IMG/VR virus record: IMGVR_UViG_3300044729_003129
Coordinates: 109,761-173,760 of that record
DNA from: a virus
Reading direction: 5' to 3' (one strand)
DNA: 64,000 nt
Below, one piece after another: positions 1 to 64,000 of the stretch. The notes beneath the pieces were generated by a model that did not search any database, was not told the DNA's origin, and saw only the letters and a program-made list of their open reading frames with translations. Numbering within the stretch: position 1 is the first letter of the stretch; each line of letters opens with the position of its first letter. A program made the translations under genes and the position numbers.

Positions 1-302
1 CCAATCAAGTTATAAGCATTTCTAGCAGCCCACCAAAAAGCTTTTACACTTGGTATGTCTCGTGGATGCCAAACTGTGGTTGTGTATGTTGTAGTACCAC
101 CAACTAAACAGGTGACAACTTCCCCAATATCATTGACAGTCGGGACAAAGGTTTGGGTTGTGCCTCTCGATGTGCCATTTACTGTCCATAAATAAGATGA
201 ACCAGATGGCGCGGTTAATGTTTCATTTGGATAAGCAAAACCGACAATATCTAATTCAACACTTCCTCTAAAATAAGACAGGCTTAAACCTAGACCTAAC
301 AT
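1..302 (-). CDS. Ig-like virion/adhesin protein, partial at left edge
   Basis: The frame starts with ATG at 302 and is still open at base 1, so about 100 N-terminal residues are visible. It begins MLGLGLSLSYFRG and continues with alternating polar and hydrophobic stretches, including SGSSYLWTVNGTSRG and TFVPTVNDIGEVVTC. This is the look of an immunoglobulin-like beta-sandwich of the type found in phage fibers and decoration proteins. It lies four bases downstream of the small virion protein at 307-591 and is probably co-transcribed from the late promoter at 597-604. The C-terminal part, which could carry a binding domain, is outside the window. The Ig-like assignment is by appearance only. 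Confidence 0.6.
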   Translation of the reverse strand, partial: MLGLGLSLSYFRGSVELDIVGFAYPNETLTAPSGSSYLWTVNGTSRGTTQTFVPTVNDIGEVVTCLVGGTTTYTTTVWHPRDIPSVKAFWWAARNAYNLI

Positions 303-306
303 AAAA

Positions 307-591
307 TTAGAATAATACTGTTACTGCAGCTGCAGATATAGCGGTTCCGCTTTGGACTATACGCTGACCACCAAGAGGCCATACTCCTGGACTCAATGTA
401 AGTACACGTGTCTGGCCATTTACTCCTTCAATTTCAATGGTTCCATTAGCAGTACCAGGCGCAATATATAAACCAGCAAATACTTTGCCAACAGTTGGTG
501 TGTAAAAGCCATCTGTAAAAGTCAGTGCTTCATATGCAACAGCAGATGTGTTTTGGTGTATTAAACCCTTTTCGTAGACGTTAGTACTCAT
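307..591 (-). CDS. small putative virion protein
   Basis: This 94-residue protein has no cysteines and few charges, is rich in G, T and V, and carries short beta-type runs such as TIEIEGVNGQTRVLTL. It lacks a signal peptide or membrane segment. The composition and its place behind a strong late promoter (TATAAATA at 597-604, five bases from the ATG) suggest a structural protein, perhaps a small head or tail decoration subunit. I do not recognise a named family. The ATG at 591 is chosen because of the promoter spacing. Confidence 0.7.
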   Translation of the reverse strand: MSTNVYEKGLIHQNTSAVAYEALTFTDGFYTPTVGKVFAGLYIAPGTANGTIEIEGVNGQTRVLTLSPGVWPLGGQRIVQSGTAISAAAVTVLF

Positions 592-596
592 AGTCT

Positions 597-604
597 TATT
601 TATA
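597..604 (-). promoter_or_regulatory. late promoter TATAAATA
   Basis: Perfect T4-type late promoter word on the minus strand. Only five bases separate it from the ATG at 591, so the transcript should start at or next to the start codon. Confidence 0.7.
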
Positions 605-760
605 TTATTCTCTTATAGAGATTCCGGTGTATAATGAAAGACCAAGCGCAATCAATACAACATAGTGAGAAATTACTTCATTTGGATTAATGACAGCATT
701 AAATGATATTATTTGTATAATAGCAATAAGTGCTAGTGCTAACCATATTACAGTTTTCAT
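605..760 (-). CDS. 51-residue membrane protein coupled to holin
   Basis: A short gene of 51 codons starting at ATG 760 and ending at TAA 605-607. It begins MKTVIWLALALIAIIQIISF, a clear N-terminal membrane segment, and has a second hydrophobic stretch YVVLIALGLSLY, so it is probably a two-pass membrane protein. Its start overlaps the stop codon of the holin-like gene as ATGA (757-760), which implies translational coupling. Being paired with a holin suggests a role in lysis timing (antiholin or second holin), but that is inference from position and topology. It is easy to miss because of its size. Confidence 0.7.
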   Translation of the reverse strand: MKTVIWLALALIAIIQIISFNAVINPNEVISHYVVLIALGLSLYTGISIRE

Positions 761-1077
761 GGTTTTTTAATATATTTTTCTGGTGAGCGCTCAAAGTGTT
801 TTGCCAGTTTAATAATTCCATTAATAATTTCTGGAGAGACAACACCTATGATGCCATAGGTAATCGCCTTGTACAGACTAGGAATATCAGTCTGTTCCAA
901 TATAAACCATGCTATTGCTGCAGCAAGGGCGGCAGATACAATATTTTTAAGTTGCTCGAGAATTGTATATTGTTTTTGTGCTGTCATGAGTCGGGCAAGC
1001 ATCCCCGCCGCTCCAACGAGAGGGATTATCCAACCACCCTCTAGAAACTCTTTTAGCATCGATCTTTCTGGTTCCAT
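757..1077 (-). CDS. putative holin (LydA-like)
   Basis: This 106-residue protein has an N-terminal hydrophobic segment (about residues 15-32, GGWIIPLVGAAGMLARLM), a second around 46-62 (IVSAALAAAIAWFI) and a third around 71-90, then a charged tail ending ERSPEKYIKKP. Three membrane segments with a GGW..PL.G..G..AR motif and a basic C-terminus match the LydA-type superfamily III phage holins, which form the pore that lets endolysin reach the cell wall. The endolysin itself is far away at 63056-63820. The next gene overlaps by four bases. A late promoter lies about 55 bases upstream. The holin call rests on size, topology and motif. Confidence 0.7.
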   Translation of the reverse strand: MEPERSMLKEFLEGGWIIPLVGAAGMLARLMTAQKQYTILEQLKNIVSAALAAAIAWFILEQTDIPSLYKAITYGIIGVVSPEIINGIIKLAKHFERSPEKYIKKP

Positions 1078-1132
1078 TTATAACTATACTTTTAAAGTGT
1101 GAAACATCACAATATGACTATCAATCTAAATG

Positions 1133-1140
1133 TATTTATA
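1133..1140 (-). promoter_or_regulatory. late promoter TATAAATA for lysis pair
   Basis: Perfect late promoter word on the minus strand in the gap between the sugar cassette and the holin gene. Unlike most copies in this window it leaves a leader of about 50 bases before the ATG at 1077, which leaves room for translational control of the holin. Confidence 0.6.
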
Positions 1141-1152
1141 AAAAACATTGTT

Positions 1153-1830
1153 TTAACGGGTCAAGGCATGATCAACTGCATATTTATAAAAGAGTTCTTC
1201 CTGGAGGGCTCTTACCTTATATTTTTTAACAATATCATCTAAAGAATAATGAAACGCTGAAGTTATGTCATACATACTTTTTATGTCTCCTGCATAGTAG
1301 TTATCTATGCCCTTAAATTGTCTATAATATTGAGGATATTTTAAACTCAATCCATTTCCGGCTGTTGTCATTTTCAAGAGATTTTTAGTTGGTGTATAGC
1401 ACACTTGCGTAGTAAATTTATCGTAACGTGTATTAACTACAAGATCATAATCATAGGTATGATTATGATACAGGTGAGACACCAGTTTAAACTTTCCGGC
1501 CCACATACGTTTCCATGCCAATATTGGACAAGGACTGCCAGGAATGACACCTTCTAAGTTGCCGTGTAATTTTAAATGTGAGTCATCTTCAATACACACA
1601 CGTTTTATAGTTTGATTATAGAAATAATCGGATAGATGAGTTTTTTCTACTGTAAAAATACTGCTATAGTCTAGTTTTCGGTATGAGCTTTTTGCCTCTG
1701 ACTCACTCCATGTATGAAGAAAAAGATCAACCGTGTGACCGTTTTGTTTTAACAGATTTATATAGTCATTTAAGCGCGTGTCTTGTAACCCGCCTCTTAG
1801 GTGTCCACGAATACAAAATGCTAGTTTCAT
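1153..1830 (-). CDS. conserved protein, paralog 2 of sugar cassette (possible glycosyltransferase)
   Basis: The 225-residue product starts MKLAFCIRGHLRGG and shares with its upstream neighbour (1827-2498) the motifs CIRGH, LHTWSESEAKSSYR, CPILAWKRMW and VVNTRYDKFTT, in the same order and spacing. The pair is therefore a tandem duplication that has since diverged. There is no membrane segment. The N-terminal beta-strand start (KLAFCIRGH) and the NTRYD motif are reminiscent of nucleotide-sugar transferases, but I do not recognise an established family. It overlaps the preceding gene by ATGA, and the operon begins with UDP-galactopyranose mutase, so transfer of galactofuranose or a related sugar is a reasonable guess. 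Confidence 0.75.
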   Translation of the reverse strand: MKLAFCIRGHLRGGLQDTRLNDYINLLKQNGHTVDLFLHTWSESEAKSSYRKLDYSSIFTVEKTHLSDYFYNQTIKRVCIEDDSHLKLHGNLEGVIPGSPCPILAWKRMWAGKFKLVSHLYHNHTYDYDLVVNTRYDKFTTQVCYTPTKNLLKMTTAGNGLSLKYPQYYRQFKGIDNYYAGDIKSMYDITSAFHYSLDDIVKKYKVRALQEELFYKYAVDHALTR

Positions 1831-2498
1831 AATAGGTTGTTGTCCACTGCATAACGATATACTATTTCTTCTTGGTGTTTAATCATTGGATATGCCTTTA
1901 AAATATCATCTAAAGAAACATAAAAGTCAGAGACTAATTTATACATCGTTTCAATTTTTCCAATATAAAAATTATCAACACCAACTACATTTTTAGTGTA
2001 TGTTGGATATTTAAATGCTATATTGTCTTTTTGTAAAATTAAACTATTCAGGGTTGAAGGAGGTGTATAGCATACTGGTGTAGTAAACATATCAAAGCGA
2101 GTATTAATGACTACATCATACTTTTCCTGACATTCATAGACATGTGATAGTATTTTATGCTGACCAACCCACATACGTTTCCATGCTAATAATGGACATG
2201 TGCTCGCACTTACATGCCCTGTTTTTTTCCCGTATATTTTTATTTTTGAGTCATCATCAATGATTATTTTTTGAACAGTATAGTCCTTAAAATAATTCTG
2301 CAACAACTCTTCACTTACCTTAAACACATATTTTCGATCGAGTACTCGATAACTAGATTTTGCCTCTGACTCCTTCCATGTATGCAAATATAGCTGAACG
2401 TCATGACCCTTAGCAGTTAACTGGTCTATATATTGAGTTAAACCTCGGGTAAACAGTCCATCCCGAACGTGCCCACGTATGCATAATGCTAGTTTCAT
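1827..2498 (-). CDS. conserved protein, paralog 1 of sugar cassette (possible glycosyltransferase)
   Basis: This 223-residue protein begins MKLALCIRGHVRDG and carries the same ordered motifs as its neighbour: LHTWKESEAKSSYR near residue 40-53, LLAWKRMWVGQ, VVINTRFDMFTT and VCYTPP. It overlaps both the mutase gene upstream and its paralog downstream by four bases, so the three are translated as a coupled unit. The conserved R/D/W residues shared between both copies are candidate catalytic or binding residues. Function is unproven; context with a UDP-Galp mutase suggests handling of a nucleotide sugar or a glycan on host surface, virion or phage DNA. Confidence 0.75.
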   Translation of the reverse strand: MKLALCIRGHVRDGLFTRGLTQYIDQLTAKGHDVQLYLHTWKESEAKSSYRVLDRKYVFKVSEELLQNYFKDYTVQKIIIDDDSKIKIYGKKTGHVSASTCPLLAWKRMWVGQHKILSHVYECQEKYDVVINTRFDMFTTPVCYTPPSTLNSLILQKDNIAFKYPTYTKNVVGVDNFYIGKIETMYKLVSDFYVSLDDILKAYPMIKHQEEIVYRYAVDNNLL

Positions 2499-3493
2499 AG
2501 ATCCTTTAACTTTAACATGACGTGTTTAATTGCCATCCACATGTCTAGGTATTTATAGGTTGCAAGTCGACCAACAAAAATCACTCCCTTTTCTGCCTTT
2601 GCTAGTGATTCATAGAGTCGATATGTTTCCTGTCCTTCACCCCAAGGAATAGGATAAAACGGAATGTCCCCCGGCCCACATTCTTTCGGGTGTTCAGTGG
2701 TGACTACTGTTGGACCGACATGATCTGGCATAAAATAACTGTGATCATAGATTCGCGTATAGTCGGTTGTGCTATTGTTTTGGTTTACAATAAATGTGTC
2801 TTGCTTTTCACACAACACATGATGTTTAAACTCAAGTGAACGATATGGCAGACGTCCATATATCGTGCCAAAATAACTGTCAATCTTGCCGGTATAGACA
2901 ATCAAATCACCTGCCTCCCGCTTGTACGCCCAATCATCTTCTCCGCAATTTAAATGCACAATAATGCCTTCTAACATCTTTGTAAACATTGCAGAGTAAC
3001 CATCTTTTGGAATGCATTGATACTTTTGACCTTCAAACCAGGTTGGATCTTCGCATTCTGCAGTCTTTGGAATACGATTTGTAATAGTCTTAGGAATCTC
3101 GTCGAATGGCACTCCCCATTGCTTTTCGCTATACTCCTTAAAGATATATTCTACAATCTCTTCTTGAGACAGCTCACGACCAAGTTCAGATACTGTTTTC
3201 TTGCTGTACGGCAAACTTATGCGGCCAAGTCGGGTGTCTCCCTTTGGGCGCAGCGCAAACGGAGTCCATTCGGTATAACGACTAAGAAACTCATAGACCT
3301 CTTCATCGTCGGTATGAAAAATATGAGGGCCATACTGATGTACAAGCGTATTGCAAATATAGGCATCAGCGCAATTGCCACCGATATGAGGTCGAGTCTC
3401 AAAAATCTCTACGGCGTATCCTTTTTCTTTTAGGAGCACCGCAGCAGTAATTCCAGATAACCCGCATCCAATTATTTTAGCACTTTTTTTCAT
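2495..3493 (-). CDS. glf: UDP-galactopyranose mutase
   Basis: The 332-residue product converts UDP-galactopyranose to UDP-galactofuranose using reduced FAD. Visible family features are the FAD-binding loop GCGLSGITAAVLLKEKGY at residues 9-26, the acidic strand end and HIGGNC, the motif GPHIFHT near residue 55, YSEKQWG near residue 120, the VVTTEHP segment and the C-terminal GRLATYKYLDMW. At 332 residues it is somewhat shorter than typical bacterial enzymes (about 370-390) but no core motif is missing. It is the first gene of a coupled three-gene cassette with two paralogous proteins. Start ATG at 3493. A short palindrome lies upstream at 3513-3531. Phage-encoded copies are uncommon; the product could modify host glycan or virion. 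Confidence 0.9.
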   Translation of the reverse strand: MKKSAKIIGCGLSGITAAVLLKEKGYAVEIFETRPHIGGNCADAYICNTLVHQYGPHIFHTDDEEVYEFLSRYTEWTPFALRPKGDTRLGRISLPYSKKTVSELGRELSQEEIVEYIFKEYSEKQWGVPFDEIPKTITNRIPKTAECEDPTWFEGQKYQCIPKDGYSAMFTKMLEGIIVHLNCGEDDWAYKREAGDLIVYTGKIDSYFGTIYGRLPYRSLEFKHHVLCEKQDTFIVNQNNSTTDYTRIYDHSYFMPDHVGPTVVTTEHPKECGPGDIPFYPIPWGEGQETYRLYESLAKAEKGVIFVGRLATYKYLDMWMAIKHVMLKLKDL

Positions 3494-3512
3494 ATTTTAA
3501 CATTTTATCATA

Positions 3513-3531
3513 GTTTACGTCACCTGTAAAC
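3513..3531. promoter_or_regulatory. palindrome between divergent genes
   Basis: GTTTAC at 3513-3518 and GTAAAC at 3526-3531 form a perfect six-base inverted repeat with a seven-base spacer. It sits in the only short region between the divergent mutase gene and the plus-strand gene at 3548. It could be an operator, but a 6-base palindrome in AT-rich DNA can arise by chance. Confidence 0.3.
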
Positions 3532-3538
3532 ATAAATA
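3531..3538 (+). promoter_or_regulatory. variant late promoter CATAAATA
   Basis: Seven of eight bases of the late promoter word on the plus strand, ending nine bases before the ATG at 3548. Confidence 0.45.
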
Positions 3539-3547
3539 TATATCTAT

Positions 3548-3730
3548 ATGAAATTAAATGAAAAAGTCTATATTAAAAGTGAATTTAAGGATCTACTCCG
3601 CAGCATGAATGTCGGAATTGTCGACTATATTGTGGTCTATCGAACCGAAGGTGACAAGGTGTTTTTTAAAGCAAACTCTGCAAAACTACATCTCTCAAAA
3701 GAAGAGTTTGAAGAGGTCAAGTTACAATAG
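3548..3730 (+). CDS. small hypothetical protein
   Basis: A 60-residue protein (MKLNEKVYIKSEFKDLLRSM...) encoded on the plus strand in a region otherwise read from the minus strand. It is charged, with a beta-rich middle (GIVDYIVVYRTEGDKVFFKA) and a C-terminal helix LHLSKEEFEEVK. It looks like a compact soluble domain. It has its own late-type promoter word. Its 3' end overlaps the convergent gene 3717-3899 by 14 bases. I do not recognise the family. Confidence 0.6.
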   Translation: MKLNEKVYIKSEFKDLLRSMNVGIVDYIVVYRTEGDKVFFKANSAKLHLSKEEFEEVKLQ

Positions 3731-3899
3731 AATAATATTCAGTTGCCTCCTCTTCACTATCAAACCAATACCATCCATCTACTGGATAGTCATATTGATC
3801 TTTATTTTGTGCTACTAATGAAATATCTAAGCCTTCAACCCAATTTGGGGCATACAATATTTGTTCGTCTTCTTGTTTTTTATAGAATCCTGCTGTCAT
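3717..3899 (-). CDS. small fiber-associated hypothetical protein
   Basis: This 60-residue acidic protein starts MTAGFYKKQEDEQILYAPNW and ends DGWYWFDSEEEATEYYSIVT. Short proteins with YAPN.V near the start and a DGWYWFDS.EEA tail are frequent next to fiber genes in T4-like marine phages, so this looks like a conserved small companion of the adhesin at 3904-6411, four bases upstream. Role unknown; a fiber assembly helper is possible. It overlaps the convergent plus-strand gene by 14 bases. Confidence 0.65.
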   Translation of the reverse strand: MTAGFYKKQEDEQILYAPNWVEGLDISLVAQNKDQYDYPVDGWYWFDSEEEATEYYSIVT

Positions 3900-3903
3900 A
3901 AAA

Positions 3904-6411
3904 TTATCCTGTTACAAGCCACCCTTTGAGGAAGGCTGTGCCTGTTCTTAATTGTCTAAATGTTAAACTATTTGCACCCCCCGCAGCCATTTGTCGTGAT
4001 ACTGTGATGCTTACGTTGGGGTTAATTGATACAACCTGTGTACGATAGCGTAAGGTTCCAGAACCGTTTGTCGTTAATGCTAGTGCTGGACCACCTAGAG
4101 TTGCCGCTACTTGAAATGTTCCAGCTGTAGCATTGACTACATAGTAGATTCTGTTAATAATAATACCAGTCGTTGTTACTCTAGTTGCAAAAGAAACTTC
4201 ATCTCCATTACTTAATCCATGACTTGCAAGGTTGACTAAATCACCTGCATCGGTAAATGTCACAGCTCTTGCTGTTGTAAGTGGTGATCCTGTTCCTGTA
4301 ATTTGCATACCCACAGCAATACCAGTGGTGTCTGCCATTGTTATTGTTGTGCTTCCAGCTGTTGTAGTTCCTGTAAGAGTTACAGGTGTCGGCGCTCCCC
4401 AATTGTTTGTTACAGTTATTGTTTGAGAAGCAGCACCTATTGTGTCTAGATAATTGAATATAGATTCTAATTCTTCTTTTGATAATTTACAACCACTATA
4501 ACTTATTGAAAATTCTGAGCCATTTAATGCTGCTCTTGTAAGGTTTAGACAGGCACTAAATATACCATTAAATTTAAAAACGTCTGTACCTGCTCCTGAA
4601 ATTAATAACGGTACAGTTACAAGAGAAGTACAATTATTAAACATACTATTCATAGTAGTAACAGCCCCTGTATTGAATAGTGGTACACTTGTAAGAGAAG
4701 TACAACCATTAAACATACCACTCATGATTTGTACAGCCCCTGTATTGAATAGTGGTACAGTTGTAAGAGTAGTACAGCCACTAAACATATTACCCATAGT
4801 AGTAACAGCCCCCGTATTGAATAGTGGTACACTTGTAAGAGAAGAGCAACCAGCAAACATACTATTCATGAATTGTACAGCGCCTGTATTGAATAGTGGT
4901 ACACTTGTAAGAGATCTGCAACCATTAAACATACCACTCATATCAGTAACAGCCCCCGTATTGAATAGTGGTACAGTTGTAAGAGCAGTACAACCAAAAA
5001 ACATACCACTCATATCAATAACAGCCCCTGTATTGAATAGTGGTACACTTGTAAGAGAAGTACAACCATTAAACATACTAGTCATATCAATAACAGCCCC
5101 TGTATTGAATAGTGGTACACTTGTAAGAGAAGAGCAACTAGCAAACATATTATCCATAGTAGTAACAGCCCCTGTATTGAATAGTGGTACACTTGTAAGA
5201 GTAGTACAGCCACTAAACATACTACCCATAGTAGTAACAGCCCCCGTATTGAATAGTGGTACAGTTGTAAGAGCAGTACAACCAAAAAACATACCACTCA
5301 TATCAATAACAGCCCCCGTATTGAATAGTGGTACAGTTGTAAGAGAAGAGCAATTAACAAACATATTATTCATGAATTGTACAGCCCCTGTATTGAATAG
5401 TGGTACACTTGTAAGAGATCTGCAACCATTAAACATACCACTCATAGTAATAACAGCCCCCGTATTGAATAGTGGTACAGTTGTAAGAGAAGAGCAACTA
5501 GCAAACATACCACTCATAGTAGTAACAGCCCCCGTATTGAATAGTGGTACACTTGTAAGAGAAGTACAATTATTAAACATACTATTCATAGTAGTAACAG
5601 CTGATGTATTAAACAGCGGTACAGTTACAAGAGAAGTACAACCATTAAACATACCACTCATACTAGTAACATTTTCAGTATTAAATAACGGTACAGTTGT
5701 AAGAGAAGAGCAACTCTGAAACATATTACTCATATTAGTAATATTAGTAAGATCATTAAAAGATACATTTTTTAATGAAACTAAATTTGCAAATGAACTA
5801 GATAAGTTAGTTAATAATCCTATATTGACTCCAGTGAAACTAACTAAATTTTTACAAAAAGCCAAAGAAGCGGTTGCATTATTAAGAGTTAAACCTGTTA
5901 AACTTGGGCAAGATAAAGCTATTTCTAATATAGGAGAAGAATCAGGAAATGTAGATCCTGCTTGTGCATACTTTTGGTTAAAGTTTACACTTGTTATATT
6001 TTGACCAGCTTGAGGAGTAATGACTACAACTGCCATTTTATAACCATCACTTGTAACGGTGGCATTTAAATCTGGGTCGGTATATGAATATTCATGTTGA
6101 GCTTTAACTCCAGATGCAACATTTTCTGTTACACCATCACCCCAATCAACTGTATATGCTCCAGATATTGTAAAAGCAAGAAAGTTAGATCCTTGAGGAT
6201 ATACAGGCATCAACAAAGCTATTTTTTGCTCTGAAGATATTATAGTCGGCATTGTTAGCCAATCAGCTGGACGAACCCATGGAGACGGTGTGGCTGGAGT
6301 TGCTGCTGCTGTTGGTCGTTTAATTCTAAGGCGATCAAATCTATCCTTTTTAAAAAAAGAGGGTTTGCGTGAGACTAACGGTCCAACTTTATTTCCGTAA
6401 CGAATACTCAT
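3904..6411 (-). CDS. BspA/DUF285-type repeat adhesin (tail fiber)
   Basis: This 835-residue protein is a probable receptor-binding fiber. After a basic N-terminus (KPSFFKKDRFDRLRIKRP) comes a PKD-like motif YTVDWGDGVTENVASG near residue 90. Residues about 215-600 are some fifteen 24-residue repeats of the form NTGAVTTMSGMFNGCTSLTS followed by VPLF, the signature of BspA-type leucine-rich repeats (DUF285) known from bacterial surface adhesins. A C-terminal beta module follows with NLASHGLSNGDEVSF, also present in other virion proteins here. The repeats are nearly identical at DNA level with a 72-base period. It is followed 4 bases later by 3717-3899. Confidence 0.88.
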   Translation of the reverse strand: MSIRYGNKVGPLVSRKPSFFKKDRFDRLRIKRPTAAATPATPSPWVRPADWLTMPTIISSEQKIALLMPVYPQGSNFLAFTISGAYTVDWGDGVTENVASGVKAQHEYSYTDPDLNATVTSDGYKMAVVVITPQAGQNITSVNFNQKYAQAGSTFPDSSPILEIALSCPSLTGLTLNNATASLAFCKNLVSFTGVNIGLLTNLSSSFANLVSLKNVSFNDLTNITNMSNMFQSCSSLTTVPLFNTENVTSMSGMFNGCTSLVTVPLFNTSAVTTMNSMFNNCTSLTSVPLFNTGAVTTMSGMFASCSSLTTVPLFNTGAVITMSGMFNGCRSLTSVPLFNTGAVQFMNNMFVNCSSLTTVPLFNTGAVIDMSGMFFGCTALTTVPLFNTGAVTTMGSMFSGCTTLTSVPLFNTGAVTTMDNMFASCSSLTSVPLFNTGAVIDMTSMFNGCTSLTSVPLFNTGAVIDMSGMFFGCTALTTVPLFNTGAVTDMSGMFNGCRSLTSVPLFNTGAVQFMNSMFAGCSSLTSVPLFNTGAVTTMGNMFSGCTTLTTVPLFNTGAVQIMSGMFNGCTSLTSVPLFNTGAVTTMNSMFNNCTSLVTVPLLISGAGTDVFKFNGIFSACLNLTRAALNGSEFSISYSGCKLSKEELESIFNYLDTIGAASQTITVTNNWGAPTPVTLTGTTTAGSTTITMADTTGIAVGMQITGTGSPLTTARAVTFTDAGDLVNLASHGLSNGDEVSFATRVTTTGIIINRIYYVVNATAGTFQVAATLGGPALALTTNGSGTLRYRTQVVSINPNVSITVSRQMAAGGANSLTFRQLRTGTAFLKGWLVTG
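4610..5750 (-). repeat. 72-bp tandem repeats encoding DUF285 units
   Basis: About fifteen direct repeats with a 72-base period, each containing a word close to CCTGTATTGAATAGTGG on the plus strand. They encode the 24-residue adhesin repeats. Third and variable positions differ in a mosaic way (for example TTM, IDM, QFM, TDM and ITM variants recur in distant units), as expected from unequal crossing-over or gene conversion. The repeats also leave the opposite strand open for over 1 kb, which is a by-product. Confidence 0.9.
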
Positions 6412-6412
6412 A

Positions 6413-6778
6413 TTAACTTATTCTATTCACATATCCAAAAATATTAATCCCACTTGCAACACTAGCATTGCCATAAATTGAAGATCCTGCAGTTCCGTTT
6501 CCCTTTAATATCAAACCGGGACAGATTAATGTATTTCCAGCATAAGCCTCAATAACACCTTCAAATAAAATATCAGTTGAAAAATCAGTTCCTCCATACA
6601 ATACATTTAATGTAACATCTGCTGCTGTAGAATTTGTAGCATACAACCATACCTCGTCCATTATATCTGATGATGCTTGTGTTGTGTGTATTGTTGTAGT
6701 GTTAGCACCAGTGGCAGTTATAACAATAGACTTGCCATTTGTGCTTTGCGATAATAATTGCTTTGTATATGTTGCCAT
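6413..6778 (-). CDS. conserved virion structural protein
   Basis: The 121-residue protein begins MATYTKQLLSQSTNGKSIVI and contains TTIHTTQASSDIMDEVWLYATN, VLYGGTD and LICPGLILKGN, ending in INIFGYVNRIS. This pattern (KQLLS.STNG.. then TIHT then DE.WLYATN then GYVNRI) belongs to a small beta-sandwich family common in marine tailed phages and presumed to be a virion surface protein. Function not established. It lies one base from the adhesin gene and has an AATAAATA late promoter five bases before its ATG. Confidence 0.75.
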   Translation of the reverse strand: MATYTKQLLSQSTNGKSIVITATGANTTTIHTTQASSDIMDEVWLYATNSTAADVTLNVLYGGTDFSTDILFEGVIEAYAGNTLICPGLILKGNGTAGSSIYGNASVASGINIFGYVNRIS

Positions 6779-6783
6779 AATTT

Positions 6784-6791
6784 TATTTATT
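6784..6791 (-). promoter_or_regulatory. late promoter AATAAATA
   Basis: Seven of eight bases of the late word, five bases upstream of the ATG at 6778. Confidence 0.6.
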
Positions 6792-6793
6792 TT

Positions 6794-7066
6794 TTATAAA
6801 AAGATTGAAAGACCTATAATTGTGCTTGAGTCATCGAGAGATACTGCATTTGGATTTAGTGTAAGTACTCCAGCCGAATTTATAGATGCATCTCCAGATA
6901 ATGTGCGTGCAACAAATTCGTTTGTGTCATATATCAATAGCGAACCATTGGTTACGCCTTGCAAGTCAATGTCTGTAAGTTCTGAAAGTGTACGTCCGCC
7001 TTCAGATAAAGTAGAAACACCAATTCTAGATGATGCTGATATTGTAGCAATTATGTTTTCGCTCAT
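6794..7066 (-). CDS. short fiber-like protein
   Basis: This 90-residue protein has the text pattern of phage fiber shaft segments: LSELTDIDLQGVTNGSLLIYD, FVARTLSGDASINSAGVLTL. The module NGSLLIYD....FVA.TLSGD.....G.LTL is common in long marine phage fibers, where it forms a short beta-rich repeat. Here it stands alone as a small gene, so it may be a fiber tip, an adaptor or a remnant of a longer fiber. It is 1 base from the following gene's stop and probably co-transcribed with 7068-7406. Confidence 0.6.
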   Translation of the reverse strand: MSENIIATISASSRIGVSTLSEGGRTLSELTDIDLQGVTNGSLLIYDTNEFVARTLSGDASINSAGVLTLNPNAVSLDDSSTIIGLSIFL

Positions 7067-7067
7067 A

Positions 7068-7406
7068 TTAACTTGGTCGTGTTGAGGCTGGTGATATTTC
7101 TACCTGTCCTTCAGCTATACGTATGACATGTCCGCCCGAATTGTATATTTCAACATCATATACATATCGACCAGGTTTCATGCCGCGTGTTTGAGTTGCC
7201 GTTAATGATACACCAACTTTACCTTCTAATGGAAGGTTTATAGATGTTGCAAAAGATATTGCGGTGTTTGAAGAATAGCTCTTACGTATCTGTCCACGAG
7301 AAAGATAGCCTGTAAGGTTAAACGGTAAGCCATTAGAGTCTTTTACGTCTATAACAGACGCGTAGGTGCTGCCCTGATCGATATAAATGTTACTATACGT
7401 CGCCAT
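7068..7406 (-). CDS. conserved phage baseplate/fiber-associated beta-sandwich protein
   Basis: A 112-residue protein: MATYSNIYIDQGSTYASVID, then LTGYLSRGQIRKSYSS and PGRYVYDVEIYNSGGHVIRIAEGQVEISP. The order QGST....I.V.D..G.P..LTGY..R.QIRKS.. then T.G..PG.YVYDVE and EG.V.VSP defines a widespread small phage protein with an Ig/BppU-like N-domain fold, usually next to fibers. It probably attaches or decorates tail parts. Late promoter TATAAATA six bases before the ATG. Confidence 0.75.
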   Translation of the reverse strand: MATYSNIYIDQGSTYASVIDVKDSNGLPFNLTGYLSRGQIRKSYSSNTAISFATSINLPLEGKVGVSLTATQTRGMKPGRYVYDVEIYNSGGHVIRIAEGQVEISPASTRPS

Positions 7407-7412
7407 ATAGTC

Positions 7413-7420
7413 TATTTATA
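7413..7420 (-). promoter_or_regulatory. late promoter TATAAATA
   Basis: Perfect late promoter word on the minus strand, six bases upstream of the ATG at 7406. Confidence 0.7.
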
Positions 7421-7427
7421 AAACAAA

Positions 7428-8642
7428 TTAATTACTAAATGCGCCTTTAGATTTAGATCGTACAAATGTTCTAGTACCAAGTTGATCTGTTATATAAAAG
7501 GTATAATTTGTCATTTTACTATAATCAAAAGAATCCATAAATAAGAAGAGTGAATAGTTTGGTTGCATATCACCTCTACGTTTATTTGGAATATTTAGTG
7601 GCACTTGTTTTCTTACTGTTCGGATTCTAAAATTACGATTCTCAAAATATGATTCAATAATGTCAAGTTCTAATTTTATAACATTTGTAGTTGTGTATAT
7701 AATATCAATAAGCGTAGTGCGACCGGATTGATATGAATAAATTTCTCCTTGAATAGTTCCACGTACAAGAGGTGTTGTTGAAGTATCGGCTATAGAAACT
7801 GCTGTGCTCGTCACAAGTATTCCACCACCTATACTTCCAGTACGTAAACTTGCGGTAAAGCTTGTAGGCCCTTCAGTTGTACTATCTAAGTTTGCAGTTA
7901 CTGCAAAAGAATTACTGCCGCTAGAAACAACAAAACTCCCGTTATTAGGTGTCAAATCTGTTCTAGACGTAGTCCAATATAGTGTAGTTCCAGGGTTAAC
8001 ATTTGTAGTAGAGACATTAAATGTTACCGAACCTCCTTCATTAATAGCAGATAATGAAGGCGCAATAGAATATGTAGGAATTGGAATCGAAGAATCAATT
8101 AACCCAATTGCATTGCTACGACCAACTTCTATTCCAGTCTGCGAGTCTTTACGTAAAATTGCTTGAAATGTAACATATCCTTCGGCAGTTGCATCAGTAG
8201 ATGCAGTCGCACTAAAACTTGCTGTGCTAGAGTTTACTGTAATTGTACTTGCGCTTAATGTTAAGTCAGTTCTAGACAGTGACACATACAGGACTGTTCC
8301 ATTAGGCACATCAGTCGTGGTTAATGTAAAGGTGACAGTTCGGTCAGTCGTTTCATTGATTGAAGTTTTATTCGCAACAATTGTGTATGTAGGAATAATT
8401 TCAAAGCCACCATTCATAAACAAATCGCGCAAGTCAACGCCAGCAGAATTTTTAAGTCCTGTAAGTTCAAATATTCGATCCCCTGCTCCTCGACTAGGCT
8501 CGTATCGGCTCGCTAAATCTTGAGTCGTATATGGGTTTGTAGAGGTCACTACATTATAACCACACGCTGCCCCAGCAGTTCCTACACGTAGTTTAAATAG
8601 ATTATCAAAGTCAATGCCATTTACTGTATAACCTGATGACAT
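7428..8642 (-). CDS. virion protein with two Calx-beta-like domains
   Basis: This 404-residue protein starts with MSSGYTVNGIDFDNLFKLRV, an N-terminal segment often seen in phage proteins that display Ig-like domains. Two tandem beta-sandwich domains follow: residues about 98-185 (TSINETTDRTVTFTLTTTDV...) and about 193-285 (SAINEGGSVTFNVSTTNV...). Both have the Calx-beta-like order of a strand, an INE motif and a T/V-rich strand. The last 110 residues (RGTIQGEIYSYQSGRTTLID onward) form a distinct basic domain. Probably a tail or head surface protein. The same Calx-like domain ends the baseplate protein at 33414-35897. Confidence 0.7.
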   Translation of the reverse strand: MSSGYTVNGIDFDNLFKLRVGTAGAACGYNVVTSTNPYTTQDLASRYEPSRGAGDRIFELTGLKNSAGVDLRDLFMNGGFEIIPTYTIVANKTSINETTDRTVTFTLTTTDVPNGTVLYVSLSRTDLTLSASTITVNSSTASFSATASTDATAEGYVTFQAILRKDSQTGIEVGRSNAIGLIDSSIPIPTYSIAPSLSAINEGGSVTFNVSTTNVNPGTTLYWTTSRTDLTPNNGSFVVSSGSNSFAVTANLDSTTEGPTSFTASLRTGSIGGGILVTSTAVSIADTSTTPLVRGTIQGEIYSYQSGRTTLIDIIYTTTNVIKLELDIIESYFENRNFRIRTVRKQVPLNIPNKRRGDMQPNYSLFLFMDSFDYSKMTNYTFYITDQLGTRTFVRSKSKGAFSN

Positions 8643-8645
8643 AGT

Positions 8646-10220
8646 TTATCGTTGTTCTAATTGTTTTTCGAGTGTCTGCACACGACCAGTCAACTCTTTT
8701 ACTGCTTCAATGAGTACTGCAGTCAATTTTCCATAATCTATGCCCTCAACTTCGTCAGTCTCTGTCTTATGCACAAGTTCTGGATAAACCTCATACACTT
8801 CTTCTGCTATTAATCCAAGATCAGCCTTTTTAGTTTCTTTCCAAACATATGAAACTCCGTTTAACGAGTTTACTTTAGCCAGCGAATCTTGTAGTGGGCG
8901 TATGTCTTTCTTATAACGAATCGAAGAACGAGATGTAAATGAAGCAGCATTTACATCTGCACCAAAGGTCGCATTATTGGTCTCTAAGTTAATGTCTAAT
9001 GGCCAACGACCATTAAGATCCTGCATCGTTGTAGAATTATTGCCAGACGAGCGACGTATAGAAAATATATTGTTGTCTACATATATCATCGAACCACGAT
9101 GATTTGTGTCTTGAAGATATATTGTTGGAGTTTCGTAGTTTAAATAGAGCGCATTATTACCTGTAAATGTTGAAGCCTTCAGCGGAGCAAAGGCGGTGTC
9201 TCCCGCGTCACGTATTTCTAATCCTGATCCACCACGAACATGTTTTAATAGAGTTGCAGTTGAACCAACTGCATGTAATGCTAGCAATGTATTTCCAGAT
9301 GTGCTGCGTGTTTCAAGTCCAGCGGTAGCCCACCCAACTTGTCCGTTTGTTACTGAACGACACGGCCCATATGTTTCAAGTGTTTTTGTGTCACCAAAAA
9401 ACTTTGCAGAAACTTCATGCTTGCCATTGAATATTGTAGTGTTTAAAAAGTTTGTAACTGTGCTATCACTATTTTCATAGTTAAGCGCAATTTCTGCATT
9501 ATTTGCAAAAGTCGTATTAATTTGATTTCCAATAATTTCTATGGCTCCAATTATTTGACGCGATGATGTCACAGTATTGTCTGGCGCTACTGACAGCCCT
9601 CGAATATTTATTGCTCCATTTCCAGCATTAAGTATGCTTAATGCTCCATCTACCCCAGGGCTGCGTATAATGCGGGCGTCATAATCGATGATTGGTGACG
9701 ATGAATGAAAATCAATAATAGATTCGCTGTTGGACGTAATTCCTGTGCCTAATTCAATTGCTTGATGAAAAATACCTATTGAACCAGTACCACTCCAGTT
9801 AGGTGCTCTAGCTGTTAATTTTGCTGGGGTAATTTCACCATCTTTTATTTTTATAGCAACTACAGCGTCTGTTGCAAGTTTAGATTCAGTAATTGCACCA
9901 GCATTAATGCTTATTGGTATATTAATATTTTCGGTGCCATCAAAAAGAGGAATTGGAGAAGATGTAGTAACTTCTCCAGTGACATTTATGGCACGAGCAA
10001 AACGTAAGCGATCCGCCACTGCAGATCCAAAAAGAGTCTTATCAAGAATAATACTACGCGTAGAGTTGGTGGGGTCAGTAAATTTTAATCTATTGATGTC
10101 CAAAAATTCCCCCTGTAGGAGTGATGCAGATCCAAGATCTAAACTATCACGTATATGCCCCTTTTCAACTTCTGTGGGAGCATTTAGTAAATATGGACCT
10201 AAATTAATTGGTGTTGACAT
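8646..10220 (-). CDS. tail fiber with C-terminal S74 intramolecular chaperone
   Basis: The 524-residue protein begins MSTPINLGPYLLNAPTEVEK and has a long beta-rich shaft. Residues about 430-524 form a peptidase S74 / chaperone-of-endosialidase domain: SSIRYKKDIRPLQDSL, VSYVWKETKKADLGLIAEEV, YPELV and GIDYGKLTAVLIEAVKEL. The Ser of SSIRYKKDI is the expected autocleavage residue, and the catalytic Ser-Lys pair spacing fits the family. The domain trimerises the fiber and is then cut off. A coiled coil (RVQTLEKQLEQR) ends the chain. Late promoter seven bases before the ATG. Confidence 0.9.
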   Translation of the reverse strand: MSTPINLGPYLLNAPTEVEKGHIRDSLDLGSASLLQGEFLDINRLKFTDPTNSTRSIILDKTLFGSAVADRLRFARAINVTGEVTTSSPIPLFDGTENINIPISINAGAITESKLATDAVVAIKIKDGEITPAKLTARAPNWSGTGSIGIFHQAIELGTGITSNSESIIDFHSSSPIIDYDARIIRSPGVDGALSILNAGNGAINIRGLSVAPDNTVTSSRQIIGAIEIIGNQINTTFANNAEIALNYENSDSTVTNFLNTTIFNGKHEVSAKFFGDTKTLETYGPCRSVTNGQVGWATAGLETRSTSGNTLLALHAVGSTATLLKHVRGGSGLEIRDAGDTAFAPLKASTFTGNNALYLNYETPTIYLQDTNHRGSMIYVDNNIFSIRRSSGNNSTTMQDLNGRWPLDINLETNNATFGADVNAASFTSRSSIRYKKDIRPLQDSLAKVNSLNGVSYVWKETKKADLGLIAEEVYEVYPELVHKTETDEVEGIDYGKLTAVLIEAVKELTGRVQTLEKQLEQR

Positions 10221-10227
10221 ATAAGCT

Positions 10228-10235
10228 TATTTATA
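10228..10235 (-). promoter_or_regulatory. late promoter TATAAATA
   Basis: Perfect late promoter word, seven bases upstream of the ATG at 10220. Confidence 0.7.
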
Positions 10236-10239
10236 AAAT

Positions 10240-10479
10240 TTAATTAGACTCTGGTGTCTGTAATACAACCTCATCACTTATATGATATACAAGATTGTTG
10301 TCTACTATATATTCTTCGCACTCTTCTTTTGTGCCGACAAATAGATTTACTGATGTAGATGTCGTCGTCGTCGACTCAAAAAATTCAATTACAACTTTGT
10401 CGTCGTCGAAGAGCAGATGCCATAATCCGATATGAACTTCGTCGCTGTATGACCAACCATTATTTTTAGGACGTAACAT
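10240..10479 (-). CDS. small hypothetical protein downstream of giant adhesin
   Basis: This 79-residue acidic protein (MLRPKNNGWSYSDEVHIGLW...) is separated from the giant adhesin gene by the tight junction TAA-T-ATG, so it is translated in its wake. It contains an E/D-rich helix TKEECEEYIVDNN. It parallels the small companion downstream of the other repeat adhesin (3717-3899), which also has an EE.ATEYY helix. A fiber-assembly helper role is a guess; family not recognised. Confidence 0.6.
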   Translation of the reverse strand: MLRPKNNGWSYSDEVHIGLWHLLFDDDKVVIEFFESTTTTSTSVNLFVGTKEECEEYIVDNNLVYHISDEVVLQTPESN

Positions 10480-10480
10480 A

Positions 10481-13400
10481 TTATGAGTTTATTGTTAGTG
10501 TTGAATTTGTAGAGTTGTATGTCGCGGTACGCGTGCCAGCACCAGTTAGAATAATACTCGTATAGCTTTGTGCTGTCGATCCTGGGAAAAATCTGTATGT
10601 ACTTCCAACGGTTGGTACAGACGAGAAGGAAACGCTCAATGAAGTGTCTCTAAATGTCGCGGTAGCGATTGATTGAGCTACTACTAGCGCACCGTCCTGT
10701 ATGTCTGTGACGCCGCTGTATGTATTAGTGCCAGACAGTGTAGCGGTGCCGGTTCCAGTTTTCGTTAGTGCTAGATTACCAGTTAAACTGTTACTTGCCG
10801 TAAAATTGTTGCTATTGTTAATCGTCAGCGTAGCAAGTGTGGCACTGCGGTTTGTAATGATGTTTTGAGTTGGATCAGATCCGGTCGCAATCAGACTTGT
10901 CGCAGTTTGATTATAACCGTTTAGATCTACTCGACCATAAGCGGTGCCGGTTCCAGATCCTAATGAGAGTCCAACCGAGGACCAAACGTTTGCGCGATTT
11001 GTAATTAAGTAGGCAGTTCCGCCTCCAAGTATATTAAATGTTGTGGTGCCTACACTTGTGATGTTGCAGTCAAGACGTATATCTCCTCCACTATGATTGA
11101 ATAGGTTAGAATAAGCAGTTGCTGTAACCAGATTGATGCCACCAGTAATGGAAAGAGTAGCACCAGTCGATACGCTGATACGAGTCACTGAATCAGCAAT
11201 TGTAATAGCACCAGCATAGATGTTGTTACCCATATTGCTTTGCAATGCACCTCCATAACCATTGTATCCTTGACCTGCAAGTGTTATATTATTTGATACA
11301 GTTATGTTGTTTTGCAGAAGCAGAGCACCTCCCCAACCGCCTTCGGTACTTGCAGCGAGTGTAGATGAAGGTGCTCCGCCTCGCATCATCGTAACAGGAC
11401 CAGAACCAAGGGCTCCTGAGGCGGTTATGATAACTCGTCCATTTATTATAACTGTGCCGCCAGAATAGCTATTCGCGCCATTTGACAGTGTTAAACCTAG
11501 GACAGCCGAGTTTGTTTGCTGACCAACAACTAGTTTACAGGTGTTGCTTGGACTGTTGTTTGACAGCACACCAGATATTGTAAAGTTATTGTTTGCTGGA
11601 ATGACTACAAGTTCGCTGTTTGACCCATTAGTTATATTACCGGACAATGTTACTGTTCCGGTTCCCACATTTAGCAAGCCATTTGCCTTTAGCGCTCCTG
11701 CTATTGTGCCACTTCCGCCATTAAATCGCAGTGTGTTAACTGATGCATTTGCAGCAAAGGTTGAACTGTTTGTTGTGATGCTATAATTAGACGTGCCTGT
11801 TGTATCAACTACTCCTGAACCGTTTGTTATGGTTGTGCCATCAAGTCCGTAAACATTATGGACAGTATTGACAGCAGCATATCGGGTTGAAGTTCCAACG
11901 CCATAGAGTGCCCATGGACCTAATATTCCATTATTACTAAGCGTTGTAGGATAGTCTAACCCAGACAATGTAGATGAAATGGTTCCTCTTAAATTTAAAA
12001 TAGCAGAATCATTTCGTGTAAACGTTCCGCTGGTGCCGAGGGGATCGATTAGCGCGATGCCAAGTATCAATCGATTCGCCTGATCACCATTAATTATTTG
12101 CAGGTGATTGATAGTAATATTTGAATTTATTGTTCCGTCACCACTTAATATCGACACTACATTCATAGTGATTGGAGCGGTTAGCGGAGTAGTTGAAGTA
12201 TAGACTAGTTTTGATAAGTATGTCCCGCCTACTAGTCCTCCCATTATAATCCCACTTGTAGAATTTATAGAGGCGCTAGGACGCAATTGCAGTGTGCCAT
12301 TAGTTATTGTCGTAGATCCAGTATAACTATTTGTGTTTGACAACCACCAAGTTCCAGCATTAGTTTTAGACAACGATGTACGTTTACCGCTTGCAGCATC
12401 CTCATCTCCAATAATACCAGAAAATTCACCGATTCCAGTTCCTCTAAGTGATAAATCACGAGTGGTGCTGTTTAGACTGTTTGCAAAACCCAAATTTGAT
12501 GTGAAATTTAATATGGTTCCGGCTGTTCCATTTGCATTGATTGCCGCCCCACCACCAGACCGCCCATATAAACATATTTGACGATCGGTGCTGGCTTCTC
12601 CTCCAGTATATGTCAGTGTTCCAATTGAGCTTCCTGTAGGATTGCCAAGTCCTATAATTCCATTTGCTGTGATGCTTGCTGTGCCTAGTGAACTCGCGCC
12701 GTTGCCAGAACCAACATTATTGATAGAAGAGATTGTTAGAGATCCTTCTTGAATTTCAGTACGAGCATCATATGTATTAGAGGAGCCAAGCGTGAGGTTG
12801 CCAAATCCTCTTTTAACTATTGGTCCTCCGTTGTATACACCTGAAAAATTAATATTGCTAGAAGAGAGACTACTAGTAACAATACAACCATTGCTGAGTG
12901 TTGCTATATTTCCAGACAGCGTAAAGGTAGACAGCTCCGCGGCATTTCTAATTGTGACTGGAAAAAGATTTGTTCCTGTTGCAGTAACGGTTCCGGACCA
13001 CGTGTTGTCTCTTGCAATGCTTTCGAATATTGCGGAGGATGGACCACTAGTGTCAATAGTTAACGGTTTATTTGCAACACTAAAACCACCAGAAAGAGAC
13101 AAAGTTGAAGCGCCAGAAAGTGAAAAACTTGATGATGACGTGATTGCTGTACTTGATGCAGCAATCAGGCGCCCATTGTTTATGACTGTAGAACCAGAAT
13201 ATGAATTGTTTCCTGAAAGAGTGAATGTTCCAGTTCCAGTCTTAGTCAAAGAACCTGTTCCAGACAAGTTTCCAGAAAACGTACTCGTCACGCCGTTAGA
13301 ACCGACAATTATGCTATTGCCTCCAATATTTAGCGGGGCACTTCCAGACAAACCTCCAATAGCATACGCGTTGGTTCCACTTACTCCAAACGATAGCGTT

Positions 13401-14323
13401 CCGGAGTTTAGCGTCAGTGTAGAATTTTGAAGTGAATTTATGTTGTTTAGTGCCAACCCACCAGAATTTAGTGCAAGTGTACCTGTGTATGCAGTAGCGG
13501 TTGAAAGTGTAAGCGTTCCAGAGCCAGTTTTATTTAAAATCATGCTGCTAGCATCATTTGTTATATTAGACAGCATTATATTTCCTGGACTACAGTTTAT
13601 AACTTTTTCATAACCGATTGGAAAATCAATTGTAGCTGAAATTGTTTGAGTATTGCTTGAATAGTTATGTATGCCATTATATGTTAAAGAAAGCGAGTTT
13701 CCAGACAACGTGTATGATCCAGATGTGTTGTTGAAAGTTAACCCATTGATATAGGCGATTGATGTATCGTTTGTCATCGCTAATCCCGTCGTTCCGCTAA
13801 AGTATAGCGCGTCATATGGCAGCGGCGCAAGAGTATTGCTCCAGTTGCTAGCATTACTAAACAGACCGTTTAATCCAAGACCTGACCATATTTGTTCAGT
13901 CTCGCCATTTACACTATAAGAGACATTAAAATTAAACCCGTCCAAAGCTGCAACATGGGCATTAACTTTAGACACACGCGTTGTGCGATTTGGTGTACCC
14001 ATAGACGTGCCGGACAGCGATATATCTATTGTCTTATCTAAACTAGAAGTTATAAAACCACGATTTCTATCAATGTCTGTTATTATGGTTTCTATATCTG
14101 CCGCTGATGATATATTATTGTCCTCAAGACGTATCTTTTGTAGCAGCGGGTTTCTTCGCAGTGAAGAAACTGAAGTAACTCCGTTATTTGCTCCTGTTAC
14201 TCCTACAAGGTTTGGAAAATTTGAAATGTCTAGCGTCCCGCCTAAAGAAGGAGACGAAGATCCAAAATTTATAGACGTAACATAACCAAGTCTGTTATCT
14301 GGAGACAGTGAAATTGATGGCAT
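10481..14323 (-). CDS. giant autotransporter-passenger-like beta-helix adhesin
   Basis: At 1280 residues this is one of the largest proteins here. Residues 1-130 look like a short leucine-rich region (LDISNFPNLVGVTGANNGVT, NPLLQKIRLEDNNI). The rest is made of passenger-associated repeats of the type LTKTGTGTFTLSGNNSYSGS followed by TVINNGRL, with clear copies around LNKTGSGTLTLS, IVKRGFGNLTLG, LSKTNAGTWWLS and LTKTGTGTATLS. These build the right-handed beta-helix of bacterial autotransporter passengers. There is no signal peptide and no C-terminal barrel, so it is not an autotransporter; on a phage it should be a fiber shaft or receptor binder. The gene looks slightly less AT-rich than its neighbours, a hint of transfer from bacteria (not computed). 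Confidence 0.85.
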   Translation of the reverse strand: MPSISLSPDNRLGYVTSINFGSSSPSLGGTLDISNFPNLVGVTGANNGVTSVSSLRRNPLLQKIRLEDNNISSAADIETIITDIDRNRGFITSSLDKTIDISLSGTSMGTPNRTTRVSKVNAHVAALDGFNFNVSYSVNGETEQIWSGLGLNGLFSNASNWSNTLAPLPYDALYFSGTTGLAMTNDTSIAYINGLTFNNTSGSYTLSGNSLSLTYNGIHNYSSNTQTISATIDFPIGYEKVINCSPGNIMLSNITNDASSMILNKTGSGTLTLSTATAYTGTLALNSGGLALNNINSLQNSTLTLNSGTLSFGVSGTNAYAIGGLSGSAPLNIGGNSIIVGSNGVTSTFSGNLSGTGSLTKTGTGTFTLSGNNSYSGSTVINNGRLIAASSTAITSSSSFSLSGASTLSLSGGFSVANKPLTIDTSGPSSAIFESIARDNTWSGTVTATGTNLFPVTIRNAAELSTFTLSGNIATLSNGCIVTSSLSSSNINFSGVYNGGPIVKRGFGNLTLGSSNTYDARTEIQEGSLTISSINNVGSGNGASSLGTASITANGIIGLGNPTGSSIGTLTYTGGEASTDRQICLYGRSGGGAAINANGTAGTILNFTSNLGFANSLNSTTRDLSLRGTGIGEFSGIIGDEDAASGKRTSLSKTNAGTWWLSNTNSYTGSTTITNGTLQLRPSASINSTSGIIMGGLVGGTYLSKLVYTSTTPLTAPITMNVVSILSGDGTINSNITINHLQIINGDQANRLILGIALIDPLGTSGTFTRNDSAILNLRGTISSTLSGLDYPTTLSNNGILGPWALYGVGTSTRYAAVNTVHNVYGLDGTTITNGSGVVDTTGTSNYSITTNSSTFAANASVNTLRFNGGSGTIAGALKANGLLNVGTGTVTLSGNITNGSNSELVVIPANNNFTISGVLSNNSPSNTCKLVVGQQTNSAVLGLTLSNGANSYSGGTVIINGRVIITASGALGSGPVTMMRGGAPSSTLAASTEGGWGGALLLQNNITVSNNITLAGQGYNGYGGALQSNMGNNIYAGAITIADSVTRISVSTGATLSITGGINLVTATAYSNLFNHSGGDIRLDCNITSVGTTTFNILGGGTAYLITNRANVWSSVGLSLGSGTGTAYGRVDLNGYNQTATSLIATGSDPTQNIITNRSATLATLTINNSNNFTASNSLTGNLALTKTGTGTATLSGTNTYSGVTDIQDGALVVAQSIATATFRDTSLSVSFSSVPTVGSTYRFFPGSTAQSYTSIILTGAGTRTATYNSTNSTLTINS

Positions 14324-14329
14324 AATGTA

Positions 14330-14337
14330 TATTTATT
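14330..14337 (-). promoter_or_regulatory. late promoter AATAAATA
   Basis: Seven of eight bases of the late word, six bases upstream of the ATG at 14323 and overlapping the stop region of the LamG gene. Confidence 0.55.
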
Positions 14338-15241
14338 AAGCAATGTATGTATGAGATTTAACTTGACCTGAACTTATAGTTTCACTGCTGCCGTCACCCC
14401 AATCTACAGTGATGTTGTCTATTGTGGTGTCTGCCGAAAAACTGCTATAGGTGAGTCCGTTACCTTCATTATACAGGTCAACAATTTCAATTTCAGTTAG
14501 TGGGCGCAGCCACAATCCCGTAGAGTCGACTGATCCAGTATATCCAAATTCACCACCATTATCAATTGATCCAAGTTTGAAAGTTGCAGAACCGTCTAGG
14601 GGGATGTTTGCCGGCACTCCAGTAGAGGTACTGCGTAAAACTCCATTGATATACAGTCGTGCAGACGCTGTTACTGGATCATAGACGCCAACAACATGAT
14701 TCCAACCTCCAGTATTTGGAAATTGAGTGAGCCAATAGTTTGGGTCGTTGCCTAAAACAAATATAATATCATTTCCCGTACCGCTGCCGCCGGCAGCATT
14801 AACAAATGGTGCTGTACTGATGCCTATCAAAAATCCTTTACCGGTTTGCCATTGCGAAACTGCAGGTCCTATGTTTGCTGGTGATCCATTTAACCACGTT
14901 GACACTGTAAAGCCATTAGGCGCTAAACTATAGGTAAAATTATTCGTTAACCATCCGCCGGCGCCGGTGAAGAGTACTGCGGTGCCGAGTTGGATCGGCA
15001 ATGCACCCGAGCCGAAAAACGCAATATTGCGATTGGCGTGAGAGTCACTACCTGCGGCCGCGGAATCTAGTTCCCAGAAACCAGTTAGACCCGTCAACAG
15101 ACTATTTTTATTGCCAAACTTCAAAGAGAAGTTGTTTAAAACTGTAGTTGTACTATAGCTAAATGACCAGATTCTATTAATTTTTTGAATGACTTGCAAA
15201 ACTTGAGCAAGTGTCGCACGCTTAAAGTCTTGAATATTCAT
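14336..15241 (-). CDS. LamG/concanavalin-like lectin virion protein
   Basis: The 301-residue protein has an N-terminal helix-rich adaptor (MNIQDFKRATLAQVLQVIQK), then a LamG-like jelly-roll from about residue 55 to 265: LTGFWELDSAA, FTVSTWLNGSP, GGWNHVVGVYDPVTASARLY and GSVDSTGLWLRPLTEIEI. Such domains bind glycans. It ends abruptly inside a PKD-like motif, ITVDWGDGSSETISSG..KSHTYIA. The same motif continues much further in the adhesin at 3904-6411. The next gene starts 13 bases later with a leucine-rich region, so this pair could be a split form of a longer fiber. Confidence 0.8.
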   Translation of the reverse strand: MNIQDFKRATLAQVLQVIQKINRIWSFSYSTTTVLNNFSLKFGNKNSLLTGLTGFWELDSAAAGSDSHANRNIAFFGSGALPIQLGTAVLFTGAGGWLTNNFTYSLAPNGFTVSTWLNGSPANIGPAVSQWQTGKGFLIGISTAPFVNAAGGSGTGNDIIFVLGNDPNYWLTQFPNTGGWNHVVGVYDPVTASARLYINGVLRSTSTGVPANIPLDGSATFKLGSIDNGGEFGYTGSVDSTGLWLRPLTEIEIVDLYNEGNGLTYSSFSADTTIDNITVDWGDGSSETISSGQVKSHTYIA

Positions 15242-15243
15242 AA

Positions 15244-17112
15244 TTAATTTAACACGCCAATTGCAATAAATTTATTAGCTATATCTGATTTATAGATATA
15301 AACTGATGACCATTTAACTGTATTATTAAATGTAATGTTGTCGTTAACTGTGTTTCCAGATCCGCTCGCGATGTTAACTGTAAGTATAGCTCCTCCAACA
15401 TTTACGATACCCACGCTCCATCCAGAGTTTGCCGAAGCATATGTTGGGAGTGTTAAGGTATTTGCTCCTGTGACATGAAATATTTTACCATCATCAGCGT
15501 TTGTAAAAGTTTTACCACTTCCAGTTATGCTTGAATCAAATGTAGTATTTGTGCCAGAAGTAACACGACCGTATGCATCGACAGTTACATTTTCATATGT
15601 GCCGGCTGACACTCCAGTCGTAGCAAGATCAATTGAATCTGCATTCGCAACTATGCGGCCACTTGTACCTCCAACGTTCAAGATTAATCCATCAGCAGAC
15701 AAACCAGCACCGGCTACAGGCGTGCCTGCTCCAGAAAATTGAATAAAGTTTACAGGTGAAACCCCAACTGATGCTACAGCTTCACCGAGCACCCAACCAG
15801 TATTTGCGTATGTTGAACCATGAGTAACAAATACGAAATCTCCGCCAGCCATTTCAACCGGAGTATCAAAATCAGTAGCACGATCTAAACGTGTCGTCGA
15901 TGCGATAACATAGATACCGTTGCGTAGCGCCTGACTTTGACCATTTACTATAATACGCGCGCCAGCCCCAAGATCAAGATCACCTTCGAGTCCAGTAGTA
16001 AAATTAATTGGGTTGCTGAGTGTTAAGTATGCTCCAACACCATCAGTTCCATTATTATACTCAACACTGCCGCCTGTAATAGTTTCAAGCGATGTGTTTA
16101 GTATAACATGCACTGAGGCATGAACATGCAGTCCTTCAGCAAGTGTGTCGACGTAACCTTTAGTCGCGAGTATCTGATTGTTCGCATAGACATTTCCACC
16201 AGCATAGATGTCTCCACTTACGCCAACTCCACCAGTCACTACAAGTGAACCAGTCGTCGATGAAGATGAAGCGATGCTATCAGTTAGCAACACTCCTGCA
16301 GTCCCCTTTGTTGCGCTTGATGTCGAACGCAGTGTCAGTGTACCACTCGCTGCGGTTGATCCGTTGATCGTGCCTATAGTTGGTGTTGTTAATGACGGAC
16401 TAGACGCAAACACCAAAGAACCGCTGCCAGTTTCGTCACTTATAACTCCAGCAAGTTGCGCAGAAGTTGTAGATGCAAATTGACTAAGATCATCAGTAGT
16501 TGCAAGTGTGCCTGAACGATCTGGTAGTGTCCAATTGCGATCAGCAGCTATATTTGCGGTTTGCAATCGACCTTTAAATGTGTTATAGAACCACACAAAT
16601 GCACCACGAATTCTTTCAATTGCAGATGAATTGTTTGTAGCACTATTTCCAAATTCTGCATGATATGTGGAACTATTGCTGCTTATAACTGCAGCTGTAG
16701 AACTACCGCTGCTTATAATTGCGCCAATACCAGAAGTACTGTTTATATTTGCACCTATGCCACTCACTGCAGATGCATTTATTGCGGTTTGAGTGTTTAG
16801 AGCAGACACCCGAGCAGTAGTAGACGCGCTAGAAGAAATATCTAATGCATACAGGTCTGGATCAGATACATTACTAATGACTCCATTAAAAACACCAGAG
16901 CCATCACCATTTCTCTTTACTACAGAATTTTGACTGCCTTCGTCGTCAAGATACGGAGTCTCATGTACAACAATTCCTCCGTCAAGTTCTTTGTAATACA
17001 ATTTTTTATCAGCATAATTAAGTGCTAATTCGCCAAAATCCAAGAAATCTTCTAGTGGAACTGCACCAGGAACTGGACTATTTTTTAAAATTATTTTTTT
17101 ATAATCTGACAT
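15244..17112 (-). CDS. tail fiber protein
   Basis: This 622-residue protein starts with a typical phage fiber N-terminus, MSDYKKIILKNSPVPGAVPL followed by GELALNYADKKLYYKE, seen in many marine phage fibers. The middle has short T/S/A-rich repeats (SSSASTTARVSALNTQTAIN, GIGANINSTSGIGAIISSGS) typical of a trimeric shaft. The C-terminal half has LVFASSPSLTTPTIGTINGS, a coiled stretch, SGRIVANADSIDLATTGVSA and a final beta domain (GKIFHVTGANTLTLPTYASA). Role: host recognition. No enzyme motif seen. Confidence 0.8.
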   Translation of the reverse strand: MSDYKKIILKNSPVPGAVPLEDFLDFGELALNYADKKLYYKELDGGIVVHETPYLDDEGSQNSVVKRNGDGSGVFNGVISNVSDPDLYALDISSSASTTARVSALNTQTAINASAVSGIGANINSTSGIGAIISSGSSTAAVISSNSSTYHAEFGNSATNNSSAIERIRGAFVWFYNTFKGRLQTANIAADRNWTLPDRSGTLATTDDLSQFASTTSAQLAGVISDETGSGSLVFASSPSLTTPTIGTINGSTAASGTLTLRSTSSATKGTAGVLLTDSIASSSSTTGSLVVTGGVGVSGDIYAGGNVYANNQILATKGYVDTLAEGLHVHASVHVILNTSLETITGGSVEYNNGTDGVGAYLTLSNPINFTTGLEGDLDLGAGARIIVNGQSQALRNGIYVIASTTRLDRATDFDTPVEMAGGDFVFVTHGSTYANTGWVLGEAVASVGVSPVNFIQFSGAGTPVAGAGLSADGLILNVGGTSGRIVANADSIDLATTGVSAGTYENVTVDAYGRVTSGTNTTFDSSITGSGKTFTNADDGKIFHVTGANTLTLPTYASANSGWSVGIVNVGGAILTVNIASGSGNTVNDNITFNNTVKWSSVYIYKSDIANKFIAIGVLN

Positions 17113-17113
17113 A

Positions 17114-20100
17114 TTATTTAATGCGTGTAAAGTCTGTTCTCAATGCGTTATTTGGTAAATTTGGATCAATCATATAGGCATTATATCCAGAAAAATATAG
17201 TGAACCATCATCTAATAACAAGACTGTATAGTCTTCAGAGTCATAAGGTGATACACATTGTATATCAACTATTTTTTCTACAATTTCTGAACTTAAATTA
17301 AGACGGGTCCAACTATTTAATTGAAGTGCACTTCCATTTCCAGCTTGATAATGGCCATTTTTTCCGACAGCAAACAAGTAATATTTATTGTCAGACGCTC
17401 TGTATGCTTTTGCAAAATTTACGTTGTCTGAATAATAACCATTTCCACACCAAAAGTCTTCGAGGCTATATCCAGACGGAAGTGGTCCAGACAGTCTCCA
17501 TTGAGTACTTTCACCAGTTATACCAAATTTATTTCCAGTATTTGTGCCTGAACACCAAATTTCATTAACTAATGTTGGGGCAGAAGCAAATCCAAGCGCT
17601 CGAACTAAACCTCTATTAGTATTGTATGTTGGTGCTCCTCCAATTACAATATTTCCATTTGCACTTAGTGCTGCGGTTGATCCAAATTTTTCAGTTGCAT
17701 TGGTTCCAGCAATATTACCTGTTAATAGCTGCCAATTGCTTCCAACTAGTCGATATATTCTAATATATCCATTATCTGTTTTGCCAAGAGTATCGGTGTT
17801 TGGTGCACCTATAGCAAGAGTTTGGCCGTCGCGCGATAGCACGACAGCACTTCCACTTGCGCCTTCTGCTGTAAGTCCAGTAATATCACTCCCCAATTGT
17901 TCCCAAACTGTAGTAGTTGAATTATACTGAAAGACTCGAGTTTGACCGCTATTTGATCCGTTGGCATCATTTCCAGGTGCACCTACTGCAAGTCGTGTTC
18001 CAGACCCACTAAGTGATATAATTGTACTATTATCTGAAGCAAGTTTTCCAGCAATGTCTCCTCCAAGTTGTGTCCACTCATTAAATCTTAATTGATAAAT
18101 TTTAACTATTCCAGCTCCACCGGTCCCATTTGAAGAAACTGCAATTATAGTGCCATCGGTATTAATTGCAACCGATGAACCAAAATTTTGATTAACTGAT
18201 ATTCCATCTATAACTGATCCAATTTGAGAGATAGTTGTGCCTACTATAGAATATGCTCGAACTTGTCCAACATTTAGAGCATTAGCACCATTAATTGTCT
18301 TACTCATATTTGGCGCACCAACTACAAAAACTCCTCCATTACCAGACATCGCAACGGAACTTCCAAATTTACTTCCCGCTTGACTTCCATTTAAATTAGT
18401 TCCTAGTTGAGACCAGGCATTTCCAGAATAATTATACACGCGTATCTGTCCAAAAATATTTGAAGCTTGACGATAACCGTCTGGAATTCCAACTACTAAT
18501 CGATTACCAAATGAATTTAAACTTACAGATTTTCCAAAGTTGCTTGATCCTTCTGTTCCATTTATAGTTGACCCATACTGAGACCATGTATTTCCAGAAT
18601 ATTGATAGCATAATACTTTCCCAACAGTTGGATTTGGTGATCCAACTGCAATAATATTTCCAGCATCATTACACGATAGAGAACTTCCAAATAAATCACC
18701 AGAAATATTTGTTGTTAAATCAGAACCTAGATTTATTGTAGTATTATTTTTATTGCCAAATATATATGCTGCACCTTTTCCATCTACATGTGCAGTTGTA
18801 TAAATTTTATTAATATTTAAATCAGGATTTTCCCAAATTAGTGTTGGTCGGTTTTTATTAGATGTTGTGCCATCGCCAAGTATTCCATTGCCGTTATAGC
18901 CCCAACCATAAATTACGTTTCCAGAGTCAGTTGTTAAAAATGCTGTAGTTGCAGAGTCTTCGCCTCCAGCATACAGCCTACATGATGAATAATCAGTTAT
19001 GCCTGATATTGTAACGGTATTAAATGTATTATTAACTGCAGATGGTGTTAGCCCATCGCCGCGCAGTCCAGTAGAACCATAACCAGACACCCGTATGCCA
19101 CTTGAAGTTAGTGCTATGCATGTTGCAGTTTCAGCAGTTCCATTCCATGTACCAATAATACAAGCATCAAAGACATTTTCAAGCACTGGTGTTGTCTCTC
19201 CAGCTGGTTTTGTTGCGGTGTTTGTTGTAGTTGTCCCATTGTTACCACGACCTAATATGCCATATTGGTTATATCCGGCAATCCACAGACGATTTGATGT
19301 ATCAATTACAGCAACGTTGTTAATGTCATAGCCACCACTAATTATAACCTTTTTAATTTTATTGCCAGCCGAATAGTTATAGAGCGGGTTGTATGCTTTT
19401 GTCCATTCTTTTACACGTACATCTACATTTGCTGTTCCAGGAAATGGCACCATGTTATAGGGGTTATGCCAAATGAGTCCAATTGCCCATAACTCGCCTT
19501 CATTGTCAAGGGCACATGCACTGTATCGTGTGACATGCAATTCTACTGCTTTTCTATTATCAGGCAATGGCATTTCGCAATGCGAATATTTGTCGGCGTG
19601 TCCAAATCTACTATATGGACTGCCTCCAGTTATTATTGGAACTCCGTCATGATTTATATAACAAAATTCACCAAAACCTGGTGCAGAACTGTGTGGCGCA
19701 TGACTTGGTTTGCTTACTAATCGCGCAGCAGGACCCTTTTTGAATACGAGTGTGTCGACATACTCACGCGTTGCAACTCTTCGACGAGTATTAGGATCAT
19801 TGCCTTCAAACAAGGCAGCAGAAGTGGAATCCCATGATGGCCCACCAAGACTCAGTTTAGAAGGGTCAACAGAATTATTTGCAAGTTTATCAGGTGTAAT
19901 TGCAAGTGGTGCTATTCCTAATTGACGATCGACATTAACTGTTAGTGTAGGGTCATGCCTTAAATTTAAAACCCCGGTGCCGCCATTTGCAAGCGACAAA
20001 CTTTGAATAGACTCTGTGCCTCGTATTATATCAAAAACATTTCCACGGTCGATAAAGGTATCGATTACATTGTCCGGTTTTGCTTTTATAAGTGCTCCGC

Positions 20101-20821
20101 TTATGTTTGGTAGAGTATACCACCAAGAAGCATTATATGACACTGAAGGAGCAATAGTATTTCCAGTTTGAGTTGTATAGATTGCAGCATATTTATTTAA
20201 TAATGCAGTCGCAAGTTCTGGATATGCACTCCCCTGAAAACGTGATCCTGTACAACGCAACCAGTCTGAAGAAAATGTGGTACCATTTGGAGCATAATCG
20301 ACGAGAGAACCAACTGGAAGAATTTCATTTGTGCTTACGACATTTGCAGCACCTTCGCTTTGAACCTGAGAAATTATGCTACTTAGCGTAGTCCATGATA
20401 AAGCATCTCCAGACTTACCTAAAATAGAAGCTTCACTTGGGTTATTGTTTGGTATGCTATATGAATGAGTTCCAAATTGTAATTGTGATTCTAAAATTAG
20501 TTTATCAGTTTTAATTGGTGTTGTACTTGATAATACATTACCTGAGTCATATAAACCAGAATTTCCAATTTTTATGGTTGGAGAAGATAATGTCCCTCCA
20601 CTAAATGTTTTGGCACCAGTTATAGTCTGTGGCGTGTCTAGCGTAACTGTTCGCAAAAGAGCAGATGTATTTTGGCCAGACGTATAAAATAGTGGTGATA
20701 TAGAAGTTTGTATATCAGTTATTTCTGATACTATACCATTTGTTTTTTGACGCCAAATATCAAAGGTGTCAGATATATTAACACCAGTTGTAGAAAACTC
20801 TGAAAATTGAATTGAATCCAT
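17114..20821 (-). CDS. fiber with tail-collar domain and nested RCC1/FG-GAP propellers
   Basis: The 1235-residue protein begins MDSIQFSEFSTTGVNISDTF, a baseplate-attached fiber N-terminus. A phage tail collar domain lies near residues 168-260 (GSLVDYAPNGTTFSSDWLRC). RCC1-like blades follow, such as IDTSNRLWIAGYNQYGILGR and VIYGWGYNGNGILGDGTTSN. Residues about 690-1077 are instead FG-GAP-type blades (SGNGGVFVVGAPN, NTDGTIIAVSSNG, SRDGQTLAIGAPN). After these the RCC1 pattern resumes (KYYLFAVGKNGHYQAGNG, LLLDDGSLYFSGYN). One propeller therefore appears to be inserted in the other. Probably a receptor-binding fiber. An AATAAATA word lies six bases before the ATG. Confidence 0.85.
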   Translation of the reverse strand: MDSIQFSEFSTTGVNISDTFDIWRQKTNGIVSEITDIQTSISPLFYTSGQNTSALLRTVTLDTPQTITGAKTFSGGTLSSPTIKIGNSGLYDSGNVLSSTTPIKTDKLILESQLQFGTHSYSIPNNNPSEASILGKSGDALSWTTLSSIISQVQSEGAANVVSTNEILPVGSLVDYAPNGTTFSSDWLRCTGSRFQGSAYPELATALLNKYAAIYTTQTGNTIAPSVSYNASWWYTLPNISGALIKAKPDNVIDTFIDRGNVFDIIRGTESIQSLSLANGGTGVLNLRHDPTLTVNVDRQLGIAPLAITPDKLANNSVDPSKLSLGGPSWDSTSAALFEGNDPNTRRRVATREYVDTLVFKKGPAARLVSKPSHAPHSSAPGFGEFCYINHDGVPIITGGSPYSRFGHADKYSHCEMPLPDNRKAVELHVTRYSACALDNEGELWAIGLIWHNPYNMVPFPGTANVDVRVKEWTKAYNPLYNYSAGNKIKKVIISGGYDINNVAVIDTSNRLWIAGYNQYGILGRGNNGTTTTNTATKPAGETTPVLENVFDACIIGTWNGTAETATCIALTSSGIRVSGYGSTGLRGDGLTPSAVNNTFNTVTISGITDYSSCRLYAGGEDSATTAFLTTDSGNVIYGWGYNGNGILGDGTTSNKNRPTLIWENPDLNINKIYTTAHVDGKGAAYIFGNKNNTTINLGSDLTTNISGDLFGSSLSCNDAGNIIAVGSPNPTVGKVLCYQYSGNTWSQYGSTINGTEGSSNFGKSVSLNSFGNRLVVGIPDGYRQASNIFGQIRVYNYSGNAWSQLGTNLNGSQAGSKFGSSVAMSGNGGVFVVGAPNMSKTINGANALNVGQVRAYSIVGTTISQIGSVIDGISVNQNFGSSVAINTDGTIIAVSSNGTGGAGIVKIYQLRFNEWTQLGGDIAGKLASDNSTIISLSGSGTRLAVGAPGNDANGSNSGQTRVFQYNSTTTVWEQLGSDITGLTAEGASGSAVVLSRDGQTLAIGAPNTDTLGKTDNGYIRIYRLVGSNWQLLTGNIAGTNATEKFGSTAALSANGNIVIGGAPTYNTNRGLVRALGFASAPTLVNEIWCSGTNTGNKFGITGESTQWRLSGPLPSGYSLEDFWCGNGYYSDNVNFAKAYRASDNKYYLFAVGKNGHYQAGNGSALQLNSWTRLNLSSEIVEKIVDIQCVSPYDSEDYTVLLLDDGSLYFSGYNAYMIDPNLPNNALRTDFTRIK

Positions 20822-20826
20822 TATCT

Positions 20827-21057
20827 TTATTTATTCTCTTTTTTTGTTAACATTTCAACTATTTCAAGTTTCCAAGCTAACAACTCTTCAACCTTTGCTT
20901 GTAAGTCTGCAATTATTCGCTCTTGACGGCGTATATGCTTTTTTCGATTGCGAGCTGCAACATATGCTGTTGTGTCTGTGTTTAGAATAGCATTTGAAAA
21001 AGAGTCTCTTTCAAGCGTTGGATTTTCTTCTACTTTAATTTTTTTTCGAGTGGCCAT
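20827..21057 (-). CDS. small basic coiled-coil protein, probable fiber/baseplate connector
   Basis: A 76-residue protein with a basic N-terminus (MATRKKIKVEENPTLERDSF) and a C-terminal coiled coil (RRQERIIADLQAKVEELLAW). It sits between the giant DUF4815 baseplate protein and the collar fiber, with 5-base gaps to both. Small proteins of this layout occupy the same place in marine T4-like phages. It could link fiber and baseplate. Family name unknown to me. Confidence 0.65.
   Translation of the reverse strand: MATRKKIKVEENPTLERDSFSNAILNTDTTAYVAARNRKKHIRRQERIIADLQAKVEELLAWKLEIVEMLTKKENK
20828..20835 (-). promoter_or_regulatory. late promoter AATAAATA
   Basis: Seven of eight bases of the late word, six bases upstream of the ATG at 20821; it overlaps the stop codon of the preceding gene. 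Confidence 0.5.
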
Positions 21058-21062
21058 AAATT

Positions 21063-24000
21063 TTATACTGTTGCAATTGCTCTAAAATCTCGAATTGTCG
21101 GTATATCAAAAATATTATTTGACATGAGTATAACTTTTACCTGGAAAGAAACAAAGTCATCACCTGGGTCAATTACATATTCAGTTTCAGAATATATATC
21201 AATGTTTGTATTAATTGGTATTGGATTTGTTGGAGTTAATTCTGTCCATACTAATTGATCATCTGTAGTAGTTGTATCAAATCCCAATTTAACATAAACT
21301 TTAATGTCTGTTTCAAATGTAGGACGATTTGTTGATAGATAAATATTTAATCGATCAGAAGGAGAGTTTAAGTTAACTTTACGCGTAATATATCGAGCAG
21401 TTGCAGATCCATTTTCTAATGGACTTACAATTGAATATGTCACACCACTACCAACTTCAGAGGCAGCTGTTGGAGAGAATGTAAGAGTAGTCGCGTTATT
21501 AGCAGTTATTGTAAATTCTTTTCCACTTAGTGTGCCGCTCGTTATTTTTAATGTTTTTCCAACAAACGCATTTGTTGTCCAAGTTGCTGTACCTTTTATA
21601 AGTGTAGTAGTTGAACCTCCGGTAGAAGTACTAGATTCATATACAGTATAACCTTCATCCGTAGAGTCATCATTGATAATATTTGCAATTGTTAGCAATG
21701 ATGAGCCATCAACATCAATCACAGGTGATATTGCAGAATCAACAGACATAAGATTTGATGTAAGCACTGCGCGTGGTCCAAACGGGACATTTTGATTACG
21801 TGATGTAAGTATATGAGAACTTAAATTACCATAACTACTAGGAATATAATTATCGCTATTTGCTTCAATACGTTCTGGAGATTCATTTCCAAATTGAATC
21901 CTATGAGATATTGCAGAATTATTAAATGCTAAGTTTGGTTGACGTAAGTTAAAAATAGACACCGGAATTTCCGCCAGTTTTGCAACCAAGTTGGGTACTA
22001 CTGGAGTGTTGCTGTCTGCAGTATTTTTTGTTACTATTACTGTAGGAGCATTATTATATCCTGCTCCACGATCATGTATAATTACGCGTGAAATACTACC
22101 GGTAAATGGATCAATTACAGCTTCTGCGCGAGTACCTCTGCTTGGATCGAATGTTATTGTTGGAGGCAACCCATATCCACTACCACCGTCTACAATTTCA
22201 ATTGTTTCGACACCAGTGTGTAATTGTGTTCTAAAATTAATGTCTCCAGACTTGATTGTCGTCGTTGCTGGGTTAAAGAATTGTGCACGGTTAATTCTAA
22301 ATTTTAGGTCCTGTTCTTGTTGAGGAGTCCAAGTAAAGGCATTTGCACTCGTAAAAAATGTACCAAGATATTCTTGTTTTTCTATACGTTTACCAGTAAT
22401 CACATCAGCTTCACCAAGTATTGCATACCAGCAACGATAATCACCATCATTTGATGATACTACCACTGCATACTCTTCATCACTCTTTAAGAAAACAGGA
22501 TCACTAAACCTAAAGTTTGTGGGCAATGAACCATTAGCACTTATTTGTACCTCAGATGGGCGACAGAATGTGCGTGAGTATGGGACTATTGTGCGTGTTG
22601 GTGCACCGTTTTCCATTGTTACAATATAAATTTCAACCGGTTGGAAAAGTGCCTTTTGAGCAAAGTATAGGTCAACTGAAGTTATAAATGCACCAGTTGG
22701 ATAGTCTTCTGAACTAATTATAAATGACTGAGCAAGCGGGTCACGATATGTTGTAGTGCTTGTGACTACAGTTCCAGAAACAGTTTCTGAAATTGGGGTT
22801 ACAGTAAATTGTGGCGTTTTCGTAGACAATATCGTCTCTTGCACAGTCTCAAGTATACCACTTGCAGTATATTTTGATAGTGCATACGTAGTTTCTGAAG
22901 ATGCATTTCGCGGATCATCAGTCAACTTAAATGTACGATCACCAGTACGGAATCGAATCGAACTATTATTTGGTATGATAAATGAACCATAGAGTTCTCC
23001 AGATGTGTCAGTAGTTAATGTTGCGCCATATGCGCTATAACCAGACTCTGGAGATGGTAATTGGTTTGATAAGATTCCATCAAAACGGCGAGTAGTGTTA
23101 TCATTTACTGTTGTAGGAATGATAAATTTGGTTGAATCGTTATTTAATATTTGATTTGTGTATGCTGATATATCACGATCTTCAAAGAATGGATAGACTC
23201 GAGTAGACGCCTTTAATCCAGTTGCATGGAAATATACAATTCGTGAACGTATAAATGGTATAATTGAAGTATCAACAACACTTTCGCCAAGACTTTTTGG
23301 CACAAATGAAAAACCAAGAGTAGTATTTGTGCCTGTACGAGTGTCAGTATATGCGCGTTGTGTAGTGGTTGTCGTAGGTATGCCACGACCTCTTATAAAT
23401 GCTCCGCGTGTAGTAGTTGTACTACTCGCACCCCATTGTCTAGTCCAGTTATTCCAATCTGTGCCAAGTATGTCAAGTGCTGGATCTTCTGCAATAAACT
23501 TGATTGCATCAAATGCGCTGTCATCAGTTACAATAAGATCTGGGCGAGTGATTGTGTCTTTCCAATTATCGGCAGCAGGAGACAGACGTATATTCCCATT
23601 AATCTTTGCATATATGTGCGGGTGAACACTAATGTGTGCAGTCGCTTTTAGGTGCGAAACAAGTTCAACCTCGTCGTAAGACAGCGTAATTATACTGTCA
23701 TGTACTCGTATTTTCCCATTGTCTGCAAGCGTAGTGCGTGTAATTGAACCACTCGTAGTATTTGTAACTGTAGTAGTTGTTGTTAGCGGACTGTCAATTG
23801 CAAGGTCAATGTTATGAGTATTGTATCGAGGACGTAACAGTCCAGCGTCACGGTCAACTGCGCATTGATATTGAGGATCAAAGACGTCGCCAACTCCATG
23901 ACCAATAAAATTATCAACTAGTATTCCATTTTTAAATCGTTCGCCCGCATCATCAAAAATTGGTTTATCATTAGCAGAACGTTCTAGTAATGATAACGAA

Positions 24001-26894
24001 GTATAATATTCAATATTGCCTATACGTTTTTCAAGGGCACCAATGTCTCGCATTGTATATCGACGATTGTCGATATAATTTTTTACAATTTCAGACACAT
24101 TTGGCGTGTATGCTGGAACGTTCAATGAATAGAGTGTCATTGAATTTTTTGGCGCTCCAGGCTCAACTGGAGTTAGAGATGGAATGCCTTGAATAATCGC
24201 AAACTCATTTCTAGAATTTACTGTAACCTTATCAATACGTGGTAAATAAAATGTAGCTGCGCAAGTTATAGGGGTATTTGGATCAATAATGGCTTTTCCA
24301 ATATTTGATACAACGCTTCCAACAACACCTGAATTTACAGTATAGAGTATGTCTTGTCTAAAGTCTAGCACATCAGAAAGTTTAATCCCAGAGTATGTTG
24401 GTATATTATCATATGGGGTGCCAACGCTGTTGTTATTTGAACTATAAGAGTCAACATTATACATCACGAGATCACGACCAGAGACTCCGCCAAGACGGTC
24501 ATAATATTCATATGTAATATCAATATTAGCATTTAATTGGCCAGAACCAATATATTGGATGCGTCCATTTGTATAGATGTTATCGCGTTGGCCGTCATCA
24601 ATTAGTTTAAATGATGAGGTAATATTTTTACGAGGTGTGTCAGCAGAAAACACACTTACTAGTCGGATAATATCGGTATTTTTAAGAGTGTATATGCGAG
24701 ACGCACCTCCAGACGCTGGTGTAACGCCACTGTCTGTAGTAGATGCCACACTCTTTGTAACTCGCGCTGCGGTACTGGCATTTACGACCTTAACTTTTGC
24801 AAGCGCACTATAAACTGCGCCTGATGACCAGTTGCTATTGCGCGGTACTATTGTAATAGTTTTTGCATTCGATGATATCGTTGCAGTATATTCACTTTGT
24901 GTTTTAGCGGTTCCATTAACTATTAATGTAATATCACTTGTGTCAGTAAATATTTTATTATCACCAACATTAAGAGTTATATATGTATTTGGTGCAGTAT
25001 CTCCGCTAAAAGTTTGTTGAACATAATATGATATATTTTGAAGAGTCTTTGTTTGTGCATATGGAAGTTCAAACAAGTTTGTACTTGATGTTGTTTCTTG
25101 TAAATTTCCACCAGTTACATTAAACAAAAATTCATTTCCATAAATTTGATCAATGTTATCAAATCGACGTGCATTCCAATTAGCAGTTTGTGCTGTAGAA
25201 TTAAACTTTACATCATATACATAACATTTAAATTCTGTAGATGACGCGCCAGTTGGTTCAAACGCCTTTATGCGACAAGTGCCAATAAGGACTACATTAT
25301 CACCTTCTGCTGGAGGTGCTGTAGTTGATAATGTCGTGTTGTACGCATACAGGTTATATGTATTTGTAATTGTTGAAATCGATGGAAAGGTAGAATTATT
25401 CCCATTGTCAGTGCCGGCACGTTGTATATCACCAATAAAATAGTTGCCTATATTTGCACTCACACTGACATTAAACTCTCCAGTCTCAAGAGCCTTTGGA
25501 GAGGTTAAGTTTAAACTTTTATCAAGTGCTACTCGGTACCCATCAACATAAGCAATAGATGGATCGAGAGTAACAGTAAATTTACCTCGTGCATCTTCAA
25601 TTGCTGCCTTTTGCTGAGCGACAGTTTCAAATGTATATCCTATTTGATCTAGATCATCTGCCTTGTATGCACCATGTATATATGCAACCTCACTAACGCG
25701 GCCGCCATTGGTTTCATTTACTAATGCAGTGCCTGATGTTCCGTCTCCTGGTGGTAAAACTGCTACAAATTCAGAACCTACAATTGCAGGCGAAGCTGCG
25801 CCGAGAGCAACCCAATCAGTAAGAGGAGCAGTAGTGCTACCAAGATCTTGAATGCGATAGCGCCGCCCAACTACAATACAATTTGCTGGTAAATTATCGC
25901 CATCAAATGTCTCACGTATTTGTATAGAAAATGGATTTACTGTATAGTTACCAGACTCTTCGCTTGTACGCTTTGCAAGTATATCAACAATTTCCGAGTA
26001 TTCTGCAGTTTCAACAACTTCTAATGGACGCGAAGAATTTATTACAAGCAGTTTTATATATGAATTTGATACATCTGCTGCATACACAGTTGATGTGATC
26101 CATTGCAATGTTAAGTCTATTGAATAGCGATCGGCGCCTGGAGCACTATAGTTTGGAGTGCCATTTGCATTATCAAGTAATGTATTATCGCTTGAATAGG
26201 TGACAATATTTTCATCAATCTTTAATACTGCATAACCAGAAAGAAGTGTTTCTTCAGACGCCTTATCAATGAAAACCGTTTGACGTGGAACTGCTACAAA
26301 TGATCCCTTTGTAAAAAATACACCTTCTTCACAAACAATTCCAGACGCAAACCCAATAGAAATATAAGTTAGATTTGATACTGATGGCAACTCATTTTCA
26401 GTTAAATTTAAATCTGAAGAACGCAATATTAGACTATAACCAGCGAGTGTGTCATCATCAAATTCAGTTTCGCCGGCATTTCCCGTATTGATGTATGTAA
26501 AATAAAACCTATAGATGTTTGCCTCTATTTGTCTATAACCAAGTATTTCACCACGAAGACCTGAAGCATATTCAATAGTTTTTGCAGTCTCAGCAATTTG
26601 AGCGACAGTAAATGCAGTTTCGGCAACAGATGAAACTGCAGTTGATAGGTTTAATGTAAGTGAGCGTACACTGGGCAAAAAAGAAGTCTTGCCGCCAATT
26701 ACTGCAGTATCATTTTTCCAAACACTGCTGCCAAGGCGATTAACTTGATCTTGCAGTGCAGACTGCAACTGATTAAGTTCTCTTACCTGTACACTATAAC
26801 CAGGTTTAAATAATACGCGAAGATAATTTTTATCGCCATTTCCAGACGCATTATAATCATCATGATATGTAGTGTTGTACGTTGTAACAGACAT
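21063..26894 (-). CDS. giant baseplate-associated protein (DUF4815, gp10-position)
   Basis: The 1943-residue protein opens with MSVTTYNTTYHDDYNASGNG then FKPGYSVQVRELNQLQSALQ, the recognisable start of the DUF4815 family of large phage structural proteins. It contains the run DPLAQSFII near residue 1400, EYAVVVSSNDGDY and the beta motif IEIVDGGSGYGLPPTITFDP with a second copy IIHDRGAGYNNAPTVIV. In T4 the gene after gp8 is in the gp9-gp12 region; this protein takes that position and is probably the outer baseplate wedge or fiber anchor (gp10-like role). It overlaps the gp8 gene by one base. Confidence 0.8.
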   Translation of the reverse strand: MSVTTYNTTYHDDYNASGNGDKNYLRVLFKPGYSVQVRELNQLQSALQDQVNRLGSSVWKNDTAVIGGKTSFLPSVRSLTLNLSTAVSSVAETAFTVAQIAETAKTIEYASGLRGEILGYRQIEANIYRFYFTYINTGNAGETEFDDDTLAGYSLILRSSDLNLTENELPSVSNLTYISIGFASGIVCEEGVFFTKGSFVAVPRQTVFIDKASEETLLSGYAVLKIDENIVTYSSDNTLLDNANGTPNYSAPGADRYSIDLTLQWITSTVYAADVSNSYIKLLVINSSRPLEVVETAEYSEIVDILAKRTSEESGNYTVNPFSIQIRETFDGDNLPANCIVVGRRYRIQDLGSTTAPLTDWVALGAASPAIVGSEFVAVLPPGDGTSGTALVNETNGGRVSEVAYIHGAYKADDLDQIGYTFETVAQQKAAIEDARGKFTVTLDPSIAYVDGYRVALDKSLNLTSPKALETGEFNVSVSANIGNYFIGDIQRAGTDNGNNSTFPSISTITNTYNLYAYNTTLSTTAPPAEGDNVVLIGTCRIKAFEPTGASSTEFKCYVYDVKFNSTAQTANWNARRFDNIDQIYGNEFLFNVTGGNLQETTSSTNLFELPYAQTKTLQNISYYVQQTFSGDTAPNTYITLNVGDNKIFTDTSDITLIVNGTAKTQSEYTATISSNAKTITIVPRNSNWSSGAVYSALAKVKVVNASTAARVTKSVASTTDSGVTPASGGASRIYTLKNTDIIRLVSVFSADTPRKNITSSFKLIDDGQRDNIYTNGRIQYIGSGQLNANIDITYEYYDRLGGVSGRDLVMYNVDSYSSNNNSVGTPYDNIPTYSGIKLSDVLDFRQDILYTVNSGVVGSVVSNIGKAIIDPNTPITCAATFYLPRIDKVTVNSRNEFAIIQGIPSLTPVEPGAPKNSMTLYSLNVPAYTPNVSEIVKNYIDNRRYTMRDIGALEKRIGNIEYYTSLSLLERSANDKPIFDDAGERFKNGILVDNFIGHGVGDVFDPQYQCAVDRDAGLLRPRYNTHNIDLAIDSPLTTTTTVTNTTSGSITRTTLADNGKIRVHDSIITLSYDEVELVSHLKATAHISVHPHIYAKINGNIRLSPAADNWKDTITRPDLIVTDDSAFDAIKFIAEDPALDILGTDWNNWTRQWGASSTTTTRGAFIRGRGIPTTTTTQRAYTDTRTGTNTTLGFSFVPKSLGESVVDTSIIPFIRSRIVYFHATGLKASTRVYPFFEDRDISAYTNQILNNDSTKFIIPTTVNDNTTRRFDGILSNQLPSPESGYSAYGATLTTDTSGELYGSFIIPNNSSIRFRTGDRTFKLTDDPRNASSETTYALSKYTASGILETVQETILSTKTPQFTVTPISETVSGTVVTSTTTYRDPLAQSFIISSEDYPTGAFITSVDLYFAQKALFQPVEIYIVTMENGAPTRTIVPYSRTFCRPSEVQISANGSLPTNFRFSDPVFLKSDEEYAVVVSSNDGDYRCWYAILGEADVITGKRIEKQEYLGTFFTSANAFTWTPQQEQDLKFRINRAQFFNPATTTIKSGDINFRTQLHTGVETIEIVDGGSGYGLPPTITFDPSRGTRAEAVIDPFTGSISRVIIHDRGAGYNNAPTVIVTKNTADSNTPVVPNLVAKLAEIPVSIFNLRQPNLAFNNSAISHRIQFGNESPERIEANSDNYIPSSYGNLSSHILTSRNQNVPFGPRAVLTSNLMSVDSAISPVIDVDGSSLLTIANIINDDSTDEGYTVYESSTSTGGSTTTLIKGTATWTTNAFVGKTLKITSGTLSGKEFTITANNATTLTFSPTAASEVGSGVTYSIVSPLENGSATARYITRKVNLNSPSDRLNIYLSTNRPTFETDIKVYVKLGFDTTTTDDQLVWTELTPTNPIPINTNIDIYSETEYVIDPGDDFVSFQVKVILMSNNIFDIPTIRDFRAIATV

Positions 26895-28273
26895 TAGAAT
26901 TGAATAATAATCTTGATTTCTTCAGTTTGAGCACTTTGACGATTTATTTTTTTGCGATTTTCAGCAAATATAACTTCGCCACTACGTGGTGTATACTCAT
27001 TGTTATTTACTGTTAAATAATTTATAGTGTTATTATTAGGTGCTGTAAATGAACCAGTTGATGGTACCACACCATATCCAGTAGTTGAGTTTTGGTGAAA
27101 ATAAACACGATGTTGGGTGCTTCCACCAACAGAAACAGTAGAATAGTTATCAAAATACGCCTTTATTCCAGTCGTACCAAAGGTTATTAAACTACCAACT
27201 GCAGGAGTACTTGTTGGAGCAGACGCTAATGTTAGGTAACGAAGCGCGGCTAGTGTATCAATTGATGAACCTTCAGAATATTCTATATCTTTTAATACCG
27301 ATATTTGACGATATGGTATATACAACCCATCATCCGAAATTGTATCAACTGCGTCTACCGCGATTCCAACATACCACGATGGTAAAGTTGCTGATGGTTT
27401 GTATGCAAATCCACCGGCAGGAGCAATATGTGGAACTATAACTGCTCCAGATCCAGTTTCAGCTGGATCAAAAATAAAATATCCATCAACTATACCTTTT
27501 GAAGACTCCGCGATATAAGAATAGTCAGCAGGCAATAGCACACTTTCAATCGCCCCAGTAGTAGAATTTATATTTACTGGGCATGTTATTGTAATTTCGG
27601 TGTCATTGATTTTTCGCGCAACAAACTGAACAGAATTTGTAGATGTATATCCACTGCCTCCAGAAGTTATTGTAAACCCGTATAATAACCCTCCACCATC
27701 ATTTTCAATTGCTGCTGAAATTGAATCAGCAGCAACTCCAGAAGAAATGCTAATAAATTGATCAGTATTGATATTTGCAGTTGCAGTAACTACATTATCA
27801 ACAAGTATCCATATATAACCATCACTGCCATAACTAAGGGCACGATAGTCAGTGGACACTGGAATGTTGGCAACTGCTCCGTCACCAGCCTTTAAGCATA
27901 GGTAAATTCGTCCACTTATAACTGCATAGCATGGATTAACTTCTCCTCCACCAACAAGTGTACTAGGATAAAAACAATCGGGATCAGCTGGACTGTATGC
28001 CTTATAGCGAGCGCCAGCTTTCCATTTTATTTGTGGAATTACCAGTCCGCTATTAACCGCATTAATCTTAATTAATGTAGTTAAATTTGATTTTATATCA
28101 GAGTCATCTGAAGGAATTCCAAGAGGAATAGGTATAACTAAACTTGTTGACTCCTCGTCGGTCGCCCATTGTTCAGATTTACCAAGCCCAAGATAATATG
28201 TACTGTCTGCAATATTGTCTAGAAAAAATTGAGCGTTGTTTCTACGAAAAGAGTCTGTTACGATTGCTGCCAT
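26894..28273 (-). CDS. gp8: baseplate wedge protein gp8
   Basis: The 459-residue protein begins MAAIVTDSFRRNNAQFFLDN and continues STYYLGLGKSEQWATDEEST, matching the T4 gp8 pattern (AIVT..FR......F......YI..G...PW). It also holds ISSGVAADSISAAI and GFTITSGGSGYTSTNSVQFV. gp8 dimers bridge wedge proteins in the baseplate. Its order (gp25, gp6, gp7-position, fibers, gp8, gp10-position) fits T4-like gene order with adhesin genes inserted. Length is larger than T4 gp8 (334). A TATAAATA promoter lies 18 bases before the ATG. Confidence 0.8.
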   Translation of the reverse strand: MAAIVTDSFRRNNAQFFLDNIADSTYYLGLGKSEQWATDEESTSLVIPIPLGIPSDDSDIKSNLTTLIKINAVNSGLVIPQIKWKAGARYKAYSPADPDCFYPSTLVGGGEVNPCYAVISGRIYLCLKAGDGAVANIPVSTDYRALSYGSDGYIWILVDNVVTATANINTDQFISISSGVAADSISAAIENDGGGLLYGFTITSGGSGYTSTNSVQFVARKINDTEITITCPVNINSTTGAIESVLLPADYSYIAESSKGIVDGYFIFDPAETGSGAVIVPHIAPAGGFAYKPSATLPSWYVGIAVDAVDTISDDGLYIPYRQISVLKDIEYSEGSSIDTLAALRYLTLASAPTSTPAVGSLITFGTTGIKAYFDNYSTVSVGGSTQHRVYFHQNSTTGYGVVPSTGSFTAPNNNTINYLTVNNNEYTPRSGEVIFAENRKKINRQSAQTEEIKIIIQF

Positions 28274-28291
28274 ATATATTTTTATTTAATG

Positions 28292-28299
28292 TATTTATA
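28292..28299 (-). promoter_or_regulatory. late promoter TATAAATA
   Basis: Perfect late promoter word on the minus strand, 18 bases upstream of the gp8 ATG at 28273; this copy leaves a short AT-rich leader. Confidence 0.65.
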
Positions 28300-28308
28300 T
28301 AGAAATTT

Positions 28309-30042
28309 TTAATTACCAAAAACCGTAGCGCATATTAATGGCCAATCAATCTTTGCATCAGTATCTTGTCCAGTGTACAAAGTAAAAGAGTCTTGTAAAA
28401 ATGTATGTGGTGATGGTCCTTGCCATATATCGTCTATTGTTGTACCAACTCCAGAAGCAACTACACAATAATTACTATCAATCATAGGAGTAGAAAAATA
28501 AAGTTTGTATTGTCCAATTGCGCTCTTATTTATATATGAAATATTATATGATGATCTAATCATACTTGATGATACATATGCCTTGTATGCTATTGCTGTT
28601 TCAGCAATAGCTGTATTGGCAGCAGTAATTATAGTAAATCGATTATTATCTAATCGTGTTATCTCATAATATCCAACAACAACACCGGTTGATGCATATA
28701 TAGATTCCCCATTGCGAAGACCATGATTTACACTTTGAATTGTTGCAATATTCGAACCGGTTGGTCGAGATACTGTATGTTGAGTGTATGTTATTGGCAT
28801 ATTAGTTATGACAGTAGTATTTGCTGCTACAGTAATATCAAATGTATGTTGTTGAGGATTACGAACAGTGTATATTCCAGCAGCTAAACCACTAATAGCA
28901 GTAATACTAATTTTATGATCGGCAGGCAAACCATGATTTACGCTTCGTATTGTAGCTGTAGTATTTTGGCCGACTGTTCCAGATTTTGTAACCGTGTGAA
29001 CCGCGTATGATATTGCAACATTACTTAACGCGGTGGCAGCAATCGTAGAAATATTAAATGTATCTGGTCCGGTAACTTGGATTGGATATGGTCCAATGGC
29101 AACTCCAGTCGACGCGTATATAGTATAACCATCTGGCAAACCATGATTTGTACTTGTAATTATTGCAGTTGTTGAACCAACCCCGCGAAATACCGTGCCA
29201 GACCTAGTTGTTATTGCAGATTTATCAATCGATGCTGCTTCACTGCCATTAAAATTTATCCAGGCTTTTGCAGCAGGTGCAAAAGTTTTTAATGTATTTG
29301 GTGAAACATAATCTGTAGTATCACTCGCCTGTGATACTATGCCAGAACCATTTGCTTTAAGTAAACCACTTGTAGTTCCAGCCCCTCCTTTATTCGCCGG
29401 TACAACGTCTAAAGAAATATTTCTAGAAGCACCCGTACCAGTAATACCAATTGGTGATTCAGCAGTAATATTACCTATTTTGACATTCAACTGCGATTGT
29501 ATATTATCGGTAACGCCACTCAATCGACTAATTTCAGTTCCAGAAACAGATCCAATTGTTGTAGTTAAATTTGGTAAAAATACATTTCCAGTAAATGTAG
29601 GATTATGAAACATTGTAGCCTTGCTTTGATTGTCTACATTTTCTAATCCCACGTGAACCTTTGTGATTCCAGTTACTGTTCCAGTAAAGGTTGGATTTGC
29701 ACGGTTTGCCTTAAGATCCAACTGTCCTTGAATACCACTAGTAACTCCACTTAGACGTCCTATTTCAGCACTATTAACTGGTCCTATAGAGGTTGTGGTT
29801 GGTAGCACCACATTTCCATCAAATGTAGGAGAATTAAGATTTGCCTTTGTTGATAAGACAGTTACCATTATAGGTGGCACACTCGAAATCAAATTTGCTA
29901 GTTGATTTGCTGCATTAGACGCAGTAATCTTTCTATTTGTCCCTACAGGACTCATTGTTCGATCATCAACATCAATGATTTGAATGAGATCATTACTCGT
30001 AATAGTAGTTGCCGTATCTAGGTCTGTAATTTTAACTGGCAT
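28309..30042 (-). CDS. modular tail fiber with three HGL beta modules
   Basis: The 577-residue protein starts with the shared adaptor MPVKITDLDTATTITSNDLI then GTNRKITASNAANQL, also present in the fibers at 30055 and 32370. A shaft of SPTFDGNVVLPTTTSIG and NPTFTGTVTGITKVHVGLEN units follows. Residues about 285-480 are three consecutive modules recognisable by IITSTNHGLPDGYTIYASTG, TIRSVNHGLPADHKISIT and TIQSVNHGLRNGESIYASTG. The C-terminus (KLYFSTPMIDSNYCVVASG) is a separate tip. Likely a host-binding side fiber. An AATAAATA word is six bases before the ATG. Confidence 0.8.
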   Translation of the reverse strand: MPVKITDLDTATTITSNDLIQIIDVDDRTMSPVGTNRKITASNAANQLANLISSVPPIMVTVLSTKANLNSPTFDGNVVLPTTTSIGPVNSAEIGRLSGVTSGIQGQLDLKANRANPTFTGTVTGITKVHVGLENVDNQSKATMFHNPTFTGNVFLPNLTTTIGSVSGTEISRLSGVTDNIQSQLNVKIGNITAESPIGITGTGASRNISLDVVPANKGGAGTTSGLLKANGSGIVSQASDTTDYVSPNTLKTFAPAAKAWINFNGSEAASIDKSAITTRSGTVFRGVGSTTAIITSTNHGLPDGYTIYASTGVAIGPYPIQVTGPDTFNISTIAATALSNVAISYAVHTVTKSGTVGQNTTATIRSVNHGLPADHKISITAISGLAAGIYTVRNPQQHTFDITVAANTTVITNMPITYTQHTVSRPTGSNIATIQSVNHGLRNGESIYASTGVVVGYYEITRLDNNRFTIITAANTAIAETAIAYKAYVSSSMIRSSYNISYINKSAIGQYKLYFSTPMIDSNYCVVASGVGTTIDDIWQGPSPHTFLQDSFTLYTGQDTDAKIDWPLICATVFGN

Positions 30043-30048
30043 ATTTTA

Positions 30049-30056
30049 TATTTATT
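30049..30056 (-). promoter_or_regulatory. late promoter AATAAATA
   Basis: Seven of eight bases of the late word, six bases upstream of the ATG at 30042. Confidence 0.55.
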
Positions 30057-31470
30057 AGAATTTTATGCAATACAGCATTGCGATGTTTGCTGGGCGGGTT
30101 TCACCACCCGCTGTCCACCATCCGGCATTAACTCCATGTGTATATACATTGTGAGAGTGCGCCCCCGAAGCACTAGTTGTTCCAGTTTGAACCTGCGCTA
30201 CTTTAGTTCCATCACTCCCTGCATCAACCTTATCATATCTTGGTTCAGTATATGTGTGAGTATGATTCCCTTGAACATCTGTATAACCATTGTGAGTGTG
30301 GTCTTGGAACATTTGACTTTGTTTTGCGCCAAATGCACCAGTTGTTGTACCATCACCATTAGTTCCCCAAGCACGAACGAAATACCCCCTCAAATCAGGT
30401 AGATTGAAAGTTGTACTATTATTTCCTGCGCCATATGTCGTGCCAATAGCTGCAAAAAGTGCTGGATAACCAGAAGCCCCTGCTCGGTCGACTGCCTGAC
30501 CATTAGCCCATAGCCAACCTGCCGGTGCACTACCCATAGCAAAAGCCATAACTGCTCCCGCTGGAACAAAGCTAATTGTAGTGCCACCAACAGTAGTTGT
30601 ACTTGGTAGTGCTACATTTCCAGAGAATATTGGGCTTGCAAGATTTGCTTTAAGGTTTAATGCAGTCGCAGTGTCTGTAGATATTGGTTTATTAAGATCA
30701 CTTGTATTATCAACATTACCAAGTCCAACCATGCTCTTTGTAATGCCGCCTACTGTTCCAGAGAATGTTGGATTTAAAATATTTGCTTTAAGGTTTAATG
30801 CAGTCGCAGTGTCTGTAGATATTGGTTTATTAAGATCACTTGTATTATCAACATTACCTAGTCCAACTGCTGACTTTGATAGTCCACTTATAGCAGAAGA
30901 AAATTGGGTAAAGACTATTGGATCAGTGCCAACTACAGCGACATCACTCGTTACAACCCATGAACTGCCTTTAAGAGTATTGCCACCATCTACAAGTACA
31001 TAACCATCATTAATCTCTATTACCTCATTAAAGTCTGTGGCACGAAGTGGGGACCCTGTTGTCTGAACAACATAGATTCCATTTTGAGCAGGTGCGCTTT
31101 GATCTTTTAGGAGTACACGATTGCCAGATGCAAGGGTCACTCCATCCATACTAGACGACGGAGTTATGTTTGATAGTGTAAAATTGATTCCAGGAGATGC
31201 AGCAACAACTGGAATTGCAATTTTTAAACCGGCACTATTAAAGTTTTCAAGTGATACTTTGCTGTCTAGTTCATCTTGTATAACTTGTGGTATGGTTGTC
31301 GACAGTCGAGAGAGTCCATTTGCAAGTGTGCTTGCTTTAATTTTACGATTTGTACCAGTTGGATATGTTGACGAAGTCTGCTCAATATTAATTATTTGTA
31401 AGAGGTCATTTGACGTTACATCTGTGTCAGCTGTTAGTTCGCTTAACTGTGAAATTTTTATGGTAGCCAT
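30055..31470 (-). CDS. tail fiber with C-terminal tail-collar domain
   Basis: The 471-residue protein has the shared adaptor (MATIKISQLSELTADTDVTS, then GTNRKIKASTLANGL), a beta domain GINFTLSNITPSSSMDGVTL, two nearly identical shaft repeats (KSAVGLGNVDNTSDLNKPIS / KSMVGLGNVDNTSDLNKPIS) and a tail collar domain from about residue 305: GAVMAFAMGSAPAGWLWANG, YPALFAAIGTTYGAGNNSTT, FNLPDLRGYFVRAWG. The end is His-rich (FQDHTHNG, GNHTHTY, SGAHSHNVYTHG), as in T4 gp12-type short fibers where His residues hold metal in the trimer tip. Probable receptor-binding fiber. Late promoter six bases before ATG. Confidence 0.88.
   Translation of the reverse strand: MATIKISQLSELTADTDVTSNDLLQIINIEQTSSTYPTGTNRKIKASTLANGLSRLSTTIPQVIQDELDSKVSLENFNSAGLKIAIPVVAASPGINFTLSNITPSSSMDGVTLASGNRVLLKDQSAPAQNGIYVVQTTGSPLRATDFNEVIEINDGYVLVDGGNTLKGSSWVVTSDVAVVGTDPIVFTQFSSAISGLSKSAVGLGNVDNTSDLNKPISTDTATALNLKANILNPTFSGTVGGITKSMVGLGNVDNTSDLNKPISTDTATALNLKANLASPIFSGNVALPSTTTVGGTTISFVPAGAVMAFAMGSAPAGWLWANGQAVDRAGASGYPALFAAIGTTYGAGNNSTTFNLPDLRGYFVRAWGTNGDGTTTGAFGAKQSQMFQDHTHNGYTDVQGNHTHTYTEPRYDKVDAGSDGTKVAQVQTGTTSASGAHSHNVYTHGVNAGWWTAGGETRPANIAMLYCIKF
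30643..30720. repeat. 78-bp perfect direct repeat, copy 1
   Basis: Identical over 78 bases to 30781-30858, with a period of 138 bases (46 codons). It encodes the shaft unit GLGNVDNTSDLNKPIS...LNLKAN. Perfect third-position identity indicates recent duplication or gene conversion. Confidence 0.9.
30781..30858. repeat. 78-bp perfect direct repeat, copy 2
   Basis: Second copy of the repeat at 30643-30720, in the same reading frame of the collar fiber gene. Confidence 0.9.
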
Positions 31471-31476
31471 ATACGA

Positions 31477-31484
31477 TATTTATA
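31477..31484 (-). promoter_or_regulatory. late promoter TATAAATA
   Basis: Perfect late promoter word, six bases upstream of the ATG at 31470. Confidence 0.7.
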
Positions 31485-31489
31485 TAGAA

Positions 31490-32368
31490 TTATATTATGT
31501 TGCGAACAACTCGGAAACCGGTCGCGTTTGAAGATCCTGGTTGACCGCCACCATTTCTAAGTGCTACTCCTACATCTGTCGTGTTTGTCGAAGCCCAACT
31601 ACCGCCTCGAACTACTCTGCTGTTAAAGTTTATACCTGAAGTTGGTCCACGTGGATTAGTCAGATCGGTTGGGTTATAACTTTCTGCATAATAATCCCAA
31701 CACAACTCACTAATATTACCTGCCATATCATATAATCCATAGCTGTTTGGTGGAAAGGTTCCTACTGCAGTAGTATTCGGCCGATCTGCCCCGCCTTGCC
31801 CGGTAAAATTCATATAATTTGCTTCAACTTGTGTAATAGTATCACCTAACGGATATCTTTTTCCGTTTAGTCCTCCTCTCGCTGCTTTTTCCCATTCAGC
31901 CTCAGTCGGAAGCCTGTAACCATTAGCATCCCATTTTACATGCGTGCTAGGTAGATTTGTACTTCCAGTCTTGTAGACTGTTGTCTGAGCGATATCAGTG
32001 TAGTAAATTGGAATAAGTCCTTCCTTTTGACTACGTGCATTACACCATTTTACAGCATCAAACCAAGTGACATAACCAATAGGGTGATTGCTAGCTGCGC
32101 CGAACCCCATAGATGGAGCCATCGGAATTTCTGAAGCTAAATCTGTATATCCATTGGTTAATCCCCAAGTACGTACTTCATTCCATTCGCCCCTTGTCAC
32201 TTCATATTTGCCCATATAGAAAGCATCCAAGGTCACTGTGCGAATTGGAGCATTCTGTGTGCCATCCAACGAGTCCCCCATCGTGAAGGCCCCCTGTGGA
32301 ATGAAAGCCCATGCGTTTGATCCTCCATTACGTCGCCGACGCTTTCTTTTAACTGCAGAAAATAACAT
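31490..32368 (-). CDS. FGE/C-type-lectin-fold receptor-binding protein
   Basis: The 292-residue protein has a basic N-terminus (VKRKRRRRNGGS) followed by a complete formylglycine-generating-enzyme-like domain: FIPQGAFTMGDSLDG, YMGKYEVTRGEWNEV, HPIGYVTWFDAVKWCNARS, YRLPTEAEWEKAARGG, NSYGLYDMAGNISELCWD and RVVRGGSWASTNTTD...GFRVVRN. The catalytic cysteines that true FGE enzymes carry near the RGGS...R segment are absent, so it is more likely a ligand-binding fold. The same fold is the target of diversity-generating retroelements in other phages. It sits among fiber genes, two bases before 32370-33404. Probably a virion adhesin. Confidence 0.82.
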   Translation of the reverse strand: MLFSAVKRKRRRRNGGSNAWAFIPQGAFTMGDSLDGTQNAPIRTVTLDAFYMGKYEVTRGEWNEVRTWGLTNGYTDLASEIPMAPSMGFGAASNHPIGYVTWFDAVKWCNARSQKEGLIPIYYTDIAQTTVYKTGSTNLPSTHVKWDANGYRLPTEAEWEKAARGGLNGKRYPLGDTITQVEANYMNFTGQGGADRPNTTAVGTFPPNSYGLYDMAGNISELCWDYYAESYNPTDLTNPRGPTSGINFNSRVVRGGSWASTNTTDVGVALRNGGGQPGSSNATGFRVVRNII

Positions 32369-32369
32369 A

Positions 32370-33404
32370 TCAAATAAAGTCCCAAGTATTGCTACTTATA
32401 TTTTTTATTGCACACACTTCACCAGCAAGCACAGTTGCAGCATCATTATTATTAACTGTAACACCATTTGCTGCAGTTAGCGTCAATGAACCTGCTCCAG
32501 TGTTGCGTCTAAATGTAATTGTAGTTCCTACTGGAGCTGACGTTAAAACGGGTAGTATAATAGTTATAGCACCCGCATTTGAAAGACGCACATATTTATT
32601 ATAATGAGTGCTGCTAAGAGTCAGCGTAGATGTGGATATTTCTAATATGTTGTTATAACTATTAATTATTTCAGATTGCACAAAGGCTGTCGTAGCAATT
32701 TGTGTAGTATTTGTGCCAACGCTCGCTGTCGTTGATAGCGGAGTCCCTGTAAAGGTAGGACTGCTAAACATCGTGCCCTTGCTTTCATTTGTGACAGCGC
32801 CCAGTCCTACCATAGTTGCAGTTATACCAGCTACAGTTCCAGTAAATGTTGGACTTGCTAGGTTCGCCTTTAAGTTTAATGCTGTTTGTGTTGCAGTTGA
32901 AACAGGTTTGCTTGCATCACTCGTATTGTCAACATCGCTGAGCCCAACCATAGTGGCGGTAATACCAGACACCGTTCCAGTGAATGTAGGAGATTCACGA
33001 GGTGCTTTAGAGTTTAACTGTGTTTGAACGCTAGACGTTATTCCACTGAGGTAACCTATTTCTGTACTAGTTAGACCGCCAAAAGTAAAACCATCAAGTT
33101 GAGATTGTATATTATCTCTCAATCCTGACAAAAAGCTTATTTCAGTACCAGTCACACCGCCAATAGTCGTAGTGGCTGGCAGTGTGACATCGCCAGTAAA
33201 TGTGGGGTTTGTTTGAATCTTGGCACTGCTCAATGCACCATCAGAAAGTCCGTCAAACAATGAATCTGCAAGATCACCTATAGATATAATTGCATTACTG
33301 CCATTTTCTGACATAAGTGGGTTAGAGGCGTCAATAATTGGTACAGAATCATTTGCTGCCGCCGCAGTTACAACTTCTAATTGTGAAAATTTAATATCTG
33401 GCAT
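32370..33404 (-). CDS. modular tail fiber protein
   Basis: This 344-residue fiber begins with a variant of the shared adaptor (MPDIKFSQLEVVTAAAANDS, then PIIDASNPLMSENGSNAIIS). The shaft is built from SPTFTGTVSGITATMVGLSD and SPTFTGTVAGITATMVGLGA units, which match those of the fibers at 28309 and 30055. The C-terminal 90 residues (YVRLSNAGAITIILPVLTSA, TTITFRRNTGAGSLTLTAAN) form a beta-sandwich tip common in marine phage fibers. A TATAAATA promoter ends six bases before the ATG. The FGE-like gene lies just downstream and may be its tip partner. Confidence 0.8.
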   Translation of the reverse strand: MPDIKFSQLEVVTAAAANDSVPIIDASNPLMSENGSNAIISIGDLADSLFDGLSDGALSSAKIQTNPTFTGDVTLPATTTIGGVTGTEISFLSGLRDNIQSQLDGFTFGGLTSTEIGYLSGITSSVQTQLNSKAPRESPTFTGTVSGITATMVGLSDVDNTSDASKPVSTATQTALNLKANLASPTFTGTVAGITATMVGLGAVTNESKGTMFSSPTFTGTPLSTTASVGTNTTQIATTAFVQSEIINSYNNILEISTSTLTLSSTHYNKYVRLSNAGAITIILPVLTSAPVGTTITFRRNTGAGSLTLTAANGVTVNNNDAATVLAGEVCAIKNISSNTWDFI

Positions 33405-33410
33405 ATCTAT

Positions 33411-33418
33411 TATTTATA
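33411..33418 (-). promoter_or_regulatory. late promoter TATAAATA
   Basis: Perfect late promoter word, six bases upstream of the ATG at 33404. Confidence 0.7.
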
Positions 33419-35897
33419 CTGTTATAGTTATTACCGCGCTTGTAACAAGTATTGGACCATTAACTGCGCCTTTTCGTATTGAAACCGTAAATGTTGGTGT
33501 TTGTGCATTTACAGTTAAGCTTGGTACAATTCTAAAAAAACCAGAATTATTTTTAATTATAAAACTACCGCTTGAAGACACTACATCATTTCCAGTTATG
33601 GTATAATAGAGCATCGTTTCATCTGGCACAAATGCAGTGTTTACATAGAATCGTACAGACTGACCTTCAGCCGCAGTAAATTTATTTGGTGTGATTGTAG
33701 CAGACTGCGTATTCATCTGTCCTTCAGATATAAATGTGGAGTTCTCATTTTCTGTTAAAACTGTGTCAGAATCTTGAGAAACAAATGGATATCTATATAT
33801 CAATGCCTCTTTGTCTTCAAGAGTACTATTCATATAGGCTTCCATAGTTATATCAAAAGATTCGACGACTGCTTCATCATATTCTGGGTCCGTGTCTTCA
33901 TATGTTGGATCAAGTGGAATTAATTCACTATAAAACCATGGATAGTATGAAAGATCGGGTGCTTTAACTGTTATAAAACTTGATATATTACTAAACAGTC
34001 GATCAGCATTTGGTGTGTATGGCGCACTTGCCTGAGCAATAGTCTTGTGTGAAAAGCCAGAGACTAGTTCGTTTGGATCAAAGAATTTTATCCAACGTTG
34101 ATAGTCTTCATAGACTACCTTGTCTCTATAATTGGCATTAATTGCAAATACGCGAAGGGCAAGTTGAACCATACGTACTAGAGACTCTGGCGCGTTGCGA
34201 TCTAGCAGTCTTGTAAGTATAATTGTTAGCAGTCTTTCGTTTGCTGTTAACCAACCTGGTTGACTACGAGGGCTATGATAGCCGAGTACTGGAGGATGAT
34301 ATGCATTTAGCCATAAATAACTTTCCTGCGGTTTGCGAACGACATAGTCAATGACATTGTACCATTCACTACGAGCAATAAATTCAAAGATTATAGCACT
34401 AAATAGTTTTAACCCAGAAGGGTGTACAAACCGCAAATAATCATCACCCCACTCATCATATGGTAACTCACTTTTAATTTCATATGAATAATTTTGCCAA
34501 TAATAACCGTCATGCAACTTATATAGATTAGAAGCAAATGATTTGTTATCAGAATATGTCCATACATCTTCATCACTTGGAATTACACTCCATAGAATTG
34601 GATCCAGGTCTTCACAGCGATAAATTGTTGGGGTTGGTGCATCTTCTAATGAATGTATAAGGTCACCAATTTTAGATGTATATTCTGGGCTTGCCGTTAC
34701 GCTAAATGCATGAGCATACTCGACATTTGAAGTGTCAACTGCATATGTTGAGCCGCCCGCAGCTTCTGTGACAATACCATTGTCTTCAGGAGGCAGTCCT
34801 TTTTGAGTTAATATATAGTCTGCCGTGCCCTTTTCAGTCTCTAAACCAAAAACTGAAATGTCTATACTATCATCACCAAGAGTAATTATTTTTTCAGTAA
34901 TTATTTCGTTGTTTGTAATAGACTCATCAACTAAAACTTTACCAGACTCATCAAGTATTTCTTCGGTGTCTGTAGATGGAACTATAGGAGTTATAGTTAA
35001 CCTACTATACTCTATATTTTGTATGTCTATTATACCATCATCTTCGGCAGATTCAAATAAAACAGGGAGTCCATCCTCATAAAGATTGTATGCTCCACTC
35101 TCTAACAAACTTGTTGATGATATAAAATTAACATATTCAATGTTACGCGCAAAGACGTCCCAAGTTGCTTCATCTGGCCAAGGCGTGTCATTTGTGCTGT
35201 ATAACTCAAATTCATCCTTATAGCGATAGACCCAACGATAAACAGGATCTGCTCCTTCAGTGGCAACATTAACTTTTTGTATATATGGCAGATTAAATGA
35301 CTTTTCTACTCCGCCATAAGTCCAAAGATCTTCTGAAAAAGCACTTAACGTAACAGTATACGGTCCGGGATTTGAACTTGGAAATGGTCCAATCCTATAG
35401 TCAGAAACTACTAATAGTGTATTTTTATTTGGGTTTGTGCGTGATGTACGTAATGATGGTATGTCAATTGGGGCCCAACGACCGCTGCCGCCTGACAAGT
35501 CAAATAGGTAATTTTTAGGGTAAAATATGCTTACAATTTCGTCAAAGAAAAGTTTGAAAAATGTGTGTATGCTGTCTTCCGAACCGCGTGTATGATAATA
35601 TTGTATAATAACGCGATAGAGAGTGACTTTATCAAGCACACGCGAATTTGGAATATTGCGTGCAATTAGGCTTTGTATTTGGGTTAGATATTTATCGGAT
35701 ACAATATCAATATCTTTTTCGCGAGTAATGGCAGCAATTTCATTTGACGGCAAACCAGTACGATTTAGGTGCTCATAATAGCGCTCAATAAAATTGATAA
35801 GATTGCTCGCAGACTCTTTTAAAGAATCTGGATACAAACTTTCGGTTTGTATCGATTCTATATTACGCGGGCGCGAATTTGCTATACTTAAAAGCAT
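33414..35897 (-). CDS. baseplate wedge protein, gp7 position, with C-terminal Calx-like domain
   Basis: The 827-residue protein lies directly after gp6 (two bases), the position of T4 gp7. Its N-terminus (ESASNLINFIERYYEHLNRT, LYRVIIQYYHTRGSEDSIHT, FFKLFFDEIVSIFYPKNYLF) is the conserved start of a large baseplate protein in marine T4-like phages. The middle is acidic and Trp/Tyr-rich. The last 95 residues (ITPNKFTAAEGQSVRFYVNT...) form a Calx-beta-like sandwich like those in 7428-8642. T4 gp7 is longer (1032), and direct similarity is not obvious, so the gp7 name is positional. Confidence 0.65.
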   Translation of the reverse strand: MLLSIANSRPRNIESIQTESLYPDSLKESASNLINFIERYYEHLNRTGLPSNEIAAITREKDIDIVSDKYLTQIQSLIARNIPNSRVLDKVTLYRVIIQYYHTRGSEDSIHTFFKLFFDEIVSIFYPKNYLFDLSGGSGRWAPIDIPSLRTSRTNPNKNTLLVVSDYRIGPFPSSNPGPYTVTLSAFSEDLWTYGGVEKSFNLPYIQKVNVATEGADPVYRWVYRYKDEFELYSTNDTPWPDEATWDVFARNIEYVNFISSTSLLESGAYNLYEDGLPVLFESAEDDGIIDIQNIEYSRLTITPIVPSTDTEEILDESGKVLVDESITNNEIITEKIITLGDDSIDISVFGLETEKGTADYILTQKGLPPEDNGIVTEAAGGSTYAVDTSNVEYAHAFSVTASPEYTSKIGDLIHSLEDAPTPTIYRCEDLDPILWSVIPSDEDVWTYSDNKSFASNLYKLHDGYYWQNYSYEIKSELPYDEWGDDYLRFVHPSGLKLFSAIIFEFIARSEWYNVIDYVVRKPQESYLWLNAYHPPVLGYHSPRSQPGWLTANERLLTIILTRLLDRNAPESLVRMVQLALRVFAINANYRDKVVYEDYQRWIKFFDPNELVSGFSHKTIAQASAPYTPNADRLFSNISSFITVKAPDLSYYPWFYSELIPLDPTYEDTDPEYDEAVVESFDITMEAYMNSTLEDKEALIYRYPFVSQDSDTVLTENENSTFISEGQMNTQSATITPNKFTAAEGQSVRFYVNTAFVPDETMLYYTITGNDVVSSSGSFIIKNNSGFFRIVPSLTVNAQTPTFTVSIRKGAVNGPILVTSAVITITV

Positions 35898-35899
35898 AC

Positions 35900-37768
35900 T
35901 TAACGGTCTCTACTAAATGTATTATATTGCACTGAACGATTTGAACCACCAACGGCAATTAGGTCAACTTCGCCATAAACATTTAGGCGTGTTGTATCAA
36001 TGCGCATAAGTTGATTGCGTTTAGGTGCAAGGTCATTTGATAGTGGTATTACGTCTATTATCATTGTGGTGTTAGTGTCAGCGAGTAGCGGTTCTATTTC
36101 CATTACTCCAGTACTCAGTGTAAGCGTACCAACATTTTTATTACGAATAATTGGTTTATCATTGGCATCATAATAATAGACATACAGCAAGCGTATGTCA
36201 GACAGTGTTGGATGTGCTTCCTCACCAATATAATATGTAACTCCATCATAATCCCAACCAGTAGAATTTACAATGGCAATATTATCATCAACTGTTAATG
36301 ATGTACCAAATTTTATTGTTATTTTTTCTGGTTGTCCACTAACTAGTGTAAAACTTTTAGAGATAAACACTCGTATAAGTGAATTTAATATTGCAGGACT
36401 TGTTCCATCAACAGTCTTTGATAAAAATGAATGACGAAACACACCATCAAAAGATTCCAAATATTGACTATTAAATGTGTCTATGCTTTCTTTAACCTTT
36501 GTTTCAAGTTGTGTTTTTGTGTGCGTAGTCAGGTTACGGTTATACTTAAAGAGTACATCAAGCACAATATCAACATATTCAGGATCAACTATTTCAGGAA
36601 ATATTGAGAGTACTTTTTTATCACTTAAATATGTCAGCAATCCTTGTTTTTCATTTGGCATTAAAACTGATGAAGAATCCGATTTTTTTGCAGATATAAA
36701 AACTTTACCATATTGTGGTGGATCATTATCTTCGCCTCCCCACACAGCTACGGATTTTACATTTGTTAAATAACTATGCACCAATGTTTTGTAGTCATCA
36801 GCAGTCACTGCACGATTTTGTGAAACATATTGAAGTGGCGCGTTATATTTTATACTACTAATAGACTCACGATCTGACCCGCCAACCGCACGTGCAACTG
36901 TATTTAAACTAACTCGAGTTAGTTGAGTTGAATCAAAAAAATCAGAGTATGAAAAAATATTTGAAGAGTTTGCGCCAGTGCCATCAGTAACCAAATATGT
37001 TAACTCTAAAACGTTTAAGTTATCTGGTTTTTTGCCAAATATACCATCACCAAATGATATTACATAGTTGCCATTATAGTTTTCGTATAAGAAATAAATT
37101 GGGGTTGTATCATCAACACTATTAATATCTGTAAATAAAGAATATACTTCGTTAATTTCTGATCGTCCAGTCTGATATACCGCTACTTTTAACGTGCTTG
37201 TATCAATATTTTTATCGTCTATAATATATTCGTTATTACTTTGTGTAGAATTTATTTGAATTCTCTTTTTAATGAATGTACCTTGATATATGTCAATGTT
37301 ATTTGCTACCAAGTCTCCACTAGAATTTTTTGTGCAGACAATATCATTTAAATTTGTAAATTTATAGGTTTGACTTTTTGAAAGGTCTGTTATATTTGAT
37401 GAAAAAGTTGAACCCACTGGAAAAACATATTCATTTAATAATGTATTTCTTGGCGTTACAGTTACGTTTATTTGTGCCTTTGCAGAGGCATAACTGCGTG
37501 GGGTATATCCAATTAACTTTGCGGCAGACACCACGTTTTGTCGTAACTGCGCAGTATCAATAAAACTTTCATTGACTGCCATGTGCGCGAGTAATGCATT
37601 GTAATGTGTGTTATGCGAGAGCACATCAAGCAACATATTTAATCCAGACCCAGCATAATCCCAGTCTTTAAATGGACTGTCTCCAGCCTTGAAATATTCT
37701 ATTAGATTAGCCTTGATTTGATCAAAATCTAATTCTGTAACATTTACTGATTGTGTTGGAATTTCCAT
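35900..37768 (-). CDS. gp6: baseplate wedge protein gp6 (baseplate J-like)
   Basis: The 622-residue protein begins MEIPTQSVNVTELDFDQIKA and shows the gp6 core: LIEYFKAGDSPFKDWDYAGS then GLNMLLDVLSHNTHYNALLA and FIDTAQLRQNVVSAAKLIGY. Later FGDGIFGKKPDNLNVLELTY and QNRAVTADDYKTLVHSYLTN match baseplate J-like proteins. gp6 dimers form the inner ring of the baseplate and drive the change from hexagon to star. Length is close to T4 gp6 (660). It overlaps the gp25 stop by one base. Confidence 0.92.
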   Translation of the reverse strand: MEIPTQSVNVTELDFDQIKANLIEYFKAGDSPFKDWDYAGSGLNMLLDVLSHNTHYNALLAHMAVNESFIDTAQLRQNVVSAAKLIGYTPRSYASAKAQINVTVTPRNTLLNEYVFPVGSTFSSNITDLSKSQTYKFTNLNDIVCTKNSSGDLVANNIDIYQGTFIKKRIQINSTQSNNEYIIDDKNIDTSTLKVAVYQTGRSEINEVYSLFTDINSVDDTTPIYFLYENYNGNYVISFGDGIFGKKPDNLNVLELTYLVTDGTGANSSNIFSYSDFFDSTQLTRVSLNTVARAVGGSDRESISSIKYNAPLQYVSQNRAVTADDYKTLVHSYLTNVKSVAVWGGEDNDPPQYGKVFISAKKSDSSSVLMPNEKQGLLTYLSDKKVLSIFPEIVDPEYVDIVLDVLFKYNRNLTTHTKTQLETKVKESIDTFNSQYLESFDGVFRHSFLSKTVDGTSPAILNSLIRVFISKSFTLVSGQPEKITIKFGTSLTVDDNIAIVNSTGWDYDGVTYYIGEEAHPTLSDIRLLYVYYYDANDKPIIRNKNVGTLTLSTGVMEIEPLLADTNTTMIIDVIPLSNDLAPKRNQLMRIDTTRLNVYGEVDLIAVGGSNRSVQYNTFSRDR

Positions 37769-38199
37769 TATCGTACTCGTGTTAAATATATTACAATTTC
37801 AGCAGTTGAATTGTATGATGCTTGAAAAGTTATGCCCACCCGATATGCATTTTGATCAGACTCGTCCACTACAGTCACTTCATAGTCGCTTATACGTGGT
37901 TCATAGAGGTCAATCATCTGTTCTATTTTTGCCTTTAGCTCATATTCTGTAAACATGTTTGCATTTTCAAACAGCAAAGCACGAATGTCCGAAGCGATTT
38001 CTGGTTGAAACAGCCGATCATATTGATTTGTTAACAACAAATTTTTTAAACTTTGCCGTATTGAATCAATATCAAGAATTGGACGTATGTCATTATAAAT
38101 CGGGTGTATAGCAAAACTGTTGTCTATATCGGAATATAAATTTTTTCTAGCCACATTTGATGACTTAGAATCATTATAGTCCGATAGCGTTTTACTCAT
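37768..38199 (-). CDS. gp25: baseplate wedge protein gp25
   Basis: I choose ATG 38199 (143 residues), not an upstream start, because a TATAAATA promoter ends five bases before it and the protein then starts MSKTLSDYNDSKSSNVARKN. Family features: FAIHPIYNDIRPILDIDSIR (gp25/GPW-type FP.....G......D...I.Q.L.NLLLT), YDRLFQPEIASDIRALLFE and YEPRISDYEVTV. gp25 forms the core of the wedge and nucleates the sheath. Size close to T4 gp25 (132). Followed by gp6 with a one-base overlap. Confidence 0.92.
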   Translation of the reverse strand: MSKTLSDYNDSKSSNVARKNLYSDIDNSFAIHPIYNDIRPILDIDSIRQSLKNLLLTNQYDRLFQPEIASDIRALLFENANMFTEYELKAKIEQMIDLYEPRISDYEVTVVDESDQNAYRVGITFQASYNSTAEIVIYLTRVR

Positions 38200-38204
38200 A
38201 TTTC

Positions 38205-38212
38205 TATTTATA
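38205..38212 (-). promoter_or_regulatory. late promoter TATAAATA
   Basis: Perfect late promoter word, five bases upstream of the gp25 ATG at 38199. It argues against any upstream start codon for gp25. Confidence 0.7.
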
Positions 38213-38244
38213 TAATTTATAATACGCGGTAAATTATACAAACC

Positions 38245-40656
38245 CTATGATCTAATCAACGAACTAAGAGACGAACTGGCAGATGATATAAGTGATGAAA
38301 TTCCACTAGTAGAAGGACCTGAACTTAGAGTGGTCGCCTCAGCGGCAGATGCTTTCGCGTTTGCTGGATTGTTACGTATTGCATCTACGTTGTTTTCCAT
38401 CTCAGACTTTATTTTGTTGACTCTGGCATTATACTCTGCAATTGTTTCTTTTGACCAAAATGGATTTTTCTTAAGCATTTCTTTAGCAGAAAAATTAAAT
38501 TCATTTTTAAGTGCAGTTATGGAGAATCCAGTTTCGCCCATTGCAAAACTTGTAACTGAACTTAATCCAGCTGTAACTCCATCAATTGTATTTGCAATTG
38601 AACCAAGTCCAGCATTTAATGTATTTACTGAAAAACCTGAAGATTTTTTTGTGCCACTTGAAGTGGTTGTCGTAGAGGCAGTGTCTGGATAAACACTTGA
38701 TAATATGCTTGTAGCATCGCCTAGTACACCATATACTGATCCGAGCGTGCCACTAAATTCTCCAATGTCATTACCTGGATCTAATAGGCCTAATGCATTT
38801 CCAGTGGATGCTATACGATCATGATAATTATATGCAAGTTCGTGCACCGCAGTAAGCATTGAAACATATTCCTGTACTCCAACCACATTTCCAGCAGCAT
38901 TCATGGTGTTTATCTTTTCAGAATCTTTGTTTAATGCATCTCTCAAACGAAATTGAAAAAGGTCATAGCGAGCTTTAGCTTCAACTGGTTGCCGTGAAGT
39001 TGCAGGGATAAATCCTACAACTGCTTCAGGCACCTTTGTATTATCGGCCTTTATAAGTGACATATCAAGGTTACAAATATCAACAAGTCCATTTGCAACA
39101 TCTTTTACAAATTGACCGACATCACCAGTCATGCCTGGAAAACTTTCTTGTATCGCAGCAATTTGCTCATTTGCTAATTTGCCTAATGCATCATATGCAC
39201 CACTATTTTCAAGTACCATATTCAATGCAGCCCATGGGTTCTCTTTAACAAACTCAATAAGCGCCATTATCTTTTTCACCATCTCTATCAACTCCATTAT
39301 TGAAGTTAATAGCTTTATAATGCCTAACCCTGGTATATAACTTAAAACAAATGCTGCTATTTTAGCAGCTGCAAATATCATTAAACGTTGAGGTAAACTT
39401 TGCGCGCACTCTGCAAGCGTTTTTATTGTGCCCAAGCCCCTGATATCAGCTTTGTCAAGTATTGTTAATATTCCGGTCTCAACAAATTCTTTTTTCGTCA
39501 TCGCATTTGATGATGACGCATAACTTGAATTACTTAAACTGCTACTACTGCTTATACCGCCTAAAGCTCCTTCATAAATATTTCCATTTCCAGTATCAGA
39601 TGTTGCTTTATTAAATATATCAACTTTTCCTTGATATTCTGCTGCTGCGGCCTCTGCTTCTATATTTGTTAGGTTACGAATCGTATATGTAGTTGTAGCA
39701 CCGCCAACATAATTAAAATCAGTACATTCATATTCAATTGTATAGACTCCTATTTCAATTGGCGCTGAAAGAGGTGCAACTAGTTTTTCTCCAAAATATT
39801 TTACTCTAACTGGTATGTTTATTGGGTTATTTGGATCAGGAGATTCTATTAATTTTGGAATTGTTTCAAATTCTGGTCCTTTAGGCTTTCCATCATACAC
39901 TCGTTCATCTTCTAAAACCACTATTTCAAACGGGAGTGGTAATATAGTTAAATATTTACTGGGGTCTTTTAGCGATTCAACTTGTGATCTATAAGATTGG
40001 CCATACCAAGGTGGTATGTTTGTTGGAACTGGTTTATGATATTCCGTAGTAAACCACCCTTTGCACGTTGGATCGCCTTTTAGTGTAGTAACTATAGTAT
40101 AGTCATAGCGACCTACATTTTTTGGTATACTTGATATGTAAGGTATTCCACTATCATGAGTTACCTGCATATCAACCTGAGAAAATGGTATTTGTATTAA
40201 ATCTAAACCAAAGGCATTTTGATCAAATAGACCATTCGATAAATTAAAAAATCCACTATTAGATCTTATTTTTACAGTACCAGTTCCATTTGTAGTAAAA
40301 TCAACTAGTGTGTTATTTAATGATAATTTAAATTCGCCTAAATCATAAGTAATAAGTCCACCGTCATCCGAAGGGATTAACACTACATCATATAATACAT
40401 TAACTGTAAGTCCAGTAGTATTGTTTATTGTTGCAAATGAAATTTTATCTCCACTTTCAAATCCATGCATAGGGAGAATCACATTATTATTTACTGCATT
40501 AAATACAACCTCTTGTGTTATTTGATATACTCCATTAACAAAAGTTTGTGCATTAAAATCTGTGCCATTATATGTCACAGTGACTCCACCTGGGTTGCTA
40601 CCATTATCATCATCGACGCTAAGGTATAAAAAGCTTAAATCTATTAGTGTTGACAT
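38245..40656 (-). CDS. large baseplate-associated structural protein
   Basis: This 803-residue protein lies between gp5-type genes and gp25. The N-terminal 140 residues include an HGF/HGL-type beta module (VILPMHGFESGDKISFATIN ... TNGTGTVKI) also seen in two fibers. Residues about 250-330 resemble an MBG-type Ig domain (VYDGKPKGPE, VKYFGEKLVAPLSA, GVYTIEYECTDFNY). Near residues 420-470 is a strongly hydrophobic helical region (RLMIFAAAKIAAFVLSYIPG, LIEMVKKIMALIEFV). The C-terminal part is helical and Ser-rich. I do not recognise a T4 counterpart. The hydrophobic region could insert in the host envelope or pack in the tail. Confidence 0.6.
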   Translation of the reverse strand: MSTLIDLSFLYLSVDDDNGSNPGGVTVTYNGTDFNAQTFVNGVYQITQEVVFNAVNNNVILPMHGFESGDKISFATINNTTGLTVNVLYDVVLIPSDDGGLITYDLGEFKLSLNNTLVDFTTNGTGTVKIRSNSGFFNLSNGLFDQNAFGLDLIQIPFSQVDMQVTHDSGIPYISSIPKNVGRYDYTIVTTLKGDPTCKGWFTTEYHKPVPTNIPPWYGQSYRSQVESLKDPSKYLTILPLPFEIVVLEDERVYDGKPKGPEFETIPKLIESPDPNNPINIPVRVKYFGEKLVAPLSAPIEIGVYTIEYECTDFNYVGGATTTYTIRNLTNIEAEAAAAEYQGKVDIFNKATSDTGNGNIYEGALGGISSSSSLSNSSYASSSNAMTKKEFVETGILTILDKADIRGLGTIKTLAECAQSLPQRLMIFAAAKIAAFVLSYIPGLGIIKLLTSIMELIEMVKKIMALIEFVKENPWAALNMVLENSGAYDALGKLANEQIAAIQESFPGMTGDVGQFVKDVANGLVDICNLDMSLIKADNTKVPEAVVGFIPATSRQPVEAKARYDLFQFRLRDALNKDSEKINTMNAAGNVVGVQEYVSMLTAVHELAYNYHDRIASTGNALGLLDPGNDIGEFSGTLGSVYGVLGDATSILSSVYPDTASTTTTSSGTKKSSGFSVNTLNAGLGSIANTIDGVTAGLSSVTSFAMGETGFSITALKNEFNFSAKEMLKKNPFWSKETIAEYNARVNKIKSEMENNVDAIRNNPANAKASAAEATTLSSGPSTSGISSLISSASSSLSSLIRS

Positions 40657-40660
40657 ATTA

Positions 40661-41497
40661 TTATCCTATTCCTGGGGCAGTTGGGGCAGGTGCATTGCCA
40701 GTACCATCTCCTAAATGCATGTGAGTAGCTAAACCAGTAATTCCTCCTAAAGCACGAACATCACCAGCAGCAATTAGTGCTCCGCCAAGTACATTTACAA
40801 GTGGTGTTGTCATATTTGTTACAGTTGAATACATCATAGTTGGTCCAAGTGATGTTAGAGTTAACATTGATACACCATCAATTGCTGCAGTCATGCCACC
40901 AATTGTAGCTGCACCAGCTGGAGCGGTCATGCTTGCTCCAAGCAATGCTGTTGTACTACTTGAACCGGTGTATATTCCAGTATATCCTCCAGCTACAGTC
41001 TCTTCAATACTGCCAACTACCATGTTTTTTATACCACCACCTCGTACTGTATTGTTTACTCCGTTGCCAACTATGCTGTCCTTTTTACCAGCAATATTTT
41101 CTGCCTTGTCGCCAAGCACTTCATTTTTGTATGCTCCACCAACCTTTAAACGATACTGACCCTTAACAGTTTGATTCATACTACCATTGACTTCAAGGTT
41201 GTAGTCGCCATTTACAGTTAAGTTTGCAGAACCATTTACTGTGATGTTTGCATTGCCTATAATTGTTATAGAATCTTCGCCACATACAGTTGTATAGCGA
41301 TTTGATACAACAGTTACTGAAAGCGCACCAGTCGCATCAATTGTGCGGCATGTCCCAGACTTATGTTTTTCATGTATACGCTCATTGCCAAGTGTGTCAT
41401 CAACCTCAAAGACATGTCCAGACCGTGTCTGCGTCACGTTGTTATACGGATAGACTGACTGATTTGTAGGAAATGGTTGATTATGTAAACTTGGCAT
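40661..41497 (-). CDS. gp5 C-terminal-like baseplate needle (beta-helix)
   Basis: The 278-residue protein is a beta-helix spike. After a basic N-terminus (NVTQTRSGHVFEVDDTLGNE, ERIHEKHKSGT), typical of the start of gp5/VgrG spike domains, it carries octad-like repeats: NANITVNGSANLTVNGDYNL, EVNGSMNQTVKGQYRLKVGG, KAENIAGKKDSIVG and NNTVRGGGIKNMVVGSIEE. The end is Gly/Ala/Pro-rich (THMHLGDGTGNAPAPTAPG), as in many spike tips that receive a PAAR cap. In T4 this is the C-terminal part of gp5; here it is a separate gene after the OB-domain and M15 peptidase genes. Confidence 0.85.
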   Translation of the reverse strand: MPSLHNQPFPTNQSVYPYNNVTQTRSGHVFEVDDTLGNERIHEKHKSGTCRTIDATGALSVTVVSNRYTTVCGEDSITIIGNANITVNGSANLTVNGDYNLEVNGSMNQTVKGQYRLKVGGAYKNEVLGDKAENIAGKKDSIVGNGVNNTVRGGGIKNMVVGSIEETVAGGYTGIYTGSSSTTALLGASMTAPAGAATIGGMTAAIDGVSMLTLTSLGPTMMYSTVTNMTTPLVNVLGGALIAAGDVRALGGITGLATHMHLGDGTGNAPAPTAPGIG

Positions 41498-41539
41498 AAC
41501 TTATATATTAAAAAAATGATGAAGCATACTGCATTTGAA

Positions 41540-41547
41540 TATTTATG
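41540..41547 (-). promoter_or_regulatory. possible late promoter CATAAATA
   Basis: Seven of eight bases of the late word in the 74-base gap before the needle gene, about 42 bases from its ATG at 41497. Confidence 0.35.
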
Positions 41548-41571
41548 AATTATAATATAATGAAATATAAA

Positions 41572-42384
41572 TTATCCCCAGTTTGTGTTATAGCTTCGGG
41601 TGTCTATATGTGTAAAGCCTGGATAACTGCCAAGGCCGCCAGTCCACTTACCATTATCTCGCCATTGTTTTAATCGTGCGTACACAGTGCTTGCGCTAAC
41701 CCCAGGAAACGAAATATCTAAAGCTTTAAACTCCAAATGCAAACTATATTTTGCAGCGCCTGGAGTACTTGCATTATATGCTGGCGAACGATAAGAGCTG
41801 GTAATAGTGCAAGTTGTGCCAAACGAATCACAAAGATCTTCGACAATTCGCAGTGTCGGCACAATATTATTCCATTTTTCTTTAGGCGGTTCAGAATTAC
41901 GGACGCCTCCTTGACTAATCTTATTAAAGTAACTAGTAAAATTTTGCGCAGTAAAACGACGAAAACCTTGTTTGGCAAACCAATCGGCAAATGATCCTTC
42001 TGGAGCTGTTGTTGGCGTAACATTGTCACTTTTTGCTCCACGCGCTCGCAATACATATGTCACTGGTCCAGACGTCTCTTTTTTAACAAATTTCTTTAGC
42101 GATGAGTTGCCTTCAGCAATTTTGTATTTTCCTGATACTGCTCCTCCTTCATACACTACCGCAATATAGTCTTGAGCAGTGTCTCTAATTATTATATCAC
42201 CTTTATATAGAAGCTTAGGGTTTAAGACTCTGTCAAAATATTTTCCGCCCCTTCCACTTGGCCAATTTGACCAACTATATAAACTGCTGGTGTCGGCTGG
42301 AAAATCTTCACTTTCAATTTTAAAACTAGATTTCAAAAACTCATTTAGTTTTTGTGCACACCACTGATTTGAAACATTTGCCAT
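41572..42384 (-). CDS. M15-type peptidase of the baseplate hub
   Basis: The 270-residue protein has an N-terminal half of unknown fold (about residues 1-130, with a KYF.RVLNPKLLYKGDI segment) and a C-terminal M15 peptidase domain. Visible: ITSSYRSPAYN at about 194-204, the zinc motif SLHLEFKALD with His216 and Asp223, and GFTHIDTR with His259. M15 enzymes cleave peptide cross-links of peptidoglycan. In the usual motif S.H..G.A.D the Gly is replaced here by Phe219. Its place between the gp5 OB-domain gene and the needle gene suggests it does the job of the gp5 lysozyme: local cell-wall opening during injection. Confidence 0.85.
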   Translation of the reverse strand: MANVSNQWCAQKLNEFLKSSFKIESEDFPADTSSLYSWSNWPSGRGGKYFDRVLNPKLLYKGDIIIRDTAQDYIAVVYEGGAVSGKYKIAEGNSSLKKFVKKETSGPVTYVLRARGAKSDNVTPTTAPEGSFADWFAKQGFRRFTAQNFTSYFNKISQGGVRNSEPPKEKWNNIVPTLRIVEDLCDSFGTTCTITSSYRSPAYNASTPGAAKYSLHLEFKALDISFPGVSASTVYARLKQWRDNGKWTGGLGSYPGFTHIDTRSYNTNWG

Positions 42385-42411
42385 AGTTTATTATTTAATT
42401 TTCATTTAAAC

Positions 42412-42419
42412 TATTTATT
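42412..42419 (-). promoter_or_regulatory. late promoter AATAAATA
   Basis: Seven of eight bases of the late word, about 27 bases upstream of the peptidase ATG at 42384, close to the stop of the OB-domain gene. Confidence 0.5.
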
Positions 42420-42422
42420 AGT

Positions 42423-43058
42423 TTATTCTGGCAAATCTGGTAATAGCTCACCAGTGTTATTATCAACTTGTTCAGAGTCATCGAGGCCCGGTATGGGATC
42501 GTTGGTTCCGGAGACGCCGCTGCTTCGAGTCGAAGATGTATTTTCGTCTGTTGATTCTGAAAGAACTTTATTTACAAAATTATTTACCTCTGCTGAAGAA
42601 TTTGTACTACTCTGTGCTTGTGGCGAACTCTCTCCATCAAGTGCAGATGTATTTGCTTGATTTGCTACCGGAGAATTTTCAACAAGTTGTGAAGTGTTTG
42701 TTGCCCCAGAATAGGCAATGCCGACAGAAGAACTGCTTGCATCTCGTGGTATATCGGCACCATTTACCGAAGCGACTCCTGGTATACTTGCAAGTATTAC
42801 TGGATCTTGTTGATCTGCATCTCTAAAAAAACCAAAAACCCAACTACCAACCATAAGTCCAGTTGCTCCGGTACCAATTGAGGTATTTGACGCGCTCGTA
42901 ATTGGTAGTAGCGGAGTAGCCCATGGCAAGTTTTCACTTGGTATACTATTGACATCATCAAGTTCATGATATTCATAGATACGTACCTGTACTCGACCTG
43001 CATTTAGCGGGTCTGCAATATTTTCTACAATTCCTGTAAACCAATGTTCAATTTTCAT
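42423..43058 (-). CDS. gp5: gp5 OB-domain baseplate hub protein
   Basis: Start ATG 43058 is chosen because the protein then begins MKIEHWFTGIVENIADPLNA then GRVQVRIYEYHELDD, the exact start of the gp5 OB-fold domain, and because the previous stop lies 5 bases upstream. The domain continues LPWATPLLPITSASNTSIGT, GLMVGSWVFGFFRDADQQDP and VILASIPG to about residue 95. The remaining 115 residues are Ser/Asn/Glu-rich low complexity (SSTNSSAEVNNFVNKVLSES). There is no lysozyme domain and no beta-helix; those roles are in the next two genes. 211 residues in total. Confidence 0.85.
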   Translation of the reverse strand: MKIEHWFTGIVENIADPLNAGRVQVRIYEYHELDDVNSIPSENLPWATPLLPITSASNTSIGTGATGLMVGSWVFGFFRDADQQDPVILASIPGVASVNGADIPRDASSSSVGIAYSGATNTSQLVENSPVANQANTSALDGESSPQAQSSTNSSAEVNNFVNKVLSESTDENTSSTRSSGVSGTNDPIPGLDDSEQVDNNTGELLPDLPE

Positions 43059-43062
43059 TTTA

Positions 43063-44553
43063 TTATGGTAATATATTTCCTGTTTGACCCGGCAATGGGA
43101 CAGTATTATTTGGATTTGGATTAATATTTGGTGTAACTGCAACTTCAGATGTAGATGTATTTGAAGGTATGTATATGCCATCGGCGCCACTTAAAGCCTC
43201 AACTCCTCCAAGACGAACTAATTTTAATTTATTTGTATAGATACCATTTGAAAAAACATGAGCGACAACAGTAATCATAAATGTGCCTGACACCACAGGA
43301 TCTTCTACATATTCAGTTCTATCTCGTAAAGCCTTTGGTACTTCCAAATCTATTTTTACACCTGGGTTTAGTGCGCTGTCCCCATACACTACAATTTCAT
43401 GATTAATTTCGTTTAATCGCGCAATAAATGCATTTGCTATTGATATGTTAGGATATAGCGCATTAGTAACTGAATTACCTTTGCCATCTGGATTTATTGC
43501 AGTATTAATATGAACACTTGCAGTATTTGCAGAAGGAATATTATGCATCGTTGCATCTTCGACAATGGCGCCTTCTCTATTTTTTATTTTATATTTTTGA
43601 GGTGTCCAATCTTTAGTTGCTTTACTTTTAAAATCTAAAGTGTAGTATGACTTTGCAGTGTAGTCAGTTACGTTTAATCGACTAGCGTATGCTCCAGCAT
43701 TGGCAGAAGCAAGTCTATCAAATTTTATATTTGATGACATACTAAGTATGCGAGACCGTTCTTCCTTTGTGTGTTCTGCAGTACCTGGTGTTTTTTCTGA
43801 TTGTTGACGATATCTAAATGAATTTTTAGGTTTTTTATACAAAACTGGTGCATTATTTAAACTTTTCCAAGAAGACAGGTATACTTTGCCTTGCTGCGTT
43901 ACGTCACTATAAAGAAAAAATGGAGAGCCGTCTTCTTCAAAACAGCGTGAACGTAACCATTCTGCTGCTTTTAATGGTCGTTGAATGTTTATAATACCTT
44001 CAAATTTGGTTGAGACGTCTCCGTCAACTGCAAACTCCTTTAGACTCAAATCATCTATAAAAATAGTTTCAATATTTTGAGCAACTGTTTTTTCCTTATC
44101 AACTGGTCGGCAAATATTCATTAGACTACTACGATACGCAAATTCTGAAATTGCGACGAGTGAGTATATTTGAGTATTTGGAAAATCAAGGGTTTTTGTA
44201 TAATTTACATACTCTTTTACATAAAATGTTTGTTTTATTGCCTTTCCAATATTTACAGGATCTATTTCAACTTCAATAATTTCTTGACCACATATATCAA
44301 ATGTATCAATGAAATTTTCATTATCTCGTATAGTTGCTGTAAATGTAACTACCGGTGAAAATAATTCAGTCGTTATAGTAAATGAATCAACTAGGTTAAG
44401 GGCTTTTAAATCTTTAGTTATGCCCTTTGAATTTATCATGTCCATTTTGACAACTTTAAAGGCGCCAGGTGTCTTTACGCCAGAATTATCTCCAGCATAG
44501 CCAGTCTTTGGTGTATTGATCGCCGGATTGTTTGCATTAGACGTAGTTGCCAT
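43063..44553 (-). CDS. gp27: baseplate central hub protein, gp27-like
   Basis: Start ATG 44553 gives 496 residues (MATTSNANNPAINTPKTGYA); an upstream TTG overlaps the gp53 stop and is less likely. The segment VDSFTITTELFSPVVTFTAT, DNENFIDTFDICGQEIIEVE and TFYVKEYVNYTK has the tube-like hub fold pattern of gp27/gpD proteins, and RPLKAAEWLRSRCFEEDGSP with PFFLYSD fits the later domain. It lies between gp53 and the gp5 OB gene. In T4, gp27 trimers carry gp5, so position and pattern agree. Sequence similarity to T4 gp27 itself is weak. Confidence 0.75.
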   Translation of the reverse strand: MATTSNANNPAINTPKTGYAGDNSGVKTPGAFKVVKMDMINSKGITKDLKALNLVDSFTITTELFSPVVTFTATIRDNENFIDTFDICGQEIIEVEIDPVNIGKAIKQTFYVKEYVNYTKTLDFPNTQIYSLVAISEFAYRSSLMNICRPVDKEKTVAQNIETIFIDDLSLKEFAVDGDVSTKFEGIINIQRPLKAAEWLRSRCFEEDGSPFFLYSDVTQQGKVYLSSWKSLNNAPVLYKKPKNSFRYRQQSEKTPGTAEHTKEERSRILSMSSNIKFDRLASANAGAYASRLNVTDYTAKSYYTLDFKSKATKDWTPQKYKIKNREGAIVEDATMHNIPSANTASVHINTAINPDGKGNSVTNALYPNISIANAFIARLNEINHEIVVYGDSALNPGVKIDLEVPKALRDRTEYVEDPVVSGTFMITVVAHVFSNGIYTNKLKLVRLGGVEALSGADGIYIPSNTSTSEVAVTPNINPNPNNTVPLPGQTGNILP

Positions 44554-44555
44554 AA

Positions 44556-45545
44556 TCAAAGAGTATCATTTAAAACATTAAAATATTCGTCTGCAAAATC
44601 AGAGATAAAATCTGGGCGTATGACTTGTATAACTCGTTTACTTTCGTTTATTTCATTTTCATACTCATAAAATGATTTGTATTTTGGAATAACTACATTC
44701 TCGTCAGTTAAAATATCATATGCAGAACGTATGACGCCAATTGGATCAACATATTCATATGCAGCATTGACATAGTTGCTCCATCGGTATTCTATTGATG
44801 CAACTTTTAATGTTTTATTAGAAACATATTGTTCTGGGGGTGTATTTGCTTCAATATGTTCGGCATATCCAACTGGATCATATTTTAAAATTTGTGTATA
44901 AACTAAATTTATCCATTCTGTCTTTAATTCAGCTGGCATTGTGTCATCACACGCAATTGTATAACTAAGATTGCTATTTTCTATAAATGCTTCTCTAGAT
45001 ATTTCTATTCTTGTGCCAGTGATATTAACTTTATGACAATCATATACGACTAATTGTTGGCGACCGCTGTCATACTGCGCTATGCTTGAACGATACTCAC
45101 GATCTTGAGAAACAAATTTTAAGTATGGCAAATATTTTTCATCAAGCGGTATGCATGACATGTCTAGTTTACCTCGGCCATTTAGATCAACTGCTGGATC
45201 AACAACAGGGACAATTGATAGTGCAGAATATTTACCATATTCACTCTCAATCATCTTTGTAAAATTTCTATAAGATAGCGGCCAAGATGACGCGTAACCG
45301 TCACGTAAAAAATTATTTATTATAAAAAATGTCCAATAATATTGTACATCATCATATAATTTATGTGATACTATATCGGGTCTTTCTCCGTCTTCTATTT
45401 CATAGTATGTGTAGAGCGCATTATCGTCCTGTATCTTATTTGTGTTTAATACTACAGAACGAGAGATATCAGTTAATTCAAATATAGACCCATCAGAAAC
45501 CAGGTCATAATTTACTTTTGGATATTTTGCAAAAAAGTTTGGCAT
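44556..45545 (-). CDS. gp53: baseplate wedge protein gp53
   Basis: The 329-residue protein starts MPNFFAKYPKVNYDLVSDGS and has the gp53 signature YTYYEIEDGERPDIVSHKLY followed by YYWTFFIINNFLRDGYASSW, then NFTKMIESEYGKY. The C-terminal part (YRWSNYVNAAYEYVDPIGVI, PKYKSFYEYENEINESKRVI) is the LysM-like region that contacts gp6/gp25. T4 gp53 is shorter (196); the extra middle part is typical of marine relatives. Two bases separate it from the hub gene. Confidence 0.9.
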   Translation of the reverse strand: MPNFFAKYPKVNYDLVSDGSIFELTDISRSVVLNTNKIQDDNALYTYYEIEDGERPDIVSHKLYDDVQYYWTFFIINNFLRDGYASSWPLSYRNFTKMIESEYGKYSALSIVPVVDPAVDLNGRGKLDMSCIPLDEKYLPYLKFVSQDREYRSSIAQYDSGRQQLVVYDCHKVNITGTRIEISREAFIENSNLSYTIACDDTMPAELKTEWINLVYTQILKYDPVGYAEHIEANTPPEQYVSNKTLKVASIEYRWSNYVNAAYEYVDPIGVIRSAYDILTDENVVIPKYKSFYEYENEINESKRVIQVIRPDFISDFADEYFNVLNDTL

Positions 45546-45548
45546 ATA

Positions 45549-46274
45549 TTATTTAGGTATTGTGTCGTATGTATACGCCTTTGTTTCCATAAAGGACACT
45601 TGTATAGTTGTTTCAAGTGGCGAACCGTCATCTCTCCACATATTTGTAGATCCATTGTATGTAGTATTTACTTCAGTTAAATATGTCTCTCCAATCTTTG
45701 GTAAATGGCTGTTTTGTGGAAATCTTATTTTCCATTTTGGGGGATATTTTAATTGAAAACCAATTGATTCTGGATATAATCCTTCTCTAAAGGTCTTTAC
45801 TATATTTTTTATTTTAGTACTTTCACTAGATGTTCGTGGTATGAGTTGAAACTGAAATGAAAATACGCGTGTATTTGTAGATGTAAATTCAGTTGTTATA
45901 TTTTTATTTACCGTTGTTCCAGTGCCTATACTTATTGCGCTTTGAAGACCTTCATTTGCTCCAGTCATTGTAGTTATCCCTTGTACTAAAGTACCTATCG
46001 ATGCTCCACTATATTCAGATTTTTTATTTAAAAATTCATTAGCCAGTGCAGTTTTTACTGATTCACCACTAAGGCCCTGAGTAGATACTGTTGATGCAAT
46101 ATTAGCTAAACTACCCCCTAAAAATCCGAGCTCAGTATTGTTGTATGTAGCACCATCACTAAACTGTAGCGATCCTGGAATCGGCAGTGCTATAACTTGG
46201 CTGTTTCGTGCGGTGCACTGAAAAAACACGTATGGACGACTTGTGTTTGCGTCTTCTGGAAAATTAAGTGCCAT
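45549..46274 (-). CDS. gp48: baseplate tail-tube cap protein, gp48-like
   Basis: ATG 46274 is chosen because a TATAAATA promoter ends five bases before it and the protein then starts MALNFPEDANTSRPYVFFQC, as in marine gp48 proteins; this gives 241 residues. The conserved core is TRVFSFQFQLIPRTSSESTK with IKNIVKTFREGLYPE, PPKWKIRF and TTIQVSFMETKAY, corresponding to the gp48/gp54 tube-initiator pattern. gp48 caps the baseplate centre and starts tail-tube growth. The gene is divergent from gp4, with only 12 bases between the two start codons. Confidence 0.85.
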   Translation of the reverse strand: MALNFPEDANTSRPYVFFQCTARNSQVIALPIPGSLQFSDGATYNNTELGFLGGSLANIASTVSTQGLSGESVKTALANEFLNKKSEYSGASIGTLVQGITTMTGANEGLQSAISIGTGTTVNKNITTEFTSTNTRVFSFQFQLIPRTSSESTKIKNIVKTFREGLYPESIGFQLKYPPKWKIRFPQNSHLPKIGETYLTEVNTTYNGSTNMWRDDGSPLETTIQVSFMETKAYTYDTIPK

Positions 46275-46281
46275 ATAAGTA
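46274..46281 (+). promoter_or_regulatory. late promoter TATAAGTA for gp4
   Basis: Seven of eight bases of the late word on the plus strand, five bases before the gp4 ATG at 46287. It overlaps the start codon and promoter of the divergent gp48 gene. Confidence 0.6.
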
Positions 46282-46287
46282 TTTATA
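46280..46287 (-). promoter_or_regulatory. late promoter TATAAATA for gp48
   Basis: Perfect late word on the minus strand, five bases before the gp48 ATG at 46274. Its upstream end overlaps the first base of the gp4 start codon on the other strand. Confidence 0.7.
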
Positions 46288-46742
46288 TGAAACGTGGGCA
46301 GTATTATAGTGGTAAGTATCGGCCAATACATCCAGGAAAATATGACGGTGACTATACTGCAATATGTTACCGATCACTTTGGGAACGTCAAGTATTTAAA
46401 TGGTGTGATGAGAATGCTAACGTTGTGAAATGGAGCAGTGAAGAAACAATTGTGCCCTATCGATGTAAAACTGATAATAAATTACACCGGTATTTTGTAG
46501 ACTTAAAAATACAATTTAAGTCTGGTCAAACATATCTCATTGAGATAAAGCCAAAGAAACAAACTCAAGAACCAAAGGTGCGTACCCGAAAAACGAAAGC
46601 ATATATTACTGAAGTGCTTACATATGTAAAAAATCAATCCAAATGGTCAGCTGCAAACGAGTATTGTGCAGATCGTGGTTGGATTTTTGCCATCTGGACA
46701 GAAGATACCATAAAGGGACTTGGTATAAAATTATTGACATAA
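46287..46742 (+). CDS. gp4: head completion protein gp4
   Basis: The 151-residue protein begins MKRGQYYSGKYRPIHPGKYD and has the gp4 signature: YRSLWERQVFKWCDENANVV, KWSSEETIVPYRC, HRYFVDLKI and TYLIEIKPKKQT. The WE, D/E and E.K pattern is that of a Holliday-junction-resolvase-like nuclease fold, which fits the known role of gp4 in finishing DNA-filled heads before tail joining. Size equals T4 gp4 (150). ATG 46287 is chosen by alignment and by the promoter five bases upstream. Confidence 0.92.
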   Translation: MKRGQYYSGKYRPIHPGKYDGDYTAICYRSLWERQVFKWCDENANVVKWSSEETIVPYRCKTDNKLHRYFVDLKIQFKSGQTYLIEIKPKKQTQEPKVRTRKTKAYITEVLTYVKNQSKWSAANEYCADRGWIFAIWTEDTIKGLGIKLLT

Positions 46743-46750
46743 ATCTACAT

Positions 46751-46758
46751 TATAAATA
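46751..46758 (+). promoter_or_regulatory. late promoter TATAAATA
   Basis: Perfect late word on the plus strand, five bases before the ATG at 46764. Confidence 0.7.
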
Positions 46759-46763
46759 GATAT

Positions 46764-47348
46764 ATGCCGTCTCTTTTTTCTAAAATTCAGTCTGATGCAG
46801 AAAAAACTGGATTCTTGCCTCGTACAAAAGAATCCAGAGAATGGTTTTATCGTAAAATACGTACACTTACAAATGTATCTCCATCGAAAGTATTAAACGA
46901 CGACTCATTGACAGTAAGAAATAAACCTCTTATTGGTCGTATGTTTATGTTTTTATATGATCCAAAATACAAAGAGACGCTGCCGTATTATGATAGATTT
47001 CCACTTATACTCATGGTAGGCCCAGCAAAAAAAGGATTCTATGGATTGAATCTACACTATCTTCCACCTCGTCAACGCGCAATATTTTTTGATCGCTTGA
47101 TGGATTATATGAACAACAATAAATTAGATGAAACTACACGGTTTAAACTATCATATGATTTACTAAATGGCACATCAAAATTGCGTGCATACGCTCCATG
47201 TTTTAAACACTATTTGTATGCACACATCACTTCTAAAACTGTTGAGGTGCTTCCAAAGGAATGGGAAACTGCACTTTTTCTACCAACTGATTCTTTCGTT
47301 GGTCAAAAGAATGCCTCAATCTGGCAAAAAACACGCACACTAATCTAA
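46764..47348 (+). CDS. conserved T4-like head/tail completion protein (gp2 or gp3 candidate)
   Basis: The 194-residue protein begins MPSLFSKIQSDAEKTGFLPR then SREWFYRKIRTL and carries MFMFLYDPKYKETLPYYDRF and GFYGLNLHYLPPRQRAIFFD. This pattern is conserved next to gp4 in marine T4-like phages. In T4 genes 3 and 2 precede gene 4, so this is a candidate for gp2 (DNA-end protector) or gp3 (tail terminator). I cannot decide between these from sequence alone. It has its own late promoter and is 3 bases from the tube protein gene. Confidence 0.75.
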   Translation: MPSLFSKIQSDAEKTGFLPRTKESREWFYRKIRTLTNVSPSKVLNDDSLTVRNKPLIGRMFMFLYDPKYKETLPYYDRFPLILMVGPAKKGFYGLNLHYLPPRQRAIFFDRLMDYMNNNKLDETTRFKLSYDLLNGTSKLRAYAPCFKHYLYAHITSKTVEVLPKEWETALFLPTDSFVGQKNASIWQKTRTLI

Positions 47349-47351
47349 ACT

Positions 47352-47879
47352 ATGTCATCTTCAATAAATGATTTTAAATCCGCAATAATGCGAAATGGGG
47401 GCTTAGCGCGTCCAAATAGATTTTCAGTAACATTTGCTAGTTTACCGGGTTCATCATCTGTATCAAGGGATATTTCATTTTTATGTGAGTCTGTTAATAT
47501 ACCTGGAAAACAAATTACAACATTAGACTATGATATAGGCACTCGTCGTCCATTAAAAATACCAACTGGTTATATTGAAGATGATGTAACAATGACATTT
47601 ATTTCAACTAATAATAACGCCATTAAAAAGGCGATAGATGAATGGATGAAAAAAATAATAAACATTGATTCCTATCTACTCGCTAAAGATCACCAAACTT
47701 ACAAGACTGATATTACTATTACGCAGCTAAACGAAAATGACAAAGAAATTCAAAATGTTAAATTGCAAAACGCATATCCAATAACTTTGAATTCTATTGA
47801 ACTAGATAATAATGCTGAATCAACAATACAAAAAATATCTGTAGTATTTACGTATGATAAATTAGATATTAAGAAATAA
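47352..47879 (+). CDS. tail tube-like protein (gp19/gp54 family)
   Basis: The 175-residue protein begins MSSSINDFKSAIMRNGGLAR then PNRFSVTF and continues ISFLCESVNIPGKQITTLDY, VTMTFISTNNNAIKKAIDEW and NAYPITLNSIELDNNAESTI. This is the T4 gp19-family tail-tube pattern (RPNRF.V, a C..v.lPG segment, D and W in the insertion helix, YP..... at the end). Its length fits gp19 (163). Its position beside gp26 and gp29 fits gp54, which has the same fold and starts the tube. Whether it is the main tube subunit depends on a second copy outside this window. Confidence 0.8.
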   Translation: MSSSINDFKSAIMRNGGLARPNRFSVTFASLPGSSSVSRDISFLCESVNIPGKQITTLDYDIGTRRPLKIPTGYIEDDVTMTFISTNNNAIKKAIDEWMKKIINIDSYLLAKDHQTYKTDITITQLNENDKEIQNVKLQNAYPITLNSIELDNNAESTIQKISVVFTYDKLDIKK

Positions 47880-47885
47880 TTAAAC

Positions 47886-47893
47886 AATAAATA
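47886..47893 (+). promoter_or_regulatory. late promoter AATAAATA
   Basis: Seven of eight bases of the late word on the plus strand, ten bases before the gp26 ATG at 47904. Confidence 0.5.
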
Positions 47894-47903
47894 ACATTAT
47901 ATT

Positions 47904-48614
47904 ATGCCATTACCAATCCTAGAATCCCCAAAATATGTATTGACTGTACCATCTACATCACAGTCAATTGAATATCGTCCTTTTCTTGTAAAGGAAGAAA
48001 AAATATTGCTGCTCGCACAGGAGTCAAACAGCTCATCAGAAATGATGTCCGCGATTAAAGACATTATACGAGCCTGTACATTCGGTGTCGTTGACCCAAA
48101 CGATTTGACTTCGTTTGACTTAGAGTATATTTTCTTAAAGTTACGAGCAAAGAGCGTAGGTGAAGTTAGCAATATCAAATGTAAGTGCGATCATTGTGAA
48201 ACTTACAACGAGGTGTCTGTTAATATTGATGATATTGAAGTAACGTGGCCAGTTAAAGAAATTAGCAACAAAATTATGTTAACTGATAAAATTGGTGTGG
48301 TTCTAAGACATATACGTGTAAATGATATGTCAACGATTATAAGCACATCTGAAGTTGATATGGACACAATAACAAATATGCTTATTGCTTCAATTGATTC
48401 AATCTTTGATGACAGTGGAGTGTATCCCTCAGCACAGTCGTCTCGCGAAGAGTTGCTAACATTTGTTAACAGCTTAAGCCGAGCTCAACTTAATAAAATT
48501 GAAGAGTATATATCAAACTCTCCTAAACTACAACATAGTGTAAAATTTAATTGTACTGGTTGTAAGACTGACAATGATATTACACTTGTAGGCACACAAG
48601 CTTTTTTCGAATAG
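47904..48614 (+). CDS. gp26: baseplate hub assembly protein gp26
   Basis: The 236-residue zero-frame product begins MPLPILESPKYVLTVPSTSQ then EYRPFLVKEEKILLLAQESN, the hallmark of the T4 gp26 baseplate protein family, followed by FDLEYIFLKLRAKSVGEVSN. Two cysteine clusters (CKCDHC near residue 93 and CTGC near residue 220) look like a zinc ribbon. The frame ends GTQAFFE-stop. The last codons contain the heptamer T TTT TTC at 48602-48608, and a -1 shift there extends the protein by 58 residues (next entry). It precedes the gp29 tape measure gene, as do G/GT tail chaperones. Confidence 0.9.
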   Translation: MPLPILESPKYVLTVPSTSQSIEYRPFLVKEEKILLLAQESNSSSEMMSAIKDIIRACTFGVVDPNDLTSFDLEYIFLKLRAKSVGEVSNIKCKCDHCETYNEVSVNIDDIEVTWPVKEISNKIMLTDKIGVVLRHIRVNDMSTIISTSEVDMDTITNMLIASIDSIFDDSGVYPSAQSSREELLTFVNSLSRAQLNKIEEYISNSPKLQHSVKFNCTGCKTDNDITLVGTQAFFE

Positions 48615-48722
48615 CCCTCTCGCATGAATCGTTGTCTAACTATTATCAAACAAATTTTGCATTAATGCAGCATCACAAATATAGTTTAACTGAATTAGAT
48701 ACAATGATACCATGGGAGAGGG
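48602..48722 (+). promoter_or_regulatory. probable programmed -1 ribosomal frameshift site
   Basis: Slippery heptamer T TTT TTC (48602-48608) lies in the correct phase of gp26. A six-base spacer GAATAG follows, which ends with the zero-frame stop. Then CCCTCTCGCATG (48615-48626) can pair with CATGGGAGAGGG (48711-48722): 11 of 12 positions, seven continuous pairs next to the spacer, loop of 84 bases. Slippery site, spacer and downstream stem match the standard requirements for -1 frameshifting. Confidence 0.75.
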
Positions 48723-48784
48723 AAATTTATATTGCAATGCTAATAAAACACATAAGAGAAGAAGAAGAAAAACGTAAAAAATGA
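48608..48784 (+). CDS. gp51: -1 frame extension of gp26 (gp51-like tail chaperone part)
   Basis: Open in the -1 frame relative to gp26, 58 codons to TGA 48782-48784. It reads RIALSHESLSNYYQTNFALM, then QHHKYSLTELDTMIPWEREI and YIAMLIKHI, and an acidic-basic helix. A short protein with SHESL..YY..NFAL.QHHKYSL.EL..M.PWER.IY is, from memory, what follows gp26 in marine T4-like phages and is labelled gp51 there. No ATG or GTG precedes the conserved SHESL part in this frame (the first is the ATG of ALMQHH), so translation must enter from gp26 by frameshift. Its stop overlaps the tape measure ATG as ATGA (48781-48784). Confidence 0.8.
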   Translation, partial: RIALSHESLSNYYQTNFALMQHHKYSLTELDTMIPWEREIYIAMLIKHIREEEEKRKK

Positions 48785-50493
48785 CCGCAGAATCGTCACT
48801 AGCCCAGGTTGTAAAAGAATTACAAAGTTCTAATTTGTCTCAAGATCTTATTCTTGATACAATCGATAACTATGATTTTACACTTGCATCAAATGTTGCT
48901 AAAGAAAATACGACAGATGTTCCTACTTTTTTAGATAAATTAGTAGGCATAGCAGGCGATTTAAAAGGCAAATTTGATGTATTAATACGATCTAATGTAG
49001 TGTTAGCAAAGCGATTAGAAGGCAACAAATTACAAGAGCGTGAAAATCGTGATGAATTGCTTGACGCACTTGGAAAGTTAAAACCAGAAAAGACTAAGAG
49101 TGGTGTTAAAACAACTAAATTTGAAATGCCAGGCGGAATATTTGGGGGATTGCTGTCTGTGGCTGCATTAATGGGTGGATTTGTAACAGGATTTATATCT
49201 CAGCTCACGTCTCCAATATTTGCTGCACTAAAAAATGCAAAACTATTTCAAAAAATATCTAGTGTTTTTTCTACAGTTAGCAAATTTTTTACTGGCATTG
49301 TATTAAGTTTAAAAAATTCTCCTTTATTTAAAGGAACATTTACTGTAATAGAAAAGATTGGCGGTCTCTTAAATAAATTTAAATCAAGTAAAATTTTTAT
49401 GCTACTTGGTAAAATCTTTTCAATATTTGGAAATTCACCAGTATTAAAGACTATAACAGCTACATCTGGAATAATAGGAAGCGCCTTTTCTGCTCTTACG
49501 GATATATTTGGCGGGATGTTTAGGTTTTTTAAGATTGGTTTGACGCTTGGAAGCAAATTTGCTGGTTTATTTAAATTTTTAGGCGGTCCATTTACTTTAG
49601 CACTCACTGGAATAATAAGTGGTATTATGGGTGCAATTGACGGCTTTAAGAAAGATGGATTAATCGGTGGATTAAAGGGGTTTTTAGTTGGTGCATTTGA
49701 TGGATTAATCGGAGGTCTGCTAGATCTTGTAAAAGATGGAATATCTTGGGTATCTGAAAAACTTGGATTTTCAGAATTTTCTAAATTTTTAGATAGTTTT
49801 TCCTTTACTGGTTTATATTCAAAGTATATAATTGATCCACTGTTTGGAATGTATGCTGAAATTGGTAAATTTATAGGTGAAATACCTATGATGGTTACTG
49901 ATTTCTTTACATCACTACCTGATAAAATTAGTGTATTTTTTACTTCGGCAATGGATTCATTAACAACTATTTCAGATGATATGAGTGAAGTTGTAAATAA
50001 TTTTAATAAGGCTGTATTACGAGCAGTATTACCAGATCCAAAGGCAAAAGGAGGAATGTCTTATTATTTAAAATTAGCAATACCAGATTCTTTATATGAG
50101 TATGCATACAGCAGTTCTCCAAAAGAAAAAGAATCAACTAATTCTACATCAGAAAAATTAGCAACCGCTGCAACGTCTTCTGAAAAAATATTAAAGGCTA
50201 CATCTACAAATAATTTTACCGAACTAAGCAAAACTGAAAAGGCAATGGCTGCAGGTTATGGTTCATGGGATGAGTATGCTGCTTCAGACTTTAAGTGGAA
50301 AGCAAACATCAAAGCAACACCATTAACAACTGGCAACACCCTAGCGACTGCCGGCAACGTTGCAAATATAGCACCAACGATAGTTGTTAATAACAATAAT
50401 GGCGGCAATACTAATAATATTAGTAGCAGCAATGTAAATAATAATATGCCACAAATGATGCCAATACTAACTGGCAGTGCAATGGGTTATTAA
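48781..50493 (+). CDS. gp29: tail tape measure protein gp29
   Basis: The 570-residue protein has the length of T4 gp29 (590) and the properties of a tape measure: a helical N-terminus (QVVKELQSSNLSQDLILDTI), Gly/Phe/Leu-rich hydrophobic segments from about residue 118 (GGIFGGLLSVAALMGGFVTG) to 320 (GLIGGLKGFLVGAFDGLIGG), and a polar Asn-rich C-terminus (IVVNNNNGGNTNNISSSNVN). It fixes tail length and may enter the host membrane. Translation is coupled to the gp26 frameshift product through ATGA. Its end overlaps the convergent thioredoxin-like gene by four bases. Confidence 0.82.
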   Translation: MTAESSLAQVVKELQSSNLSQDLILDTIDNYDFTLASNVAKENTTDVPTFLDKLVGIAGDLKGKFDVLIRSNVVLAKRLEGNKLQERENRDELLDALGKLKPEKTKSGVKTTKFEMPGGIFGGLLSVAALMGGFVTGFISQLTSPIFAALKNAKLFQKISSVFSTVSKFFTGIVLSLKNSPLFKGTFTVIEKIGGLLNKFKSSKIFMLLGKIFSIFGNSPVLKTITATSGIIGSAFSALTDIFGGMFRFFKIGLTLGSKFAGLFKFLGGPFTLALTGIISGIMGAIDGFKKDGLIGGLKGFLVGAFDGLIGGLLDLVKDGISWVSEKLGFSEFSKFLDSFSFTGLYSKYIIDPLFGMYAEIGKFIGEIPMMVTDFFTSLPDKISVFFTSAMDSLTTISDDMSEVVNNFNKAVLRAVLPDPKAKGGMSYYLKLAIPDSLYEYAYSSSPKEKESTNSTSEKLATAATSSEKILKATSTNNFTELSKTEKAMAAGYGSWDEYAASDFKWKANIKATPLTTGNTLATAGNVANIAPTIVVNNNNGGNTNNISSSNVNNNMPQMMPILTGSAMGY

Positions 50494-50765
50494 TCTGCAG
50501 TTCGATAATATACAATATTGTCAAACTCTTCAGGAGTTTTTACTCCTGGAAAACTATGCATAATTTCACCACGTATATTATAGCATATTGTGTGCGGTAT
50601 GCCATCTATTTTATATTCAAATATAAGCGGTATATTTTCTTCCTTGTCAATATCAATTATTTGCAAACTTGTAGGAGTGCGTTCACAATAGTCACGTAGT
50701 GTTTTTAGATGACGTAAACAATCAGTACAATTTAAGTATGTAAATACCTTTATTAGAAAGATCAT
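50490..50765 (-). CDS. thioredoxin/glutaredoxin-like protein
   Basis: The 91-residue protein has a thioredoxin-fold layout: first strand MIFLIKVFTYLNC, redox motif Cys13-Thr-Asp-Cys16, a second strand LQIIDIDKEE, and the cis-proline loop IDGIPHT (Pro57) followed by ICYNIRGEIMHSFPG. A third cysteine (Cys27) and Cys61 also occur. Phage glutaredoxins commonly supply electrons to ribonucleotide reductase, which is not in this window. It is convergent with the tape measure gene (4-base overlap), so the plus-strand transcript runs antisense through it. Confidence 0.75.
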   Translation of the reverse strand: MIFLIKVFTYLNCTDCLRHLKTLRDYCERTPTSLQIIDIDKEENIPLIFEYKIDGIPHTICYNIRGEIMHSFPGVKTPEEFDNIVYYRTAD

Positions 50766-50782
50766 ATTAGTAGTATATATGC

Positions 50783-50813
50783 AAACAGGGGACAGAAGTT
50801 CTGTCCCCTGTTT
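50783..50813. terminator. strong bidirectional terminator hairpin
   Basis: A perfect 14-bp stem, AAACAGGGGACAGA at 50783-50796 and its complement at 50800-50813, with a three-base loop and a T7 run on the plus strand (to 50817). It would stop plus-strand transcription from the tape measure side and minus-strand transcription from gp32. The minus-side T-run is weaker (TTTGC). Confidence 0.9.
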
Positions 50814-50831
50814 TTTTCTAATCTTTAAACA

Positions 50832-51755
50832 TTAACCACCTTGAGCAAGCTTTGCAAAGTAGCTAAGCGACTCATCGTCATCATCGTCATCTGTGCTTGA
50901 TGCAGAGAATGTCGATTCAGTACTTTTATAACTTGGAGTCTGTTCAACTGTTTTTCCAACTGCAGCAGCAGCGACATTCACGCTTTCTGGTTCAGTAGAA
51001 GAACCGGCAAGTGCCTCTGCACCAAGAACTTCAACAAGCTTACGTTTAAGATCTGCATACGACTTATAGTTTGCAGGATCAATAAAGTCCTTTAATGAGT
51101 ACAACGAATTGTAAGTCTTCTCAAGCTTAGCTTCGTCTCCGCTGAAAAGTTCAGAAGCTCCTTCAAATTCAGACTTATCATAGTTACGATAGCCTTCAAA
51201 GTTGCGAATTTTCAACTTGAAGTTTGCACCGGCCCAAAAATCAAATGGGTTGATTGGAGTCTCATCTTGAAACTGTGGTTGCATAATATCCATAATCTTG
51301 TCAAAGATTTTCTTGCCATATTTGTACAAGAAAACTTTACCTTCGTTGTCTGGATTTGCTGGGTCACTAAGCACAAGAATATTAGAGACATAATGTAAAC
51401 GACGCTTACGCTCGCGAGCAATCTCTTTGTCTTTTTCATTGCCGCTGTTCCAAAGCACGCTATTGATCTCACTTACCGGGTCAGGTTGACCAATACTGGT
51501 AAGAGAATTTTCAATGTACCAACGACCAGTTGGTCCCTTAAAACCATGATCCCAAAAGCGAACCCATGGCAGATCTTCACCTTCAAGAGCTGGTAAAAAG
51601 CGAATCACGGCATAACCGTTTCCAGCTTTATCAACTACTGGGCTCCAAATACGATCGTCTCCGTATGAAGCTTTTGGTGTACTCAATTTTTCTGCAGCTT
51701 CAACAAGTTTATTAATGCTTGCTGCCCGATTTTGTTTTAGTTTATCAAATGACAT
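50832..51755 (-). CDS. gp32: single-stranded DNA-binding protein gp32
   Basis: The 307-residue protein matches T4 gp32 in size (301) and layout: N-terminal basic helix (FDKLKQNRAASINKLVEAAE), OB core (AVIRFLPALEGEDLPWVRFW, then RWYIENSLTSIGQPDPVSEI, VSNILVLSDPANPDNEGKVF, FKLKIRNFEGYRNYDKSEF), a basic patch (ARERKRRL) and a C-terminal acidic tail with DDDDDD then ESLSYFAKL for partner binding. It has no cysteine at all, so the T4 zinc site is missing. Likely coats single strands in replication and recombination with gp59. It has its own promoter (51813-51840) and a long A/C-rich leader, as expected if gp32 represses its own translation. Confidence 0.95.
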   Translation of the reverse strand: MSFDKLKQNRAASINKLVEAAEKLSTPKASYGDDRIWSPVVDKAGNGYAVIRFLPALEGEDLPWVRFWDHGFKGPTGRWYIENSLTSIGQPDPVSEINSVLWNSGNEKDKEIARERKRRLHYVSNILVLSDPANPDNEGKVFLYKYGKKIFDKIMDIMQPQFQDETPINPFDFWAGANFKLKIRNFEGYRNYDKSEFEGASELFSGDEAKLEKTYNSLYSLKDFIDPANYKSYADLKRKLVEVLGAEALAGSSTEPESVNVAAAAVGKTVEQTPSYKSTESTFSASSTDDDDDDESLSYFAKLAQGG

Positions 51756-51812
51756 ATGTTTATTTGTATTGCAGTGTATTGTTATTGTGTGATGTTATAT
51801 AACCACTTGGCT

Positions 51813-51840
51813 ATTATAACATATTTCAAGGCTTTGTAAA
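51813..51840 (-). promoter_or_regulatory. sigma-70-type promoter of gp32
   Basis: Minus strand TTTACA (51835-51840), 16-base spacer, TATAAT (51813-51818). It leaves a leader of about 50 bases that is poor in G and rich in A/C, without an obvious Shine-Dalgarno word. Confidence 0.75.
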
Positions 51841-52443
51841 TGTTTTTATTACAATTTCTTGAAAAGCTTTTTGTTGTAATGGTAAGTTACGAATAAATGG
51901 CTTGTAGTTATTTATCTTTAGAGTCATGGCGGCGTAAAGCCCCATCGGGTCAGACACTCCTGCACCGATACGACATGAATAGTTGCATAAGACATCAAGT
52001 ATGCATAGCGTCTCTACAGAGACTCGACCACTCGCCGCAAAATCATAGAGTGGTATTTGCGAGCCGCGCGGTCGTAACAGTTCATCAAAGTTGTCAGTAA
52101 TCGACTTGCATGCAGTGAGCTCTTCTTTAAAGCTGTATTGCAGACGCTGTATTTTAGAAGTCCAAAGAGTGTATGCCTCTTCTGTCATATTTCCAATCCA
52201 TTCGTTTCCAGCAAGTAGATTGGCTAAAAAATATTCAATTACTGTTTTCTTTTTAATATAACGACGAGCCAATTTTTCAAAAAAATAACGATCCCGCCGA
52301 GACTGAAATGTACTCTCCTTTAAACGTGGTCCCTTAAAGTTAAATTTAAATGCATCATAGTTGCCTTCACTAAAATGCAATTTCATGGCCATATAAATTG
52401 ACCACGTCTCAAAACCAGAGACTCGTACGTCTTGAACTGTCAT
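51826..52443 (-). CDS. gp59: helicase loader gp59
   Basis: The 205-residue protein matches T4 gp59 (217) in the segment IYMAMKLHFSEGNYDAFKFN followed by RRDRYFFEKLARRY and ANLLAGNEWIGN, and in the helix-rich C-terminus (VSVETLCILDVLCNYSC, MTLKINNYKPFI). gp59 loads the replicative helicase on gp32-coated forks. It is coupled to gp33 upstream by ATGA and lies just before gp32, so three T4 replication/transcription genes cluster here. Its end overlaps the gp32 promoter. Confidence 0.88.
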   Translation of the reverse strand: MTVQDVRVSGFETWSIYMAMKLHFSEGNYDAFKFNFKGPRLKESTFQSRRDRYFFEKLARRYIKKKTVIEYFLANLLAGNEWIGNMTEEAYTLWTSKIQRLQYSFKEELTACKSITDNFDELLRPRGSQIPLYDFAASGRVSVETLCILDVLCNYSCRIGAGVSDPMGLYAAMTLKINNYKPFIRNLPLQQKAFQEIVIKTFTKP

Positions 52444-52676
52444 GCAAATAGTGATGCGCTCCTAGGCAATAAGTTATTGCGCTGTGCCTCAGCTTCAAGT
52501 TTTTCTTTTAGACTGCCGACAACAAGTTTTGAAATGTCGTCAGGATCTATTGTATGGTCATCGCAATAGTCAATGATTGCTTCAAGATATCCTATAGATT
52601 TGAGACGAACCCGGCGCTCAATTTCAAGAGCAAACTCCTGTTTTGTTAAAATTTTTATTGGTAATTCTTCAGACAT
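52440..52676 (-). CDS. gp33: late transcription coactivator gp33
   Basis: ATG 52676 is chosen: it follows the previous stop as TAA-T-ATG and gives 78 residues starting MSEELPIKILTKQEFALEIE. The core SIGYLEAIIDYCDDHTIDPD then KLVVGSLKEKLEAEAQRNNL matches T4 gp33 (M.YLEA...F.EE..I......K.I...I.EKI..EA...NLL). gp33 bridges the sliding clamp and RNA polymerase at late promoters. Its presence fits the many TATAAATA words in this window. The matching sigma factor gp55 is not here. Confidence 0.88.
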   Translation of the reverse strand: MSEELPIKILTKQEFALEIERRVRLKSIGYLEAIIDYCDDHTIDPDDISKLVVGSLKEKLEAEAQRNNLLPRSASLFA

Positions 52677-52677
52677 A

Positions 52678-53895
52678 TTATATTTTGTGTTCAACTACTT
52701 TTAAGATTATTGTTTGTTCATTTATACGGCCATTTGCTGGTTTTTTCTTAACTGTTAAGTTTACAAACAATTTGTCAAGTTGTTTTGGTGTAGAACTTAA
52801 AATGTTATTTAGAGTCTCTTTGGGTTTACGAAGAGTTGCAATAAAGCTGCTTGACATGTCATAGCCTTTTAATGAAGTTCCTTTTACTTCAAAGCCAGCC
52901 GCTCCAGATGCAACATAGACACTCAGCGCCCGCGTTTTTGTATTAAAGAGGTAGAGTCTCTGAGAAGTTGGAATGCGAGTCGGAGAAACAGAGTCTAGGC
53001 TCCAGTCTGATGAATGTTGTTGATACTTTAATTTTGAAACCTGTTTGCTAGCATCCTTAACCTTTTTCTTACGAGGCTTGCGAGTAGAATTTTTAATTTT
53101 TGCATGGTTACGAACGTCACCAATCATGCTTTCAAGCGACTTTACAATCTTACGAAGTTCTGCCTTTGGTAAGTGCGAATAACCTTCAACAAGCTGTTCA
53201 TCGAGACGTTGAAGAGCTCCATTATATTCTTCATAGTTTTTTTCTAACCAATCGAGTATAGTCTTACAGCCTTGTGCAGGAATCTTAGAGTCTCGTAAAG
53301 CGGCAGACATATTAAAAGAAGCATTTCCAGAACGAGTGGTTGCCCATTGATCGGCGCAATCCTCAAGTTGCACAACAATCTCCTTGTGCACTCTCTCGCG
53401 TATACGATCAAGTGGACTTGGAGTTGCAACTTTAACCTTTGTATCGTCATTATTATCTGACGATGAGTTTGCTCGTAAAAGTGTAATTGCTCGTTTTAAC
53501 TCATGATGCACAACTGATGCATCATCCTTTGGAACCGGCGGTTCATCGTGAAATGGTAGAGTTGCAAAATATTCTGTTGCTTGTGGGTGTATACTTGGCA
53601 TTCCGCGCGTCAAACACCTTACTAGTTTGCCAACTGTACTTGGTAAAACGTTTGGGTTTGCCTCTTTGATTGCAGAGACATCATCCTTGTTATACCCGTT
53701 GATCTTCATCCAATCAAGCACGAGTGGCTTCATCGCTGCAGTATCCAAGTAGTAATTATAAAACCCTAAAGCGCGGGCCCGTGTCTTATAAAACTTTTCA
53801 ATTGGCCAAGTTTCCCAACCATTCCATTCTGGCTCGTCGCCTGTCCACTTTGCGTCTGGCGCAATTACACGACCTGCTTTAAATGCATTACTCAT
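52678..53895 (-). CDS. conserved hypothetical protein
   Basis: Start ATG 53895 (MSNAFKAGRVIAPDAKWTGD) overlaps the previous stop as ATGAGTAA; a TTG further up is less likely. The 405-residue protein has a Trp-rich start (EPEWNGWETWPIEKFYKTRA), a central helical part with Lys/Arg-rich run (NSTRKPRKKKVKDASKQ) suggesting nucleic-acid contact, and a C-terminal beta domain (QRLYLFNTKTRALSVYVASG ... EQTIILKVVEHKI). It precedes gp33 in the same cluster as in marine T4-like phages. Function unknown. Confidence 0.75.
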   Translation of the reverse strand: MSNAFKAGRVIAPDAKWTGDEPEWNGWETWPIEKFYKTRARALGFYNYYLDTAAMKPLVLDWMKINGYNKDDVSAIKEANPNVLPSTVGKLVRCLTRGMPSIHPQATEYFATLPFHDEPPVPKDDASVVHHELKRAITLLRANSSSDNNDDTKVKVATPSPLDRIRERVHKEIVVQLEDCADQWATTRSGNASFNMSAALRDSKIPAQGCKTILDWLEKNYEEYNGALQRLDEQLVEGYSHLPKAELRKIVKSLESMIGDVRNHAKIKNSTRKPRKKKVKDASKQVSKLKYQQHSSDWSLDSVSPTRIPTSQRLYLFNTKTRALSVYVASGAAGFEVKGTSLKGYDMSSSFIATLRKPKETLNNILSSTPKQLDKLFVNLTVKKKPANGRINEQTIILKVVEHKI

Positions 53896-54157
53896 TTGTG
53901 TCAAAAATTGAAATTACGCTGTCAACATTAAAGCTGCGCCAGCCTTGTTTTTCAAGGTCATAGACCTTAACGAGATTATCATTTTCGGCGATAACTCGAG
54001 GAGACGAGCTTTTAACTTCAACTTGAGGCGTCAATGATTCAGCGAGCGTGCACTTCATGCCGCGAAGTGTGCCATCTTTTTTGGTAAAAGTGACGAGTGC
54101 GACTCCATCTTGAAGTCTTTGCAATATTGATGACTTATCTAAACTTATGCTTTTCAT
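53888..54157 (-). CDS. small SH3-like phage protein (DUF2693/WYL_2-like)
   Basis: Start ATG 54157 (MKSISLDKSSILQRLQDGVA) gives 89 residues. Upstream GTG is excluded because it lies inside the promoter -10 box. Pattern: VALVTFTKKDGTLRGMKCTL, then a linker, then DNLVKVYDLEKQGWRSFNVD. F.K.DGT.R.M.CTL with V.VYD....GWRSF....V is the signature of the DUF2693 Sm/SH3-like small proteins of T4-like phages. Role unknown. A consensus promoter places the transcription start at or beside the A of the ATG. Confidence 0.8.
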   Translation of the reverse strand: MKSISLDKSSILQRLQDGVALVTFTKKDGTLRGMKCTLAESLTPQVEVKSSSPRVIAENDNLVKVYDLEKQGWRSFNVDSVISIFDTNE

Positions 54158-54163
54158 ATAGTT

Positions 54164-54192
54164 ATTATACACTAATTTACTAGAAATGTAAA
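54164..54192 (-). promoter_or_regulatory. near-consensus sigma-70 promoter, leaderless start
   Basis: Minus strand TTTACA (54187-54192), exactly 17 bases, TATAAT (54164-54169), then six bases to the ATG at 54157. With normal geometry the first transcribed base is the A of the start codon. Confidence 0.8.
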
Positions 54193-54201
54193 TAAGAAAC
54201 T

Positions 54202-54597
54202 TTAGTATGTTTTAACACGATGGTTATCTACTTGCATTTCAAGTTCACGAATTTTACAAAGAGCGTCTTCATGCGACTTTTTTAAATTATCGAGTTCTGA
54301 TTTGTTGTGAACATTTATAATCCAGAGAAGATCTTCTGGAGTTTTGATAGATTTCAAATCACCATCGTAACCTGCATCATAACCTTTAGATCCATATTCA
54401 TTCTCTAAAATATGCCACATGATCCATCCTTCTGGATCAAAGAAGCTAATGACTGTCTCTATTGAGGACCAGATAGCATTTTGCAGTCGTCCTTCGATTT
54501 CAAGGCACCCCGCCGCTCTTGCCGCATCGCATGCATCGCTAAGTTCTTTATACTCTTCTAGGAGCTTTGTTAGTTGTTCGAGTGTTAGTGTATACAT
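54202..54597 (-). CDS. hypothetical coiled-coil protein
   Basis: This 131-residue acidic protein has helical ends (LTLEQLTKLLEEYKELSDAC and NKSELDNLKKSHEDALCKIR) flanking a Trp-rich middle (FFDPEGWIMWHILENEYGSK). It follows thyX with four bases between stop and ATG (TAACATTATG). No domain recognised. Coiled-coil ends suggest a dimer. Confidence 0.65.
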   Translation of the reverse strand: MYTLTLEQLTKLLEEYKELSDACDAARAAGCLEIEGRLQNAIWSSIETVISFFDPEGWIMWHILENEYGSKGYDAGYDGDLKSIKTPEDLLWIINVHNKSELDNLKKSHEDALCKIRELEMQVDNHRVKTY

Positions 54598-54601
54598 AAT
54601 G

Positions 54602-55252
54602 TTAAATATTCCATGCTGCTAATGTGTGTTTAAATGGCTCTCCTTCAATTTCTGATACAAGACGGAGCATCTCAGCTGAGATCTCGCGTATCTCTAGCTG
54701 TGCATGCTCAGAGTTGCGTAGCTTCAAAAAGTTTGCAAAGCTACGCATATTAAATTGAACATCAGCCTGTATTTGAGAGTTGTAAGTCTTAAAGAAACGT
54801 GCGCTTTCCTTCGCGCGTTTACGACCAAGTACGGGTTCTAAATCTTTTAAGGCGGAATGATACATTTTATTGCCTAACTGAGTGTACCATTCTAAAGCTT
54901 CGTCCCAATTCTCAAAATTACCAAATTTTTCAACACATTTAATACCTTGCCAATCTTTAGGTAGATAATACTTGTCGTCGTTTAGTTCTTTATATCGGGC
55001 TGATTCAGCATTAATGCTAGCAATACGATGCTTGAGCAGATGAATATGAGAGGCAATGTCAGTATCAACAAGAAAATGCACGCTGCCTTTTTCAAACGGT
55101 GTTTCGTGACCATTAGACCACAACATGTTGATGAGTCCAGGAATGCGCGATTTCTTTTCATCAGTTAATTCTCGTGATGTGCTTGTCCATGCACTACAAG
55201 CGATAGTTTCATCACACCCATAATGCCCAATTAGTTCTACTTTATTTATCAT
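54602..55252 (-). CDS. thyX: flavin-dependent thymidylate synthase
   Basis: ATG 55252 is chosen because it follows the previous stop by 5 bases; the protein then begins MINKVELIGHYGCDETIACS (216 residues). The ThyX motif is KHRIASINAESARY at residues 74-87, with Lys in place of the usual first Arg of RHR..S.NE.S.RY. FGNFENWDEALEW and QIQADVQFNMRSFANFLKLR are also ThyX-like. The enzyme makes dTMP from dUMP with FAD, NADPH and methylene-tetrahydrofolate, and serves phage DNA synthesis. Confidence 0.92.
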   Translation of the reverse strand: MINKVELIGHYGCDETIACSAWTSTSRELTDEKKSRIPGLINMLWSNGHETPFEKGSVHFLVDTDIASHIHLLKHRIASINAESARYKELNDDKYYLPKDWQGIKCVEKFGNFENWDEALEWYTQLGNKMYHSALKDLEPVLGRKRAKESARFFKTYNSQIQADVQFNMRSFANFLKLRNSEHAQLEIREISAEMLRLVSEIEGEPFKHTLAAWNI

Positions 55253-55257
55253 AAATT

Positions 55258-55737
55258 TTACCAAGAAGATTGATAGAAGAGGCGTTCGTTGTTCCAATCT
55301 GTATAGTCAATCAAACCCGAAATTGTTTGAATACTGCTCTCTACTTTATCCCAATAGTAGTCGTCTACTTCAGTCGACCCCCAAAAGAATCCTTGTGTAG
55401 GAGGCAGCTTACTAGGATTCTTAAGATGGTAAACATCCTCAAGAATCTCTAACAGTTCAAAAAGAATATCTTTATCTAGTTCATAAAGATCGCATTTATC
55501 AATACCTAGCTGAACAGTTGTAACGAACCACTGATGCAGTGCATTAAACTTACGCCAGTATGCAACCTCTTGGAAGATTGTGTAATGATCAGGACACGTG
55601 TCCTCATACGGGCGCTGCAATGGCTCAAACTCCACAACTTCTGGCTGTCCAGGTTTCGGATTGCGATCAAGATCGCTCAGCTCTTTGATAGAGTGAGCAG
55701 TCTTCTTAACTTTAAATATATACATGTCAAGTCCCAT
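55258..55737 (-). CDS. conserved phage protein MGLDMY family
   Basis: The 159-residue protein begins MGLDMYIFKVKKTAHSIKEL and carries VAYWRKFNALHQWFVTTVQL, CDLYELDKDILFELLEILED and LPPTQGFFWGSTEVDDYYWD. Proteins with MGLDMY at the start, YWRK.NA.H.WFV in the middle and GFF.GS...D..Y near the end are common in many tailed phages and some bacteria. Function is unknown. It is upstream of thyX and probably in the same operon. Confidence 0.8.
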   Translation of the reverse strand: MGLDMYIFKVKKTAHSIKELSDLDRNPKPGQPEVVEFEPLQRPYEDTCPDHYTIFQEVAYWRKFNALHQWFVTTVQLGIDKCDLYELDKDILFELLEILEDVYHLKNPSKLPPTQGFFWGSTEVDDYYWDKVESSIQTISGLIDYTDWNNERLFYQSSW

Positions 55738-55758
55738 ACCTTATTATATTAGAGTTTT

Positions 55759-55971
55759 TTAATCCCAGAGTATCTTCTCAGTAAATTCAAATGTCTTTAC
55801 TACACGTGTACTCCTTGGATGTCGTCTGTTAATTTCTTTCTCTGCGTCTTCAGCGCTATGATACAGACCACAAGTTTTCAACCAAAAGCATAAAACCTTT
55901 GATTCAATCTTGTAGTATTTGTCGTCTGTGAGGGGATTTTTCTCTTCTATGATTCGATAGTGTGAAGTCAT
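55759..55971 (-). CDS. small hypothetical protein, paralog A
   Basis: This 70-residue protein (MTSHYRIIEEKNPLTDDKYY) shares with 56094-56294 the order YRI.E, YY.I..K.L.FW, Y..AE.AE and RVVKTF....E, so the two are paralogs separated by one tiny gene. Likely a compact alpha/beta domain. Related short proteins (Y.I...... YY.V....F.W) occur in T4-like phages with unknown function. Confidence 0.7.
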   Translation of the reverse strand: MTSHYRIIEEKNPLTDDKYYKIESKVLCFWLKTCGLYHSAEDAEKEINRRHPRSTRVVKTFEFTEKILWD

Positions 55972-55999
55972 ATTCTTATTATTATTCTATTATTATTCC

Positions 56000-56101
56000 T
56001 TAATACCAAAGATCATCATCACTAGCTTTATAAATGATATAGCATACAGCGAACAGAGCTAACGAGCCCGCGATGATAATTGTTAGCCACATATCACTCA
56101 T
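56000..56101 (-). CDS. 33-residue single-pass membrane protein
   Basis: ATG 56101 to TAA 56000 encodes MSDMWLTIIIAGSLALFAVC then YIIYKASDDDLWY. Residues 5-24 are a clear membrane helix with a short polar tail. Its start overlaps the stop of the previous gene in the form ATGAGTGA, the same 8-base junction type seen before 53895, so it is translationally coupled. Too short for standard gene finders. Possible roles for such peptides are envelope modulation or superinfection exclusion; nothing specific can be said. Confidence 0.65.
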   Translation of the reverse strand: MSDMWLTIIIAGSLALFAVCYIIYKASDDDLWY

Positions 56102-56294
56102 AAGAAAATGTTTTTACTACTCTGTTTGGATTTTTCATCAGTTTCATAACCATATCTTCTGCTGCTTCCGCTGTCGCCCAAATTCCATAATGATACTCTG
56201 TGACCCAAAACCAAAGAAACTTTACTTGAATTGCATAGTATATTCTAGCAGTTGGAATAGCTATGCGTTCTACAATTCTATATTGTTTACTCAT
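56094..56294 (-). CDS. small hypothetical protein, paralog B
   Basis: ATG 56294 (MSKQYRIVERIAIPTARIYY) is chosen since it follows the previous stop; 66 residues. It shares YRI.E, YY.I..K.LWFW, AEAAED and RVVKTF..E with 55759-55971. The 33-residue membrane gene is coupled to its end. Function unknown. Confidence 0.7.
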   Translation of the reverse strand: MSKQYRIVERIAIPTARIYYAIQVKFLWFWVTEYHYGIWATAEAAEDMVMKLMKNPNRVVKTFSYE

Positions 56295-56298
56295 AATT

Positions 56299-56673
56299 TT
56301 ATTCTTCATCACCGCAAGCTTCTCTCAACTTTCTCGCTGCAAGTTCATACACCTCAAAAAAATCATCACGATCTTGCTTAGAGAGATTGAGCACTCGTTC
56401 GCCTACGCTCTTTAGATCAGTGCAAAGTTCATCTGGATCATATTTAATGTAGGCAATAACCATATTCATCTCTTGTAGATCAAACACTGACTTGCTTATA
56501 GTGCAGTTGTCTTTTCTAAGACATGTATTGGTATCATCATATTCCCATCCATCTGCAAGATAGTCATATAACTTGCCATAATACTGACAAGGATAGTATT
56601 GCACGATGCTGAGTGTACGATGCGCATTCTCCGATGCTGATCGCGCTCCAATATTGTTGATTCTAATCTTCAT
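56299..56673 (-). CDS. hypothetical protein
   Basis: Start ATG 56673 (MKIRINNIGARSASENAHRT) lies within the last codons of the preceding gene (11-base overlap); 124 residues. The protein has mixed beta/alpha character with YPCQYYGKLYDYLADGWEYD and a C-terminal acidic helix DRDDFFEVYELAARKLREAC. Three cysteines, no known motif. Part of a chain of small coupled early genes. Confidence 0.6.
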   Translation of the reverse strand: MKIRINNIGARSASENAHRTLSIVQYYPCQYYGKLYDYLADGWEYDDTNTCLRKDNCTISKSVFDLQEMNMVIAYIKYDPDELCTDLKSVGERVLNLSKQDRDDFFEVYELAARKLREACGDEE

Positions 56674-56980
56674 AGTTCTGTTCAGGTATATTATTATCAA
56701 AGAGGTCCTTCCAATCTTCTACTGCTTTCTTCTCCAGCGAAAAGCCGTCTTCATCCATAAAGGAAGAAAAACTATCCGTAAAGTATGCAAGTGCTCGATA
56801 GAGTGCATGTCCTCTTTCAACGAGCTTTATATTGAGTTCCCCTACAGGCTCACACGCGTAACACGCTCCTTGAAAGCCATTGCGAAGTTTATAGTTTTCT
56901 TCCTTGAGAGAATCAATCTCTTGTTGTAATTCAGAGAATCTGCAGTCAAGCACTTCGCGCAATGAGTCTAGTCTGTTCAT
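56663..56980 (-). CDS. hypothetical coiled-coil protein
   Basis: ATG 56980 is chosen from the TAA-T-ATG junction with the previous small gene; it gives 105 residues (MNRLDSLREVLDCRFSELQQ). The N-terminal 38 residues are a coiled coil (FSELQQEIDSLKEENYKLRN), followed by a C..C pair (GACYACEPVGELN) and a helical domain with FTDSFSSFMDEDGFSLEKKA. Function unknown. Confidence 0.65.
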   Translation of the reverse strand: MNRLDSLREVLDCRFSELQQEIDSLKEENYKLRNGFQGACYACEPVGELNIKLVERGHALYRALAYFTDSFSSFMDEDGFSLEKKAVEDWKDLFDNNIPEQNYED

Positions 56981-56981
56981 A

Positions 56982-57155
56982 TTATGCTCCGGGTTTTGAT
57001 CCAATTACAATTTGTGATTCAAAAGATTCATCACAAAATTCAAAACTCATCACATCTCCAAATGGTCCTTCTTCGATGTTAGAAAATTCTATCTCATCGG
57101 TTGAAATCCAACCCCATTGTCCAGCGCAAACCCAAGTTTTTTGTTTCATATTCAT
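56982..57155 (-). CDS. 57-residue hypothetical protein
   Basis: ATG 57155 directly follows the stop of the previous gene (TAA-ATG) and the frame ends at TAA 56982-56984, one base before the next ATG. It reads MNMKQKTWVCAGQWGWISTD, then EIEFSNIEEGPFGDVMSFEF and CDESFESQIVIGSKPGA. Trp-rich start and acidic middle. The perfect junctions on both sides make it a convincing gene despite its size. A second ATG two codons in could also serve. No family recognised. Confidence 0.7.
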   Translation of the reverse strand: MNMKQKTWVCAGQWGWISTDEIEFSNIEEGPFGDVMSFEFCDESFESQIVIGSKPGA

Positions 57156-57485
57156 TTATTCGATGACATCATTTACAGTTTCAACCTTTTCCCATCCAAC
57201 CATCTTGCACTTATAGAGGGTGCCATTGATGCCAACTACGTCTCCGCGAGAGAGCGCATACAGTTTTGCATCAGCGAATGTCTGACGCACAAACATCTGC
57301 TCAGCGTCAAGAAAACTTTCTGGGGCATTGGTCGCTTCGAACAGCCATTCCAGCATGTCATCGGCTCGCATGCAGCGAAATGTGATGTGTCGTTGGCGAT
57401 CGTCAGCGTCATCGACAAATCGGTTATTGAGGCTACGATAGAGTGAAACTGTGGCTACGGCAGAGGTAATATCAGTGGTGGTCAT
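57156..57485 (-). CDS. early hypothetical protein behind repeated promoter, copy 1
   Basis: ATG 57485 (MTTTDITSAVATVSLYRSLN) is the true start; an upstream in-frame ATG lies in the promoter itself, before the transcription start. 109 residues. The C-terminal half DVVGINGTLYKCKMVGWEKV resembles a small SH3-like barrel. It shares the promoter and the first codons (ATGACCAC) with 58977-59468, so the regulatory unit was duplicated. Function unknown. Confidence 0.7.
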   Translation of the reverse strand: MTTTDITSAVATVSLYRSLNNRFVDDADDRQRHITFRCMRADDMLEWLFEATNAPESFLDAEQMFVRQTFADAKLYALSRGDVVGINGTLYKCKMVGWEKVETVNDVIE

Positions 57486-57503
57486 ATTGTTGCTTACAGG
57501 ATT

Positions 57504-57536
57504 ATTATACACTAAAACCCGCAAAAAGTACACAAC
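57504..57536 (-). promoter_or_regulatory. early promoter module, copy 1
   Basis: Minus strand GTTGTGTAC (57528-57536), 18 bases, TATAAT (57504-57509), then a conserved leader GTAAGCAACAAT directly before ATG. The same three elements occur at 59487-59519 and 61985-62017. Confidence 0.75.
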
Positions 57537-57561
57537 TTTTTTCAAAAAAGTGAAAAAAGTT
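57534..57561. promoter_or_regulatory. operator-like inverted repeat, copy 1
   Basis: AACTTTTTTCA (57534-57544), six-base spacer, TGAAAAAAGTT (57551-57561): a perfect 11-bp inverted repeat that overlaps the upstream promoter box. A second perfect stem AAAAAAGTGAA / TTCACTTTTTT (57544-57554 and 57560-57570) overlaps it and could act as terminator of the ligase gene. Confidence 0.6.
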
Positions 57562-57589
57562 CACTTTTTTCGACCTCCAGGGTCACATT

Positions 57590-58702
57590 TTAGTCAATTC
57601 CGGGTCCAGGTCTCAGTCTGGTGACGTATGGAAAGCGTGGAATGCCATCTGGAGTCAGGTTGAAATAGGTGCATGTAGCATATGTTCCACGAAGAGACTC
57701 AGCATCCTTTAAGAGCTCTTTCAAAAATGAGTGTGTACCTTTAATGTTGCTTCGAAAGGTTTTTCCATCTGGTCTTTGCAAGACCGCATAACCAGCCATG
57801 CCGCTCTTGTTGCCATTGCCTTCGCAAATTTCAACAATGAGATATTCGCCATCCTGAAACTCTTTGCGCTTGAGCAGCGAGTCACTACGCTTACACTCGT
57901 ATGGCGCGTCAACTCGTACCATCTGACCTTCATAGCCATCTTGCAAATAATTTTCATATGTCGCATCAAGGGAAATCTCGTCACATACCATAGTGGTAGG
58001 TACATCCACAATAATGTTTGGATTTAACTTGAATGCGTTTGCATAGTAAGCAGCCTGAGAAAAACGTGCCGAAAACTTTTTACTTGGGTCAACAGTATCA
58101 TACCACCAAAATTGGATCTTATTGGCACACTCCTGTAGGTCTGCAGCGGATGGTTTGGTTTTTTTCACAAGACTACAAATACTATTAAAGTCATCCTTAT
58201 ATTTGTGAGTATAAAGCTCGCCATCAAGCACAAGATCTGGATGTGCCTTAAAAAGAGGAGCCAACTCCTGCAAGATATGCGGAATTGTGACCCAGGCCTT
58301 GCCATTTCGCGTAGTTGCCCCCTTTGCTGTGATGACTGCTCGTAAACCATCAAGCTTTGGTTGACTATAGACTGGATAGACGACACGACTTTTGCGATCT
58401 TCCCATTTTTTAGCAAGCATTGGCTCAATATAGAGACTGCGATCAATGTCAGCAATTGACTCAAAACAACCACTTTCCTTTTTCTTTTTCCAGAGTGCTT
58501 GTGCCTCGAAAAGTGCTTGAGCTGAAATGTCGCGCTCATTTGCTCGGCCGACATTAGTGGCTTCACATGTGGTCCACAACGTGGTCACAATCTTGCCTCC
58601 GACCTTGCCATGATGGGTACGACACCGTCCATCTTCGATTTCAATCGTCCATTCTTGAATGCTCCCAGTCGATGTACGACTGTATAGTGTAGGTAATTTC
58701 AT
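57590..58702 (-). CDS. ATP-dependent DNA ligase
   Basis: The 370-residue protein has the nucleotidyltransferase motifs in order: motif I KLDG with Lys116 (PVYSQPKLDGLRAV), motif III LVLDGELY at 157-164, motif IV DGYEGQMVR at 255-263 and motif V SLLKRK at 275-280, then a C-terminal OB-like part (DGEYLIVEICEGNGNKSGMA). The first 60 residues (LYSRTSTGSIQEWTIEIEDG, THHGKVGGKIVT) resemble a WGR-type nucleic-acid domain, an unusual N-terminal addition. It seals nicks in phage DNA. The N-terminal domain and size differ from T4 gp30 (487). Confidence 0.92.
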   Translation of the reverse strand: MKLPTLYSRTSTGSIQEWTIEIEDGRCRTHHGKVGGKIVTTLWTTCEATNVGRANERDISAQALFEAQALWKKKKESGCFESIADIDRSLYIEPMLAKKWEDRKSRVVYPVYSQPKLDGLRAVITAKGATTRNGKAWVTIPHILQELAPLFKAHPDLVLDGELYTHKYKDDFNSICSLVKKTKPSAADLQECANKIQFWWYDTVDPSKKFSARFSQAAYYANAFKLNPNIIVDVPTTMVCDEISLDATYENYLQDGYEGQMVRVDAPYECKRSDSLLKRKEFQDGEYLIVEICEGNGNKSGMAGYAVLQRPDGKTFRSNIKGTHSFLKELLKDAESLRGTYATCTYFNLTPDGIPRFPYVTRLRPGPGID

Positions 58703-58720
58703 ACGATATAAAGTTGAAGT

Positions 58721-58957
58721 TTAGCGCATGCCACGAACATAGTCCTTTTCGCGGAGTTTGTGATAGGTACGTTCAAGAGTCTTCATTCCAGTATGGGTAC
58801 ATACAATCCAACCGTCTGGTTGACGAGTAAACGTCCATGCTGCTCCAATGCCAAATCGTCCTCGTTTTGTATAGATACCAAGGGCTTCGGCTGGGGTGCG
58901 AGCAAGTACTGTTGCTTCTCCACCAGTTTTTGTCTTTACAATGTATTCTTTGTCCAT
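58721..58957 (-). CDS. small hypothetical protein
   Basis: ATG 58957 (MDKEYIVKTKTGGEATVLAR) is chosen because earlier in-frame starts overlap the previous gene; 78 residues. It reads as an alpha/beta unit (GEATVLARTPAEALGIYTKR), then a Trp-rich beta part and a basic C-terminus (YHKLREKDYVRGMR). The leader AACACACAAAAAT resembles that of phoH. It precedes the ligase gene. Function unknown. Confidence 0.65.
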   Translation of the reverse strand: MDKEYIVKTKTGGEATVLARTPAEALGIYTKRGRFGIGAAWTFTRQPDGWIVCTHTGMKTLERTYHKLREKDYVRGMR

Positions 58958-58976
58958 ATTTTTGTGTGTTGAGAGA

Positions 58977-59468
58977 TTAGAGAGCATAGACTCGGCTGTG
59001 TTTGCTTTTACAAATGACCTCGCCTGCAAATTGACCTTCTAGGTAACGGGCTCGTAGTGTGCCAGCATCGGTGTCTTGGACTCGCTGCATAAGTAGAGCG
59101 CCTTCATAGTTAGAACTTTTGAATAGTCCACCAACTGGAATCGCGCTCAAAAACCAACGTAACTTTCGTGGCGTCGCCTTGGTTGGTTTGAAGAGGTGAT
59201 GAAAGCGAACCGAAGTGGGGGACCAGCCAGAATGTTTGAGAACTTCAAGCACAATGAGTGGTTCGTACCATTGCTCTTGAATTATATCAGTGACACGATA
59301 GAGTGTGATGTCATCTGCAACGTTGCTGTCTTTGATGATGTCTCCAATGCGAACGTCTTGCTCAGAGATATGAGCTTCATAATCGGCGAGGGCAAGTTCT
59401 GCAGCCTCTGCTAATGTGGCGGAGTATTCTTCGGGACTGACTTCTGAGGCGTAGTAGGTGGTGGTCAT
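58977..59468 (-). CDS. early hypothetical protein behind repeated promoter, copy 2
   Basis: ATG 59468 (MTTTYYASEVSPEEYSATLA) is the start; the in-frame sequence upstream is the promoter. 163 residues: an N-terminal helix (SATLAEAAELALADYEAHIS), a beta region (VRIGDIIKDSNVADDITLYR), then VRFHHLFKPTKATPRKLRWF and a C-terminal beta segment. No known motif. It heads a small operon with 58721-58957 and probably the ligase. Confidence 0.7.
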   Translation of the reverse strand: MTTTYYASEVSPEEYSATLAEAAELALADYEAHISEQDVRIGDIIKDSNVADDITLYRVTDIIQEQWYEPLIVLEVLKHSGWSPTSVRFHHLFKPTKATPRKLRWFLSAIPVGGLFKSSNYEGALLMQRVQDTDAGTLRARYLEGQFAGEVICKSKHSRVYAL

Positions 59469-59486
59469 ATTGTTGCTTACATGGTC

Positions 59487-59519
59487 ATTATAGCATAAAC
59501 CGCGACAAAAGTACACAAC
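59487..59519 (-). promoter_or_regulatory. early promoter module, copy 2
   Basis: Minus strand GTTGTGTAC (59511-59519), 18 bases, TATAAT (59487-59492), conserved leader GTAAGCAACAAT before ATG 59468. Confidence 0.75.
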
Positions 59520-59543
59520 TTTTTTCATAAAAGTGAAAAAAGT
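59518..59543. promoter_or_regulatory. operator-like inverted repeat, copy 2
   Basis: ACTTTTTTCA (59518-59527), six-base spacer, TGAAAAAAGT (59534-59543): perfect 10-bp inverted repeat at the same place relative to the promoter as copy 1. Just beyond it, toward the exonuclease gene, lie the short GC-rich palindromes GGACGGTGTCC and CCTCCTGGAGG (59549-59583), possibly a terminator. Confidence 0.6.
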
Positions 59544-59597
59544 CCCCGGACGGTGTCCCCGTATAGAGAAAATGACCTCCTGGAGGCCTAAAAAAGC

Positions 59598-60200
59598 TCA
59601 CAATTGAGGTATATCTGCACGGAGATACCGAAAAAGCTCTAGGGTTTGACGAATATCATAGGCAGCATCATGCGCGGCAGACTCATCCCATCCTAATTCA
59701 GCACATTGACACAGGGTTCCAAGTTTGAAATTTGGGAGAGCGCCTCGTACCCTCATTGTCATCCATGCGGCGGCTTGCATCACACAGATTGGTGGGTTCC
59801 AAAACCAACTGCCAAAAAACTGATCTCCATTTTTCTCAAAAAACCTACGAATAAAATCAATATCAAAAGCAGCGTTATATGCAACAAAGTGAAGCTTGTC
59901 CTTTTTATCAAACCTATCACAATGACGTCCTAACATTTCAACTAGTTGCGAATATGCCTCTCGAGCAGAAAGAGGCAAATCACTTAAACTTTGGAGAGTC
60001 ATTCCTGTTTTTGTGAGTGCTTCGTCCTGAACGCATTCTAGAGACAGTGGACGAAATCTCAAATCACATTCTTCAAGAATATTGAGATTTGCGTCAGTAA
60101 TTATTCCACTAATTTGAAATATTTCATTTCGGTCACGATCAAGACCAGTTGTCTCTACGTCAAGAAAAAAATGTTTGTATCCTGTGTATTGTGTGCTCAT
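59598..60200 (-). CDS. DnaQ-like 3'-5' exonuclease (DEDDh)
   Basis: The 200-residue protein has the full DEDDh set: FLDVETTGLD with Asp14 and Glu16, YNAAFDIDF with Asp113, and AAHDAAYDIRQ with His177 and Asp182. The size fits stand-alone DnaQ/RNase T-type exonucleases. It may degrade host nucleic acid or proofread. T4 itself uses the unrelated-location DexA; this protein is close in size class but is not called DexA here. Its ATG overlaps the stop of the HD-like gene as ATGA. Confidence 0.9.
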   Translation of the reverse strand: MSTQYTGYKHFFLDVETTGLDRDRNEIFQISGIITDANLNILEECDLRFRPLSLECVQDEALTKTGMTLQSLSDLPLSAREAYSQLVEMLGRHCDRFDKKDKLHFVAYNAAFDIDFIRRFFEKNGDQFFGSWFWNPPICVMQAAAWMTMRVRGALPNFKLGTLCQCAELGWDESAAHDAAYDIRQTLELFRYLRADIPQL

Positions 60201-60730
60201 GATTGTTTATAATGATATAGTTTATGAGAAAGTTGAATGTTTGATAGTAAGAGGTGAGCCTCTGGAGTTGCTGGCCGGCCTATATGAGTTGAAAATATAT
60301 TATGCACCACATTTGCGACAGAGATGTCGTCATCTGTATCCAAAGAAGACGCATGTGTTTCAAACTGGAAAGCCGATCGATATCCAGTTTCTGTTTTAGG
60401 ATTTTGCGCGGCATATGCCCAAGTTTGAGACTCTGGGTCCGAACAAACATATTCCCATAATTTTCCATAGTTGCACCATATTGCACTGATAATATATTCA
60501 CGCACATTTATAGCGGTGTTGTTATAGTTTTTATACAGCGAGCACAACAATATTCCAGAACTTATAATCTCGTGAGTGTGGTTACATAGACCTCCAACAT
60601 ATGAGTATGGAGAGTCTGGAACCAGACTCAAAGGACATGTCAAAAAGGTTGGTGAGTCAAGTACCGGGAGACAATAATCCACAGTATTTGAGTCCTCACA
60701 CAGCTTTTTAAGTTCATCTAGTGTTAACAT
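60197..60730 (-). CDS. HD-domain-like protein with altered HD doublet
   Basis: The 177-residue protein has the layout of HD phosphohydrolases: YVGGLCNHTHEIISSGILLC (first His), then REYIISAIWCNYGKLWEYV, where family members have ALLHDIGKL.EY, and a C-terminal TPEAHLLLSNIQLSHKL (usual PEA....AD.LS). The HD doublet is Cys-Asn here, and the later Asp is Asn, so metal binding is probably lost. It may be a pseudoenzyme, a sensor of nucleotides, or an altered enzyme. Coupled to the exonuclease by ATGA. Confidence 0.65.
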   Translation of the reverse strand: MLTLDELKKLCEDSNTVDYCLPVLDSPTFLTCPLSLVPDSPYSYVGGLCNHTHEIISSGILLCSLYKNYNNTAINVREYIISAIWCNYGKLWEYVCSDPESQTWAYAAQNPKTETGYRSAFQFETHASSLDTDDDISVANVVHNIFSTHIGRPATPEAHLLLSNIQLSHKLYHYKQS

Positions 60731-60738
60731 ATTTTTTT

Positions 60739-61002
60739 TTAAAATTCAGCCGCATATGGCATGCCATCACCACCTCTAAACACATAACCATTTACATATT
60801 GAGGATCAGGATCAAACCCATGTGCAACCGGGGTAATTGTTGGCCGGCGATATGAGCGATAACAATTGTATGACCGGTACGTAGATGATGAGTGCGAACC
60901 AGAATATCTATAGTAACCAACCGATGAATAGCCGGTTGGGGTATATTCGACAACACAACTTGTTAAGCAAATTGATAGCAGTGCAACTATTAAACGTTTC
61001 AT
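60739..61002 (-). CDS. small phage lipoprotein
   Basis: ATG 61002 follows the preceding stop as TAA-T-ATG and starts a lipoprotein signal: MKRLIVALLSICLTSCVVEY, with lipobox LTSC and Cys at residue 16. The mature part (about 70 residues) is rich in Tyr, Ser and Arg (YSSVGYYRYSGSHSSSTYRS). It should be anchored in a membrane and face the periplasm or surface. Early-region location suggests superinfection exclusion or envelope modification. An outer spanin is also possible but no inner partner is seen. Confidence 0.7.
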   Translation of the reverse strand: MKRLIVALLSICLTSCVVEYTPTGYSSVGYYRYSGSHSSSTYRSYNCYRSYRRPTITPVAHGFDPDPQYVNGYVFRGGDGMPYAAEF

Positions 61003-61003
61003 A

Positions 61004-61165
61004 TTAAAGGCTTTCGTCAACATTTACAAACCCTTCATCAATCAAGTAAGAAACTATAGTTTGTAGTGTCACCAAATCTGGAAGTGGATCCAATGTAAAA
61101 CAGCCATTGACATAGTAGACATCATGACCGCGAAGGTGAGCAATAAAATTTGATTTGTCATTCAT
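61004..61165 (-). CDS. 53-residue hypothetical protein
   Basis: ATG 61165 overlaps the previous stop as ATGA (61162-61165) and TAA 61004-61006 is followed after one base by the lipoprotein ATG. It reads MNDKSNFIAHLRGHDVYYVN, GCFTLDPLPDLVTLQTIVSY, LIDEGFVNVDESL. Both junctions are typical of this genome, so it is likely real. Acidic, no membrane segment, function unknown. Confidence 0.7.
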   Translation of the reverse strand: MNDKSNFIAHLRGHDVYYVNGCFTLDPLPDLVTLQTIVSYLIDEGFVNVDESL

Positions 61166-61410
61166 ACAGTCAAAAAGATATACAGTGTCATAAGAATCAA
61201 AATGATCATAGTAATGCCCTGTAAAGCTTTAGGCGACAACATTTCGACTATGCATAATGCTGCAAAAATTTTTAGATTATGAAAATCTTTATTAAAAATT
61301 TTAGTAATTGCCCAATCCGCCCACAGCACTTGTAGATATATTCCAAGTGCTACAATTGCAAAAAAAGCAACTATGAATGCAAACGCCAGCGGCTTAGATA
61401 TAACTTTCAT
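61162..61410 (-). CDS. small two-pass membrane protein
   Basis: The 82-residue protein has an N-terminal membrane segment (PLAFAFIVAFFAIVALGIYL) and a C-terminal one (GITMIILILMTLYIFLTV), with a short loop containing WADWAITKIFNKDFHNLKIF. It lies 5 bases after 61416-61610. Function unknown; one of several small membrane proteins in the early region. Confidence 0.65.
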   Translation of the reverse strand: MKVISKPLAFAFIVAFFAIVALGIYLQVLWADWAITKIFNKDFHNLKIFAALCIVEMLSPKALQGITMIILILMTLYIFLTV

Positions 61411-61415
61411 ATGAC

Positions 61416-61610
61416 TTAAGACTGAGCACTAGCCAATTCCTTCAACTCATTTTCTAAAACATCAACTACTCTCTCGAGCGTGAGGCTTTCAGTTTGAAGG
61501 TCAAGTGCTTCAGCATAGCGGCCATCGGGCAAAATCTCAGCAATATCCTGTAGATTAGAGGCAATATCAGCGTTAAACTGAGCGATTAGTTTCTGTAGTG
61601 TATTTTTCAT
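61416..61610 (-). CDS. small helical protein
   Basis: A 64-residue acidic, almost wholly helical protein (MKNTLQKLIAQFNADIASNL ... LERVVDVLENELKELASAQS). Looks like a small coiled-coil dimer. It lies three bases after the previous small gene. No family recognised. Confidence 0.6.
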   Translation of the reverse strand: MKNTLQKLIAQFNADIASNLQDIAEILPDGRYAEALDLQTESLTLERVVDVLENELKELASAQS

Positions 61611-61613
61611 AGA

Positions 61614-61760
61614 TTAGTCTTCAAGTGTAAATGCAACCAAGCACAGCATTGCGGCAAAAATAGGGGAGCCCCCAATGAGTGCAAATAATGCACCAATATA
61701 GAGCAATTTACGATGATTGCGGTTTGACATATTTTCTATGCGTTCTAGTAGTGTTTTCAT
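61614..61760 (-). CDS. 48-residue membrane protein
   Basis: ATG 61760 overlaps the stop of 61757-61966 as ATGA. The frame ends at TAA 61614-61616 and reads MKTLLERIENMSNRNHRKLL, YIGALFALIGGSPIFAAMLC, LVAFTLED. It has an amphipathic basic N-terminus and one or two short membrane segments. Function unknown. Confidence 0.65.
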   Translation of the reverse strand: MKTLLERIENMSNRNHRKLLYIGALFALIGGSPIFAAMLCLVAFTLED

Positions 61761-61966
61761 GCAGGTGTTTTCTTATTACGTTTTTTAGCCTCAATGCCGG
61801 CAATCTCTTCCTCCAAGGACCGTATGATGCCGTCATAGCTATGAATAACGGCACCGACATTATAACCGGCTCGTTTAATAAAAAACCCGCCAGAACCGTC
61901 TACCAGAGCTTCACGACTTTTGAGGTGAAGCTCAAAGTCAGTCTTTAGTGTTTCGAGGTGTGTCAT
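61757..61966 (-). CDS. early hypothetical protein behind repeated promoter, copy 3
   Basis: ATG 61966 (MTHLETLKTDFELHLKSREA) follows the conserved leader GTAAGCAACAAT. The 69-residue protein has helical ends and a basic C-terminus (SLEEEIAGIEAKKRNKKTPA), which could bind nucleic acid. It is first in a chain of at least six small coupled genes down to the HD-like gene. Function unknown. Confidence 0.65.
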   Translation of the reverse strand: MTHLETLKTDFELHLKSREALVDGSGGFFIKRAGYNVGAVIHSYDGIIRSLEEEIAGIEAKKRNKKTPA

Positions 61967-61984
61967 ATTGTTGCTTACATGACT

Positions 61985-62017
61985 ATTATACCACAAAACT
62001 CACGATTTGTACACAAC
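61985..62017 (-). promoter_or_regulatory. early promoter module, copy 3
   Basis: Minus strand GTTGTGTAC (62009-62017), 18 bases, TATAAT (61985-61990), conserved leader GTAAGCAACAAT before ATG 61966. Confidence 0.75.
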
Positions 62018-62042
62018 CTTTTTCACAAAAGTGCATAAAATT
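62015..62042. promoter_or_regulatory. operator-like inverted repeat, copy 3 (degenerate)
   Basis: AACCTTTTTCA, CAAAAG, TGCATAAAATT: same place and spacing as copies 1 and 2, but the distal half matches the consensus TGAAAAAAGTT at only 8 of 11 bases. Confidence 0.45.
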
Positions 62043-62231
62043 CTCGACGAAATAGGAAAAATGTCTAATCTGGCATTAACTCAACACTATTTATCCGTTC
62101 CGGAACCTTCGGGCATAGTTTGGATAGGTCCTTATTTATGCTTGTCTTTTTTGGGGTTTTCTATGTACCATAGATTTATCTATATAGAAAACCATAGAAA
62201 ACCCCCAAAAAAGTGAAAAAAGTTTATTTTT
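62043..62231. other. intergenic region with long hairpin
   Basis: Between the early promoter copy 3 and the phoH stop there is no convincing gene. TTTTTTGGGGTTTTCTATG (62147-62165) and its near-perfect complement (62193-62212, one extra C) form a long stem around a 27-base loop. Immediately after it, 62206-62224 repeats a 19-base word of operator copy 1. A plus-strand frame here lacks protein-like features. Confidence 0.6.
62206..62224. repeat. 19-bp repeat shared with operator copy 1
   Basis: CAAAAAAGTGAAAAAAGTT, identical to 57543-57561. It lies just after the phoH stop codon and partly overlaps the right arm of the hairpin. Confidence 0.7.
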
Positions 62232-62993
62232 TTATGCTTCAAGCACCTGTACAATATAGCGTAATATCTTGCTGCGTACAATTTCACTATCTCCAAACTT
62301 AAAGGTGTGTATGTTATTTTCTACAGCAGATATATTGTTAAATCGAGAATAAATATCTGGATAGCCTGAAAGTTTACCAATATCTGACTGCTTAAGATCT
62401 CCGCAGATTACATATTTTGTATTTTTACCGAAACGAGTAAGTATCGTTACAAGCTCTGAACGTGTTAGGTTTTGTGCCTCGTCGACAATCACAACACTGT
62501 CATTGAATGTAAGACCGCGTACAAAATTTACTGGAGTGGCACTCACAACATTTGCATTGCGAAGTTGCAGACAAGTACTCTCGTCTGTAATCTCGCGTAT
62601 TTTTTCTAGACATGGCATTGCATATGGTAAAAACTTATCGTCAACCTCACCAGGCAATGCACCAATGCTACGAGACGCGCTTTCAATTACGCTGCGTATA
62701 TAGTTTATATGCTTAATCTTTTTGTCCTTAAAGAGTTCCAAGGCAGCAAGTACAGCAATATAACTTTTAGCGCTTCCTGCAGGACCGTCAACAAATGCCA
62801 TATTTGTATCGTCTGCCTTTATACAGTCATAAAATGCCTTGTGCGCCTCATTAAAGTGAAACGGCTTTTTGACTTTAAAATTAAAGCAGAAATTTAAAGC
62901 AATCGAGGACTCAATGTTAGTTGAGTCCTCGGCGAAAAGATCAGGTTTTGAAGCAGTAGCTTTTTTCTTTTTTTCTCGTTTGGCAGTGGCCAT
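62232..62993 (-). CDS. phoH: PhoH-like P-loop ATPase
   Basis: The 253-residue protein has a Lys-rich N-terminus (TAKREKKKKATASK), Walker A DGPAGSAKS at residues 69-77, Walker B VVIVDEAQN at 167-175 and sensor-like VICGDLKQSD, the order seen in PhoH proteins (helicase-like RNA-associated ATPases). phoH is a common marine phage gene of unsettled function, possibly phosphate-stress or RNA turnover. Leader is A/C-rich (AACAACACACAAATAAAATT). A weak -10 (TATTAT) lies about 50 bases upstream. Confidence 0.92.
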   Translation of the reverse strand: MATAKREKKKKATASKPDLFAEDSTNIESSIALNFCFNFKVKKPFHFNEAHKAFYDCIKADDTNMAFVDGPAGSAKSYIAVLAALELFKDKKIKHINYIRSVIESASRSIGALPGEVDDKFLPYAMPCLEKIREITDESTCLQLRNANVVSATPVNFVRGLTFNDSVVIVDEAQNLTRSELVTILTRFGKNTKYVICGDLKQSDIGKLSGYPDIYSRFNNISAVENNIHTFKFGDSEIVRSKILRYIVQVLEA

Positions 62994-63055
62994 AATTTTA
63001 TTTGTGTGTTGTTATTGTTGGTGTTACCATGGTATAATACATCACTCCATTAAAA

Positions 63056-63820
63056 TTAAGATTTTTTAGACACGTCTGTGTCCAATTCGCTGCTGAGCGC
63101 AAGTGTGGTTGCGCGTTGTGAGTCATAGCGAGCACTTTCGATCCACGTTCCATTAAAGGTCGTCATTCCATTTTTAACCTTTAATAACTTTGTTGCTGTT
63201 GCGGCATCATAGCCTTTGTGCTGCACCACATAGTCAATGAGTGGCACTTCTGTTCCAGCTATAGCAAATATTGGAGCAGGAGCAACGGTTTTAACTTCAC
63301 TGCCTTGTACAAGTGAGATGAACCAATCCTTTTTAACCTTTTTGCCAGGACATGTTTTGCTTGTCTTTGGATCATCGCGATGAAACTTTAATGTCGTTTC
63401 ATTAACTGGCATGTCTAGCCAATTGAAGAGCGCCTTTGTAATTGCAGCTGTATTTTTCATGCATGCTAATCCACGACCGGTTAGCGGATCTTCACTGTCA
63501 TAGTCTCCAAGTATTTCGATGCCTATAGAGTTACGATTAAATGAAACTGCATGTATGCCAGGAACATTCAGCGGAGTCATACCAAAGATCTGATCCTCGT
63601 CAACAAAAAGATGTGGTCCACGATTCCAACCGAGTGATTGGTAATATGCCTTTATGTTTAAGATATGTTGAGCGAGCAACCCACTCTTGCGCTGCGCCAA
63701 TGAAGGTGCACCTGTGTGGTGTATAGTGACACTCTTTACATATGCAGGCTTTTTAAGCGTGCTTAGATATTCTTTAAATGACTCTACTGTCCAAACTTTA
63801 CCAACGTTTGCGTATGACAT
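63056..63820 (-). CDS. endolysin, N-acetylmuramoyl-L-alanine amidase
   Basis: The 254-residue protein has an Amidase_2 domain over residues 25-170: VKSVTIHHTGAPS with His34/His35, WNRGPHLFVDEDQIFG, NRNSIGIEILGDYD, and FHRDDPKTSKTCPG with His147 and Cys157 as the other zinc ligands. It cuts the bond between glycan and stem peptide at lysis. The C-terminal 75 residues (LIDYVVQHKGYDAATATKLL, KNGMTTFNGTWIES) form a second small domain of unknown role. No signal peptide, so it needs the holin. Its late promoter (AATAAATA, six bases from ATG) fits late expression although neighbours are early genes. Confidence 0.93.
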   Translation of the reverse strand: MSYANVGKVWTVESFKEYLSTLKKPAYVKSVTIHHTGAPSLAQRKSGLLAQHILNIKAYYQSLGWNRGPHLFVDEDQIFGMTPLNVPGIHAVSFNRNSIGIEILGDYDSEDPLTGRGLACMKNTAAITKALFNWLDMPVNETTLKFHRDDPKTSKTCPGKKVKKDWFISLVQGSEVKTVAPAPIFAIAGTEVPLIDYVVQHKGYDAATATKLLKVKNGMTTFNGTWIESARYDSQRATTLALSSELDTDVSKKS

Positions 63821-63825
63821 AACTT

Positions 63826-64000
63826 TTATTTATTAGAATTTCCTATAATTATTGCTCTGCGATAGCTATAGTCGCTATGAAATTTTTGACCACGCCCAAT
63901 GAGTGTTCCTTCAGCAAAGGTGTATTGTTTTCCTTCGATGAGGGTAACTGTCACCGGATCATAGAGCGCCGAGACGTTCAAGCTTTCGTTTTTTTCTCGT
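63826..64000 (-). CDS. C-terminal end of a protein beyond right edge
   Basis: An open minus-strand frame enters at base 64000 and stops at TAA 63826-63828. The visible 57 residues read REKNESLNVSALYDPVTVTL then IEGKQYTFAEGTLIGRGQKF and HSDYSYRRAIIIGNSNK. It looks beta-rich (EGKQYTFAEGTLIGRGQKF), perhaps a structural protein. Nothing more can be said without the rest. Confidence 0.6.
   Translation of the reverse strand, partial: REKNESLNVSALYDPVTVTLIEGKQYTFAEGTLIGRGQKFHSDYSYRRAIIIGNSNK
63827..63834 (-). promoter_or_regulatory. late promoter AATAAATA of endolysin
   Basis: Seven of eight bases of the late word, six bases upstream of the endolysin ATG at 63820. Confidence 0.6.

Follow-up and report, generated by a model that had tools for sequence, protein, structure and literature searches.

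In the genome of a marine T4-like virus (IMG/VR record IMGVR_UViG_3300044729_003129, 173,760 bases), a gp26-like gene is followed by a gp51-like segment in the −1 reading frame, and we wondered how a domain placed in this way might be translated. A sequence-only reading of the window (the whole stretch of 64,000 nucleotides analyzed, positions 109,761 to 173,760 of the record) had proposed that a programmed −1 frameshift joins the two into counterparts of the G and GT tail assembly chaperones of long-tailed phages, with a long-range RNA stem as an unusual stimulator. Comparison with relatives supports the frameshift, through the heptamer, the frame relation and the homology, and also favors the stem as a candidate stimulator.

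Organization of the gp26–gp51 junction

The gp26-like gene is the only match to PF12322 in the whole virus record (Table 1). Its 3′ end reads GCT TTT TTC GAA TAG in the zero frame, and the −1 frame reads TTT TTT CGA ATA GCC CTC TCG CAT GAA .... The elements named in the sequence-only reading are all present: an in-phase T TTT TTC at the end of gp26 with the six bases that follow it and include the stop (48602-48614), two arms 84 bases apart that pair at 11 of 12 positions (the sole mismatch being G48622/G48715), and a −1 frame that stays open for 58 codons, its TGA overlapping the ATG of the next open reading frame (48781) as ATGA. The −1 frame was also said to have no ATG ahead of its conserved start, and in the window the earliest possible start is indeed a TTG at 48632, with no ATG, GTG or TTG before it. 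Translation of the C-terminal domain would on this arrangement take place only after a slip. Elsewhere in the window, a 91-residue open reading frame on the minus strand (50490-50765) carries a CxxC motif (NCTDCLRH) and looks glutaredoxin- or thioredoxin-like by eye.

Table 1. Features of the junction and its surroundings, numbered from the first base of the window
Feature	Position	Strand	Basis
gp19-like tail tube protein (context)	47352..47879	+	PF06841 E=9.6e-9; PHROG 45 E=2.3e-43
gp26-like gene, predicted short-form tail assembly chaperone (G / TAC-N counterpart), 236 aa	47904..48614	+	PF12322 T4_baseplate E=1.5e-56; PHROG 150 E=2e-60
Slippery heptamer T_TTT_TTC, in phase with gp26	48602..48608	+	Sequence; T_TTT_TT[C/T/A] in 207/208 distinct relatives
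Spacer of 6 nt, containing the zero-frame stop TAG (48612-48614)	48609..48614	+	Sequence
Long-range stem, 5′ arm CCCTCTCGCATG	48615..48626	+	11/12 pairs with 3′ arm; co-variation
Long-range stem, 3′ arm CATGGGAGAGGG, within the PWERE codons	48711..48722	+	Pairing; co-variation
−1 frame C-terminal domain (predicted T / TAC-C counterpart), FFRIALSHESL...KRKK, stop TGA 48782-48784	48602..48784	+	PHROG 634 E=1.8e-27; alignment with C terminus of T4-type gp51
Putative tape measure protein, 570 aa	48781..50493	+	Open reading frame, position, size

Besides its match to PHROG 634, a family annotated as 'baseplate hub assembly catalyst', the −1 segment also hits PHROG 150, the family of gp26, at the C-terminal end of that family (E = 6.8e-6), and it is the only copy of the gp51-like domain in the virus record. 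By tblastn, 542 phage records contain relatives of the segment; where records were compared, the match begins at the last matching base of gp26, that is, in the −1 frame. These comparisons mark the −1 segment as genuine coding sequence, beyond chance. Many database records annotate the gp51-like domain as a stand-alone catalyst or omit it.

The slippery site in relatives

Three scans of IMG/VR, together with isolates, yielded 208 distinct Kyanoviridae-type loci. Conservation of the heptamer at the gp26–gp51 junctions of relatives, which the sequence-only reading had called for, was found in 207 of them (TTTTTTC in 166, TTTTTTT in 24 and TTTTTTA in 17). The zero-frame amino acids at the heptamer vary, yet the heptamer is kept, and the codon preceding it ends in T in every case (AGT, GAT, AAT, GCT, TCT). 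The zero-frame stop lies 2–4 codons past the first TTT of the site in 194 loci and 10–11 codons past it in 14. The sole locus without the heptamer, L265, has its gp26 end deleted: the last ~45 gp26 codons and the slippery site are lost (about 1160-1205) and the downstream domain is intact, which may reflect a deletion or an assembly fault.

The −1 frame contains no ATG, GTG or TTG ahead of domain residue 9 in 108 of the 208 loci, and some loci have a −1 frame stop immediately 5′ of the heptamer. The expectation that relatives would lack an independent start stood for these 108 loci and failed for others, which have an ATG, and for several distant phages in which an overlapping TAATG or TGATG occurs besides the heptamer. 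An in-frame conserved heptamer and a conserved −1 region without a start of its own, two marks of a programmed −1 site, are both present here.

The heptamer extends to KVP40, phiM12 and phages of Rhizobium, Stenotrophomonas and Xanthomonas. Single-protein scans with KVP40-type, Rhizobium and Stenotrophomonas gp26 returned just 1–2 loci each. Among distant phages, T_TTT_TTC occurs in KVP40, F86, ORM_20, X1 and Moby, T_TTT_TTT in phiM12 and vB_OspM_OC, and T_TTT_TTG in Rhizobium N34; VH7D and Desulfovibrio 7757 share the slip site as well. In the GC-richer members of this group, the rest of gp26 favors TTC over TTT (TTT:TTC 1:11 in N34 and 2:11 in phiM12). The slippery run is one T shorter (GAT TTT TCG) in L109, which is 99% identical to phage Moby, through either a true mutation or a homopolymer misread in sequencing. 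At the gp26 end of three Ackermannviridae-type loci (L009, L117 and L118, from Se_AO1, TTM-TASP117 and JA15) the canonical heptamer is absent, and the domain lies in the −1 frame after ATT TTC ATT TAA, with an overlapping TAATG in JA15. In Ackermannviridae-type phages the domain may be reached by way of a different slip site or by re-initiation.

A long-range stem downstream of the heptamer

The 12-bp stem, with its one mismatch, closes an 84-nt loop and starts 6 nt past the heptamer. The usual distance from heptamer to structure is 5–9 nt (PMC7618472), and the stem, as predicted from the sequence, falls within it. The 132 nt after the heptamer fold with −32.2 kcal/mol (z = −3.3 against dinucleotide shuffles).

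The sequence-only reading had predicted that the arms would covary in relatives, and they do, with one mixed control. The subset of loci labeled as having the stem had been selected by pairing and was therefore left out of significance tests, for which sets chosen by protein similarity were used. In 79 loci picked by protein similarity alone, standard pairs fill 77% of stem cells as against at most 62% when the arms are slid, and none of 500 shuffles of the 3′ letters matched the observed pairing or covariation score. The mixed control is the stem slid by +2, which has a covariation score of 0.150 compared with 0.127 for the real stem but pairs far less. Cognate arms gave a duplex energy of −11.1 kcal/mol and swapped arms −8.9 ± 0.23 kcal/mol, with p < 1/5000 for 65 cluster representatives, and the advantage of cognate over swapped arms holds on wobble positions alone.

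Because a first covariation ranking that included gp26 upstream columns was swamped by misaligned columns, compensatory changes were counted over an ungapped segment along a tree built from gp26 for 205 loci, index 0 being the first T of the heptamer. Among 3,561 column pairs, 14/119 ranked first for compensatory events per change, with nine such events in both directions; pair 17/116 ranked 15th.

Local hairpins in other clades

Other clades have a local hairpin of different design that starts at about the same distance from the heptamer. The types are an 11-bp hairpin (P-SSM2 type), a 6-bp hairpin (P-HM2 type), an 8-bp hairpin (L038 type) and GCCTCT..AGAGGC (L056 type). Over 207 loci, folding was more stable than a synonymous-codon null (mean z −2.16). 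By the thresholds set, a strong structure of either kind, long-range stem or local hairpin, is missing from about 50 of 205 relatives, so a stimulator is not universal. For the distant phages, local folding 3′ of the heptamer gave z from +0.5 to −2.6, which does not stand out clearly from shuffles, and we therefore claim no stimulator there.

T4 gp26 and gp51 as a short and a long form

T4 gp26 and gp51 both match PF12322 and PHROG 150, and in alignment T4 gp51 also carries the domain that other phages have in the −1 frame. The two T4 proteins are paralogues, gp51 consisting of a gp26-like domain and the same C-terminal domain. T4 thus makes a short and a long form from two genes, which lie on opposite strands, and uses no frameshift; Vibrio phage TDDLMA has both forms as tandem genes. 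A short and a long form therefore recur, by way of frameshift or duplication, and their homology to T4 gp26 and gp51 extends to all of them through PF12322 and PHROG 150/634. The proposal that gp26 and gp51 are the G/GT counterpart gained comparative support, with one amendment: T4 gp51 is the whole long form and not a separate second protein. Vladimirov and colleagues reportedly counted T4 genes 26 and 51 among the chaperone pairs.

AlphaFold models of gp26 and a T4-type gp51 (pLDDT 93.8 and 91.6) had no significant fold match in the PDB; the HK97 chaperone 2ob9 appeared in the fold comparison only at E = 3.3. A sequence search of the PDB found no relative. In Citrobacter phage Moon (L012, 2647-4285), a joined gp27–gp28 carries the annotation 'GT-like fusion protein'; these genes are distinct from the gp26/gp51 pair.

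The downstream gene

The 570-residue protein encoded downstream is a putative tape measure protein, given its position, its size and the annotation of relatives, among them the phiM12 counterpart, annotated as 'similarity to phage tape measure proteins'. In four cyanophages, the downstream open reading frame (864, 933, 936 and 1565 aa) and the tail (140–170, 138, 129 and 418 nm) change in the same direction but not in proportion; with only four phages and a non-proportional trend, we do not count tail length as proof of a tape measure.

S-CREM2, with the 418-nm tail, has two large proteins with lysozyme/chitinase domains (1565 and 1456 aa) after gp26/gp51 (L281, 4484-13555), both reported in the virion. 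S-N03 has 933 + 722 aa and S-H34 has 936 + 735 aa, and S-CRM01 has the first protein only (864 aa). The second large gene may add tail length.

A proposed mechanism and its alternatives

Gene 26 would give the short chaperone form, in the role of lambda gpG (TAC-N). We infer that a minority of ribosomes slips by −1 at T_TTT_TTC before reaching the stop, TTT TTC re-pairing as TTT TTT; these ribosomes would bypass the stop and append the 58-residue gp51-like helical domain, giving the long form (the gpGT or TAC-NC role), a predicted fusion of ~34 kDa with the junction peptide AFFRIALSHESLSNYYQ. The 12-bp stem, its arms 84 nt apart, would pause the ribosome and set the ratio of the two forms. Lambda gpG binds to the tape measure protein, and recruitment of tail tube subunits falls to the T part of gpGT (PMC5009743). 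By analogy, the short and long forms would bind and coat the putative tape measure protein, the 570-residue product, and the C-terminal domain of the long form would bring in tube subunits (gp19).

Alternatively, the −1 domain might be a separate small protein ('gp51') produced by re-initiation or coupled initiation after the gp26 stop. Many records do annotate a separate gp51, with ATG or downstream starts, and TAATG or TGATG overlaps the gp26 stop in KVP40/VH7D, F86, N34, Moby and JA15. In the window, however, initiation at the first start, TTG 48632, would remove the conserved RIALSHE, and the 108 startless loci, like those with a −1 frame stop just before the heptamer, also argue against a separate protein. 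Such a protein would moreover leave unexplained both the invariant heptamer and the fusion of the domain to a gp26-like domain in T4 gp51, and we regard it as highly improbable. That RNA polymerase slips on the six-T run and adds a base, so that the frame changes in transcription, is harder still to credit: the six T are kept in 207 of 208 loci, as this would predict, but such a run is short for efficient transcriptional slippage, it is held in register with the zero-frame codons, and the RNA stem begins at a distance typical of ribosomal frameshifting.

A more serious question concerns the stem, which might act in mRNA stability, RNase III processing or control of tape measure translation while the heptamer alone drives the frameshift, as in lambda. 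The stem is not clear in all relatives, and the lambda-type G/GT account in a review mentions no such stem (PMC5009743). Against this, the stem starts 6 nt past the slip site, and other clades have in its place local hairpins that are built differently and begin almost equally far from that site. About 60 nt lie between the end of the 3′ arm and the tape measure start, so that the stem does not mask the ribosome-binding site of that gene. We consider another role for the stem unlikely, though deserving of some weight. Taken as a whole, the explanation in which gp26 is the short chaperone, a −1 slip at T_TTT_TTC gives the gp51-like long form and the long-range stem promotes the slip is very probably correct, on the comparative evidence of a conserved slip site, the frame relation, homology to T4 gp26/gp51 and co-variation of the arms.

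Discussion

A 2016 review described G–T frameshifting as conserved in long-tailed phages 'except T4' (PMC5009743). According to papers that cite it (PMC10885494, PMC12846349), the study of Vladimirov, Gautam & Davidson 2022 (Virology 566:9-15) identified T4-like tail assembly chaperones and their frameshift, with poly-T slippery sites in TAC-N genes and, in some of these phages, a short gene plus a longer, fused one. As far as these citing papers convey, the frameshift and chaperone part of our explanation is therefore already known: short and long forms, poly-T −1 sites in some phages and separate genes in others are common to both accounts. The citing text differs in being silent on a downstream stem, long-range pairing and co-variation.

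Like lambda G/GT (Levin 1993; Xu 2004, 2013; PMC5009743), the present system would pair a short form with a low-level −1 fusion directly upstream of the tape measure gene, but the protein family is unrelated by the searches made, and lambda G/GT is described without a stem (PMC5009743), whereas here T_TTT_TTC is accompanied by a covarying downstream stem. Distant RNA pairing is tied to −1 frameshifting in barley yellow dwarf virus as well (PMC7618472); there the contact is a pseudoknotting one over 4 kb in an RNA virus, whereas the element considered here is a simple stem, its loop 84 nt long, in the mRNA of a DNA phage. Rfam gave no match at the site, and the literature searched, which includes Vladimirov et al. 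2022 as known through citing papers, contained no description of a long-range stem. The long-range RNA stimulator appears to be new.

In cyanophages and in marine vibriophages, gp51 proteins were reported by Sullivan et al. 2010 to 'miss the first ~200 residues', which was left unexplained there (PMC3037559). These proteins would be short because the missing residues are gp26, joined to them by the frameshift. On balance we favor the view that the chaperone frameshift of marine T4-like phages is stimulated by an interchangeable RNA element, most commonly the 12-bp stem with its 84-nt loop and in several lineages a local hairpin, with the slip site unchanged; on this view no earlier long-range stimulator would have been described for the frameshift of a phage tail chaperone. 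With the stem and the hairpins, nature would offer a series of exchangeable stimulators for a single slip site, through which the contribution of RNA structure to −1 frameshifting in bacteria becomes directly testable.
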